Source: Channallabes apus
Taxonomy: Eukaryota; Chordata; Actinopteri; Siluriformes; Clariidae
Length of the DNA: 64,000 nt
Reading direction: 5' to 3'
NCBI GenBank assembly: GCA_030522415.1
Contig: CM060108.1
Location: 35,522,756-35,586,755, forward strand
The translations under genes were made by a program, and so were the position numbers. Positions 1 to 64,000 of the stretch are shown here, in pieces (position 1 is the first letter of the stretch; every line of letters begins with the position of its first letter). The notes below the pieces were generated by a model. The model did no database searches. It was not told the origin of the DNA and saw only the letters and a list, made by a program, of their open reading frames with translations.

Positions 1-3000
1 TGGAAGATCATGGGCTACTTCCTGCTCTAGGGCACTACATTGACTGTCCTGTCTTGTCTTGTCTTGTCCTTGCCCTGGGACATCTTGTAGACCAGAACCT
101 GGTTTAACCCCTGAGCAACCCCTTACTGCACCCTTACTCTAATGTACAGTCTACTGTCGGGTTAGAAGGTGTTGATTAATTGTCTATAACAGCAGGTCTG
201 ACAGTTCTGTACTGTACTGTACATTGTCATTCCTTGTTCTGTTTAATAACTGCCACTAGGACTAGGACAGTCTACACAAGCAGAATAATAATAATAATAA
301 TATGGAATTGATTGTCTGGGTACCTCCAGGTCTCAAGTACCTTGACACTCATCTGATAAGATGTGCTTTTACATGCTGAAAGCATTTAATCAGAATAAAA
401 GTTTTCTTTGGTTCTGTACAAAGTGTTTAATCTCCTAGAAATGTAATAGCGTAAGGAGAAGGAGAAGTAGCTTCTCATTTTTTCCAACAAATCCTGCCTT
501 CCCACCATTCTTGTAAAATGCTTCTCGCCATTCCAAGTGCGTCTTCATCTGGCACAGACCCAGAGGATAAAGGATGGATGGACAGGTGGGAGAGAGAGAG
601 TTGTTGTTCTCACAGTTCCCTCATCACATCACCTACATGTAACGTTGCCCCCACGGAGGGCAAACATGCGCTGAAAGAATATATTCATCCCAAAAAGAGA
701 GAAACGATCGGCTCAAGTGCTTAGACGGCTAATATTTACCTTACTGAAAGGATTATCAAAAGTTTACACACCCCTCTCATTAACATCAGGCCGGATGTTG
801 CGATGGAGGAGTTTACATGATGCGTGTTTATTTTGAATGGACAATTATTCTGAGTATTGCAGGTCATGTTTTGGTCCCAGTGAAGGTTCAAGGAACCAGC
901 ACCTGTTTGGAAGACCTGGTTTAAATATGCATGCACTTTAAATGTAATAATAGCCACAGAAGATGTTGTGTTAGGGTTCTTGCGGATCTTTTTTGGAATG
1001 TTTTTTAAGGAGCTGAGAAAACATCTTAGACATCTCTCTTTAGAAAATATCTAAAACACACATTGTTTTGTTACTACCTTTCAATGTTTTTTATTGATTT
1101 GTGGATATATTTTAGATTCATCATTTTTGGTTACAGTTTTAGATGCCGTAGACTACGCTAGCTTTTTAACATAAATTATTTGGCGTTAAACTGCAAAATG
1201 GATTCAAGTGAAATGAGTAGGTGTAAGAGTAAACATAGCTCTTCAAACATTATTAACATGAAACCCGTTAGGATGCAGATTGCACTGAGGTGTGAACTAG
1301 AATAGTCACTGTGAATTCTTTAGCTGGATTTGTTGTATAATTCAAGACGCGGAAACACTACAAAGAATTGAATGGACACGTTTAAAAAGCAAAAAGCGTG
1401 GCTATAACAGCTCGGACTGCAGGATTTACTGGATTAACACTGGAGTAGGATTAGCACTGATCATGTTTTGTGCCAGCTGCTGATCAGGTTCTTGGCTTAA
1501 CAGCCTTATTATCTGCTCCACTAACCTGGAACAATGCTCATACATAAACCGACAAAGTGTTAAAAAGCAGTCCATAATGTTTCCTAGTGAATTAAGATAG
1601 ATATAAACTTCCGTATCACAGGTCAACTCCTAGAAATAAATCATTCTAGGCAGCATCGTAGCCATCCTGGAGAGCTGCTGATGGTTCGTTTAGCTCTTCA
1701 AAGGCAGCACTTATGTAGTGCAGGTTATGTAATGTTTAGTCCCTACGGTATGGATCCATTTAGATCCTGAAAGCATTTATGACTCCTCTCACCTGGGGCA
1801 AAGACACTCAGGTCAACTTTAGACTCAAGGCTTTCTCTGAGTGTGTGCGTTTGTGGTGCCCAGTAATGGGTTGGCATTTCGTCCAGAGTGTATTTTCGAT
1901 GCCAGCTCTGAACGGGATTAAAGTGCACACTTAAGTTGGATGAGTGTGGATGTCTCTTGCACAGACACAGACTGTACTGTTAAATGAATTTGCAGAAATT
2001 AATGATGAATATTCCAGCGGCTGCTGATTCTCTCACTCAGCAACTGGCTTGGAATAGAATCAGTGTCAGCTCTCAGAATATTGTTTTTTCCCATTTATTT
2101 ATTTATCTTCAAAAAAAAAAAAAAGGGAGAGTGCTCGCTGAGGCTGTAATGATCTCATTAGCTTAATTACTTGCTGACGAAGACTGAAGATGTGGACACT
2201 TTGTCTAATTGTTTTGGCTTTAACCTTAAGTCACAGGAGATGCGATATCATCTGAATACTGTAGAACCAGCACTAAGGGAAGCTGCTGTCTGTCCAGCCA
2301 GATGTGAATAGCTTCATTATGGCAGGGCTGAAAAAGAAATGGGATAAATAAAGGGGATAGATTAAGTGAGTCTTTGTCTAAATCATTACATGAACAAAAT
2401 GCAACCTGAAAGCTTTACAAAAGGCTAAATCTCCTTTGCTGAGTCGAATAAACTGATCTGGCATATCTCAGAAACGACAACGTTTAACCTTTGCAATGCA
2501 GCGTCATTATGAGATTCCCTTTGGACATTTTGTTGTTGTAAGTTTATCTTGACCGGTTATACAATCAGCAGGCTTGCTCATAATATCACTTGCTACACAG
2601 AAAGCATCAGTTCAGCTGTAATGGTTTTACGTGACTTTTAGTTCACAGACTAGATTCAGACCTGTATTAAGTACGTAAATGTTTTCCATTATTAAATGTC
2701 ATTCCAAAGAAAACACACCATGTTCAACTCTGAGCTCAAGTACAAACCAGATTTTACTCTTAGGGAAAATTAGACTTGATTATTCCTAGAACTTCCCGAC
2801 CTAAAATGCTTTTAAGACATCTAAAGGGAACCCACAGAGATTGCATCGGCATACTGTATGGATCAGAAATGTGTCTGATGCTCCTGCTAGACAGACTTGG
2901 TGTAGCTCCATGTCCAGGTGCATTAACGTCAGCTTTGTGTCTCTGCACATTTGCATGAGCTCGGTGTCTAACAGCGCCTAGGGAAATATAACTCACAGTC

Positions 3001-4449
3001 ACTGGTCTGATTGAACTGCACCATGAGTAGATTCTTAAACAGCGTACAGTTCGAATGCCCTTAAGGGCACTGTTTTTGTTTAATTTCTCCAGTTCTTACT
3101 CCAAATGAATCAAACTCGGGTGAGCAATCTCTCACAGGCGAACTCGGCCTAAACGCAGACCATAATACTGTATGTGATGCAGCCTGGGAAAAGCGTTAAG
3201 ATTTTCTTTTCATAGTTATGAGAATGAACAGCACTTTAAGCATCAGAAGATTCCAGATCAACAAGAGCATCGCACACATTTCTGTTTTGATGGTGTTTCT
3301 GTTATGCAACAACCTGCCACTTTACATATTGCCAGATGGTCTCACACACACACACACACACATTTGAAAGCACTTTTAATAAAATCTGAGGGAAAAAAAA
3401 TGACGGTAAAAGCACTTGAAGAATATTCATTTTGAGTAAATATTTGCCGCGCTGCCATTTAGTAATAAAGGCCAATCAGTAAATGGACTCAAGTGTGAAA
3501 TTTCGCTCCGAGCTTCATTCCCAGTGCATAATACTGCTGTGCTCAGGTCAATCAACCTCTCGCTGCAGGTGCGAAAAGCACATAAAGTACACTTCATCAA
3601 ATATTGCCTACCAAGGTCAAACAAAACTCTTATCACACAATCCAGGTGATTATAAAAAAGCCATACAGCCCAGACAGGTGTAAACAGTTTAGCGCACTAC
3701 ATTCCTGCACTGAAAAAAGGAGGAAAACACTGTTCTTATCGCGATCACCTTCTGCACTTTAATCCACTGCGATTGTCAGTAAGAGTCTACAATGCAGTTC
3801 AGTCCTGGGACCGCAGCAAGGAAGTGGCAGTTTAACTTCTTCTTTATCAGTCTTTGATATTTGTCTATGTAAAGGGCAGATACTTTATATACAGGTATCC
3901 GGATATGTGGAAACACAGTCTATACCTAACATGCAGTCAGAGCTTTGGCTTTGTTGAAGTGTAACTTTTGTGTTTAATACCTTTCCCCTGCAAGTTTGCC
4001 CCACCTTTTCCCTAATCCACTGATTAAACAAGCGATGATTGTGTTTACAGACAAATCATTGGTGTTACCATGGTAACTCAAAGATAAGAGTGGTCAGCTG
4101 ACAATCAGCTAGCAGAGAGCGATTAGATGATTGGTTTATGCATCTTCTATAATGAACCGCCAGAAGAGGTGTGACCTTTTATAGATCTTTTGCGATTGCA
4201 AGGAGGTGGCTGGGTGGGTTTGGCTACTAAAATCAGAATTCGACAGAAACAGTAAATGATTAGTGCATGATAGACAAACACACCAAAACAAAATTACTGC
4301 AGGGTTTCTCTCAGTGTAGGTTTAGTTTTAACTTTGGAATTGAGATGAACTAATGATTTTCTTTATGTAAGAATGTTTTGTATGTAAGAGTGTTTTGTGT
4401 CTAAGTTGAGTGGCATATTTCTATCTCTTTAAAGTAGCAAATATGTCGC

Positions 4450-4548
4450 TCACTCACTCACTCTATATAGTATAGTCTATACTGCTTTACCCTGCACTGT
4501 ATATGATCACGGGGAGCCTAGAGCCTATCCTAGGAGACTTATGGCATA
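4450..4548 (-). mobile_element. SINE 3'-tail fragment
   Basis: Reverse-oriented tail: a short run of CTCA repeats, then TATACTGCTTTACCCTG and GAGCCTATCCTAGGAGAC, the complement of the tail seen in the full SINE at 5793-6201. It is truncated into the AT microsatellite. Confidence 0.6.
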
Positions 4549-4702
<154 letters not shown>

Positions 4703-5381
4703 AACATTATAATTATAATTTAAATTCTACTGGTACTGTATTGTACCGGAGCAAGGAGAGCATGTTAGCTAAGTAAGCTAGCAGTGAAGTGGAGGAAAAA
4801 TACATTAACCTGAATAGAAGTTTTAGCATTCAAGATTATGAATATACAGTACTTGGTCAATATAGTTGTTTGTTTAAACCTCTCACAAGATGCTAGATGA
4901 TTGTTTCTCTGTCTAAACAGACAGTGCCCTTGCTGCTTCTTTATGCTAGCTATGAGTTAGCATACCAAACACTCACTGTATGGACCTCTATGAGCCTGTG
5001 TTAGATTAAGACTAAATGTTAGTGTTTTCTTATATTTTTCCCTGTTTTCCCACGGGAAACAAACACTCCGTGGGAAACAAACTCAACACACCTTTGAGGC
5101 GTGCACACACACACACAAAGTGTCCATGCGCACACACACACACACACTCATGAGATGCATGCACAAACAAAGGGAACTGTAGCGGTGTAGGGAACCAGTG
5201 AATAGCGAATCAGTCATTACGTAACGCTGGAGCGTGCACAAATTTCACTTGAAAAATTATTTATATATTTATTATAACTATTATCGAAGACGACATCATA
5301 TAAATAAAACACGATAATTTAAATCCTTATTATTATATAGGCTAGTAATCTGTACAAGAAATTTTACAAGATGTACAATTC

Positions 5382-5727
5382 CACCTCCAGGGTCTGGGTT
5401 CGATTCCCCGGCCAGGCTCGATTCCCGTTTCTGTGTGCATGGAGTTTGCATGTTCTCCCCGTGCTTGGTGGGTTTCCTCCGGGTACTCCGGTTTCCTCCC
5501 CCAGTCCAAAGACATGCAGATTAGGCTAATTGGCGTTCCTAAATTGCCCGTAGTGTGTGATTGGGCGTGTGAGTGTGTGTATGTGTGTGTGCCCTGCGAT
5601 GGATTGGCACCCTGTCCAGGGTGTACCCCGCCTAGTGCCCGAAGTCTCCTGGGATAGGCTCCAGGTCCCCCGCGACCCTGAACACAGGATTAAGCGGTAT
5701 AGAAGATGAATGAATGAATGAATGAAT
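5382..5727 (+). mobile_element. tRNA-derived SINE, 5'-truncated
   Basis: Begins inside the tRNA-related head (CACCTCCAGGGTCTGGGTTC, including a GGTTCGATTCC B-box), followed by the conserved body (GTTTGCATGTTCTCCCCGTG, CCTGTCCAGGGTGTACCCCG) and a tail of TGAA/GAAT repeats. The A-box half is missing. Same family as the copy 66 bp downstream. Confidence 0.85.
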
Positions 5728-5792
5728 TTATTCATAAGTTATAAATGTTTCAATACGTTATATATTTTATAAGGATACATTTCATGAAGCAG

Positions 5793-6010
5793 GCGGCACG
5801 GTGGTGTAGTGATTATCACTGTCGCCTTGCACCTCCAGGGTCCATGTTCGATTCCCCGGCCAGGCTCGATTCCCGTCTCTGTGTGCATGGAGTTTGCATG
5901 TTCTCCCCGTGCTCGGTGGGTTTCCTCCGGATACTCCGGTTTCCTCCCACAGTCCAAAGATATGTAGGTTAGGCTAATTGGCGTTCCCAAATTGACCATA
6001 GTGTGTGAAT

Positions 6011-6075
<65 letters not shown>

Positions 6076-6201
6076 CTGCGATGGATTGGCACCCTGTCCA
6101 GGGTGTACCCTGCCTCGTGCCCTGAGTCTCCTGGGATAGGCTCCAGGTCCCGCGACCCTAAATACAGGATAAAGCGATATAGAAGATGAATGAATGAATG
6201 A
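5793..6201 (+). mobile_element. Full-length tRNA-derived SINE with 16-bp target-site duplication
   Basis: Starts GCGGCACGGTGGTGTAGTG (A-box region), has a TTCGATTCC B-box and the family body, and ends in a (TGAA)n tail. Flanking 16-mers at 5777-5792 and 6202-6217 differ at one base (ACATTTCATGAAGCAG / ACATTTCACGAAGCAG). The internal GT tract is expanded to about 60 bp (6013-6072). Confidence 0.9.
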
Positions 6202-7496
6202 ACATTTCACGAAGCAGTAATTGCTTCTGTTGTAGAATTCAACATATTAGCCACAGATTCTGTGCTTAAATTTATCTTAATCATCACCCGCGTTTTCTGC
6301 CGCTGCAATATTCAATCATCATGTGGACAGTTCTGCATATGCCTGAATATGTGATTGAACAGTGATGATCATTATACTGTCCTACTCGTCTTCTAAACTG
6401 TCCAGCAGCAGGCTGTTTACAAACCGCTACTACTAATCAGGGAGACTGAATCGGCAAGTCCGTCAGGTCCGTCTACACTGAAAGACTTCCTTTTACACTG
6501 AAATGACTTTTTTGTTTTTGTGTATGTGCACGGAGAGTTTGTGTGTACAGTATGTGCAAGCATGACGAAGCACATCAGACAAACCTACTGGTCCATTTAT
6601 ACAATTTTAAACTTAACACCAAGATGAATGGATATGCAAGCTGTTGCTAATGTGTTAAAATGTTCAGCACCATCAGTTATGTGTATGAAAGCATATTTGC
6701 ATTATAATAATTCGAAATATATCAGCCATTGAAAAGCATTTTTATATATTATACTGCTATTGAATCTATAGATTTGAAATGTAAATACTACTGAATTTAC
6801 AGTATTAAACTGAAATATTTGACATTAAAAAGCAATATCTGTGAATTAATGTGCACTGAATTCTGTGAAAGCTGTGAAATTTCAATGTCTTGATTTAAAT
6901 ATACAGTTAATTTAATATTTTCAAATTCATATAGTCAAAGGCTGATATAATAAAAATTATTATGATGCCAGTTTGCTTCCATATACGTGTCAGGTTTAAG
7001 CAGCTTTCTTTATTTCAAACATCGTCCTAGGCAAGGACAAAAACGCTGAATAAAAACCAACTTGAGTTATAGATTTTTAAAAAAATTCAGCAAAAAAAAA
7101 AGTATATAATTAAAAAAGAAGATGTGTTGAGCAATTGTGTTATTGTCTGGTAATGATTAGTTCTGGCTGCAGGAGCATGGTTGATATAATGGTTTGTTTT
7201 GCACTGCTTTATTGCCTCTGAGCTGATTTCCTGTGTGAGCTGTACTTAAAGAGCATAATTACGTCTATTTTTCTCTCACTATTATTTGTCTCTAGGTCTG
7301 CCATTTTCTCTTGCTTATCTGCCTTACAATAAAAGGCGGAGTAAAAAGATAGAAGCTAAAGCTTCACACTGACTTTTGCTTTCTAGAATAATTGCTCATA
7401 GCCGTGTGCGCTAAGCGTTTCAACTCCTGCTAGCTCTGACTAACTGCACCGGTTTAACAATCTACTCACATGTTATGTCACACTCACCTCCACATG

Positions 7497-7568
<72 letters not shown>
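7497..7568. repeat. (CA)n-(TA)n microsatellite, left flank of Tc1
   Basis: A CA run then about 60 bp of TA up to the transposon's CAGTGGTG end. The other half of the TA array resumes at 9190, so the element inserted within it. Confidence 0.9.
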
Positions 7569-7571
<3 letters not shown>

Positions 7572-9189
7572 TGGTGTGAAAAACTATTTGCCCCCTTCCT
7601 GATTTCTTATTCTTTTGCATGTTTGTCACACTTAAATGTTTCTGCTCATCAAAAACCGTTAACTATTAGTCAAAGATAACATAATTGAACACAAAATGCA
7701 GTTTTTAAATGAAGGTTTACGTTATTAAGGGAGAAAAAAAACACCAAATCTACACGGCACTGTGTGAAAAAGTGATTGCCCCCCTTGTTAAAAAATAACT
7801 TAACTGTGGTTTATCACACCTGAGTTCAATTTCTGTAGTCACCCCCAGGCCTGATTACTGCCACACCTGTTTCAATCAAGAAATCACTTAAATAGGAGCT
7901 ACCTGACACAGAGAAGTAGACCAAAAGCACCTCAAAAGCTAGACATCATGCCAAGATCCAAAGAAATTCAGGAACAAATGAGAACAAAAGTAATTGAGAT
8001 CTATCAGTCTGGTAAAGGTTATAAAGCCATTTCTAAAGCTTTGGGACTCCAGCGAACCACAGTGAGAGCCATTATCCACAAATGGCAAGAACATAGAACA
8101 GTGGTGAACCTTCCCAGGAGTGGCCGGCCGACCAAAATTACCCCAAGAGCGCAGAGACAACTCATCCGAGAGGCCACAAAAGACCCCAGGACAACATCTA
8201 AAGAACTGCAGGCCTCACTTGCCTCAATTAAGGTCAGTGTTCACGACTCCACCATAAGAAAGAGACTGGGCAAAAACGGCCTGCATGGCAGATTTCCAAG
8301 GCGCAAACCACTTTTAAGCAAAAAGAACATTAAGGCTCGTCTCAATTTTGCTAAAAAAACATCTAAATGATTGCCAAGACTTTTGGGAAAATACCTTGTG
8401 GACCGACGAGACAAAAGTTGAACTTTTTGGAAGGTGCGTGTCCTGTTACATCTGGCGTAAAAGTAACACAGCATTTCAGAAAAAGAACATCATACCAACA
8501 GTAAAATATGGTGGTGGTAGTGTGATGGTCTGGGGTTGTTTTGCTGCTTCAGGACCTGGAAGGCTTGCTGTGATAGATGGAACCATGAATTCTACTGTCT
8601 ACCAAAAAATCCTGAAGGAGAATGTCCGGCCATCTGTTCGTCAACTCAAGCTGAAGCGATCTTGGGTGCTGCAGCAGGACAATGACCCAAAACACACCAG
8701 CAAATCCACCTCTGAATGGCTGAAGAAAAACAAAATGAAGACTTTGGAGTGGCCTAGTCAAAGTCCTGACCTGAATCCTATTGAGATGTTGTGGCATGAC
8801 CTTAAAAAGGCGGTTCATGCTAGAAAACCCTCAAATAAAGCTGAATTACAACAATTCTGCAAAGATGAGTGGGCCAAAATTCCTCCAGAGCGCTGTAAAA
8901 GACTCGTTGCAAGTTATCGCAAACGCTTGATTGCAGTTATTGCTGCTAAGGGTGGCCCAACCAGTTATTAGGTTCAGGGGGCGATTACTTTTTCACACAG
9001 GGCCATGTAGGTTTTGATTTTTTTTCTTCCTAAATAATAAAACCCCTCATTTAAAAACTGCATTTTGTGTTTACTTGTGTTATCTTTGACTAATAGTTAA
9101 ATGTGTTTGATGATCAGAAACATTTTGTGTGACAAACATGCAAAAGAATAAGAAATCAGGAGGGGGGCAAATAGTTTTTCACACCACTG
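7569..9189 (+). mobile_element. Tc1-like transposon, 1621 bp, with ~215-bp inverted repeats
   Basis: Ends are CAGTGGTGTGAAAAACTATT and its complement, each next to TA. Each inverted repeat carries an outer and an inner direct repeat (GTGTGAAAAACTATTTGCCC and GTGTGAAAAAGTGATTGCCC), the IR/DR layout of fish Tc1 elements. The transposase gene inside is interrupted by one frameshift. Confidence 0.95.
7948..8971 (+). pseudogene. Tc1 transposase, one frameshift
   Basis: The N-terminal part (7948-8370) has the paired-like helix-turn-helix DNA-binding region (GYKAISKALGLQRTTVRAII) and the GRPTK hook. The C-terminal part (within 8348-8971) carries the DD34E catalytic residues in TDETKVELF, QQDNDPKH and PDLNPIEMLW. 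The frame changes at a run of seven A at 8353-8359. Apart from that break the gene looks full length with intact catalytic residues, suggesting recent inactivation. Confidence 0.93.
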
Positions 9190-9217
9190 TATATATATAT
9201 AGAGAGAGAGAGAGAGA

Positions 9218-9250
<33 letters not shown>
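9190..9250. repeat. (TA)n-(GA)n-(TA)n microsatellite, right flank of Tc1
   Basis: TA dinucleotides with a short GA insert, the continuation of the array split by the transposon. Confidence 0.85.
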
Positions 9251-9254
<4 letters not shown>

Positions 9255-9629
9255 TATTTGTTATTTTTTTTGCTAAAATTATGCGTATTTGGTATATATA
9301 CATACATACCGGATTACATTTTCAAAAATCCCTTTCTTATGCACGACTGCAGCAACTTTGTTAAACATTGTGGGATTTTAAGATTCAGCACCATGAAGGA
9401 CATTGTGGATCAGAGAAGACAGCTAGAACAGAGAAGTGGATGGGGGAAATGAGAGATGAGACGAATGGGGAAATGTATCAAAGAGCAAAAATAAGGAAAA
9501 TGAGGTGCAGAGAGCTGAGATTGAGGACGCAGAAGTGAAGGGCAGAGAGGACACAGGAGGAAGTATAAAGATTAAAGGAGTTTAGTGCGTCATTCTGAGT
9601 CTGAGTCATCATCTGACGTCATGTAGTTT

Positions 9630-9631
<2 letters not shown>

Positions 9632-9701
<70 letters not shown>
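9632..9701. repeat. (GT)35 microsatellite
   Basis: Uninterrupted GT dinucleotide of about 70 bp. Confidence 0.95.
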
Positions 9702-9702
<1 letters not shown>

Positions 9703-10305
9703 ACAATTTATGCATTCTGTCTTAACATACACATCCAGTCAAAAGTTATCCTCCAATGTCTTTTTAATACGGTAGAAAGACCTGTTAGTTCAGGTGTCCT
9801 GAAATTGATCAACATATGAGACAGAGAGATTAAGTGTATTGTGTTGCGTCCATTTATTTAGGAGGCCATAATCAAATGAAAACAGAGGCATTGTTTCTCT
9901 AACAATGTGATGTGCTGGTCTTACGGTAATACGCTTTCTTCAGGAATGCTGACTAGATAATTGGTGTATTAAAGTTAAACTGTGGCATACAGTACTACCG
10001 TATAATGCTTCCTTCTCGCAGTGTGAAAATTTATCACAATCACAGGAATGTTGTGAAGTGACACAACCCACAATTCCCGCTATTGCTATTAAACGCGATT
10101 GAGAAAATTATATCAAAATTAGAACATGTCAGGCCATAGTGTCTGCACTGGACATTTTATTCTGTGCGGCTGTGGACTATGAATAAACTGCTGTATGCAT
10201 TTCTCTCATATTATGTTATTTAGACATTTCTCACACAGATATAACATGTGCTACAGTATGGTACCAACCATCATGTACATTTTCTTTCTTTCACTTTCCC
10301 TGTAG

Positions 10306-13300
10306 AAGAGTGTGAAAGAGGGCATCCTGTTGAAGCAGACTAGCTCCTTTCAAAGATGGAAGAGGAGGTACTTCAAACTAAGAGGCAGGACTCTCTACTA
10401 TGCCAAGGACTCAAAGGTAATAGCAATAATAACTCACGTCTTGATGGAGCTGCATTGGTCTGACCTTGTTTAATTACCGGCTTGTTTTGTTGCAGTCTCT
10501 TATATTCGACGAAGTCGACCTTTCGGATGCCAGCGTGGCAGAGACAAGCACCAAGAACATAAATAACAGTTTTACAGTAAGGTCACACACAGCTTTAAAC
10601 TGAATGAACACAGCTTTACAGTGATTACACTCAACTGTACAGAGAGTACACACACCTTTACAGACAACAGACAGTACATACACATTTACAGTGAGTACAC
10701 AACTTTACATACTGTAATACACACTTTACACAGAGTTCACAGAGCTTTGCAGTGAGTATATAACTGTACATAATGCACACAACTTTACACTGAGTACACA
10801 GAGCTTTGCAATGAGCACACAGCTTTATAGTGTGTACAAGTAGATTTAAAGTACCTAGACACAGCTTTACAGTAAATATACACTACTTTACAGTGTGTGC
10901 ATGTAGCTTTACAGTAATTATACACTACTTTACAGTGTGTACATGTAGCTTTACAGTAATTATACACTACTTTACAGTGTGTACATGTAGCTTTACAGTA
11001 AATATACACTACTTTACAGTGTGTACATGTAGCTTTACAGTAATTATACACTACTTTACAGTGTGTACATGTAGCTTTACAGTAATTATACACTACTTTA
11101 CAGTGTGTACATGTAGCTTTACAGTGAATATACACTACTTTACAGTGTGTGCATGTAGCTTTACAGTAATTATACACTACTTTACAGTGTGTGCATGTAG
11201 CTTTACAGTGAACATACACTACTTTACAGTGTGTACATGTAGCTTTACAGTAATTATACACTACTTTACAGTGTGTACATGTAGCTTTACAGTAAATATA
11301 CACTACTTTACAGTGTGTACATGTAGCTTTACAGTAAATATACACTACTTTACAGTGTGTGCATGTAGCTTTACAGTGAACATACACTACTTTACAGTGT
11401 GTGCATGTAGCTTTACAGTAAATATACACTACTTTACAGTGTGTACATGTAGCTTTACAGTAAATATACACTACTTTACAGTGTGTGCATGTAGCTTTAC
11501 AGTAAATATACACTACTTTACAGTGTGTACATGTAGCTTTACAGTAAATATACACTACTTTACAGTGTGTGCATGTAGCTTTACAGTAAATATACACTAC
11601 TTTACAGTGTGTGCATGTAGCTTTACAGTAAATATACACTACTTTACAGTGTGTGCATGTAGCTTTACAGTAAATATACACTACTTTACAGTGTGTGCAT
11701 GTAGCTTTACAGTAAATATACACTACTTTACAGTGTGTACATGTAGCTTTACAGTAAATATACACTACTTTACAGTGTGTGCATGTAGCTTTACAGTGAA
11801 CATACACTACTTTACAGTGTGTGCATGTAGCTTTACAGTAAATATACACTACTTTACAGTGTGTACATGTAGCTTTACAGTAAATATACACTACTTTACA
11901 GTGTGTGCATGTAGCTTTACAGTAAATATACACTACTTTACAGTGTGTGCATGTAGCTTTACAGTAAATATACACTACTTTACAGTGTGTGCATGTAGCT
12001 TTACAGTAAATATACACTACTTTACAGTGTGTACATGTAGCTTTACAGTAAATATACACTACTTTACAGTGTGTGCATGTAGCTTTACAGTGAATATACA
12101 CTACTTTACAGTGTGTGCATGTAGCTTTACAGTGAACATACACTACTTTACAGTGTGTGCATGTAGCTTTACAGTGAACATACACTACTTTACAGTGTGT
12201 ACATGTAGCTTTACAGTGAACATACACTACTTTACAGTGTGTGCATGTAGCTTTACAGTGAACATACACTACTTTACAGTGTGTGCATGTAGCTTTACAG
12301 TGAACATACACTACTTTACAGTGTGTGCATGTAGCTTTACAGTGAACATACACTACTTTACAGTGTGTACATGTAGCTTTACAGTGAATATACACTACTT
12401 TACAGTGTGTACATGTAGCTTTACAGTGAATATACACTACTTTACAGTGTGTACATGTAGCTTTACAGTGAACATACACTACTTTACAGTGTGTACATGT
12501 AGCTTTACAGTGAATATACACTACTTTACAGTGTGTACATGTAGCTTTACAGTGAAAATACACTACTTTACAGTGTGTACATGTAGCTTTACAGTGAATA
12601 TACACTACTTTACAGTGTGTACATGTAGCTTTACAGTGAACATACACTACTTTACAGTGTGTACATGTAGCTTTACAGTGAAAATACACTACTTTACAGT
12701 GTGTACATGTAGCTTTACAGTAAATATACACTACTTTACAGTGTGTACATGTAGCTTTACAGTGAACATACACTACTTTACAGTGTGTACATGTAGCTTT
12801 ACAGTGAACATACACTACTTTACAGTGTGTACATGTAGCTTTACAGTAAATATACACTACTTTACAGTGTGTACATGTAGCTTTACAGTAAATATACACT
12901 ACTTTACAGTATGTACATGTAGCTTTACAGTGAATATACACTACTTTACAGTGTGTACATGTAGCTTTACAGTGAACATACACTACTTTACAGTGTGTAC
13001 ATGTAGCTTTACAGTAAATATACACTACTTTACAGTGTGTACATGTAGCTTTACAGTGAACATACACAGCTCAGTCATACAGTCACTCAGTCACAATTAT
13101 CATTTGATCCATTTACACTATTATCTCTCCCTGATTTTCTTTTATATATGTTTAAAGCTATTCATTGTCGCCTCTACTGTACCTCTCTCAGTTCTTTCAC
13201 CTGTTCACCCAACCTGTTTTCAGGTGATCACTCCTTTCCGTAAGTTGATGCTCTGTGCAGAGAGCAGGAAAGAGATGGAGGATTGGATCAGCGCCCTGAA

Positions 13301-13328
13301 GTCTGTACAGAAATGGGAGACATACGAG
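10306..13328 (+). CDS. dgkd: dgkd exons 1-3 visible: PH domain
   Basis: Three in-phase exons (10306-10416, 10496-10576, 13224-13328) encode about 99 residues of a pleckstrin homology domain. Recognisable segments are [20 protein letters not shown] in the first exon, the [16 protein letters not shown] stretch in the second, and [17 protein letters not shown], the C-terminal helix with its invariant Trp, in the third. PH domains of type II DGKs bind phosphoinositides and help set plasma-membrane location. The first exon begins at an acceptor, so the first strand and N-terminal leader are upstream. Intron 2 (10577-13223) carries the 42-bp minisatellite. The frame of exon 3 stays open backwards through that array. 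Confidence 0.93.
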
Positions 13329-16300
13329 GTCAGTGTTTGATCTTTGTCTTTTAACCTTGTTAACATTATATATTCATAGCGATCCTGCTTTTAGAATCAC
13401 CGGATATCTTTTACTGATACATGCGCCCATATACAGTATAAACACAAAGGTGCAAAGTGTTTTTTATCACAGTGGATATTTACATGAGTGTATGGTGATG
13501 AAGTGTGTGTTGTTTGTGATCTCAGGCCAGTCAATTTAATATGGAGCACTTCTCCGGGATGCATAATTGGTATGCGTGCTCTCATGCGCGCCCTACATTC
13601 TGTAACGTCTGCCGCGAGGCATTGCCCGGAGTCACCTCACATGGCCTGTCCTGCGAGGGTAAACACGCAAACAACAATTCAAACCAACAATGCAAACAGC
13701 AACATAAAAACCAACCACGCTCTGCCATTATGTTCTCCATTATGAATCTTTCATTCTATATAATCTCTCACTGTCTCATTTTTGGTGTGTTACAGTGTGT
13801 AAGTTTAAAGCTCATAAACGGTGTGCTGTCCGATCGACTAACAACTGTAAATGGACCACTCTGGCTTCTATTGGAAATGACATCATCGAGGATGAAGATG
13901 GGGTGAGTTCCTGTCTTTGAAAATACTTTTTTATTGGTGTCGCTATATATTAAATGGATGAATAAGTGAGAACTGCTGTGTGTGTGTGTGTGTGTACGTG
14001 TCCAGGTGGCCATGCCTCACCAGTGGCTGGAGGGGAACCTGCCGGTCAGTGCTAAGTGTGTGGTGTGTGATCGGACATGTGGCAGCGTGCGCAGGCTGCA
14101 GGACTGGCGCTGTCTCTGGTGCAAAGCCATCGTAAGTGTTCTGGACTATTACTAAAAGCAATAATAATAGTAAGCATTATAATAATAATGATATTGTACT
14201 AAATAATATGTATAATATTACAAAAATACTTTTGATTACATAGTATACTTAATGATCAGATATTAGTATTTTGACTTCTTACAGATTTTCCCATAGTACA
14301 GTACATCTAAAGCATATCTAAAACTATTATTATTATGTAATACAACTATAAGTGGCACAGTGGCTTAGTAATAGTGTTAAGCACTGTTGCTTTACAGGGT
14401 TGAGGGTTTGAATCTCTCCTCTGGTCTGTGTATGTATACAGTAGTTTGCATATTCTCCTTATTCTTAGTGGGTTTCCTCCAGGTACTCTGGGTTTCTCCT
14501 GCAGCCAAAATATGCTTAGTAAGCTGAATGGTGTTTCCAAATTGCCTGTAGTATGTGTGTGTCTGTTGGAAGGGATGGATGGATGGATGGATGGACCTGA
14601 CTATATGTATGTCTTGATGTCTTTTTAATAATGATAACTGATCTGTGTGTGCGTGTGTGTAGGTACACAGTAGCTGTAAGGAGCAGTTGGGGAAGGTGTG
14701 TCCACTGGGTCAGTGTAAAGTGTCCATCATTCCTCCCACAGCTCTAAACAGCATTGATTCAGATGGTAAGTGATGCACGACAACCACATGTTTCAATTCA
14801 GCATAGAAATTTGCTATTGAACCTGAACCTTTAATCTGACAAAACCTTTTATTTATTCATAATTTTTTTGGTTGATTTAACATTTTCATCTTTGTGTCCT
14901 TAATAATACTAATTAGCAAGGGCACGATGCATTGCCCCGGAACAACTTTTCACATGTTATAGTCTATTTCTGAAAACTACGTTCCCTTTATCTCAGTGAT
15001 ACTAAATAAAAGCATCATCTTTTAGGCTGCATGAATCATGAATGAAGTAAGAAAAAATCCACTAATTGACTTGTCATAGTGCGTAATGTGTGAAAGGCTG
15101 TTTATGTTTTCCTGTTTAACTTATTATATCTACATACAGATGGATGAAGTTAATGATTTTAGGATTTTGTGTGTTATAAAATGAGTTCTTTTGCCTCGTT
15201 ACTCAAAAAACAAAGTAATTTTTTATACAGCAAATATGATTCTAAAGCTGCAGGATATTACTTAGAGATACTGAAATTTAGTCCATAGAATTCGTAGAAT
15301 AATAAATTTATCTAGCTTATAATAATAGTTGACTAAGACTAAACATGCCAAAACATGTCACCATTGGGGGCTACAGTACGTATCTCCAAAAATGAGTCAA
15401 TGCCCAAAGACCCCACGTTAGAATGTCCAACTTTAAAACAACACACAAAAAAAGGTTTTTGGTCCAACTAGCTAGAACCTCCATTCATGACATTTTATTG
15501 GGATTCATTTTTATGTAATCATCAATTTATATTATATGAAGCTAAATATGATAATTGGCATCTTTTTTGTTTAATTTAACGCAAGAAATGTAGGAGTTGA
15601 CGCATGTAGGGTGTCGATGACAGAAATCAATCAAATGCAAAGTACCGTTAATATATAAATTAACATTAGCCACCTTAAGCTAAAGCTTAGCGTTCTAGCT
15701 TGTGGTAGTTGAAGTAAGTAGGTATGTTCCAATTCTCCATTTGCTCTGATCATAAGCCTGTTTATGGATTAAGCGGAAATTTATGGATTAAGCGGATCCA
15801 TAAGTCCATTATTGTTTTAAGTGAATCCAGCTGCTGTTACGATGGCGATGAACAGAGCTCCTACAGCTGAGCTTCAACCCCTCTTCAGTAAACACATGGT
15901 TGGTGTCATGGATGGTTTATCAAGTTCATTTATATCCAGTCTATGCTACCAACCCAAACTAAGTAGATTTACAACATGTAGAAAAGATGATATTTGAATG
16001 TTTTTTATGGTTGATATTGACTAGGTCTTGGACTTACCCTGACTTTACATCTTGCCTTTTTAAGACTGACTCTCAGCTCCTCCTGGTCTTGGCATTGTCC
16101 CGACCCTTAACAGTGGCGGTATTGACTACAGCCTAATGTCAAACACAGCGTGAAATAAGGACTCACCTTTTACGAGCGTCTGGCACAGCTAGTGTTGAGT
16201 AAAGCATGTATAAAGGCGTATAAAAAAATATAGCTCCTCTGAAAAGTATCCAGTGTGAATTGGCCTGAATGGAGCCAGCAGTGCGTCCAGTGTACACGGC

Positions 16301-18283
16301 TTACATACAACATCGCCTCAGTATGAGAGTGAGTTCTTGCTTGTACACCAACAAACTCGGGAACCTTTATGCTTAGAAAAACACTCCAAGGCTGCATAGA
16401 TATCAAATATCGATTAAATCCTAACTTAGTCACACAGGTCCAGTACACATTAGTGGAGTCTGCCTTATCATCGGAAGACCTACTGTAATACCAGCCTCAG
16501 AAAATGTATATAAGGATTAGAATACGGGTTAGGATTAGGGGTTAAAGTTAAGCAAAAGTTTGTTTTAATTTAGATGTTCCACTGATTTTCTCCTCTGTGT
16601 CTCTGCAGGCTTCTGGAAAGCCGCGAGTCAGTCCTGCTCCAGTCCTCTGCTGGTGTTGGTGAACAGCAAGAGTGGTGACAACCAGGGAGTGAAGTTCCTG
16701 CGCAAGTTCAAGCAACTGCTCAACCCTGCGCAGGTCTTTGATCTCATGAACGGAGGACCACAGCTGGGGTGAGACTTTGCACATATTCCATTAGATAAGG
16801 ATCCAGCTCATTCTGCCGTGTGTAGATCGGTTAAGCTTTGATTGGTCGTACTGTTTTTGTGTATGCTGATGTGTGTGTGTGTGTGTGTGTGTGTGTATAG
16901 ACTACGGCTGTTCCAGAAGTTTGTAACGTTCCGTATCCTCGTGTGTGGAGGTGATGGCAGCGTCGGTTGGGTTCTGTCTGAACTGGATAAACTGGGACTG
17001 CACAAACAGGTTGGAAATAATAAGCACGTAATTATTTCACAATAAGGCAAATTAGTTCTTCTTATAAATGTGTGCGTGTGCTGGCGCGCACATGTTCTCA
17101 TTACAGTGCCAGTTGGGTGTGCTTCCCCTGGGAACAGGAAATGACCTGGCACGGGTGCTGGGTTGGGGGGGTTTGTGTGATGATGATGCGCAGCTCTTGC
17201 AGATCCTGGAGAAGCTGGAGAGAGCTACCACCAAGATGTTGGACAGGTAACACACACACACACACACACACACATGCATTCACGGGTACATGTGTACTGT
17301 ATGCTTGGATTAGTTGTCCTATTTCTGTGCCAGATTAAACAAGAAAGATTTCCTGCAGATAAAAAGCAAATATTAAAAAGCAATGACTTTTGTTTGAGGT
17401 TTTTAATTTGATTAAAAGTAGAATCCTGATCTTGCACCTCAATCACACTAGACATATTTATTTTCAGTCCCTTTTTAATGTCATTTTTTTCTCTTTGAAA
17501 TGGAAAAGCACAATGAGGTAGTGTCCTTGCAAATATATTTTTAAGTGTCTGCACTGAATAGATTCAGAGGTATGCCAGGATACTGTATGTACAAATATAC
17601 TTCACTGTTACAGTATGTCTTCATATTGAGCAGTGGGTTAGTGTTTAACACTGTCGCCTCACAACTACAGGGTTGGGGTTCGAATCTTGGTTCTGGTCTG
17701 TGTATGGAGTTTGAGTGTTCTTTGTGGGTGTTCTCCCCGGGTTCTCTGGATCTCTGGTAGTGTGTGATTGGGTGTGTGACCCGGACCAGGGTGTACTGTA
17801 CCTCTGCCTTCTGCCCTGGGTTCTCTGGGAAAGGCTTCAAGCCTCATACACAGGACGAGCAGCACCGATGGCGGATGGATCTCGATACTAATTCTCACAT
17901 GTTCTACACTAGTGTCTTTTAGCATCATTAATATGATACCTGTAATACAGCTAAGTACTCACACTGGATTTCACCTTCATGAAAACCTTTGTGAAAGGAG
18001 AAGACTTAGGAAATGCATAGTATTTTCCTTGAACAGACTAATTTCAGTGAATTAGAACAAATTTGAAAATAGTTTTGAATCTTTCTGTGTGTGTGTGTGT
18101 GTGTTGTGTAATCAGATGGAGTGTAATGACATATGAAGTTCCCACCAAAACTGCACCTGTTATTGTTAAAGAAGATGATCCTTCAGACTCTCCACTCCAG
18201 GTAGAATCTATCTATCTATCTATCTACTGTATTTATCTATCTATTTGCCAGACTATCTGTCTGTCTGCCTGCCTATCTGTCTG

Positions 18284-18344
<61 letters not shown>

Positions 18345-21300
18345 TTGCCTAACTACCTGCCTGTCTGACTATTTGTCTGTCTGTCTGTTTGTCTTGTCTG
18401 TCTGACTATTTGTCTGTCTGTCTGTTTGTCTGTTTGTCTGTCTGTCTGTCTGACTATCTGACTGGCTGGCATTAAAAGTGTTTAATCTTTCTTCTCCACC
18501 TTCAGATTACTCATTATGCTGACTCTGTTGCCTCTCATCTGACAAAAATCTTGGACTCAGACAAACACAGTGATGTCATATCCTCTGCTAAGTGAGTGTA
18601 TCTTTATGTGTGTGTGTATGTGTGTGTGTGGGTGTGTGTGTGTGTGTGTCACATCAGAGTTTCCCTTTCAGGCATGTTCAGTCTAGTTAAAGAAAATAAT
18701 GAGACATAATGACAACAAAAGGTTTTCCCCCCAGTCATTAGCTGTGTTGCTTTTGCTTCAGTAACCTGGTCATGTGATCATCTGACATCATCAGCAGTAA
18801 CGAGGTCGTTCAGCTACTCACAGACACAGTGTACAGTCCCATTGCTTTGGAATAATTAATGAATTCCCTTCTCTTGTCTGTGTCTTAAAGTGTGTTAGTT
18901 CCTGAGGAATAGTTTTGAGGATTTTCCTCTGTTGGAAAGGTTACACCTCGACCTCAGACAGTTACAGCTGACACCATCCAAAAATGTTACATAATGTTTC
19001 TAATAGTTTGTTATTGGACATTAGTTTGTTCCTATTGGCTGTGGCTCAGACAGGAGACAGAATGCCGTATTTGAATTAGCACATCGGCTTAAGCAAGAAT
19101 AAATAGAGATGAACAGATGTACAACAGACAAGCGGTTTGAAAGCATGGTAGTGTTTATCACTGCACTGCTATCTACTTCGTTACTGTACTTAAGGACATT
19201 TTTCATGTATCTGCACTTTACTCGTGTAGCTTTAATAGTGGATACCTTTTTTTTTCTCTACTCAAATGTACAGCAACTATCTGTACTTTTACTTAACTAC
19301 ATTTCTGCCTGACGTTGCGTTACCTAACCACAGTGGTGTGTAGTATTTGAAGCGGGAATTTCGCCACCTGCTGACTACTGTGCGTAAGTGCCTGACTGCC
19401 TTGTCTTTGCTTTGAGACACACCTAATAACACAATAGGGGTTTGAAATGAGAAGGTGATTTGCAGACAGGAGAGCGGCGCGGTGGTGTAGTGGTTAGCAC
19501 TGTCGCCTTGCACCTTCAGGGTCCGGGTTCGATTCCCGTCTCTGTGTGCATGGAGTTTGCATGTTCTCCCCGTGCTTGGTGGGTTAACTCCGGGTACTCC
19601 GGTTTCCTCCCACAGTCCAAAGATATGCAGGTTAGGTTAATTGGCGTTCCCAAATTGCCCGTAGTGTGTGATTGGGTGTGTGAGTGTGTGTATGTGTGTG
19701 TGCCCTGCGATGGATTGGCACCCTGTCCAGGGTGTACCCCGCCTAGTGCCCGAAGTCTCCTGGGATAGGCTCCAGGTCCCCGCGACCCTGAACACAGGAT
19801 TAAGCGGTATAGAAGATGAATGAATGAATTTGCAGACAGCAACGCAAACATGTTTACTATAATAAATGCTATTGTGAGCGTTACATTTAATATACATTTA
19901 ATATACATTTAATATTAAGGTATATTTGAACATGAGTATTTCTTTACTTTTACTCAGGTACACAAGTAAATGCAGAACTTTTACTTTTACTTGAGTAACA
20001 TTTGCCCTAGGAAATCTATATTTTTTATCAAAAGTACAGGATTTGTGTTCTTTGCCCAACTCTGGTATTAAATGTATTAATATAATCACTATGTATTAAA
20101 TGTAGACACAGATCAGGTGCTATTCCGCTATCAGATTGCATTTATAGACGTGAATATGTGAATTATTTCCTCAAACTATTGCAAATTTTTGCATAGTTTT
20201 TTCCCACATTTTGAACTGTATTAAAATTGATTATTCCTGTTTTGTGTGCACGTGTGTGTAGGTTTTTGTGTGGGACGGTCAACGAGTTCGTAGTTGAGGT
20301 TGGAAAAGCCTATGAGAAAGCAACTGAAAACAAGGAGGAGGCTGATGCTATGGCTAAAAAGGTGTGTGTACAGTATGTGTTTATGTACTGTATGTGTGTG
20401 TGGGAGGTGGACCTGAAGTGGATGTGTGTAGGGGGTGGTTAAACAGAGTGTGTTATGTGAAGGTTGTATAAGTGACAGTGTAATAGGTGTATTTGACATT
20501 GGTAGGCTGAAGCCTGATGACTCAGTGCTCTCCAATACTTTATTCTCAGATCTGTAATATTACAAGCATGCGCCATCATGTGTGTGAGATCTCGCTGTGT
20601 GTTTATGTACAGTACCTACAGTACTTATCCCACATATAAGACACTTAACACTGTATACGCTTGCTGCTGACATGTCAGTCTTGGCATTGACTCGTCCTCA
20701 CCTGTTCCCTAACACCGTGTGCCTCCTCAGTGCGCCATGCTGAATGAAAAGCTGGACTCTCTGGTGCGGGCACTGAGCGAGGAAGCCGATGCTCAGCTCG
20801 TACCCGCAGGCTCTCAGCCTCCCGAGCAGGAGAGCGTGTCGAGCAGCCCGGATACCCCGAGTGTCCCCAGACCCTTCAGATCCAAAGAGCAGCTGATGCT
20901 GAGAGCCAACAGCCTGAAGAAAGCACTGCGGCAGATCATAGAGCAGGCGGAGAAAGGTCAGCACTCAATAATGCTCACAATAATGCAGGCCTGAATTATT
21001 TATGCATGAGGAGAACATTGATTTGTTCGGAACCATTCACACAGCCTTATCTTAACTTACCATGTTAAGCTTACTGTGTGGAATTATTCATTAAAATGCT
21101 TCTAATTATCACTTTTACATGATCTTAAAATATATCACAGCATCAATATTTTAATATTAACGATGGTAATATTATGACATGACAGCTTATATACTAATCC
21201 ACATTGTATGATACTGACTCCATCCTTTGTCCCGCCTCTTGTCAGTGGTGGATGAGCAGAACAGACACACCCAGGTACAGAGGATGTCTTCCTCGTCTTC

Positions 21301-22924
21301 AATAAAAAGGAGCAGCAGTGAGGACCTCAAGGAGGCGGAGCCACGTGAGTGACATTTCAAAACTATTTGTGCACATAAACACAGTTCAGTCTTTCCCTTA
21401 TAATATTACAGGAATGACAGGCCACCATTCCAACGAGACTCCCATCGTGTCGATATGGCGTGCATTTTTTTTTTTTCTAATCCCGCCCAGAGAGAGAGAG
21501 AGAGAGAGAGAGAGAGCGGATACTGATTCATATGGTACAATGTGAACCTGCAGTATCACTATTCTTAGTGTGTTTGTGTGTGTGTGTGTGTGTGTGCGGA
21601 GTTTGCATGTTCTTCCTGTGCTTGAAGGGTTTCCTCCGGGTACTCCAGTTTCCTCCAAAAGTCCAAAGACATGCAGATTAGACCAATTGGTCGTGCCCAT
21701 TGTATATGTGGCTCTACTGTATGTACCCAGTGATGGATTGGCCTGTACCCTGCCTCGTGCCCTAAGTCTCCTGAGACAGGCTCCAGGCCTTGTATACAGG
21801 ATAAGCGGTATAGAAGATGAATAATACTGTATAATATTATCTAATGATGCAATGCAATATAATAGTGCATGCTTTATATGATACATTTTCAACATGTATT
21901 TTTATTTCGTTATTTTTAACATTCTTCAGTTGTGTAGTAATTGGAAGCTCTGACAGATATTTGTGTGCACCAAATAAATCATATTAATTCTCCTTGCTTT
22001 ACTTGACCTTTATGAGGAAATTACCAACCAAACATCTTGTGTTGCACGAGAAATACATAACCAAAAGGGAGATACTGTGCCTGCAAATGTTTTGGAGAGA
22101 AATGCTGCAGTTTGAGTCCTGATGATGATGATGATGATGATGATGAATAGCACTAGGCATTAATAGCAATAAACTGTATGTTTAAGAACTCATATATGTG
22201 AAGTTGTGTTGGTCTATCGGCTGCTCCCCTTCAATAAGGAAGAAATAAGGATCATTTGTTGGCATGTTGCTCCGGTAGCCAGTCAGCAAGTAGATTTTAC
22301 TTCTAGATTAAACTAAGACTAAGAAAAACACACTGGCTGACAGAGCTTGTGCTCTTGTCTTGATTTATTTCTTTTTTTCCTCATATACTTTCAAATGCAA
22401 GTCGGTTATTAATATGGGGCATTTTTATGTGCATTATGTATTTATGTGTATGATATTTAGACACAAATAAATATATCTGATTAAATAAATGTCGATTTCG
22501 ATGTACTTTCAAATCTGTTATGGATAAATAATTCAGTCACTTGTATTTATTAAAACCCCGTGGGGAAGAAAACGGAAAGGTCTTTCAGTAAAATAAAGTT
22601 TTGATCGTTTTTTTTTTTCTGTGCTAGGAGGGAGCTCTCGGTAGGTGGCTCGGTCTATTGAGCATTTAAAAAGCTCAGTGTGCTGATATTTTAAAAGAGT
22701 TTACCAGGTCTCTTTATGTTTGAGAATAAGGACTATGAATGCAAAACATAAGCCGGTACAAAGGAAACGTAATAGTGAAAACTGTGTGTTGTTGATATAC
22801 AACCATTTTTATCATTTTATTTTATTGTCCCTTTTAGGTCAAAGTGCCCAGACGCCCAACACCCCCATAGTGCTGGAGAAAGCAGAAAGCTGCAACAGTA
22901 CCCCGGCTTTTACTGAGGAGTATG

Positions 22925-22957
<33 letters not shown>

Positions 22958-24267
22958 CCACAATGTCGATCACATCAGAGCACGTCAGGATGTTCCAGAA
23001 GATAAAAGAATAAAAGAAGCTGAATGCACTGTCACACTGATATTAACTGTATAAAAAAGTAAAGTGTAAGGAAAGTGACGCATCATTTAATATTTTTGCC
23101 GCTGTACACCACCACAGTGGATTTAAAAACAGAGCAATCAATACGTGATTTACACAAACACTATGATTTATTAAAGACTTTCAGCTATAATAAATGAGGT
23201 TAAACAAGAATGTTGCATTAATTGTTAAGAAATTCAAACCGTTTTTACAATGATCTCCCATGTTCACAGGCTCAAAAGTAATTAGACAACTGACTAAAAA
23301 CTGTTTGATGGCCAGTCCAGTTGTGGGTTTTTTTTATATTATTTTATGACACCTGACGGAGATAAAAGGTCTGATATCAAGTGTTGAATTTGAATTTGCT
23401 AACTCTTCATGGAAACCTGGAGTCACTGGTGTTTATTTGTGATGTGACTGCTGAAAGAAGTAGCAGGATGAAGTGTATAGAGATTTACTTTCCTGCTTAG
23501 ATTCAGTCAAATGCTGCAGAATTGACAGAACAGTATTTTACATCAGACAAAGACATGGAGAATTCCCAGATAAAGCGTTCCCACTAACAACATGGAGTAC
23601 AAACTGTCCAAAACTAAAAGCAAGTACAGTAGAGACAGCTGCAATAAAGGCCTGGAAAAGCATCTCAAGGGAGGATATACAGCTTTGCATGATGTCCATG
23701 TCTTCTAAATTTCAGACAGTCATTATCTGTAAAGAATTTGCCGCCAAGTTTTAGAATGGGTCAAATATCTATGACAGAATGGCTGTACAGCTGTTCATAA
23801 ACAGTTAATGCATGGTTAATTTTTTGTTAAACATCTTAATTGCTTCATTTAAAATCCACTGTGATCTAAAGAGGCAAAAGTACAAAAATTGTACAATTGA
23901 CCAAATATTTATGGACCTGACTGTATGCACTTATTACTTACACAGATGTTTATTACTTTCTCATGGTGTCAGAAATAATGGGTATAATAATGCTGTTAGT
24001 GATTTCTCACAGTCATTTGAAATAAAATCAGTAATCATGGTGTCATCACTTTGCGTCCGTATAAAGTGTCCTGCTGATTTGTTAATGCAGACTGATTTAT
24101 TCTTGTGCCCTCCTCTTTCTGCCGGTCTCTGTTCACACACAGGCAGTGCACGGAGAAGTGTGTGATGAATAACTACTTCGGAATTGGTCTGGATGCCAAA
24201 ATCTCCCTGGAGTTCAACAACAAGAGGGAAGAGCACCCTAAGAAGTGCAGGTGCAGTAGAGGCTATT

Positions 24268-24299
<32 letters not shown>

Positions 24300-27223
24300 T
24301 CTCTCTCTGTCTCTCTCGCTCGCTCTCACCTGCACAGCTTTATGTAACTGTCTGGCGCTTTTTTGAGAGCACTTTGGTATCTGCATAGGTGTGAGACCAA
24401 GATTTAGTCCAGGAGTTTTCAAATTCTAATTGTATTTGTCACATATACAGTCATACACAGTACGATATGCAGTGGAATAAAATCTTAAAATCTAAATTAT
24501 TAATAGAAATAAAAATATATTAGGGAATGGAATAACGAATAAAATTTAAAAACCTTTTTTTCTAGAATGCAGAAGAACTGCAGAGAAAAGAAGAAAATAT
24601 AACAGTTAAAATATTAAATATGAGATATAAAAAATATTTTAAATATATAAGTAGTTTCATTCCAGGAACCCATTAATTGTGAACAACAAAAAACACATGA
24701 ACACACACGCAGTAGAGGTTTGCAACCTGAGGTTTTTTTTTAAATGCGCTCTACAGTAATATTTTGGCCGATTTTGTCGTTTGTTTTTCCCTAACTGTTA
24801 CACAACACATATCTGAAAAATAAAAACCATCTCGTTCATTAGATTTCCTCATTAGTGATGTCAGGAGTTTAGCCAAGTGTCATGTGGAATGTAATAGTAG
24901 TAATAATGTTGCATATTAACATGTGTTGATGGTGTGATTTCCGTCTCCCTTCAACAGCAGTCGCACGAAAAACATGATGTGGTACGGCGTCCTGGGGACG
25001 AAAGAGCTCGTTCAGAAAACCTACAAGAACCTGGAGCAGAGAGTGCAACTGGAGGTGTGTGGGGGGAAAAGCGGGGAAAAGTACTACGAGTTTAGACTTG
25101 ATTTTTTGTGTGTGTGTGTGGTGTGGTGTTTGTGTATGTGTGGGGGCAGAACAGATCCTATTTTATGTAGTTGAGCCAACTTTCAGTTATGCTGACTTGA
25201 AAACTCTGTCTTTCTCTCTCTCTCTCTGTCTCTCTCTCTCTCTCTGTCTCTCTCTCTCTGTCTCTCTCTCTCTCTGTCTCTCTCTCTCTGTCTCTCTCTC
25301 TCTGTGTCTCTCTCTCTGTCTCTCTCTCTCTGTCTCTCTCTCTCTCTGTCTCTCTCTCTCTCTGTCTCTCTCTCTCTCTGTCTCTCTCTCTGTGTCTCTC
25401 TCTGTCTCTCTCTCTGTCTCTCTCTCTCTGTCTCTCTCTCTCTGTCTCTCTCTCTGTCTCTCTCTGTCTCTCTCTCTCTGTCTCTCAGTGTGATGGCGTG
25501 CCCATGTCTTTGCCCAGTCTACAAGGCCTGGCTGTACTCAACATCCCTAGTTATGCAGGGGGCATAAACTTTTGGGGAGGCACCAAGGAGGATAATGTGA
25601 GTCACGTTCGCAAGCTGCTGTATTGCACACATTTATCTGGAAACCTGATATAGAAAAATCATAAAGGAAACCTGTCTTGTTGGTGACTGTGAGGCTAAAG
25701 CCGGAGTCTTTGACTCGACGCTGCCTCAAGCAGACTCTGGATTTTGTGTTTTTGCTCAGATCAGACACAAAGATTATTAAATGAGGTCTGACTGTGTGTT
25801 TTTGATAGATGAAGAATGCTGATGGCCCTGATGAAGATTTCCTCTAAATGACGGCTTAGTGACGCCAGTCATACGTCCTGTAGATAAGACGCTTTCAGTC
25901 TTGCGGCTAACTGACAGATTTGGGTTAACACTCATTTGTCTTCCTTTACATCTAGAATGAGAAAACATTGAGTCAGCACACTAGTGGAGACCAGTGTGAG
26001 GTGTATCACGGTGGATTATGATAGGGCTGAGCCAACAGAAACATACTTTTACCTGCTGTTAAAATGAAATCTGTGGTATAAGAAGTTATTTTAAAGGTCC
26101 TCTAGTCTCTTTCTTGTAAAAACACATACTCCCATAGCACTTTTCCTGATATCGATCTTAGTTATTAATGCGTGCATATTTCCGTTATCTAATCTCTAAA
26201 CATCTGCACACTTGCACAGCTTCAAAACAAAGAAAGTTTCACCATAAAAAACAATACAGTCACGCTAGCAAAGTACATAATTTCTAGACGGAAACAGTGT
26301 GCCAGGGTGTGGTCTTTTATATCAGTGGAGGTGATGGGGTTTGTTTTTTTAGTTGTTTTTATGTTAGACATGATAGTGAAATGAGAAGCAAAAAGTCCCA
26401 AATTTATAGGAAATAGATAAATAGATAAATACAGCCCTGCAGAAAGCATTACGTCTGGAGAGAAAGGTTTGGGTGGAATTAAAGCAGAAAGCTGTTGTGC
26501 CTTGAGAAAGGAAAGATATCAGTATTTTCATCTCAGTTGCAGTTCACAGCATGACAGATTAACTTTTGTTCACGCAGAATTTTGGAGCGCCGTCGTTTGA
26601 TGATAAGAAGCTGGAGGTTGTGGCTGTGTTCGGCAGCATGCAGATGGCCATGTCGCGCGTCATTAATCTACAGCATCACCGCATCACGCAGGTATACACA
26701 AATAGACAAGTGCAAGCACACACTCCTACGGTATGTGTTGCATGTGGGACCTAATGTTTGCGCATTTGTGTGGAAACAGTGTCGGCAGGTGAAGATCATT
26801 ATTAAAGGAGATGAAGGCGTTCCAGTGCAAGTGGACGGAGAAGCCTGGATCCAACCGCCTGGGATTGTCCAGATCATCCACAAGAATCGTGCTCAGATGC
26901 TTACCAGAGATCGGGTCAGTGTGTATGTGCGTGTGTGTAACGTGAAATTTGAACCTTGAGTTTAATATCCATCATGCATTGTAATGTGATATATAAAACA
27001 ACACCTACAGTATGTTTATTGTTATTGAACAAGTGCAGTGTGATTCTGTGTGCGTTTTGTTTAAGGCAGTACATGGAGCAATATGCGAGGTCACCAGAGT
27101 AACAAAGCAAATGTATGCAGTGATTGCAGTTTTAAAACTTTGTGATTCATCTGAAGGGTTAATGTGGAAGTTTAAAATTAGTGAATCATAGTTCTTCAAG
27201 TTCCTACCCGGAAAAATGTGGTG

Positions 27224-27277
<54 letters not shown>

Positions 27278-27546
27278 GAGGATGTGTGGGAAGTGCACTA
27301 GCCGAGCTGTAAGGAAGTATAGTAGGGGAGTGCATTGAACCACACAGTGCTAAGTGTTTGTGTGTTGGCGCTTTAGGCTTTTGAGAGCACGCTGAAGTCG
27401 TGGGAGGATAAGAGGAAGTATGATAGCTGTCGTTCTGCTCGGCCACGTCTCAATTCACAGCAATCCATGGAATACCTGACTGAGGAGGAATGTGCCCAGG
27501 TGCAACAACTGGGCCTGGTGGCTGACTCACTCATTAACAGGTACGG

Positions 27547-27577
<31 letters not shown>

Positions 27578-27897
27578 GTCATACATTTATTTGGAAATTA
27601 AGAAAGAATTGTGAGCTTCTGTGTACAGAAACCCATAAGGAAAACTCTTCGGAGTCTCCTACTGAGGGAACGTTCACACTAGTACTAGTGTTGTGTTAGG
27701 ATTTGTGTTATCTTGGAGAAAATTTTACACTAAAGTTAGGATTGTGTTCGGGTTAATGCTGTATTAGGCTAACGTTTACACCAGTGTTAGTGTTATTTAG
27801 GAGTAAGATTTAAACTAGACTTAGGGTTGTGTAAGTGTTATACTGAGGTAACGTTTACACTACAGTTAGGGTTGTTAGTGAATATAAATGCCTTTTT

Positions 27898-27945
<48 letters not shown>

Positions 27946-28572
27946 AATTTTTTTTTTTTTTTTTTTTTTTTCATTCATTGTTTGAGAAATGATATCTTCA
28001 CCTGTTGTTTGTTTGTGTGTGCGTGTAGGATACGGGAAGTGGCCAAGACCCATAAGGTGGTGGAACAGGAGTTGGCCCACGCAGTAAATGCCAGTGCTGC
28101 TGTCCTCACTGAGGCATTTCCCTCTAAACCCTCCAGTCCAGAGGTACAGCGGCTGAGAATTCTACATAATAAACTCATCAGAGACCCCCTGTGTGACAAA
28201 GCAGTTCTTGCTGTTACTACATAATAATTATTCCCCATAATGCATTGTGTTTATGTGTCGAGAATACAGCTCTACTGTACTGTAGCTCAACATCTGTGTG
28301 GCTTTAATTTGGATGAAGACAGTTTAATAAGATTATTTTTTTATTGTATGTGGGAACACTCAGCCATGTACTTTAGAATACTTCACACATAAGCGCTGCT
28401 GCTTTAGTGCTGAAATAATATGATTTGTGTGTGTATGTGGAAGAGTGCGATGGAAAGCCATTTTGATCCTGCAGAATGCTTTTTCAGCTCTGCATTAGAA
28501 CCACTACTCAGTGTGTGTGATGTTGAACAGCAGGAGTTTGAAAAAGGTCACTCTGAACAGACAGGTTTACAC

Positions 28573-28669
<97 letters not shown>

Positions 28670-29418
28670 GTTAACAGTGTCTGAGTCGCAGCACCGCTGT
28701 GGAGATTGTCAACAGCAGTAAAGTGCTGCAGCAGGAGACTAAAATGCTGTTAGAAGGGAAACTGCTGGTGAGAGGCATTGTATTTTTCTTCTCTTTCTCT
28801 TCACAAACTCGCACATCCACGTCCGTAAATCACACTGACACAGAATTTTAGCTGTATTTATTTCTACCCGAGTCAGGATTCCTGCACAGCGTTAGAGCCG
28901 GTACCGCTTTACGTCACAATGACGTTGGACACGCGCGCGCGCACACACTGTTAGTAAGAAAGACTAATGGAGGGGTAAATGGAGCTTGACTAATAAAAAT
29001 GGATAGTTGGTTGCATTTCTTCATTAAAAAAATGTCATGCTGTGATCAGAAGGGTATAAAGGCTTATTCTTTCACATTCTTACACCAAGTATAGCAGACC
29101 AGTGCCACGTCTGATAAAATGTCCTGTTCATTTATTTGAAGATTGTTGAGAATCTTTTAGCGACTGCAATAAAATCAAAGTATCATGATTTGATATGAAA
29201 ATGTCTGTGTTTGAATTACCTAGGATTACTTCTCAGGTGTTCAATGTTAGGGGCTAAAAGCTTCTTCTGCATCTCTCTATTTATAAAGCTTCTGTATCTT
29301 AGTGTGACATCTGCGCGCCGTGTTTACTGTCTACTGTTCTGCGCTATTTCCCTGCAGGGACTCAGCCTTGTTTACTTGAATGAATAATCTGTCTGAGACA
29401 GAGAAAACTTATTCTGTT

Positions 29419-29457
<39 letters not shown>

Positions 29458-32400
29458 CTGTGCTCCTGTGTTGTGTTATAGCAGTTGGAGGCTCCTCAGG
29501 AAGAAGATCTGCTTTCCACGCTCAACTCTCTCAGCGCTGAGTTAATCAAACTCGAGGACATCCACTGGATCTGTCCCAGCATGCATTGCTCTGAAGAGGT
29601 CTGGTTGGACATCAGCTCACATAAATAGCACACAGCTCTGACACACATTGTTCTCTTTGTAGTGGCTTCGAGCTCAAGTGATGTTCAGTCTTATTTGATC
29701 TGCATTAAATGTTTGTACTGTATATTAGGCCGCATGTTACTATTGCAGGCGTTTTAAAGGTCTCCTATTTGACTATTTCTGTAAACAGGCGTCGAAGCTT
29801 CCCAGTGTGTATGTTAATGCTCCAGCTTAAACAACCTTCAGATAATTCTTTTCTTCTTCTTTTTTTTAATGAGCCTCTGCCAAGGTACAGCCCATCAGAG
29901 AACACCAGAGCTGAGCAACAAGCTTGGCAATAGGATCTACTTATACTGTATGAGGTCACAACAGGGGGAAAACTGAAAAGGGGGCTTTTTAAGCCCCAGC
30001 CAATATAAAAATGGAACAGGGAAATATAGTGAATATAAATGAATAATTGAACATTACATTATACGTCCCCTTAAGGTGATCAAATATTAAAATAATATTT
30101 TTGATGGATTATGTTAGATATTAATAGAAGATATTTTCACAATTAATCGTAAGGGCTTCGTTTATACATGACATGCTAGGATATGTAATGGACATTCCAA
30201 TGTTTTTTTATTAACAGTTTTGATTTCTTTGAACATGCATCAATTTTTAGATTGTTAGTAAAAAGAATTGTGTGGGCAAAGTTTTTTTTTGCTGTTTTAT
30301 TTTTATTTTTTTATATAAAAAAGAGCTCAAAATAATGACAAAAACAACAGTGAAATCCTGTGGAACCATTTTCCAGTTTAGGAATGACGATAATGAAAAT
30401 ACACTGTATGCGTTTACTATTTAAAAGAGTTAGCTTAAAGTTCAATTTGTAAAAAATGATGATAAGACAAAACTTGAATGAGTTTAATGTATAGAAGGAT
30501 CCTTAACGTGCACTGAATATATATTATAACTTTGCATCTACAGTATATTGATCTTTTGTTTTGTGTTTTTTTTTTTGGTCTTGTCTACAGGACTCATCCA
30601 GAACAAGCGCTAAGAGCAGCAGCATGAAGCTGAAGATCATCCCCAAAGTGAAGAAGGAGAGAGAGAAGCTGCACAAGCAGCGCTCCAACAGTTCTCTCTC
30701 AGGTCAGATACACAGTATAGAAATCCTACTGTAACCAAAAGTTCTCTCACCCTTACATTTTGTTAAACAGGAAGTCACTGGACCCCCTGTCTCCTAACTT
30801 GAACGTTACAGTACATTGGTCACTTCTTACATATCTGTCCTCATTGCTGTTTCCATGGATGTCAGAGTAAGAGGACTGATTCGTGTGTGCGTGTATAAAG
30901 TTCACTGGATCAGCGATTAAACCTGATCTGAGATCAGCAGTCTTACTCTGATGGGCCTGTCCTCATGTTTGCTCTGTGGCTTCATAAGGTTTCTGTCATA
31001 CTTGGTTCCCTACTGTACTGTATGTTCACAGGCATTTCATGGAGTGAACATTCGTTTTGGCCTGATATCTGATAAAACGGTGACTTCTCCAGTGTTTTCT
31101 ATCTGATCTGTTCCTAACACATTTACCATGAACAACTGGGAAAACTGGGATTTTATCTGAAATTCATTGATGAAGGAAATGACATACTGTATGTAGGGAA
31201 TAAAACATACCTCTACAGTAGGTGTGCTGTTAGAGGAAAATAATCCCTGGTCACGATGGAGTTATTATAGACGTCGCTGTGAGGCGGTTGTTACATGAGA
31301 AATGACAGCATATTGGAATAAGGACATTTATATAAACAAATTGTTTCAGTATTATTCAGAGCAGCTGTTATAGAAAATGAAGACATCCAGAGATAAGACT
31401 TCAACAGAAAACAAATTAGGTATAAGGATTAGAGGGATTAGACATCCTGTAAAGTCCAACCAAAGCTAATTTGAACAAAACACATTAATCTTTGAAACTT
31501 TCTTAAGGCAAGAGCAGTATAAGAAAACGTTGCTCTGGTTACTTAAACGTCTGTGTGTTAGTCATGTCAGTGTCGTGTCGCACACAGATGGAGCACGCAA
31601 TTTCTTCCATCTGGAAACTAAGACACCAGATTTTACAGATGTAACTTAATTTACACGACTGAAATTGACGTTTTATTAAATTATTTCCTCTGTGAAAGTG
31701 GAGTTATGACTAACAGCATACGCTGCAGGTGTAAAAGACAATGATTAGGTAGAAAACCACTGGAAAATCTTTGACCTAACCATCAGCACACTTTCACTCC
31801 AGGGATGCTGGCCAGTGTCTATGCAGGCTTTACGTGTTACTGGGTCTGTTTCATTCCTGTTTCATTCCTCTGTTTGTCTATGTGTGTGTGTGTGTGTGTG
31901 TGTCTTCTTGGGGGCTAGCAGAGAGATGGGGTGCAGAGGAGGTGGGCACGTGGCTGGATTCGTTGGGGTTAGGGGAGTACAGGGAGAGGTTTGTGGCCCG
32001 GGACATCCAGGGCTGGCAGCTGACTCAGCTCCAGAGACAAGACCTGAAGGTACAGCGCGACGGCGAGCGCTCAGGCAGCGGCTTCAACTGCAACACTCAC
32101 ACACAAGCAAATCACCAGCTGTGTCTCAAATCCTGTCCTGGAGTCAAACGATTCAAAACATCTAGAAAAACACAGTTTTACATAGGACCGCACAAATCAG
32201 TGCAAAAGTTTTTGCACCCTTTAGGACTAAGTGAAATTCCTTGTCCAAGAGCAATTCAGCACAAACCTAATCTGTCAAAGGAAATTCATCCATTTAATGG
32301 GATTTGAACTTCAGGCCTCAATGAAGTAACATTTTCAGATATAAAATGGCCGTTAGAGCTTTCTTCTGTCCATTTTCTAAAAGTCTCCACTGTTGTGGTG

Positions 32401-32594
32401 CATAATGGGACAGGAAAGTATAAAACATGTCCATTAATTTCTGCCTTTTGTTTTTTGGTTTGTTTTTGTTTTATATTATATAAGTAGTAATAATAATAAT
32501 AATAATATATGGATATGTGATTTGAGACACAGACTGTAGTCAAGATCTGGGGTGTCAAACTCACTTTAGCTAGTGATATAATCACATACATACA

Positions 32595-32634
<40 letters not shown>

Positions 32635-32772
32635 TAATATGTGTGAGTGTATCACTAGCTAAAGTGATATATATGCATGCATTCAAAGGAGCACAATAAA
32701 AACTATGAACACTTCAACAGTTTTTTTACTTTTTAAGTTTTTAAACTATATTAGAGAGAGAGATGCATAGAA

Positions 32773-32811
<39 letters not shown>

Positions 32812-32824
32812 CAGTATATATATT

Positions 32825-32902
<78 letters not shown>

Positions 32903-33271
32903 TAGCTGAGCATAATCTCCTCAAGGTTTTTGCTCTGTTTTGCCCCCTAATGGAGCAACAGAGTGTAGCTCTGTATTTTTCTTTCATGTTTCAGGTTTTT
33001 TATAGTACACTAAAATGTCTATTTAGAGTGCAAAATTTAGAAACATTAGGTTAGTATGTTTGACACTCCTGGTCCAGACTATTCTGATTATTGTTAGAAG
33101 GGCAGTGGAACCAGCTGTCTTTGCACTGTAGAACGCATTGTGCCTCATTCAGGCCTCATGTCAGTACTCATGTCAACTCTTGGTTTCTTCTCCCAGGATC
33201 TTGGGATATCAAAGGTGGGTCATGTGAAACGGATCCTGCAGGCAATTGAGGAGCTGGAGGGTATGCTGTAG
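10306..33271 (+). CDS. dgkd: Diacylglycerol kinase delta (type II DGK), 28 exons, 5'-partial
   Basis: Type II diacylglycerol kinase phosphorylates diacylglycerol to phosphatidic acid, ending DAG/PKC signalling. Exons read from the sequence: 10306-10416, 10496-10576, 13224-13328, 13526-13658, 13796-13902, 14006-14131, 14663-14765, 16609-16768, 16901-17009, 17107-17246, 18116-18200, 18506-18591, 20262-20361, 20731-20956, 21246-21344, 22838-22919, 24143-24250, 24958-25054, 25489-25596, 26578-26691, 26780-26914, 27377-27540, 28029-28143, 28678-28767, 29482-29598, 30591-30702, 31922-32049, 33197-33271. All have GT-AG boundaries with compatible phases and sum to 3216 nt (1071 residues plus TAG). 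Order: PH, two C1, catalytic domain, long insert, accessory domain, linker, SAM. Delta is favoured over eta by the insert segment resembling [10 protein letters not shown] and AMAKKC, but a fish-specific paralog is possible. The N-terminal exon is missing. Confidence 0.93.
10577..10860 (+). repeat. Diverged ~21-bp monomers at the start of dgkd intron 2
   Basis: Beginning at the exon 2 donor, degenerate units of 19-24 bp recur, each with a core like CTTTACAGTGAGTACACA. They grade into the regular 42-bp array. They are more diverged from each other than the units in the main array, as expected for its old edge. Confidence 0.75.
10860..13068 (+). repeat. 42-bp minisatellite, about 52 units, in dgkd intron 2
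   Basis: Each unit is a dimer of two 21-bp halves, AGCTTTACAGTRAAYATACAC and TACTTTACAGTGTGTRCATG plus T. Variation is confined to a few positions (TAA/TGA, AT/AC/AA, GTACAT/GTGCAT). There are almost no indels, so all six-frame periods stay a multiple of three and both strands appear open. The array lies between PH exons 2 and 3. Confidence 0.97.
13526..14765 (+). CDS. dgkd: dgkd exons 4-7: tandem C1 (zinc finger) domains
   Basis: Exons 13526-13658, 13796-13902, 14006-14131 and 14663-14765 encode two cysteine-rich C1 domains. C1A spans about residues 112-162 of the visible protein, with [17 protein letters not shown] and the closing [10 protein letters not shown]1B spans about 184-238, with [19 protein letters not shown] and VHSSC. 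The HX12CX2C...CX4HX2CX7C spacing of zinc-binding C1 domains is visible. In DGKs these domains are not classical phorbol-ester receptors but support catalysis and targeting. The segment ends with [11 protein letters not shown], the typical linker to the catalytic domain. Intron 6 holds a degraded SINE. Confidence 0.93.
14351..14594 (+). mobile_element. Degenerate tRNA-derived SINE in dgkd intron 6
   Basis: AGTGGCACAGTGGCTTAGTA, a corrupted B-box (GGTTTGAATCTC), the GGGTTTCCTCCAGGTACTC body and a GGAT-repeat tail. Clearly related to the intact copies but much diverged. Confidence 0.75.
14766..16608 (+). other. dgkd: dgkd intron 7
   Basis: AT-rich intron of 1.8 kb. Besides the interspersed repeat at 15575-15944 it has a short tandem duplication of TTTATGGATTAAGCGGA near 15763-15800. 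No exon is seen. Confidence 0.7.
15575..15944 (+). repeat. Unnamed interspersed repeat, copy 1
   Basis: Begins GCAAGAAATGTAGGAGTTGA, includes AGCTAAAGCTTAGC, CCTACAGCTGAGCTTC and ends CAGTCTATGC. The same ordered blocks occur at 56100-56414. I do not recognise the family. No terminal repeats or open frame are visible. Confidence 0.65.
16609..18200 (+). CDS. dgkd: dgkd exons 8-11: catalytic (DAGKc) domain
   Basis: Exons 16609-16768, 16901-17009, 17107-17246 and 18116-18200 encode the DAGKc fold. [14 protein letters not shown] opens the domain, GGDGSVG (about residues 325-331 of the visible protein) is the glycine-rich ATP-binding motif essential for activity, and [10 protein letters not shown] (about 352-361) is the second conserved nucleotide/substrate loop. 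All key residues are intact, so catalytic activity is expected. The segment ends at [12 protein letters not shown], where the type II enzymes diverge into their insert. Introns here are flanked by GT or CA microsatellites that reach the splice sites. Confidence 0.94.
17626..17881 (+). mobile_element. Degenerate tRNA-derived SINE in dgkd intron 10
   Basis: GTGGGTTAGTGTTTAACACT head, a B-box-like GGGGTTCGAATCTTGG, GGAGTTTGAGTGTTC body and a GGCGGATGGAT tail. The middle is shortened. Confidence 0.75.
18201..18472. repeat. (TATC)n/(TGTC)n tetranucleotide array in dgkd intron 11
   Basis: About 270 bp of CTAT and CTGT tetramers, starting directly after the exon 11 donor and ending shortly before the exon 12 acceptor, so it makes up nearly the whole intron. 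Confidence 0.93.
18506..22919 (+). CDS. dgkd: dgkd exons 12-16: insert between catalytic and accessory halves
   Basis: Exons 18506-18591, 20262-20361, 20731-20956, 21246-21344 and 22838-22919 encode the charged insert that distinguishes type II DGKs from other classes. Conserved parts are [48 protein letters not shown] and [20 protein letters not shown]. The next two exons are Ser/Glu-rich with no fold I recognise. The donor of exon 16 at 22920 lies just before a CA microsatellite and is the least certain boundary: it was chosen because GA|GTATGA keeps phase with exon 17. The last part looks shorter than in the mammalian proteins I recall (see findings). Confidence 0.85.
19150..20070 (+). mobile_element. 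Fragmentary hAT-like non-autonomous element, split by a SINE
   Basis: Contains repeated TACTTTTACTT/ACTTGAGTA motifs on both sides of the SINE at 19470-19827, and ends in GTTCTTTGCCCAACTCTGGT. The motifs resemble the MITE at 38403-38842. The ends are degraded and no duplication is found, so extent and family are tentative. Confidence 0.4.
19470..19827 (+). mobile_element. tRNA-derived SINE with perfect 12-bp target duplication
   Basis: GCGGCGCGGTGGTGTAGTGG head, TTCGATTCC B-box, full body and GAATGAATG tail. ATTTGCAGACAG at 19458-19469 is repeated at 19828-19839. The copy is close to the family consensus, so insertion is recent. It sits in dgkd intron 12. Confidence 0.92.
21597..21820 (+). 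mobile_element. SINE fragment in dgkd intron 15
   Basis: Starts at CGGAGTTTGCATGTTCTTCC just after a GT run and continues to GGATAAGCGGTATAGAAGAT. The tRNA-like head is absent. Confidence 0.75.
22838..22919 (+). CDS. dgkd: dgkd exon 16, variable Ser/Thr-rich exon
   Basis: Encodes [20 protein letters not shown] and TPAFTEE. It is supported by a TTTTAG acceptor, an open frame in the right phase with exons 15 and 17, and a PNTP(I/V)VLE-like segment, but has no strongly conserved motif. The donor abuts a CA microsatellite (22925-22957). Confidence 0.6.
23260..23920 (+). repeat. Degenerate interspersed repeat in dgkd intron 16
   Basis: Begins with AGGCTCAAAAGTAATTAGAC, includes GCCTGGAAAAGCATCTCAAG and GTCATTATCTGTAAAGAATT, and ends near CAAATATTTATGGACCTGAC. 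These blocks look like a repeat common in fish genomes, but I cannot name the family. No intact frame. Confidence 0.5.
24143..27540 (+). CDS. dgkd: dgkd exons 17-22: accessory (DAGKa) domain
   Basis: Exons 24143-24250, 24958-25054, 25489-25596, 26578-26691, 26780-26914 and 27377-27540 encode the accessory domain that completes the kinase fold. Visible conserved blocks are [92 protein letters not shown] and [12 protein letters not shown]. These are among the best conserved stretches in the family and leave no doubt about identity. The exon 18 acceptor is a CAGCAG tandem. Exon 19 is preceded by a pyrimidine-rich CT/GT tract of about 280 bp. Confidence 0.95.
24269..24319. repeat. (CT)n with GTCT interruptions, 17 bp after exon 17
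   Basis: CT dinucleotides starting 18 bases after the exon 17 donor. Confidence 0.9.
24430..24720 (+). repeat. Interspersed repeat fragment in dgkd intron 17
   Basis: TTGTATTTGTCACATATACA and CACAGTACGATATGCAGTGG resemble a repeat frequent in fish introns, followed by A-rich sequence. Family and ends not determined. Confidence 0.4.
25209..25488 (+). repeat. CT-rich array forming the exon 19 polypyrimidine tract
   Basis: About 280 bp of TCTC interrupted regularly by TGTC or TGTGTC, ending in CTCTCAG at the acceptor. No purine other than G interrupts it until the final AG. Confidence 0.95.
27223..27275. repeat. (GT)n microsatellite in dgkd intron 21
   Basis: About 50 bp of GT dinucleotide, 100 bp before the exon 22 acceptor. 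Confidence 0.9.
27898..27972. repeat. (TA)n-A7-T22 compound repeat in dgkd intron 22
   Basis: A TA run followed by A7 and then more than 20 T, ending 57 bp before the exon 23 acceptor. Confidence 0.9.
28029..30702 (+). CDS. dgkd: dgkd exons 23-26: C-terminal linker
   Basis: Exons 28029-28143, 28678-28767, 29482-29598 and 30591-30702 encode the linker between the accessory and SAM domains. [16 protein letters not shown] is the recognisable conserved core. After it come helical, Leu/Glu-rich segments ([39 protein letters not shown]) and a basic stretch with [14 protein letters not shown]. The basic part corresponds to a lysine-rich region before SAM in delta and eta. Assignment rests on open frame, matching phases and position. 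Exon 25 has a second tandem (TAGCAG) acceptor. Confidence 0.85.
28573..28667. repeat. (GT)47 microsatellite at the exon 24 acceptor
   Basis: A GT array of about 94 bp, ending 11 bases before the exon. Confidence 0.95.
31922..33271 (+). CDS. dgkd: dgkd exons 27-28: SAM domain and stop
   Basis: Exons 31922-32049 and 33197-33271 encode a sterile alpha motif: [20 protein letters not shown], then [16 protein letters not shown] and [15 protein letters not shown] before TAG at 33269-33271. SAM domains of DGK delta polymerise and hold the enzyme in cytoplasmic assemblies. The presence of SAM excludes the SAM-less kappa type and the SAM-less splice form of eta. The terminal tail after the last helix is only about five residues, shorter than the mammalian delta tail. 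The acceptor at 31917-31921 is TAGCAG; the downstream AG was chosen, and the other would add one Ala. Confidence 0.92.
32590..32900. repeat. Cluster of (TA)n and (GA)n microsatellites in dgkd intron 27
   Basis: Three TA arrays (near 32598-32631, 32784-32812, 32830-32864) and one GA array (32865-32900). The GTATATATCACTAGCTAAAG-like segment occurs on both sides of the first TA array in opposite orientation, forming a large imperfect palindrome around 32560-32670. Confidence 0.85.
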
Positions 33272-35090
33272 TGGACACGCCACGCCACACCATGGGAATC
33301 TGCCTGTCGCCAGTGAAGAGCTGTTCAGGACTCACTATCACACACGTGTATGTGTGTGTGTGTGTGTGAGCGGCTGTGAGAGGCATGACATCGCACTGCA
33401 CTGCATCGACATCCCAGTTATTATGTTCTCTGTCCGTCCTCTGTCTGCTGGTGCCCTTGGTGATCAGCAGACACTGGGAGTACACGACAGTACCCGGAAC
33501 CGTTTACTGCACTCTTTATTCGTTTCTATGACCCGTATGATTTCCTGTGCGCTTCTTCTCACGCATGAGACAGACCTTTCTTCCTTCCTTTCTTTCTTTC
33601 TTCTTTTAACGATTTCCTTTTTTTTTCTGATCTGCTTTGAAAGCCAATTGGTGCAAACTGGTATTTCCAGAAAACTCTCCTTTCGAGTCATCTGAACAAC
33701 GTTAAACGAACAAATTTTAAAATGCAACAAAAAGAAGAAAAACGCATCAGAAGTGTATTGTGGAATTTGTATTAGCTGTTAAAACTACGCAATGTAAGAG
33801 CTGCATTCTGTCTGATTCACTCTCAATGTATTTAAAGACAGTTGGTGTTTCTGCATGCCTTTTGCGTCCACGATCCTTGAGCAGAAAACAAAAAAATCTG
33901 TTAGATTTTTATTATTATTATTATTATTATTATTTTAAATTAAATAGGCAGACGTATAGTGCTGTTGTGCCGCTCGTGTGCCAGGTGAGCTGTTGTTCTG
34001 CAAGCTACAGTATAGTGATGTACATTTGTGCCAATTTCCTCAACAAATCGCAGTGGTTACAGTGAGCTGATAATTTTTTGCCTTGTTTGTTAGTTTTTTT
34101 CCTTCTTTAAAGAAAAATGAGGGGAAAATGCAACATTCGTACATTTCAGAAAGTGTTAAATTTCATTGCCTTGCACTTTAGTGAGGAAAACGGTCTTTGA
34201 AAAGCAAACTTGAAAGTGGTGTGTTGTAAAAAAAAAAAATCCTGTTTTTTTTTATCATATGATGATAAAAGTGTATCCCTATTTATTACAAACCTATTAA
34301 GAGATGTGTGATAAATAATATATTGTTAAACTATGAATGTTAAACCCATGTGTCTGTTGTCAGAGTTAGCGCTCATAGTCGTACGCTAGAACAAGACATT
34401 TCTACATCCCATAATCTGCGACTCCCACAGTCAGCTATTAACAATTAAAGCTTGAACTTTGACCTTCAGGTTTCTCCTAATGAAGCTGGACAGAGCCCTT
34501 GATGACTGATTAAGATGCACTCACATCTGAGGAGGAAGGGGACATGCAAAAAAAATTATAAAAAATTCTCTCATTGCTCGGTGTGAGCCAAAAGCGTACG
34601 AGTATTTCAACACAGAGTTTTTTAAAAGCTCGACGGTAAGATTTGCACGTCTTTGAACATCTTCTCCAGTTTTTTGATTCCCGCTGTCTGTCGTACAGTC
34701 GTGAGAAAATTCCAGCGTCGCTTTTTTGTGTCCTTAAAGTGTCAAACTACTGACTGAGTGTTATCAGGGACAAAGGAGGAGCCCGTGGATGTGGACGCCA
34801 CACAAAGCCTTTGATTTTCAGGTTCACATTTGAAAAGTAAAAGGGCCTACTTAAGTTTTTTTTTTTGTTTTTGGTCATTCATAACGCAGCATTGATGAGA
34901 CTACTGCATACTCTTTATTGTTTACTCTTGAAGTATGTAATTTATCTTTTGAACTTATTTAATATAATTTTATTTGAATGCTAAGTTTTACTTTTCACGG
35001 CTCTGAGTTTTGTCTGTTGGCTGCTATCGCCTCTGATTCAAGATTGTCGCTGTTTATTTGAAGCAAAAATAAAGTTTGGCCATTGCTGTT
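33272..35090 (+). other. dgkd: dgkd 3' UTR
   Basis: About 1.8 kb follows the stop without further exons. It holds a pyrimidine-rich CTTT stretch (33581-33620), an ATT run (33911-33933) and a weaker ATTAAA near 34444. It ends at a canonical AATAAA at 35068-35073, followed by a T/GT-rich stretch typical of a cleavage region. The exact end is inferred from the hexamer. Confidence 0.6.
35068..35073 (+). terminator. dgkd: Polyadenylation signal, dgkd
   Basis: AATAAA in an A-rich context about 1.8 kb past the dgkd stop, followed within 30 bases by a TTTTCCTTTTGTGCGTTTGT downstream element. It is the best candidate 3' end before the convergent itgb1bp2 gene. Confidence 0.6.
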
Positions 35091-36729
35091 TTCCTTTTGT
35101 GCGTTTGTGACTCTTTAAAAAAAAAAATCTAAATATATATTATTACAATTGCTTTTGATCTTCCACTGATTCTGTTGACAATTTCTAACAATGTTATGTT
35201 TACACTATTCCTCTATTTTTCTTTGGGTGCACTATTCATAGTGAGTGATTTAGGACTAGTTTTTTAATGTGTGAAATTAAATGTTTTTAATACCACTTCA
35301 AATGTATTATTTATTATTAATAATAATTATAATGATCAGAGCAGCTCTGGTGACTGTGCCATTTATAGTAAATCATAGTTGTTTATATAAGCAAAAGCTA
35401 ATAATAACTGTATTAAAAATATATGTATGCATAGTGGTGGCCAAGATGACATCTACCATGTATTATACTGTAGCTCTCCTGTGTACAAATGAACTAATTA
35501 TTTAGTCTATCTAGCTGAAAGATTGGCAAGTTTTGAGCGAGTGACACCAGTGTACTGCAGATGTCTTTATGACTTAAAGCTCAGCTTGATTCAGTAGGTT
35601 TTGAAGAGTAAATAACTTCATGCTATATATTGATTGTTGGAGAGCAATTTAATTACATAAAATTAATTACTCATTATCTTGATTGTCGATGTAAAAAAAA
35701 ACATTTCTGTCTCAATACATTTGAGTCACCACTGTAGTTAGAAAAAATGCAAATATGGTTGTGTCTTCTGTTTATGTCTTGGAACTGAAAGCTTTTAACG
35801 GCGAGTAAGTCACATGTTCAGGTTTCTTGGTAACATTTCTATTATTTAAAGAGAATAAGAGGCTGGTGAGGGAATGACTGTTTAAACCTGATTGTTTGGT
35901 GTTAAACAATTTGAATCCTTACATACAGTTTGGGTCAATTTTGACATTTAAAAGGAGAAAGAACAATTTACAAATAGTTTTGGCAAAATTTTATTACTTT
36001 TTCGCAAATTAAACTAAATTGAATCACTTTGAATCACCCCAGGTAGCAGCTACTATTGTTTGTACACCAAGATTATTCTAGGTCGAATTTGACCCATATA
36101 TATCTTAAATCATTTTATAGTAACCGGCAGGTGGTTTTGGTGAGTAAACGTACAAAATTATCCTTGTTGTGTGGTTTAGTCATTGGAACACCAGAGTTCA
36201 GGGGAAACCTTAGTACTGTATTGAGGTCTGCCTGTGTCCCATTACTCAACCCCACACAAAGAACCAGTAACACATCAATTCTCAGAAACAATTCACACAA
36301 CTGTTTAGATGGTGTTTTGTGTTTGTGTGTGCATGCCTGGGGAATATAAATGTAATCTGTGCCCCTATAATTTGGTCTGATTTGGTAAAGCCATGATAAC
36401 TATGATTATCATCTCCTGAAGAGGAACCACATGATACAGTGTGGAGGAGCAGGACTGAGCTCTTAATTGAAAACACCTTCTTGTATATAATGTAGGCCAC
36501 AGCAACACTTACGAGGACAGGGCAACAGTTTCATTCATCACTTAAATCACATCAATTCTACACATCAATTAAATGTTAATCAATTTATTTATGACTACTA
36601 AAATAAATATAAATGCAAAATTCATTTGTAGTTCATAATGTGGTGTAGGGCCAGGTCAAATGTGACCCAGTGCGGGTGGTGAAGAGTCAGAAACTGAACA
36701 AGTATAAAGGGGTAAAAATCATGAAGATG
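35091..36729. other. Spacer between convergent dgkd and itgb1bp2
   Basis: AT-rich, no exon recognised. Several stretches near 35930-36090 and 36650-36670 contain variants of GGTCAA..TTTGACCC in both orientations, which may be remains of a DNA transposon, but I cannot define its ends. Confidence 0.4.
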
Positions 36730-36735
36730 TTTATT
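36730..36735 (-). terminator. itgb1bp2: Polyadenylation signal, itgb1bp2
   Basis: TTTATT on the plus strand reads AATAAA on the minus strand, about 300 bases past the itgb1bp2 stop codon at 37032-37034. The short 3' UTR this implies is plausible for a compact gene. Other TTTATT occurrences nearby make the exact site uncertain. Confidence 0.45.
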
Positions 36736-37031
36736 AATAAATTATTATTGTAATCTTTGGAGAATTGTTCTGGGATAAGAGAAACAAAACACTTTAGAAT
36801 GTACTGTTATGGAAAAATAACCAATTCATGGGTGATAACAGCAACATTTTAAAAAATGCATGAAATACATAATTTATGATAATGTGCAGAGCCTGAGAAT
36901 AAAATTTTCAAAGCATTATTTGTATTGCACAATTCATATTATTTGTATGTATTTCACAATACACCACGATGCACATCCAATCCCTCCTGTCACACTATAA
37001 AAACAATCTCGCTGTCAATCTTTACTGCCGT

Positions 37032-38025
37032 TTATTTCTTTGGAGGAACGGGTTTGGGTTCCTCTAGCAATGGCGGACCATCCTCATCCTGATCTTCCAC
37101 TTTCTTACCCCCCTCACCAGCATTAGCATTAGCATCAGCATCATCATCATCCTCCCAATCTGACTCACTGATGTCATCGTCCGAGATGTACCAGTCTGGT
37201 TTCTCCTCTTCTTTCGTCTCCTGCTCCGAGGTGCTGATGTCCTCCGTGGCCTGAGGTTCTGGTTTCTGTTTGGTGTCCTCCAGTTTACCCCAAGCTACAG
37301 CATTGGCCTTCTTTAAGGTCACTTCGACTTTAGAAGGCACCATGTTCACAATGCTGCTCTTCACATCCACTACCTGAAGGATAAAACCAGCAAAGGTGAC
37401 TTAATATGTATGCTTTTGAACTTTGTGAATTAGAAGCTTGCAGGATTTGCCCTGCGGTGCTGATGAAACATGATAGCACTCTCTCACCCCCCACAGGTAG
37501 AAGTCCTTGTGAAACTCCTTGTCATTCTCAAACTGAATATGGCACGTCAGCTGTCGGGAACAGAAACAGGAAATACAGTACTGTATATTATTAACGTTGA
37601 AAAAAAAAAGAAAACAAAAAATTAAGAAAACATTTCCTTCAATCCAGTCACAGCGGAGTGTCCATTGCTTATTTATGTGCAGCTGATAAGTTAACTAAAA
37701 GCTTAATGAACCCCATAATTAATGAGTAAATTAAATTTTCTGAGAAGAAAATTAATTCAGAAGTTCAAACTCTTGATTTTAACCTTAACCATTATCCGTT
37801 ATAAATCAAATAAGCAGCATAAGTGTATCTCACTTTAGCGTAAGATTTCAGCCTTGTCCAGCACCACAGAGAGCTATTAGGGGTATGAACAGGCCGTGAA
37901 CTCACCACTGTGCGGTTGGCCTCCACATAGGAATGCTCAGCGTTGGCGTTCTTGGCATAAATGGTGACCACCACCTGGTTGCCCGTCTGGTGCCAGTCAT
38001 GTCGACATGCCACTTTCTTCTTATC
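37032..38025 (-). CDS. itgb1bp2: itgb1bp2 exons 9-11: CS domain and acidic tail
   Basis: Exons 38025-37906, 37550-37488 and 37373-37032 encode a CS (p23-like) domain beginning CRHDWHQTGNQVVVTIYAK and continuing through FENDKEFHKDFYLWG, VVDVKSSIVNMVPSKVEVTL and AVAWGKLE, at about residues 226-312. The remaining ~80 residues are strongly acidic, with poly-Asp and a basic PPKK end. In mammals the acidic tail has been linked to calcium binding and to restraining integrin interaction. All segments are in frame to TAA at 37034-37032. Confidence 0.93.
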
Positions 38026-40910
38026 CTGTCAACAGCAACAAGATGGCTTAATCACCATGGAGCTCTTAGGTTAAGCTTATTTGGTACCACAGTACTGTCA
38101 AACTCTTGAAAAATCTTGAGTGGTGAAAAAGGTGATTAATATCCTATAACAGCAGCTCTGAGAGTAGTTATGGCTGCAATTCCAATAACAGATTTATATG
38201 AATGCAGATGTTCATTTGTTGTTTCTACTATACGAGCAGCCGAGGAAACAAGCTTTGTGAAACTTCCATAGTACATAATATTCTAATATTAAAAGTAAAT
38301 ATAAGAAGAACTAAATGAATGTCCTAAGCAGACACTAGATTCCCCAAGACGTGTCTGTCTTGTGTCAGTCCAAATTGAAGTTATTGCTATGATACATGTA
38401 TACAGAGGTGGAAAGTAATGAATTAAATTTACTCGCATTATTGTAATTGAGTATAGATTTTTTGTGTACTTCTACTTTTTAAAGTAGTTTTTAAAATCTG
38501 TAATTTTACTTTTAAGTGTATGTTTTGTTTAAAGTATTGTACGCCAACAAATTCTTATGAAGCAAACCCCTGGTCATATTTCAGCGACCACTTTGATTTC
38601 AAGCACAACAAAGGGAACAGATTTATTATGCAAGGGTGTTCATCATCCCCCATCCCACCCCCACTGGTAAAAAAAAAAAAAAGGAACTCAGTAACTTTTA
38701 CTCTGAGTAAATTTTTAATGAGCTACTTTTTACTTTTACTTGAGTGGATTTTTATAAGGGTAACTTTACTTGTACTTCAGTAAAAGTTCACTAAAGTAAC
38801 TTTTTTTTTTTTCACAAAATTTTATTACTCTTTCCACCTCTGCATGTATAATACTTACGGATTCTGCACAGAACATAAAACCTGAACATAAAAGGTCTAC
38901 AGGGAAGATAAAATGTTTGTACCTGTTTTTGGACCCAGCAGTGTTTGTCTGCAGTACAGCCTTTTTGATCCAGGAAAGCGTTAAAGTCGATGGTCTTTAT
39001 GCAGCAGCAGCTCCAGTACTTGTATCTAATTGTTGATTAAACCAGTTTTAATGACGTTTAATAATAAGTTGATGATTTTCTGCTTAGTGCACAGCATACC
39101 TTGCTACAATACGATGTTAAATGGCTTTAAAAGTTTTCTTTCCCCTGTAAAAACCAATTACAATTGTTCCAAACTTATACATGGAACAAACAGCCCTTGC
39201 ACACATGAAAAGACACATTTTGTCTTTGATTGATACCCAGTTGCCAGTTTATACATGTGCATGCTAGACAGATGAGGAGTTGGGGACAAATTAATGTCAT
39301 GATGCTTTTCAAAATTCTTTTTTTTTTTTTTTTATAAATTAATTTTAAATTTATACAGGTTTGCAGTTTTAGGTGGTAAAATGTTCCTGTAAAATTCTAC
39401 AGGGCGAAAACTCTAGTCTAAACTATTCACACAATACAGGATCCCATGTACTGTAGTAGGAGCATATTATTTCCTAAGTTTGTTTAGAAATGTAAGAAAA
39501 TCTAAAATATCAATCAATCAATCAATCAATCAATCAAATCAACATATTTATAAAATGTGATCCTTACAGAGTCATAATTCTATTCGAATCGGCCCCTAGG
39601 TATCGTGATAATATTGTATCGGGTGACCCCTGATGATCATCATCCCTAGTAGAAGTGTCTATTTTGAACCCAATATGGTTCATTTCAAAGAACATTTTAC
39701 CTGCGCATACTAAAATGCATGTACATTTTTCCCCAGATTGAATTTTAGCTTCAATTTTTAAAGATAATTTTTCAAAATCGATTTCAAAGCTCTATGCTAG
39801 TTTATCACGTTAGAGAGGCAATATTCGTGCAGACAACAGGAAAAGTCTCAAAACAGCTTGAGAACCTTAATGAGAAATGAGCCTTGTGTGTATTCAAGTA
39901 ATAACAAAAGATTTCCAGAATTACAGACTTTCAGACCTAAACATGAAGCCTGAGTCTATTAATGTCGCAGAGGGACAAGTTAAAAATGTCTTAGTTAATT
40001 GTGACAAACACTTTACACACACAAAAACAGTAGCCTCACCCTTCGTGAAAGACCGGTGCTCCAGGGTGATATGTACAAACCTCTGCATTCGTCTCTGGAC
40101 CCTGGTACTTCTATAAACCATCACACAAACACACACACATGAAAATCAACCTGTCTCATCAATATATCACAGCCTCTCTTGACATGCACACTCACAGTAG
40201 ATGGACTCTGCGGTTTTAAAATGCATTACTTGGTTTTAAAATGCATTACTTGCGTCTGCCTTCAGATCTCAGACAATGCAGTCCAGTGACTCAGCACTCA
40301 CACAGACTGAGATAAAATCAGAATCAGAATCAGAAAGAGTTTTATTGCCAAGTACGCTTGCACGTACAAGGAATTTGTTTTAGTGACGGAGCTTCCAGAA
40401 CAAAAAATACAAATGACAAGACAAGACATTAAGACATTAAGACAAGACATAAAATGGTCAAGAGGCTCAGTGTGCCTAAAAATGCTACGCCATTCCAGGT
40501 ATATTTTTAACCCAAGTCTGGTCACAGCCGTCAGGGACAAGAAAAATCTATAAAGCTGTTTCACTTTGTAAAAGTGAACAAACTCGGGCAGAGGAGCTGA
40601 ATAAAACCTGAGGTGTCTGCTTGCGTAAGGGGACAGAAATAACAGTGTTATGGCAGAGTCAAGCATCTATTCCAATTACCAGGGACAAGGGTGACCTAAT
40701 AAGCAAATGTTTCCAAAGTAACGTCTAAGTAAAGCCTGCCTACACACTATTACCCATCATCCTTCTCTGATGCCTGGCTATTAAAGACAGCAGAGGTCAG
40801 ATCAATGCCTCATTCTATAAGGATCTGATCTGGACGTTTATCTGATAATGAGATTAATCCCTGTTAAGACGAGTGCAGGGTTTCTTAGGAGGGCTGAAGG
40901 AGAAGCGTCA

Positions 40911-40997
<87 letters not shown>

Positions 40998-41178
40998 CTG
41001 TGGCGTGCTACGAGTTGACCCCTGTGAGAGTCCCCTGCAACAAGCACTGGCCCCTGACACATTGTAACCCAACACAAGGATAAGTGGTATAGATAATAGA
41101 TGGATTGATTTTTATAAGCTGTTGTTACTCAGCCAAAGCAGCCAGGCCAATAGAGATCTAATTGAAACATAGTAAGAA

Positions 41179-41242
<64 letters not shown>

Positions 41243-44200
41243 AAAAACATAAAAAGCTAAATTAATTTGCTGTGTGCATTTCCACCACTAGAGGGCACAC
41301 TTTCACTCCAAGCTCCCAGTTGATTCTCCAGTTGACTTCAGCTTACTGGGGTTTAAAGCATGTTAGGTTTTCAGGAATAGCAGTGAAAAAGATCAGGTTC
41401 ATAAAGATGAAGTGTACTGGGTGTTCTAACAGGACTGACAGTTTGATTTAATCCCTTTGTGGAAGCTTTATCCCGGTTAGTATGGCTAATCCATTTGGCA
41501 TAAGCAAACAAATATGATTATTATAGGAATTATTAGTAATCTACAGACAGTGAAAGTGGTTGTTCTTTTGGAATAAGTGTGTTTTAGTCAGAATGGACTT
41601 GAATGTGGTCTGAATTCCTTCTGAAGTGGGTAATACAGGCCAGAAATATTTAAGAAGCAGACAAGATTGGGATTTGTTTTACCACAAAATACCTTTTTTT
41701 TTGTTTTTTTTTTAACTTGTCTTGACTGGCTGATTGCGATTGGCTGCATGAATGAATTTTCATGGTCATGCTGTGAGAAACCCTAAATCATCTACAATTC
41801 ACTGCATGCAGACACTAACACACACAGACGAACACAGAGCCACCTACTGTTTTACATCCTGAGTTTTTGCACCTAGTCCCCACCATGGTACCCTGGCTCT
41901 CTGCAACAGACGAACAGAGTGTCTGGTCACGTGACAGGAAACAAAGTGAACATTGTGTACTAAGCAAAAAGGAAGATGATGTTTCTCATAAAGATGCTAT
42001 TTATAGAACCACACACGAGTGAACAATGCTAAGGTTATCACACTGAAACTGGGTGACATGCTGCTGATGCGTGACGGTATCGATACTGGCCTGTGTATGC
42101 ACAATGAACCATCAACTAGGACACAGATATGTATAAAAGCACACTACTAAATTCTCACTTATGTTCATGTGTGCAGTTCATACATACATGACTGAACACT
42201 TAACAAGCAGTGGTTATTAAAGTATGGGGCGTAAATAATGTTAGAATGATGGAAATCACATCAGCCCCTAACAAAACTGGTACAGCTAAGTGATTGTTAA
42301 GTGCCCAATTTGTCTAATGATTAAATGGGTTTCATTAAATAGAATTCTAACAGTTGTTTCAAAAAGACTATAAAAAGATTTAGAATACGCTTTGGGTTCG
42401 AGAAAAAATTAAAGGTCCAGTAAGGAACATACACACACCTAAAGGATTATTAGGAACACCATACTACACCATACAGAACTGCCTTAATTCTACGTGGCAT
42501 TGATTCAACAAGGTGCTGAAAGCATTCTTTAGAAATGTTGGCCCATATTGATAGGATAGCATCTTACAGTTGATGGAGATTTGTGGGATGCACATCCAGG
42601 GCACGAAGCTCCCGTTCCACCACATCCCAAAGATGCTCTATTGGGTTGAGATCTGGTGACTGTGGGGGCCATTTTAGTCCAGTGAACTCAGTGTCATGTT
42701 CAAGAGACCAATTTGAAATGATTCGCGCTTTGTGACATGGTGCATTATCCTGCTGGAAGTAGCCATCAGAGGATGGGTACATGGTGGTCATAAAGGGATG
42801 GACATGGTCAGAAACAATGCTCAGGTAGGCCATGGCATTTAAACGATGCCCAATTGGCACTAAGGGGCATAAAGTGTGCCAAGAAAACATCCCCCACACC
42901 ATTACACCACCACCACCAGCAGCCTGCACAGTGGTAACAAGGCATGATGGATCCATGTGCTCATTCTGTTTACGCCAAATTCTGACTCTACCATTTGAAT
43001 GTCTCAACAGAAATCGAGACTCATCAGACCAGGCAACATTTTTCCATTCTTCAACTGCCCAATTTTGGTGAGCTTGTGCAAATTGTAGCCTCTTTCTCCT
43101 ATTTGTAGTGGAGATGAGTGGTACCCGGTGTGGTCTTCTGCTGTTGTAGCTCATCCGCCTCAAGGTTGTACGTGTTGTGGCTTCACAAATGCTTTGCTGC
43201 ATACCTCGGTTGTAACGAGTGGTTATTTCAGTCAAAGTTGCTCTTCTATCAGCTTGAATCAGTCGGCCCCATTCTCCTCTGACCTCCAGCATCAACAAGG
43301 CATTTTTGCCCACAGGACAGCCGCATACTGGATGTTTTTCCCTTTTCACACCATTCTTTGTAAACACTAGAAATGGTTGTGCGTGAAAATCCCAGTAACT
43401 GAGCAGATTGTGAAATACTCAGACCGGCCCGTCTGGCACCAACAACCATGCCACGCTCAAAATCGCTTAAATCACGTTTCTTTCCCATTCTGACATTCAG
43501 TTTGGGGTTCAGGAGATTGTCTTGACCAGGACCACACCCCTAAATGCATTGAAGCAACTGCCATGTGATTGGTTGATTAGATAATTGCATTAATGAGAAA
43601 TTGACCAGGTGTTCCTAATAATCCTTTAGGTGAGTGTATATGCATCATATGTAGGTGGATCACTGCTTAGCCAATCATGTTGGAGAAGGAAGAGGAGAAT
43701 GTCAGGATAAGAAGATTTCAGATCAGTTTCAGTACATGATGATGTATCTGATGATGTATAACGTGTTGAGCAAGGCTGAGTGATGAGAAGTGTCAGCTCA
43801 CCGAACTTTTCATGTTTCTCCTTCTCACTGATCTCCATTTTCTCTATGATCTGAGTCAGAGAAGGAGACACCATTACTTTCAGCTTGGACTTCGGTTCAT
43901 CAGAGCTGATAAGGAAAAAACAACACAGAATAATATCACGTTCTTTTGCACATATTTGTAGACAACATTTTTGTATTCAATTCCATAAATTTTTATCGTT
44001 TTTAATAGAGGTCATTGTCGCAAAGCAGCTTTACAGTATTAAAAGAAAATGATGGAAATGTGTATGAAATGTGAGAGAATGTGTATGAATCAAAATGATC
44101 AGATTAAGTCCCTGATGAGCAAGACGAGTGCGACAGTGGCAAGGAAAACACCCTGAGATGGCAATAGGAAGAAATCTTGAGAGGAACCAGATACAACAGA

Positions 44201-44476
44201 TGATGTTGTAAAGTTAATATGGAGTCCAGCTCACTATTGAAGATATACAGTATACACCGTATAGATATCTATATATAAAAATATATACAGATATAAAAAG
44301 AGAAATGGCATTTAGTTTCTGCTGTGATCAGGATTTAGAAGACAGAAAGCCTGCTAGATGAACTTTTGTGACATTTTACAAGTCCTGCTCTTTTCTCTTC
44401 CACTCTCTGAGATTCCCAGGAGAGACGCAGACAGAGAGCGCGTATGTGACAGAAATAAAGGAGAGCAATTTTAAAG

Positions 44477-44551
<75 letters not shown>

Positions 44552-46302
44552 CTGGGTCTCTCTCTCTGCAGAGCCTCGGCAGATTTGGGGCCCTGGTAGA
44601 TGATCTCCTCGTTGCTGTGGAGCTTCTGCTCTTCTTTGTCAGATGCACACTCGGGCTTGAGCGGCTCCTCAGGCTTCACATTACTGTGGTGTCCTTGGGA
44701 ACAACCCTGAGGATAATGGGACACGCGAGACAAAGGGTTCGATAAAACAAGTACTAATCATTTGTATTTGTGTTGAATGAACCAGCAGGAGTGAGGTATT
44801 TATGTCAGTGTGTTGTCGATTTCTGGATTCTGATTGGTCAGTAGTGTAAGACTACATGTCCATAGCATTTAACTGGATATTAAACGTGCTCGCTGTAATA
44901 TCTTAGCGTTTCTATAGTAACAATTTAATAGATCCTGTTTGATAGACATTCTATGTATTATAAAAAAAATAAATATTTATGATCATCAAACGTTCAAGTC
45001 AAACTGGGTCTAGTGATAACATTTCTTGTGAATGAAGGTGTAAAGCTGATCGACATCTAACCACAGTACGGTGAGGAGACTCTTAGCTGCAGTAAATAAT
45101 GCAAATGGTGCATACATATTAAAAAAGGCCATACGTTTGTGAATGATGATCTCAGCCGAGGTGGCTCAGTCGTTTAAGGAGTCATTTAAGGGAAGCTAGC
45201 AGGAAATCTTGTCAATTTGAAAAAAAGATTCTACCTTGATGGTCTCTCCAAGCAATAGTGAAACACTGGGATAAGTGCATTAGAGTAGCAGGAGATTATA
45301 TAGAGAAATAAAGCTAGTTTTTACTCTCATAACTGCTTTCTGTTGTTCTAGGCCATCAAAAGTCCCAGTTTGACTTGAACGCCCCTCATAAATAGAGACT
45401 TTTTTTTTTTTTGGTAACATTTATGAGAGGAGTCCACTCTTTGTAAGTTAAAAAGTTGTCCAGTGTTAGAACGAGTAAAACACTAAGACGTGCAGGACAG
45501 AGGACCTCCAGGACCTCCAGGACCTCCAGGACCTCCAGGACCTCCAGGACCCCCAGGACCTCCAGGACCTCCAGGACCAGTATTGGAGTAACTGCTCTGG
45601 TTATCTGATTTTGCCTTATTAACCTCAGCAGAGAGAAGGACGTGTAATTACTGATATTCTACACTGAGTCTGTGACTTACTGTTATTGGGTAAATGATCA
45701 AGTTTGGCCTGGTAACATGAACGTTGCATTGTATCTGGACATGTCGTAGATCTCATCACACAAAAACCTTAGTGAAAATATTCACTGGAAGTGGATCAGC
45801 TACCTTGATCGAGAGAAACTCGGAGAAGTCTGTTGTTCTCTTCTTACAGCAGGACCAGCCCTGAGGACAGACACAGATTTACACTCAAAGCCACTGAGCA
45901 GTCAAACAAGCTGGAAGCAAAGCATTGGTGCATTAAAGAGGAAAAGGTGGAGAATTTCCAATGACATGTTTAGAAAAGTTGCAATGCACTTAAAAAAAGT
46001 GATATATAGCTATGTGAACAAGATCTAACTATTCAGTTTAAATGTAAAAACTTGTACAGCTTTTGACAGCAATAAAATCAATATAATCAAAATCACCAAC
46101 AGCAAGTAGACTGTGTATGTGTGTGTTCACCTTCAGGGCATCATGGAAGATGGGCACTCCAGGGTGAAAACAACAGGCATCTGAATGCAGAAAGAGATAA
46201 AGAGAGCATATCACACACACATACATCACTCACACACACACACCCCCACACACACATACAGTACATCACTCACACACACACACACATACAGTACATCACT
46301 CA

Positions 46303-46384
<82 letters not shown>

Positions 46385-46960
46385 CACACACACCCACACC
46401 CCCTCCCAAACACACACACACACACTCACTCTCTCTGTCCCACTCCTTCACACACAGTGGTGTTAGACAGCTGTCCCCAGCCAATCAGAGAGGTGAGCAG
46501 GGGGACATTTATGGTACTGAGGAGCAGCTGTGTGGACACGTGAGGGTCTATCAAGCACTCCGTACAAACACGTGGAACAATAGGAAATAGACTTTTCCCA
46601 AATAAATAAATATATAAATAAATAAATGGATGCTGGATTTCCTTTCCCTACACTTCTTTAGCTTACTGAATTAATCTGCTATCGAGCCTAAAGTCTAAGT
46701 TTAACTTCAAAGAAAAGATAAAAGTCAGCACAGTAATGATGGAAACATTGCAACATGACTGTGGACCTCTCTGTAAGATCACAGGATTTTTACCAAATAG
46801 AGAATTCAGCTGAAACTGTTCATTTTAAATACACGGACTATAAGTAAATACACAAGATTTCATGCATGGATAAGAAGTGGAATAAGGAAATCCTACCATT
46901 TGTGTTGTTCTCCTCATCGAACCTTTCGCCGCAGCCTCTGTTATAACACAGCAAGGCCAT
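37032..46960 (-). CDS. itgb1bp2: Melusin (integrin beta-1-binding protein 2), 11 exons, complete
   Basis: A CHORD-CS co-chaperone that binds the integrin beta-1 tail and HSP90 and in mammals is restricted to heart and skeletal muscle. Exons in transcription order: 46960-46897, 46180-46131, 45860-45804, 44706-44552, 43905-43802, 41900-41848, 40110-40040, 39025-38923, 38025-37906, 37550-37488, 37373-37032. All introns are GT-AG, phases agree, and the sum is 1182 nt (393 residues plus TAA). The ATG at 46960-46958 opens MALLCYNRGCGERFDEENN, the family start. Order: CHORD I, linker, CHORD II, CS, acidic tail. The Asp/Glu-rich C-terminus (DWYISDDDISESDWEDDDD) separates melusin from its paralog CHORDC1, which lacks it. 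Confidence 0.93.
38403..38842. mobile_element. hAT-type MITE, 440 bp, with perfect 8-bp target duplication
   Basis: Ends are CAGAGGTGGAAAGT and its complement (ACTCTTTCCACCTCTG on the right side). CATGTATA precedes the element at 38395-38402 and follows it at 38843-38850. The interior is rich in TACTTTTACTT motifs and has no transposase. The 8-bp duplication and CAGxGGTG-type ends are diagnostic of hAT. It lies in itgb1bp2 intron 8. Confidence 0.92.
38923..41900 (-). CDS. itgb1bp2: itgb1bp2 exons 6-8: CHORD II
   Basis: Exons 41900-41848 (53 nt), 40110-40040 (71 nt) and 39025-38923 (103 nt) encode the second CHORD domain, about residues 154-213. Seen in order: CKNSGCKT, KYQGPETNAEVCTYHPGAPV, FHEG|YKYWSCCC split by an intron, then TIDFNAFLDQKGC and CTADKHC. 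These exons are small and were found by motif and splice phase. The SCCC variant has an extra Cys beside the usual pair. The intron between exons 5 and 6 contains a broken Tc1 element. Confidence 0.88.
40310..40670 (+). repeat. Interspersed repeat in itgb1bp2 intron 6
   Basis: TCAGAATCAGAATCAGAAAG then GTTTTATTGCCAAGTACGC and TGCACGTACAAGGAATTTG are typical of an abundant fish repeat. The remainder to about 40670 is diverged. Family not named. Confidence 0.5.
40915..41105 (+). repeat. (GT)n microsatellite fused to a SINE tail
   Basis: About 82 bp of GT followed by a SINE end fragment (CACAAGGATAAGTGGTATAG, then ATAATAGATGG). The GT array probably grew from the SINE's internal GT tract. Confidence 0.8.
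41177..41243. repeat. (GAAA)n tetranucleotide array
   Basis: About 16 copies of AAAG/GAAA in itgb1bp2 intron 6. Confidence 0.95.
42432..43636 (-). mobile_element. Second Tc1-family element, 1205 bp
   Basis: Short inverted ends: CACACACCTAAAGGATTATT on the left and its near-complement on the right (CACTCACCTAAAGG read from the minus strand), each flanked by TA. The transposase is on the minus strand and broken. It lies in itgb1bp2 intron 5. This family is distinct in sequence from the element at 7569. Confidence 0.93.
42564..43488 (-). pseudogene. Tc1-family transposase, frameshift and early stop
   Basis: The N-terminal part (from 43488) has KKRDLSDFERGMVVGARRAG and the HTH segment SISQSAQLLGFSRTTISSVY. 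The frame changes near 43270. The second part carries the catalytic triad in AWSDESRF, QQDNAPCH and PDLNPIEHLW. Translation stops at HQL (42564), although the following bases continue to read as a typical C-terminus, so a nonsense change removed the last ~30 residues. Confidence 0.9.
43802..44706 (-). CDS. itgb1bp2: itgb1bp2 exons 4-5: inter-CHORD linker
   Basis: Exons 44706-44552 and 43905-43802 complete CHORD I (GCSQGHHS) and encode a charged linker. SAEALQRERPR matches the ETLRRERPK-type segment of mammalian melusin. LTQIIEKMEISEKEKHEKF is probably helical. The exon 4 donor at 44551 runs straight into a CA microsatellite of about 70 bp. Confidence 0.88.
43985..44260 (+). repeat. Interspersed repeat in itgb1bp2 intron 4
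   Basis: CGCAAAGCAGCTTTACAGT, CCCTGATGAGCAAGACGAG, GCGACAGTGGCAAGGAAAA and CTTGAGAGGAACCAGA are blocks of a repeat widespread in fish genomes. No frame or ends defined. Confidence 0.55.
44479..44549. repeat. (GT)35 microsatellite at the itgb1bp2 exon 4 donor
   Basis: Pure GT array. On the transcribed strand it is CA and begins inside the donor GTACACAC. Confidence 0.95.
44996..45350 (+). pseudogene. Mariner-like transposase relic, copy 1
   Basis: Aligned by eye with the copy at 47390-47899: shared blocks are CAAACTGGGTCTAGTGAT, GAGGAGACTCTTAGCTGCAG and TTCTACCTTGATGG plus the end TCCCAGTTTGACTTGAACG. Frame is lost. It lies in itgb1bp2 intron 3, opposite to the gene. Confidence 0.6.
45505..45580. 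repeat. (GGACCTCCA)n 9-bp minisatellite
   Basis: About eight copies of a 9-bp unit with one CCCCCA variant, in itgb1bp2 intron 3. On the plus strand it could be read as Gly-Pro-Pro triplets, but no exon signals surround it. Confidence 0.95.
45804..46960 (-). CDS. itgb1bp2: itgb1bp2 exons 1-3: CHORD I
   Basis: Exons 46960-46897, 46180-46131 and 45860-45804 encode the first cysteine- and histidine-rich domain. LLCYNRGCGERF, CCFHPGVPIFHDALK and GWSCCKKRTTDFSEFL carry the Cys/His ligands for two zinc ions in the canonical order; the last ligands follow in exon 4 (GCSQGHH). Exon 2 is only 50 nt. Intron 1 is nearly filled by a CA-rich microsatellite (46203-46430). Confidence 0.94.
46203..46430. 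repeat. CA-rich compound microsatellite in itgb1bp2 intron 1
   Basis: CA arrays broken by CATACAGTACATCACT repeats (three copies) and by CTCT interruptions. It starts about 20 bases upstream of the exon 2 acceptor. Confidence 0.93.
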
Positions 46961-47194
46961 CCTCGTCTGATCTGCACTCCGCTTCTATACAGAACTCCTC
47001 TTTAGAATTCAACAGTTGTTCTTCTGTTCCTCTCCTGGTTCGTCACGGGGACTTAAACACTCCCTTAGTGCCTTCTTCACTCTCCTAGAATGTTCGGTCA
47101 CAAAGAAGGAGAGATCCAGAAAGTACGATGGAGGCAGAGTTAGGACAAGAAACATGGGAAGAAGAAGAGGAGAGAGAGAGAGACTGAATGAAAG

Positions 47195-47222
47195 CTATAA
47201 ATAGTCAGGAGGCTTGCAGCTG
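47195..47222 (-). promoter_or_regulatory. itgb1bp2: Candidate muscle promoter elements upstream of itgb1bp2
   Basis: On the minus strand, an E-box CAGCTG (47217-47222) is followed 12 bases later by CTATTTATAG (47195-47204), about 240 bases before the ATG. CTATTTATAG fits the MEF2 consensus YTAWWWWTAR and could also act as a TATA-type element. The sites are seen; muscle function is inferred from the gene's known expression in mammals. Confidence 0.45.
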
Positions 47223-47389
47223 TTGGCTTTTATCTGAAGAGTCTGACACTCCTGATATCCGAGGCAGGAGAGTCCAGAGCCTCGTACTGACACAGAACTG
47301 GGGCATGAGACTGTGAACAAGCAAAACAAGACTGAGGAAAGCTAGTCAAGTTATTTCATTACTGAAAAAAACGGCTAAATTAGTCTAAG

Positions 47390-47899
47390 GTGCGTTTATG
47401 TCAAACCGGGACTTGTGATGAACTTGCTGGTGAATGATGCTATAAAACCTGACTGAGATTTACAGAAGACTTCAGGCACAGTACAGTGATGAGACTCTTA
47501 GCTCCAGTAAAACATTTGAATGGTGCAAACGTTTTAACGAAAGCTGTACGTCTGTACCGGATTATTGAAAATCGATGGATAACTCGTCATTAACTTGCAG
47601 AAGAGACGCATCTGTCACATCCCCTGTACAGCCCTGACCTCACTCTAAGCCATTTCCACATTTTGGGGCCTTTTAAGGAGTTCCTGGGAGGCCAGCATTT
47701 CAGATGTGAATCATGGCTCTGGTGTCCAGAGAAAACTTTCTACCTTGACGGTATCCAAGAACTAGTGAAATGCTGGGATGATTTTGTTGTTTGGCACAAT
47801 CAAAAATTCCAGTTCGACTTGAATGCTCTTCGACATTTTATTTTGTGTAATAGTATATACTATTGGAAAACTAATTACAGTTTTTTTTTTTTATCTTAA
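47390..47899 (+). pseudogene. Mariner-like transposase relic, copy 2, internally deleted
   Basis: The N-terminal part reads TEIYRRLQAQYSDETLSSSK then TFEWCKRFNE, the mariner DNA-binding region. About 100 bases later the C-terminal part reads YSPDLTLSHFHILGPFKEFL and FYLDGIQELVKCWDDFV, matching the YSPDLAPSDFxLF block that carries the third catalytic residue. The region with the first two Asp is deleted. Confidence 0.75.
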
Positions 47900-48818
47900 A
47901 CCCAAAACTTTCCTAAACAGAGTGTATCTCCATTAGAATAACTTCCAAGTAAAGCTACAGTATGTATGTAGAAAGCTAGGAATCCACAAGTGTCCCATCA
48001 ACCCTGAAATAACGCCCCCCCCCCCTTAAAAACATATGATTGTGAACACTTTTTTTTTTTTTAATTCTCACTATAGCAGGATTATGACTTCGCTCTGGCT
48101 GTGATCGTAGTAGATCATAGTATCTTAAAGGACATGAGTGACTGAGGTGCTGATACATTTTGGGATAAGCATACTGTAAACTACATGAATAACTCTACAC
48201 TAATAATAAGGCTACAGGAGTGATATCTACTGTACATCACATGCCTCTTCATTTTCAAAGTAAAATAATTTAATCAATAAGCATTTGCAATATAAAGCAG
48301 TACCTTTGCTAGAAATAGAAATATGCATCAGACTAAGAAGGCTGTTTATAGTTCTGCAATCTCAGACGCAGTAGCACAGCTTACACAGTTGATCCAAAGC
48401 GTGCTGTTTCTATGGAAATGGCAGCTTTAATGATTACTAACTGATAAAACCGAGCAGTGAAGCACATCAACACTAATAAACCCAGTGACCGAATTATCAC
48501 CATTTAACATTAACATAAACCTTTTTACCCATTTATCTCTCAATCACTTACTGATTTATTCTGCTCAATCCAGAATTCTGTTGGTATTGATGAAAAAAAT
48601 ACACACTAGCTGGGATACAGTGTCTCCAGATAGTCAAAAATAAATAAGCGTACAGTATCCACATAATCCCATCCGTATTAGAGTAAATGATCCAATATTG
48701 AACATTTGATTTCCGAGGCCCAAACAGAGTTTGTAATGTACATACCTGCACGTACCAAACGAATTACAATGGACTCCAAACAGTAGTTTTTGAGCATCGA
48801 TCATTACATTACGTCACG

Positions 48819-49030
48819 TCGTAGTGGTCAGCACTGTCGCCCTGCACCTCCTGGGTCTATATGTGTGGAGTTTGAATCTTCTCTCTGTGTTAGATTGGTT
48901 TCCTCCCACAGGCTAACTGACGTTCCTATGTTGCCTGTAGTATGTGAATGTTGACCAGAGATCCTATCATGGTAGTAAAATGGGAATAAATACGATGGTC
49001 ACCATTGGCCTCCACAGTCCCTAGAGGGAT
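48819..49030 (+). mobile_element. SINE variant with a distinct 3' body
   Basis: GTAGTGGTCAGCACTGTCGC head and shortened body, then ATGTTGACCAGAGATCCTAT and AAATGGGAATAAATACGATG, which the other SINEs here lack but the inverted copy at 52145-52474 shares. Confidence 0.65.
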
Positions 49031-49535
49031 GATATTACCTAGGTTGCACTGTGCACCACTAGCTACTACAGTTAGGAGGCGACAGCAGCACTAAAGCCTC
49101 CGTAGAGATGTGGATTGGCTGATTTACTACAGATCTAGGGTCAGTTCTCAGTAACATGTAATGACTGAGAGACCACTGCTATCTACTGGAATGTCACAAA
49201 TCATCAAGCAAAGCTGAGCTGTTTGCTTTTTTTGCATAAAGAGTGGTATAAAGTAACCCAACACCAATGTGAAAAACTATTATTGAGTTATTAAAGCTCT
49301 GCAAATACTGCATGATCTTGGGTTATTTCGATGTGCTGTACTGTAAATGATATTTCATTTAAACATACTCTCTAAATCTCAATAGTTATATTTTGAATAT
49401 AAGAGAATGTCAGTTCACAAAAAAATAAAACAAAACTCTTCATTTCTCAAATACATGCACCTGTAAGAAGAAAAACTAATTTCGCAGTGGCCTCTTTTTA
49501 TTCCAGATGTGTGTGTGTGTGTGTGTGTATGTATA

Positions 49536-50120
49536 TATACTCAGCAAAAAAAGAAACGTCCTCTGACTTTCAAATGTTTTTACTTTCAGTAAACTTAATG
49601 TGTAAATATTTGTATGAACACTAAAAGAGTCAACACCATACAGTAAGACATAAAAAATGTTTCACAATGTGTCCCTGAATGAAGGGAGGCTCAAAATCAG
49701 TCAGTACCAGTCAGTATCTGTTGTGGCTACCAGCTGCTTGAAGTACTGCAGTGCATCTCCTCCTCATGGACTGGACCAGATTTGTCAGTTCTTGCTGTGA
49801 GACGGAGGGATTGTGTGTTCCTGGTGTGACTCGGGCAGTTGTTGTGGCCATCCTGTACCTGTCACGCAGGTGTGATATTCGGATGTACCCATCCTGTGCA
49901 GGTGTTGTTACACGTGGTTTTCCACTGCGAGGATGATCAGCTGTCCTTCCTGTCTCCCTGTAGCGCTGTCTTAGGCGTCTCACAGTGCGGACATTTCAAT
50001 TTATTGCCCTATAGCCACATCAGCAGTCCTCATGCCTCCCTGCAGCATGCCTAATGCACGTTCACGCAGATGAGCAGCGACCCTATACAGCTGCTCTGTG
50101 ACGGCCTCGGAGGTTGTCTA
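49536..50120 (-). mobile_element. Third Tc1-family remnant, internally deleted
   Basis: The left end carries ACTCAGCAAAAAAAGAAACG. On the minus strand, the DNA-binding N-terminus (RRLRQRYRETGRTADHPRSG, KPRVTTPAQDGYI) is joined almost directly to the C-terminal QELTNLVQSMRRRC, so the whole catalytic core is gone. No right inverted repeat was found; the right border is approximate. Confidence 0.8.
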
Positions 50121-50637
50121 AGAGAATATTGGGAGCAACAACACTGTAGATGCGGACATATTATTCCACTAGTTTTGATGCGTATCTTTAATTTGAGGTT
50201 TCACTCACAGAACAGAAGGCCGATGATCTCTTTGTCTCTCGTATTTTATTTTCCAGCATCAAAGAATCACCACTTCATAGTCGTCTTGAGTAAATCCACT
50301 GTAGTGACAACACCAGTTGCTGTATCTTGTAAATTTCTGACTTTTACAACAACCTATTTGTTGTATCTTACTAAGGTCTTGGATTACGGTTAGCTTACGG
50401 TTAAAAGCTTGTGTTTCCGTAGCCTTCCGCATCTAAACTGAACTTTCTATCATACGATAGTCATACAGATACATGTAATAGTTGAATGACATCACAGACC
50501 AACTTACGATGCTTAACTAACAAACATAACAGTGAATGCTTAAATGACAAATAGAATGCTTACTGCTTAGCTAATGAATAGAATAAGATAAAATAAAATA
50601 AACACAACAACAAATTCATAAATACAATATGGCTCTT

Positions 50638-51877
50638 ACAAACACCATGAAGTCCAAAGAACACACCAGACAGGTCAGGGATAAAGTTAGAGAAATTTAA
50701 AGCAGGCTTAGGCTACAAAAAGATTTCCAAAGCCTTGAACATCCCACGGAGCACTGTTCAAGCCATCATTCAGAAATGGAAGGAGTATGGCACAACTGTA
50801 AACCTACCAAGACAAGGCCGTCCACCTAAACTCACAGGCCGAACAAGGAGAGCGCTGATCAGAAATGCAGCCAAGAGGCCCATGGTGACTCTGGACGAGC
50901 TGCAGAGATCTACTGCTCAGGTGGGGGAATCTGTCCATAGGACAACTATTAGTCGTGCACTGCACAAAGTTGGCCTTTATGGAAGAGTGGCAAGAAGAAA
51001 GCCATTGTTAACAGAAAACCATAAGAAGACCCGTTTGCAGTTTGCCACAAGCCATGTGGGGGAGCAAACATGTGGAAGAAGGTGCTCTGGTCAGATGAGA
51101 CCAAAATGGAACTTTTTGGCCAAAATGCAAAAATGCTATGTGTGGCGGAAAACTAACACTGCACATCACTCTGAACACACCATCCCCACTGTCAAATATG
51201 GTGGTGGCAGCATCATGCTCTGGGGGTGCTTCTCTTCAGCAGGGACAGGGGAGCTGGTCAGAGTTGATGGGAAGATGGATGGAGCCAAATACAGGGCAAT
51301 CTTGGAAGAAAACCTCTTGGAGTCTGCAAAAGGCTTGAGACTGGGGCGGAGGTTCACCTTCCAGCAGGACAACGACCCTAAACATAAAGCCAGGGCAACA
51401 ATGGAGTGGTTTAAAACAAAACATATCCATGTGTTAGAATGGCCCAGTCAAAGTCCAGATCTAAATCCAATCGAGAATCTGTGGCAAGATCTGAAAACTG
51501 CTGTTCACAAACGCTGTCCATCTAATCTGACTGAGCTGGAGCTGTTTTACAAAGAAGAATGGGCAAGGATTTCAGTCTCTAGATGTGCAAAGCTGGTAGA
51601 GACATACCCTAAAAGACTGGCAGCTGTAATTGCAGCAAAAGGTGGTTCTACAAAGTATTCACTCAGGGGGCTGAATAATTATGCACACCCCACTTTGCAG
51701 TTATTTATTTGTAAAAAATGTTTGGAATCATGTATGATTTTCGTTCCACTTCTCACGTGTACGCCACTTTGTATTGGTCTTTCATGTGGAATTCCAATAA
51801 AATTGATTCATGTTTGTGGCTGTAATGTGACAAAATGTGGAAAGTTCACGGGGGCCGCATACTTTTGCAAGCCACTG
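50638..51877 (+). mobile_element. Fourth Tc1-family element, 5'-truncated
   Basis: The right end GCATACTTTTGCAAGCCACTG precedes TA at 51878. No matching left end is found upstream of about 50638. The transposase lies between. Confidence 0.85.
50648..51692 (+). pseudogene. Tc1 transposase with local frameshifts
   Basis: ATGAAGTCCAAAGAACACAC starts the N-terminus, which hits a stop near 50698 because of a small deletion; the frame resumes with GYKKISKALNIPRSTVQAII. QQDNDPKHKARAT and PDLNPIENLWQDL hold the second and third catalytic residues. Between about 51073 and 51133 the reading frame is displaced and then restored, so the first catalytic Asp (in a SDET motif) is present only in a neighbouring frame. 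A single long open frame hides this defect. Confidence 0.85.
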
Positions 51878-52144
51878 TATATATACACTGTGTGTGTTTG
51901 TGTGTGTATTCACAATTATTGATTGTACATCATACAGAGACTCACATTTTTATAAAAATATGATTATTGTACATCTGGCAACACTGAGCATCACACACAC
52001 ACACATGCTGTCTGGAGTAGACAATCAACATACTGTAATAGTTTCAGGATGTGAGATGAAACCACAGAACCCAGACTTAAATAAATAGAAAATACATTCA
52101 TGCATCTTATATTCTGCTTCTCCCATATACAAGGGGACTTGAAG

Positions 52145-52474
52145 ACTATCACAGGACACTTTTGGCACAAGGCAGGGTACACCCTGGACAGGGAGCCATT
52201 TCATCTATCCATCCATAAAGCTCTGCAGTCCAACGAGGGGTCGTGGAGGTCAACGATGACCATTGTATTTATTCCCATTTTAGTACCATGGTAGGATTTC
52301 CGGTCAACATTCACGCACTAAAGGCAATTTGGGAATGGCAATTAGACTAATCTGCAAGTCTTTGGAGTGTGGGAGAAAAAACACCAAACACGGGGAGAAC
52401 ATGCAAACTCCATGGACACAGAACCCGAGGCAGGAATAAAACCCTCAACCCTGGAGACACAAGGCCACAGTGCT
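52145..52474 (-). mobile_element. SINE variant, reverse orientation, preceded by A20
   Basis: Contains the complement of GTGTACCCTGCCTTGTGCC, the GGGAATAAATACAATGGTCA body shared with 48819-49030, GTTTGCATGTTCTCCCCGTG and a truncated head (GCAGCACTGTGGCC). A T20 tract (52475-52496) abuts the head. Confidence 0.75.
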
Positions 52475-52555
52475 GCTTTTTTTTTTTTTTTTTTTTACAA
52501 AATTAAACATGCAAGTAAAAACAGGGACGGCACTCCAAATGCTAAAAATGTGTTC

Positions 52556-52561
52556 TTTATT
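52556..52561 (-). terminator. Candidate distal polyadenylation signal of the AP180/CALM-like gene
   Basis: TTTATT on plus reads AATAAA on minus, in the context TTCTTAATAAAGAACAC. About 60 bases further on the minus strand an A20 tract begins and abuts a SINE. No other gene on this strand is visible within 6 kb upstream of the signal. Confidence 0.4.
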
Positions 52562-53053
52562 AAGAAACCGGCGAGCACGAGCGACTTCACAAGGCCTTCA
52601 TTCATGATAAGAGCTTGCAATCACAAATACAGACAACATAACTGCCTGAAAACAAACAAACAAAAAAAAAAACTCAGACAAAAACACACCAACCACTGAG
52701 GAACTAGTTTTCAGAAAACAAGAAAAATACATAGAAGTCGTCAATTACATCCACAACAGATTGTTTACTCAAAGAAGGAAAATAAGCACCATATTTAATG
52801 ACGTTGCAAACAATACACAGAAGTCCAATTCCTCAAGCATGTCAGATAAGAAACAAAACACATGCAAAGTGGGGGGGGGGGGGGGCGATAAAGTAAGAAC
52901 TGAAGTAAATTGAAGTAACTCGAAACTGAAACTCGTCACTCTTCTTGGTCCTGAATGGAGCGCGTCAGTGCTGGAGATTGTAAGGTTTAAACAGAAGCAG
53001 CAGCATCACACCTTCATCTTTCATGAGCGCCAGCAGTCCAGGAGTCTCACTCA

Positions 53054-53084
<31 letters not shown>

Positions 53085-55028
53085 AGGGATCGACGGGAGG
53101 AAGACTGGAAAAGAACCTGATGAGAGACATGATGCAGAAGAGCACTTTTACACAATCTTAAAAAGTGTAGGGTAGATCGGGCAGAACCGGTTTAAACTCA
53201 TAGTTGAAATGACAGACGAGAAAAGCAATTTAGGAAAGGAAAATGATTATTTCTTTTGGTAAAAAGGATGAATTAAAATGAAAAGCAAACAAAATAAGTC
53301 CATGATTTCATGTTATATGTATTTACCATGCGTATTAAAATCTTTATATTCTGCATAAATAAATAGAAATAAAAAGTACAAAGGGGTTTCTCCACACACA
53401 CTCTTTCCCTCATTTGGCATCAATGATGATGAGGATGATGAACTAAAGAAATCTGCAGCCTTCCACCCCGGCACTTACACAGAGACAGTGTATGTATGTG
53501 TATATCTATATATCTATGTATCTATATATGCGGCGATTATCTCCAGTTCAGAAGATAGGAAGCAAAATAAAAAGGGATAAAAATGAGAGCATGGGTATAT
53601 ACATGACTATGCTGGGCGAAAATGTCCAAAAAAAAAAAAAACCACAAAAAAAAAGAAACAAGCAACAAAATAGCGTGCATGTGCATTACCTCCGACAACA
53701 ATGACCCCCATTTAAACCACAGGTTTTCCATTTTCCCTTAAACGTGTCCTGATGACTGAAGTTGAAACGAAGAGCCCTGTATAGCGAGAACAAAAACTCT
53801 CTGGAGTCACGCTCTGGAGAACCTTTGTTTCTGTCTGTGTGTTTAGGTTCAGCACTGAGGTCAGGGTGAAAGCTGGGCTTCACAATGTGCGCAGGAGGTT
53901 TGGGTGACCAGGAGCCGGAAAAGGATTTGACTCGAACACAACTTCAGAATCATGCCAGAACAAATTTAAAGCTTTTACTAAATAGATCTGCTGAAGATAT
54001 GCAGAGTGAAATCCCAAATTTAAATAGCAGAGGAGCTGCAATACTGCTAATGTCCACTAGAGGGAAGCAGCGTAACAGGTGTGCAATAAGTGCTACAAGC
54101 TCAACCATTTCAATTTAGAGCAATCTAAAACTGTTTACCTCTGTTATGTTCATCCATCATTTGTTATTTTGCAAAGCAACCTCGAGTACATTATCATTAA
54201 TACCATAATTATCAAAACAACCCATTTTACACTGTTACTTAAATTAGAACCATAAGAAAAAGTCATAATTATTCACCAAAATTATAGATGTGTCCAATGT
54301 TTGCTCATATCTAACTTTTTTCCCGGCTGCTCAACCTCAATTAGAACCGTAGACACTACATTCATTGCTAAATAGTGAAAATAATGCAACAGTTAAAAGG
54401 TCATTGAACATTTTCCAGATTTTTTTTTCAGCACCATCAGCTCCTCCAATCTCCTCTGGCAAAATTGTGTGGCAAAAACACCTAAAGATAAGATCATGCT
54501 TTTAACTCTACTGACAAAAACAACATTTGACCTCTTGCTATCTTCACCTGACGAAACCAGAAGTGCAAGATACTATAAACAGACTTCGTTACATAACGCG
54601 CGCAAAAACTGCTAAAAACATGCAAAAACGGAACGAACACATAGAAAAGGAGCATTAAAGAAGAACAGATCAATACAAAAACACAGATTGACCTTATATG
54701 ATGCCAAACTACACGTAAATATTTAAAGAAGCGGTTTGCAATGTGTGCGTATGTTTCTGGATTTGACAATCATAAGATTTGTAAAACTGTCTCTCATAAT
54801 ATTGCCATAAATATATTAATTTCACGGATGTGGGTATTGCTACACTCTGTTCTGTTCAGTTCCAGGTTTCTAATAGCCAGAACTGGTTCAGATCCACCAC
54901 CACAGCAGAGCTGCTCAGCCCTTTTCCCCCCTCAAAGGAGCTCGTGGTTAAGGGTACCGGACACATTTTTATACAATTGTTATAGAAGGCTCTAAAACGA
55001 TAAAGTGCTCCTTTACCAAAAAAAAAAT

Positions 55029-55070
<42 letters not shown>

Positions 55071-56099
55071 TCACCAGCTCATCATAAGACACACCAACAC
55101 AAACTCTTTCAAAAACACACCTGGTAAAGAACTGATGACGAAACACCCAGGAGTCCTCAGCACGCCTTGTTATACAAGCCAATGAGATCAGTAGCATGTG
55201 AGTATGAGATCACTTCAGTGTGCTTGAGAGCACTTACTTATGCACATCTTTTACATACACTACAAATGATACAGGAGCAGAGCAGTGGAGAGAGAACGAG
55301 ACATGCTACTTAAACCGACACACACACCTGTTTTTAAATTGCACATCGCCTATTTTCCATCTGCTACAATCCCAGAGAAAATGGTTTCGAATTGCTGCGT
55401 AATTTCCCCTTTTTTATAAAAACTGCTGGCCTGTGAGTAAAATAAATAAGTAAAATCTAAGCGAATGAAGAATGATCAACACCAGGGCCTCCTCACCCTG
55501 CACTCACACTGTGACAGAACACTACAAGCAGGCAGCTTTTTATGCTTAAAGGTCATGACTAAGTTATTCAGTACACCGACACTAAAAATAAGTTTGAGGT
55601 TGTTCTGAGGAATTTAATAGTTGATGCGAAAATTATGTAACTACATTAGCCTTGAGCAATTAAGTAGCACGGACACTGTGTCCACTTTCCATTCCGCTTT
55701 AAAAAATAATCTCTTACTAGTTTGCACAATTCAAGATTCACTGCAACATTTGAATTTCCCAGGACTGCTTGGTGACATCAGAGTTCATTGAGGTCCCTCA
55801 GTCTGGCACACCCAGACCTGCCGTCCCTACGCTTATAAGTTAGTTTTATAATTATTTTAGAGCCAAGTGTCGCATGGTTAAAGGGTGTGTGTGAACCAAA
55901 TGATTGGGACAAATGACCAATATATCTGGTTAGAGGGAGGGGGGAGGGGAGAAAACGTGTCAAAACCTGCAGTTCCATGAACGACCACTGGGGGTCGTGT
56001 AACTCATCAGTTAAAATTATATTAAGCTATGAAGTTGTGCATGATTATGGGCGTGGCTGATGTGAGCGACAGCTGCCGTGCACTGGAATCGTTATTACT

Positions 56100-56414
56100 A
56101 ACCTACCACAAGAAATGTAGGAGTTGACCTGGGATGACATGTAAGGTATGGATGATGGAATTCAACCAAAAAGCATTAGCATACATCAATGCCAGTCATC
56201 ATAGGGTTTTACTTGAGCTAAAGCTAAGCTCGGTAGCTTGTGGGTAAGTAGGATGTGTTCCAAACAGCAGCCGGCCTCGTTTGTTCTGTCCATTTGCCCA
56301 TTTATAGATTAACCAGGATTTGGACAGTCAGCTCCCGCCAAGACGGCAGCAACCAGAGAGCGCCTACAGCTGAGCTTCCAAAAAATAAACCTCCGGGTGA
56401 CGTCACAGTCTATG
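56100..56414 (+). repeat. Unnamed interspersed repeat, copy 2
   Basis: CAAGAAATGTAGGAGTTGAC, AGCTAAAGCTAAGCTCGGTA, GCGCCTACAGCTGAGCTTCC, ending CAGTCTATGC: the same order as at 15575-15944. Includes CGCCAAGACGGCAGC. Confidence 0.65.
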
Positions 56415-56612
56415 CAAATGACACGGGGAGTCTTGTTATTTTAGTAACTCGTGTGAAATTAATCTGGTCACTTGTTCGTGTGAATGCAGAGTGAACCCAG
56501 GAAAGCTCCTTCACAATCCCTTACAGATCTCATGTGCACTTGGGCTTCAGCAGCTTGTCCTCTACTGTATCTTTTTTTTTCCTCCAGAAAAATGATTAGC
56601 AGGAAAGTGGAG

Positions 56613-56651
<39 letters not shown>

Positions 56652-59003
56652 AGATGACAACCTCACCTAGACAATAGAAGAGTAAAGAATAGAGTGAGAG
56701 CTCGACCCCGCATGCCTTTACGCTCACCACAGGGACTAGAGCCAGACAGAAACACAAAGCCCTTCAATCGGACATCGCCTACCGCCCGCCCGCCTCTACC
56801 ACCGCCGCAATCTGCTTCCATGACAACGCTTGCACTTCGCAGAGAATTGTCTGATCCAAGAGATAAAAAGAATTTAAAAAAAACCTGGCAATAAATATCA
56901 GCCACTAATTTCTCTGAATAATTTTGGCACACGCAGTTCTTCGCTTCCCCCAAAGCCAGAGAGAGAGAAAGAGAACTATGTGGCCGTGTGCCTGGAAAGT
57001 GGAAGGAGGGTGTGGAAAAGAGATAGCATATGTTCACTGCAAATTGAAATCACAACTGTTAATTTGGCAGCTTTAATTGCTGGAAGCCGTTCGAGGACAT
57101 CATGACTGCTTTTGTTTAAAAGAACTCACGGCATTCTGATGAAAATAACGGATGTGCAGATCACGTGACATGATGTTCTATAGAGAACGCTGCATGGGAC
57201 AAAACTTTCCCTCAGAGCTGAAGATGCAACATTATCAGAAAGTTCAAGACTTTTTCCGGGTGTAATATGATTTAAAATAATAATTTACTAAAACAAGATT
57301 GAGCAAAAAAAATAAAAAACCTTCACATCTTGGCTATCCTCCTGAAAGCATATCAGTGAATAAGGAATCAATTTAACATCTCGTGATTTGACATTTAGAC
57401 CTGTGGGAAAGTTGCATTGCATAATGAATTCAGATTACAATCCGATACCGGCTGTCAACATGTCAGTCTCGCACGCTGGTGCTGCAGTCAGAATCAAATC
57501 TTTTAATGTCGTTTTCATGCCTCACTGAATTGTGCAGGTGAAACAGAGAAAATGCTACAGTAGGAGATTATGCTTGAGATACAAGTTAACGGGAAACGTA
57601 TTCCGGTTTGGGGAAACCAGTAGTCATCTACAGTGGGAATAATTACTGTGTAGTAGAAAAGGTCAAAAGATCACGGTGTGAGCATGTGCATGCCGGGTTT
57701 ATTATTAACATTATTGTTATTATTATGATTATTATTATCACCATTATTATTATTATTATTATTATTACTCGTATCTTAAAAAAAGTGTAACCTTATCTGA
57801 AATAGAAATATCTAGTCTAAATTACACAAATGGTATAAAATTTTAGAGCCCTGTTTCTTAAAACAAATGACTGGCAATGATTTAAAGATTATACTGTATG
57901 TCTAATCAGTATTAACATGATGTTAAGATCCTGTTTACAGGAATATATACAGTATATACACACGTACGCATGTAAGTGCTTAGATAAAAGAGCTCTGCCT
58001 TCACTAATCTCTCGTTTCCATGGAGCGGGCCACACTAGTTATAGATATATTTAGGAGCTACGATGTTTTGTATGTTTTTTTTTTTTCAGAAGTGGTGAAA
58101 GGTATTAAAAGCATCCACAAGAGCCCGAGAGTGGGAGCGCCAATATGGCTTTCCAACACGTCCGTCTGTCGAAGCAGCACGTGACAGACAGACAGACGGA
58201 TTACTGGATGGTTTAAGGTGAGGGTGTCGGTCGTACTGTAACACGTTGACTAAAACTGTAAAAACGAGTGGGTGAAACCGCATCCAAACATGCAGAGACC
58301 AGCTCAGTGTATGAACACAATTCAGCAATAAACCACACACGCAGAGTTAAAGTGCGCCACGGATCAGAATTTAGTGGTGATTATGAACGAATCCGGCTCG
58401 CTTCAGAACACGACCGAGACTCAGCAATGATTCATTCCTCGTAGACTAACCAGACAGGACTGGCCTGGGTGGAGAATGGTATCCTGCCCGGGCCTCCACA
58501 CCCAGCTCGAACCCAAACACAGTGCTCAGGGCCATCTTAGGAATATAACAAAGCAACGTCGTCATCTCCAGACATGAAACCTGATTTAGAAACAAATGAT
58601 TGGCGAAAAAAATACCATCCTCAGGACATGATCAGATAAACCTGTGAGATACATATCTATATAAAAAAAATAAAATAAAAACCCACTCACGAGCTGACAA
58701 AAAGAACAAAAAATGGTAACAAAAACTAATTAGTAACAGGCTGATTTAAAACCCTGTTGTTTTGTGTGTGTGCGTGCGTGTGTGTGTAAAAAGAGAAAAA
58801 GCCATGTCATATAGTAATGTGAAGAGTCTTGGCAAAAATAATGTTTTTGCTTCTCCTGTTCTCCTCCCTTCTGTATCTCTGCTTCATTAGTCCTCCTCCT
58901 CCTCCCTGAATGTGATGGTGGGCGGTGTCTTCATCTCTTCTCTTTGCTGATTGGCTCCGGGGTCATCCTGACGTCCGGTGTGGCACTCCGCTACACCATG
59001 CTA

Positions 59004-59847
59004 CTACATAAACTGCATCTGCACCAAACAGAGACGGCACAGGCTTAAAACAGGGAGATTATTTTAAACCACTAGTTCCCACCCCATGCAAAGAAACACA
59101 CATCCTGAATACACACTCGCTGGTCATATCTGTATGTATACACTATTACTAACTGTAGCCCCTGCACTATTCATCTCTCCCTCCTACTCATCCATCAACA
59201 GGAACAGGAGCAGTGAGCAGATTTTATTTGCATGATGGATCCTCCGCAGCAGATGGTAATGTGTGCGGCTGGTATTAGTGCTCAGGGCTTCATACACTTG
59301 ACTAGCAGTGCTGAGTTAAGAACAAGTTCAACCAAGCAAGTATTCACTCCAGCAAACAGCAGTCTTCATACACGAGGATGAATCGAAGAATAAGAAGTTG
59401 TAACAAGTGTGTGTAATATATATATATATAAAAAAAAAAAACACGCGTGATGCAATGCCACTATCTGTATCCGTTTCTAACACAGTAGTAGCCAAGCAAA
59501 TTTAAAGCACGGTGACCCCGAACAGACAGTTATTAATGTTAAAGTGAAGAGAAGCTTCATAAACGCTTGCATCGGCATTAAAGGGAAAACAAAAAAACTC
59601 TGCTGACTCAACAATTTAGTTGTGCACACATCTCTAATCTTCAACCCTTCTTCCTTATGTTTAAACAAACAGCTAAATGAAGGGGGGGGGGGGGGATACT
59701 ACATGCAATCACATTGGTTAAATTTGGTATGGAGTATAATTTCATTACAGTCCTATGTATATAGTGTTATTATTATTATTTAATAAATACTCCAGCAATA
59801 GGTTGTGCATGTGTGTGAACAGTAGAGGGAAAAATAAGGACAAAAGC

Positions 59848-59891
<44 letters not shown>

Positions 59892-61265
59892 CTGAGCTCC
59901 AGGAACCGGAGCGAACGGGTTGGTGGATCTGATTACAGGCTGGTACATCATGGGCTGTGGCGCCATCACTGGAACCCCTCCCATCTGGCCCATTTGAGGA
60001 GGGACCTGTTCGACACATACGACCTTATTGACCATCAACGTGTATTTTTTGAAAATAATGATTGCGTGTTATGGTTCTGTGCAGCTGAAGGAACTCACCA
60101 TTCCATACACAGGCACTTGAGGTGTGGTCATGGGGAAGGCCATAGGAGCTGGAGCTGGAGCCTGCTGGGAACAACACGGTACAGATGTATTGTTTGAAGG
60201 TATAGACGTCCCATGTATGTGCTTGAACCAGAGTACAGGATACAGTGGCTCCCCACTGGCCCCGCAGGCTCTTACAGTATAGACATATTCCTCCAAACTA
60301 TCTGCTCTCTCTAGACCTCTGGCTGTGAGATTACGGCGATTACGGATGATAGGGCGAGCACTTTACCACTGATGTTTTAATTAGCTTCAATGTCAGCTCG
60401 TCTCTTGCGATATATAGAGACCGTCACTATAACGTACACTGATCAGCCTTAACATTAAAATAACCTACAGTATGTGGAGGCTTTTGTGTAATCTGAAAAG
60501 GGATGTCAGGAATTTCAAGGCTGGGTTGGTGGCCTTGGTCTCTAGACATTGACTTTCCTCAGCAGTTTGTGCTGCATTGGTGTTTCTGTGGGATGGGACC
60601 GGACAGGCTAGAGTTTGGGTGAGACTTTATTGTTATGGCTGATCGGTGTAAGTGCGTGTCCTGTCCAGGTGCAGCAAAAAGTGATTAGTTGTTGTTTTTC
60701 CACCTGGTGATCTAAATGCAGCTAAACTAACATCATAGAATCAGTGGGAAGAACTAAAAAAAAAGGAGAAAGTTGCTCCCAGTGACCCAAGTCTCAAGCT
60801 TCTATCAGAAGCTCACAGTCTCCTGTCACTTTGTAGCTCGCTTGTGTGAAAGCTGGGGAAAACCCTGCTGGTCTTATTGAATACTGCAGTCTGGAGGAGT
60901 GAATGTGAGAGGAACAGAAACATTACATACAGTACATAATCACATGTACAGCAACATCAACACATGAAGGGAGTAGGTATTAAACACCACACCATGTCTG
61001 TGTACCTACTGTACGTCCAATTTCTACAGACATGCGTCAAGCAGCTAAAACAGGACAAAAACTCAGGATTTACGTTGTCGCATGCAAAAACTAAATCTAC
61101 ATTTAGTTTGCATGACGTGAAGCACAAAGATGAGACGCATGCGTGTGTGCAAAAGGAAAAACGTTAAAAAAAATAATAATAATAAATAAAAAGAATATGG
61201 GACTGATGGTACAGACTGCACTGATTACACGGGGTACTTACGTAACCGGTATAGAACATTCCACT
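59004..61265 (-). CDS. AP180/CALM-family clathrin assembly protein (picalm- or snap91-like), C-terminal exons
   Basis: Phosphoinositide- and clathrin-binding adaptor for coated-pit assembly; only the extreme C-terminus is in the window. Exons on the minus strand: 61265-61242 (24 nt, SGMFYTGY), 60161-60099 (APAPAPMAFPMTTPQVPVYG), 60005-59892 (VPPQMGQMGGVPVMAPQPMM, then RSTNPFAPVPGAQ), and 59018-59004 (MQFM and stop). All are phase 0 with GT-AG borders. The Met/Pro/Gln-rich tail, an NPF tripeptide (EH-domain ligand) and the terminal AQxQFM match the CALM/AP180 family. The ending resembles PICALM as I recall it, but I cannot exclude SNAP91. The ANTH domain would be upstream, beyond position 64000. 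Confidence 0.85.
59849..59889. repeat. (GT)20 microsatellite at an AP180/CALM-like donor
   Basis: On the minus strand this is (CA)n beginning within the donor GTACACAC of the penultimate coding exon. Confidence 0.93.
61242..61265 (-). CDS. 24-nt microexon of the AP180/CALM-like gene
   Basis: Eight codons (SGMFYTGY) lie between a CAGCAG acceptor and a strong GTAAGT donor, in frame with the next exon. The upstream side (61266-61560, minus strand) is a long CT-rich tract with a TGC close to the acceptor, the arrangement associated with regulated neural microexons. Exon status rests on splice signals and frame. Confidence 0.7.
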
Positions 61266-62057
61266 CTGCTGGGTTAGGCACAGAGGAGGGGGGAGAAAAG
61301 AGAGAGCGAGAGACAGAGAAAAAGAATCAGGGAGACAGAGAGCAGGACAGAAAGACAGACAGAGAAAAAGAGACAAGAAGACAGAGCGGGACAGAGACAG
61401 AGAGAGGAAGGAATGGAGAAGGAGAAGACGTTAGACATGAGACATTTGCATGAACCAGTGCTGACCACAGTGGAGAAGGAGTAAGGAGGGGGGCAAAAAA
61501 GAGAGAGAAAGACAAGGCGGAGGAGGAGAAGAGGAGAGAGGAGAGGAGGGTGAGAGGTTAGTCTGAAGTATATACTTAAACTGACAGTGATGTATATTCG
61601 TTCCCACAGAGGACAGGTCATAAAAGTGAAATTCAAGAGCAAGTGGAGTGCAGAGACAGAGAAAATCATAAAACAGTCTCGGATGTGTAACTCCAAATAC
61701 ACGTACAGAATAACCAAGCTGGTGGACCGTATGCTGCAACACACACACTGTTCTCCGATCCTCTCCATGTTACATTTGGCAGCAGTGTATGATTAAACAG
61801 TGTGACCCACCTAAAGAACAAACTGTCGACCCCGAGATGCTACACAATTCTATGTAAAGATTAGAAGTGACTGTGACGGTCTGAAGTACTGATTAGAATG
61901 AACGGATGAACAAAAATATATATACAATTATTAATTACTAGTCTATATAAGCAGTAAAATGTTGCAGTTCCTCCATAACACTGCAGGTGGCGCTGTTTAA
62001 ACTATTCATTCCAACATTGGGAGGCAGCACAGAATCATATGTGATATATATATACTA
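61266..62057 (-). other. Intron upstream of the microexon
   Basis: GA-rich on plus, thus CT-rich on the transcribed strand, from 61281 to about 61560. The rest to 62057 has no exon that I recognise. Confidence 0.55.
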
Positions 62058-64000
62058 GAGAGGTACATTTCCTGAAGAAAATGTGAGTGGTGCTTGACGT
62101 GGCAAGTTAACACGAGGCTAGCTAATCAGCTTAACTCCATGATAGGAACATGGTAATCATGTTAAGTGCGCAAAGCAAAGTTTAATCAATGTCAAGTCTA
62201 TGAGCGGTTAATTACCCCCTGCGGGGGCAATTAACCACCCAGCCCCTAAGAGAGGTCACTGCACACCCCTCCCGGATAAGACGCATGATATGACACCCCA
62301 GTCAAGGGTCTACGACAAACGGTGAGGGACCAGCGGTTAATTGCCCCCTGCTGGGGCAATTAACAGTCCAGCCCCTCAGAGAGATCACTGCACACCCCTG
62401 CCAGATAAGACGCACGATATGACACCTCATTCATGGGCCTACGGCATACGGTGTTGTTATAGCAATTAATTGCCCCCTGCGGGGGCAATTAACCGCCCGC
62501 CCTCAGTAGTACCATATAACCCCATGCCCGACTGAGGCGAACGGTTTGACACCTCAATCAAGGGTCTACGAGAAACGGTGCTGGAATAGCAATTAATTGC
62601 CCCCTGCGGGGGCAATTAACCGCCCAACCCCTCAGACAGGTCACTGCACACCCCTTCCGGAGAAGACGCACGATATGACACCTCATTCATGGGCCTACGA
62701 CATACCGTGTTGTTCTAGCAGTTAATTGCCCCCTGCGGGGGCAATTAACCGCCCGCCCTCAGTAGTATCATATAACCCCATGCCCGAATGAGGTGAAGGG
62801 TTTGTCACCTCATTCAAGGGTCTACGACAAACTCAGGCAAAGCTGATCTCAATGTTAAGTCTATGAGTGGTTAATTGCCCCCTGCGGGGGCAATTAACCA
62901 CCCCAGCCCTGAGAAAAGACATGGCACCCATTCCCGAACAAGCTGCACGGTTTGACACCTCATTTATGGGCCTACAAAAAATACAAGCAAAGCTGGTCTC
63001 ATTGCTAAGTCTATGAGCGGTCAATTGCCCCCTGCGGGGGCAATTAACCGCCCAGCCCTGAGCAAAGTCATAGTACCCCACCCCCGGATAAGGCGCACGA
63101 TATGACACCTCATTCATGGGTGTATGACAAACGGTGCGGGAATAGCGGTTAAAATGTTAAGTCTATGAGAGTTTAATTGCCCCCTGCGGGGGCAATTAAC
63201 CGCCCAGCCCTGAGCGATGTCATTGCCCCCCACCCCCGGACAAGCCGTACGATTTGACACCTCATTCACGGGTCCATGCCAAACGGTGCGGGACTAGCCA
63301 TTAAAATGTTAAGTCTATGGGCGATTAATTGCCCCCTGCGGGGGCAATTAACCGCCCAGCCCCTCAGGAATGGCATAGCACCCCATCCCCGAACCAGCCG
63401 AACGGTTTGACACCTCATTCATGTGTCTGCAACAAACTAATTATTCGATAAAATCCCCATTATAAGTCAATGGGGCAATTTTAGGGACCTCTATTGCCCC
63501 GGGGGTAGAACTTATACCCTTGTGCGGGGTATCCTCTGACACAGGTGGCAAACCTCCTCAAATGGGGCGAATTTCACGTTTCTACAAAATTCCCTCTCTG
63601 CGCCACAAGCCGTCAAAATTCGGACTCCATGTTATCCTATGGGACTTTTTTGGGTGCTTAATTGCCCCCTGCGGGGGCAATTAAGCACCCACCCCTTATA
63701 AAAGTCATAGCACCCCATTCCCGATTAGGCCGCACGATATGACACCCCATTCATGGGTCTAGGACAAACGGTGCGGGACTAGTTACGCGCCAAACTTTCA
63801 TACGGAAGAAGAATAATAAAAAGAAAGAGAGGTACATTTCCTGAAGAAAATGTGAGTGGTGCTTGACGTGGCAAGTTAACACGAGGCTAGCTAATCAGCT
63901 GAACTCCATGATAGGGACATGGTAATCATGTTAAGTGCGCAAAGCAAAGTTTAATCAATGTCAAGACTATGAGCGATTAATTGCCCCCTGCGGGGGCAAT
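62058..64000. repeat. Palindrome-bearing tandem array, 1769-bp higher-order period, truncated by window end
   Basis: Eleven copies of a GC-capped palindrome (consensus arms GGTTAATTGCCCCC and complement around TGC) at about 62206, 62335, 62463, 62590, 62720, 62869, 63019, 63171, 63319, 63652 and 63974. Spacers repeat a module with GACACCTCATTCATGGGTCT and ACGACAAACGGTGCGGGACT. Spacing is 127-130 bp for the first five copies and 148-152 bp for the next four, the extra bases being AATGTTAAGTCTATGAG. The entry sequence GAGAGGTACATTTCCTGAAG at 62058 recurs at 63827. No coding frame is credible. I cannot name a family. Confidence 0.93.
63652..63690. repeat. Perfect 18-bp-arm palindrome
   Basis: GGGTGCTTAATTGCCCCC, TGC, then the exact complement. 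This copy differs from its neighbours in both arms at matching positions. Confidence 0.95.

Follow-up and report, generated by a model that had tools for sequence, protein, structure and literature searches.

A tandem array of near-identical palindromes, possibly the central repeats of a non-autonomous mobile element

Elements of the Helitron/Helentron type whose ends are conserved or whose centre consists of tandem repeats are described in passages of four reports, and such central repeats are known in HINE, DINE-1, and Helitron elements, in some cases with palindromes (PMC4067079, PMC8268682, PMC9659126, PMC12628747). Stem-loop amplification models are discussed in a passage of one of these reports (PMC8268682), and palindromes were proposed in a passage of another to aid the multiplication and spread of satellite tandem repeats (PMC12628747). 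In view of these descriptions, the statement of an earlier note on the present DNA that no described element has the layout seen here was too strong. The kind of array is itself familiar.

In the window, which is the whole 64-kb stretch of DNA that was analysed, we found 11 cores of the form CCCCCTGC[G/T]GGGGC, all on the plus strand and within positions 62215-63984 (starts at 62215, 62344, 62473, 62600, 62729, 62878, 63028, 63180, 63332, 63665, and 63984). Each belongs to a GC-capped palindrome of 27 nt, TTAATTGCCCCC-TGC-GGGGGCAATTAA, which has one orientation in all copies, numbered here M1 to M11. One arm mismatch each was found in M1 (62208-62234, A for G), M2 (62337-62363, T for G), and M7 (63021-63047, C for T). 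The other copies are M3 (62466-62492), M4 (62593-62619), M5 (62722-62748), M6 (62871-62897), M8 (63173-63199), M9 (63325-63351), M10 (63651-63691, with its 27-nt core part at 63658-63684), which is the last before the tail described below, and M11 (core at 63984), which belongs to a second unit and is cut by the window end at 64000. A search for the 15-nt core with up to three mismatches on both strands of the window gave 21 matches against 0.12 expected, a number that was reached by 0 of 100 shuffles. These matches comprised the 11 copies, nine of the same places on the opposite strand, and one site at 647 with three mismatches, which looks unrelated to the array copies. The eleven near-identical palindromes reported in the earlier note are thus present, and so is their 3-nt loop. 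However, the arm common to all copies is 12 bp rather than the 14 bp given there, and some copies have a longer stem (19 bp in M10 by DNA folding). The motifs TAATTG and CAATTA, which are mutually inverted, occur inside every palindrome between 62208 and 63684 (with one change in M1 and M7), and we take them to be a candidate homeodomain binding motif core.

The core-to-core steps were 129, 129, 127, 129, 149, 150, 152, 152, 333, and 319 bp. Two spacing classes (127-129 and 149-152 bp) can be recognised, as noted earlier; they differ by 22-24 bp directly before the palindrome. Full regularity, however, does not extend to the last two steps, since the step of 333 bp (M9-M10) crosses a block at 63433-63656 and the step of 319 bp (M10-M11) is the junction between successive units. 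The distance from CACC[T/C]CA to the palindrome was 43 nt in M2-M5, 65 nt in M6-M7, and 67 nt in M8-M9, and the sequence before the palindrome was AATAGCGGTTAAAATGTTAAGTCTATGAGAGTTTAATTG in M8 and ACCAGCGGTTAATTG in M2. Loss of 22-24 bp between direct repeats resembling GCGGTTAA could account for the short spacing class. Since two intact copies of GCGGTTAA occur together in no module, we put this deletion account forward only conditionally. Tandem Repeats Finder returned a 256-bp period with 89% matches at 62291-62832. In the spacer columns, M3 and M5 differed by 8% and M2 and M4 by 15%, against 34-40% between the two types. The 256-bp dimer of M2-M5 thus gives the growth of the array an ordinary appearance. 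Dimer periods are typically left by unequal exchange or replication slippage, and the modules probably increased in number in one of these ways.

The spacers are also repeated, in agreement with the earlier note, and align in register across the ten complete modules, with module steps of 127-152 bp except for M9-M10. Since the spacers are repeated along with the palindromes, the array consists of a tandem module and not of isolated hairpins. The modules form part of a complete head-modules-tail unit of 1,769 bp (62057-63825, plus strand), which shares its start with the next unit. This second unit begins at 63826 (offset 1769) with a head and M11, and the part of it within the window (63826-64000) is 97% identical to 62057-62231, with five mismatches in 175 bp. 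It should be noted that the unit ends are defined by the restart of the repeat and that the true element ends may differ. The unit contains a unique head of ~150 bp (62057-62207), an irregular block of 224 bp between M9 and M10 (63433-63656), and a unique tail of ~40 bp (63783-63825) with the terminal letters GAAGAATAATAAAAAGAA. The end of the head resembles the sequence before M6: a comparison of the head (62057-62200) with the sequence upstream of M6 scored 31, and 0 of 1000 shuffles scored as high, while 23, 10, 8, and 124 of 1000 shuffles did so for the sequences upstream of M7, M8, M9, and M10, respectively. As the sequence upstream of M6 is head-like, part of the array may start anew from head-like sequence. 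The idea of a degenerate module in the block at 63433-63656, which came from the spacing and a few common letters, was rejected because the block scored no better than shuffles. Its scores were 18, 22, and 22 against M1, M7, and M8 (189, 50, and 67 of 300 shuffles scored at least as high), the modules that the comparison covered; M9 and M10 were left out because their pieces overlap the block. By eye, the block has short inverted repeats of its own. Among the stop-to-stop frames listed in the array, the longest has 107 aa (reverse strand) and a protein search returned no relative; the repetitive stretch is apparently non-coding.

Within this array, the palindromes have diverged far less than the spacers. 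Among the ten complete modules, 3 of 270 cells differ in the 27-nt palindrome (mean pairwise difference 0.022). The mean pairwise difference was 0.025 over the 24 arm columns, 21 of which are invariant, and 0.311 over the 84 other columns, 28 of which are invariant, giving a 12- to 14-fold contrast that comes from ten complete modules at one locus, with M11 excluded and columns of fewer than eight letters dropped. The modules are kin by descent, and the ten rows are not independent. For this locus, then, the earlier observation that the palindromes are kept more alike than the DNA between them holds (0.022 vs 0.31). Among the remaining columns with full coverage, the 27 most conserved had a difference of 0.228, which is the fair, gapped control; length differences inflate the value of an ungapped control (0.494). 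The edges of the conserved stretch are sharp, with values of 0.34 for the flanking four columns on each side and 0.36 for the next seven. In columns outside CpG, the difference was 0.017 in the arms and still 0.310 in the spacers. The contrast thus holds outside CpG, and methylation decay is not its cause.

We consider it moderately probable that the array forms the tandem-repeat centre of a mobile element that is non-coding and probably non-autonomous. Under this reading, the window has one full unit of the element, followed head to tail by the beginning of another. The element is possibly of the rolling-circle, Helentron-like type. The head-modules-tail order, the restart at 63826, the 256-bp dimer, the palindrome contrast, and its sharp edges all speak in favour of such an element. 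Against it stands the fact that it is seen at one locus only, and 62031-64000 had no other match at E 1e-3 in the window below 61900. Rolling-circle copying would explain head-to-tail units without intervening DNA. Constraint acting on the element would preserve the 27-nt palindrome, most likely because it serves as a dyad-symmetric site for protein binding or as a hairpin used in element copying. We suggest more tentatively, and with low confidence, that element copying depends on serial near-identical palindromes, one per module, each of which would serve a recombinase or replication protein as a binding site or hairpin, with the palindrome under selection and the spacers drifting freely.

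A role of the palindromes as RNA hairpins of a transcript, for example as small-RNA precursors, appears improbable to us, although several results are in its favour. Stable stems were obtained in the DNA folds of the three palindromes folded out of the ten complete ones, with z values of -3.2 (M1), -5.8 (M7), and -7.7 (M10; -23.8 kcal/mol, 19-bp stem); the z values of the block at 63440-63520, the tail at 63760-63825, and the head were -1.4, -1.0, and -0.6, respectively. In a covariation set of 10 sequences with 16 pairs each, pairing was seen in 91.9% of the cells (92% in register vs 31-53% for slid structures), two-sided changes occur in 3 of 160 cells (reached by 5 of 500 shuffles), and the covariation score of 0.060 was likewise reached by 5 of 500 shuffles. 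However, the percentage paired was reached by 45 of 500 shuffles. The two-sided changes lie in two pairs (52 of 500 shuffles), nine of the 16 pairs have no variation at all, and further pair types showed no excess over the shuffled sets (293 of 500); the covariation is weak. Unpaired cells made up 10 of 40 in the outer four pairs and 3 of 120 in the inner twelve. Furthermore, the inner arms and loop are kept almost letter for letter, beyond what pairing requires, which would favour a dyad-symmetric site or a sequence-recognised hairpin over a plain structural stem. A search against the Rfam families found 0 matches at gathering score in the whole window; nine sub-threshold matches were far under their cut-offs, the top ones having 20.2 bits vs 60 and 100. 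Of the two possibilities raised in that note, amplification of the array agrees with the 256-bp dimer, but an RNA stem or cruciform gains no such support from the weak covariation and the lack of an Rfam match.

Two further explanations concern the way in which the palindromes multiplied. Each could be a small mobile element that inserted many times at regular intervals, and a palindrome far more alike than its surroundings would fit this. However, the spacers align in register across ten modules, which argues that the whole module was copied, and no free palindrome was found outside the array in the 64 kb except for the three-mismatch site at 647, leaving this explanation very improbable. A local satellite is a rather doubtful reading, under which the 1,769-bp unit would be a higher-order repeat from local tandem duplication and the palindromes, as hairpin-prone DNA, would be kept alike by frequent breakage and repair from a neighbour copy or from their own other arm. 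The head-to-tail arrangement typical of satellites is seen in the modules and in the start of the second 1,769-bp unit, as far as 64000, and the dimer period and the strong hairpin potential of the three palindromes folded point in the same direction. However, conversion tracts should blur at their ends, and the stretch of low divergence stops sharply on both sides of the 27 nt. In addition, the palindromes of M1 and M10 are alike, yet these modules are 31% different in the other columns. Correction arm by arm would leave the flanks unblurred, and constraint and between-copy correction both fit the data from this one locus. With so large a contrast and such sharp edges, comparing dispersed copies that have good and bad palindromes would test selection on the palindrome. 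Should a repeat library already list the family, the finding would be ordinary except for the conservation contrast.

The earlier note had suggested that the array may lie in an intron of an AP180/CALM-like gene, which was not supported. Six-frame Pfam scans at E 1e-3, which covered ~35-62 kb of the window, found no ANTH domain, and an ANTH-region probe had one match in the whole window, with E = 0.77. CHORD and CS domain matches were found on the minus strand at ~45.8, 39.0, and 38.0 kb (window ~37915-45863) in separate stretches; at 45.8 kb, no stretch passes the cut-off by itself. These matches suggest a CHORDC1-like gene, named from its domains. The array lies ~16 kb from the nearest CHORD/CS domain match found, on the 5' side of this putative gene. 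Other features of the window include a 9-bp repeat (AGGACCTCC) with 8.7 copies at 45501-45578, ~230 bp from a CHORD-domain match; Tc1/mariner-type transposase stretches at ~50693-51538 (plus strand, with a Sleeping Beauty-type HTH match) and 42600-43265 (minus strand); and a 42-bp minisatellite of ~52 copies with 97% matches, which spans 2.2 kb at 10863-13067 and has a weaker 21-bp period inside.

Searches of other sequence collections with five patterns gave 0, 0, 1, 0, and 0 loci in viral contigs, and the 19-nt inner palindrome was found at 10 loci in a prokaryote genome collection. When these 11 loci were compared with 62031-64000 by blastn, the longest stretch had 37 columns at 78% (L009), and the longest at L001 was 19 nt. 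The module is absent from these loci, which were rejected as relatives and read as chance or unrelated bacterial hairpins. In the literature, the string GCGGGGGCAATTA matched reports that by their titles concern wasp, spider, and copepod species, with two other strings unmatched, and GGTGCGGGACTAG matched one chemistry report, with five other strings unmatched; Repbase and Dfam may hold a named family.

Among described systems, the Helentron-associated HINE and DINE-1 elements, as presented in passages of PMC4067079, resemble the unit in being non-coding and in having unique ends and palindromes in their structure, with tandem repeats in some copies. Internal tandem repeats, one of their traits, are represented here by the ten modules. 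Subterminal inverted repeats of 12-15 bp were not found between head and tail, where the head (120 bp) scored 14 against the reverse-complemented tail (76 bp) with a shuffle mean of 14.3, a comparison that presupposes that the element ends where the unit does. Those elements have a palindrome of 5-10 bp at 8-35 bp from the 3' end; here a possible 6-bp stem with one G-T pair (63770-63791) lies within that range, at 34 bp from where the unit ends, but 29 of 200 shuffles folded as well as 63760-63825. We do not file the unit as a Helentron because no subterminal inverted repeat was found and the possible stem in the tail did not stand out from shuffles. The strong palindrome occurs here in every module, the last one ending 134 bp before the unit end, whereas it lies near the 3' end in the HINE and DINE-1 descriptions. 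Insertion at TT and an autonomous partner with Rep/helicase that shares the ends are described as traits of Helentron, HINE, and DINE-1 elements. The bases preceding the unit are ATACT, and Pfam scans of ~35-62 kb found no Rep/helicase domain of such a partner, which could sit anywhere in the genome.

Oyster Helitrons/Helentrons with central satellites (HindIII/Cg170 and others; PMC8268682) are like the unit in their short arrays, of about six monomers on average, between conserved ends; every monomer here has a strictly conserved palindrome, a feature that the passages of that report do not describe. Foldback and short inverted-repeat elements (Tetris, PMC9659126; the teleost elements of Izsvak et al. 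1999) are likewise mobile DNA with palindromes, and they give rise to tandem repeats. The terminal inverted repeats of TIR transposons, MITEs, and foldback elements were not found between head and tail, with the same proviso on the ends. The short inverted-repeat elements of teleosts reportedly have their inverted repeats at the element ends. In Tetris, too, a table places the inverted repeats at the ends of the element (PMC9659126), whereas the palindrome described here is internal and repeated.
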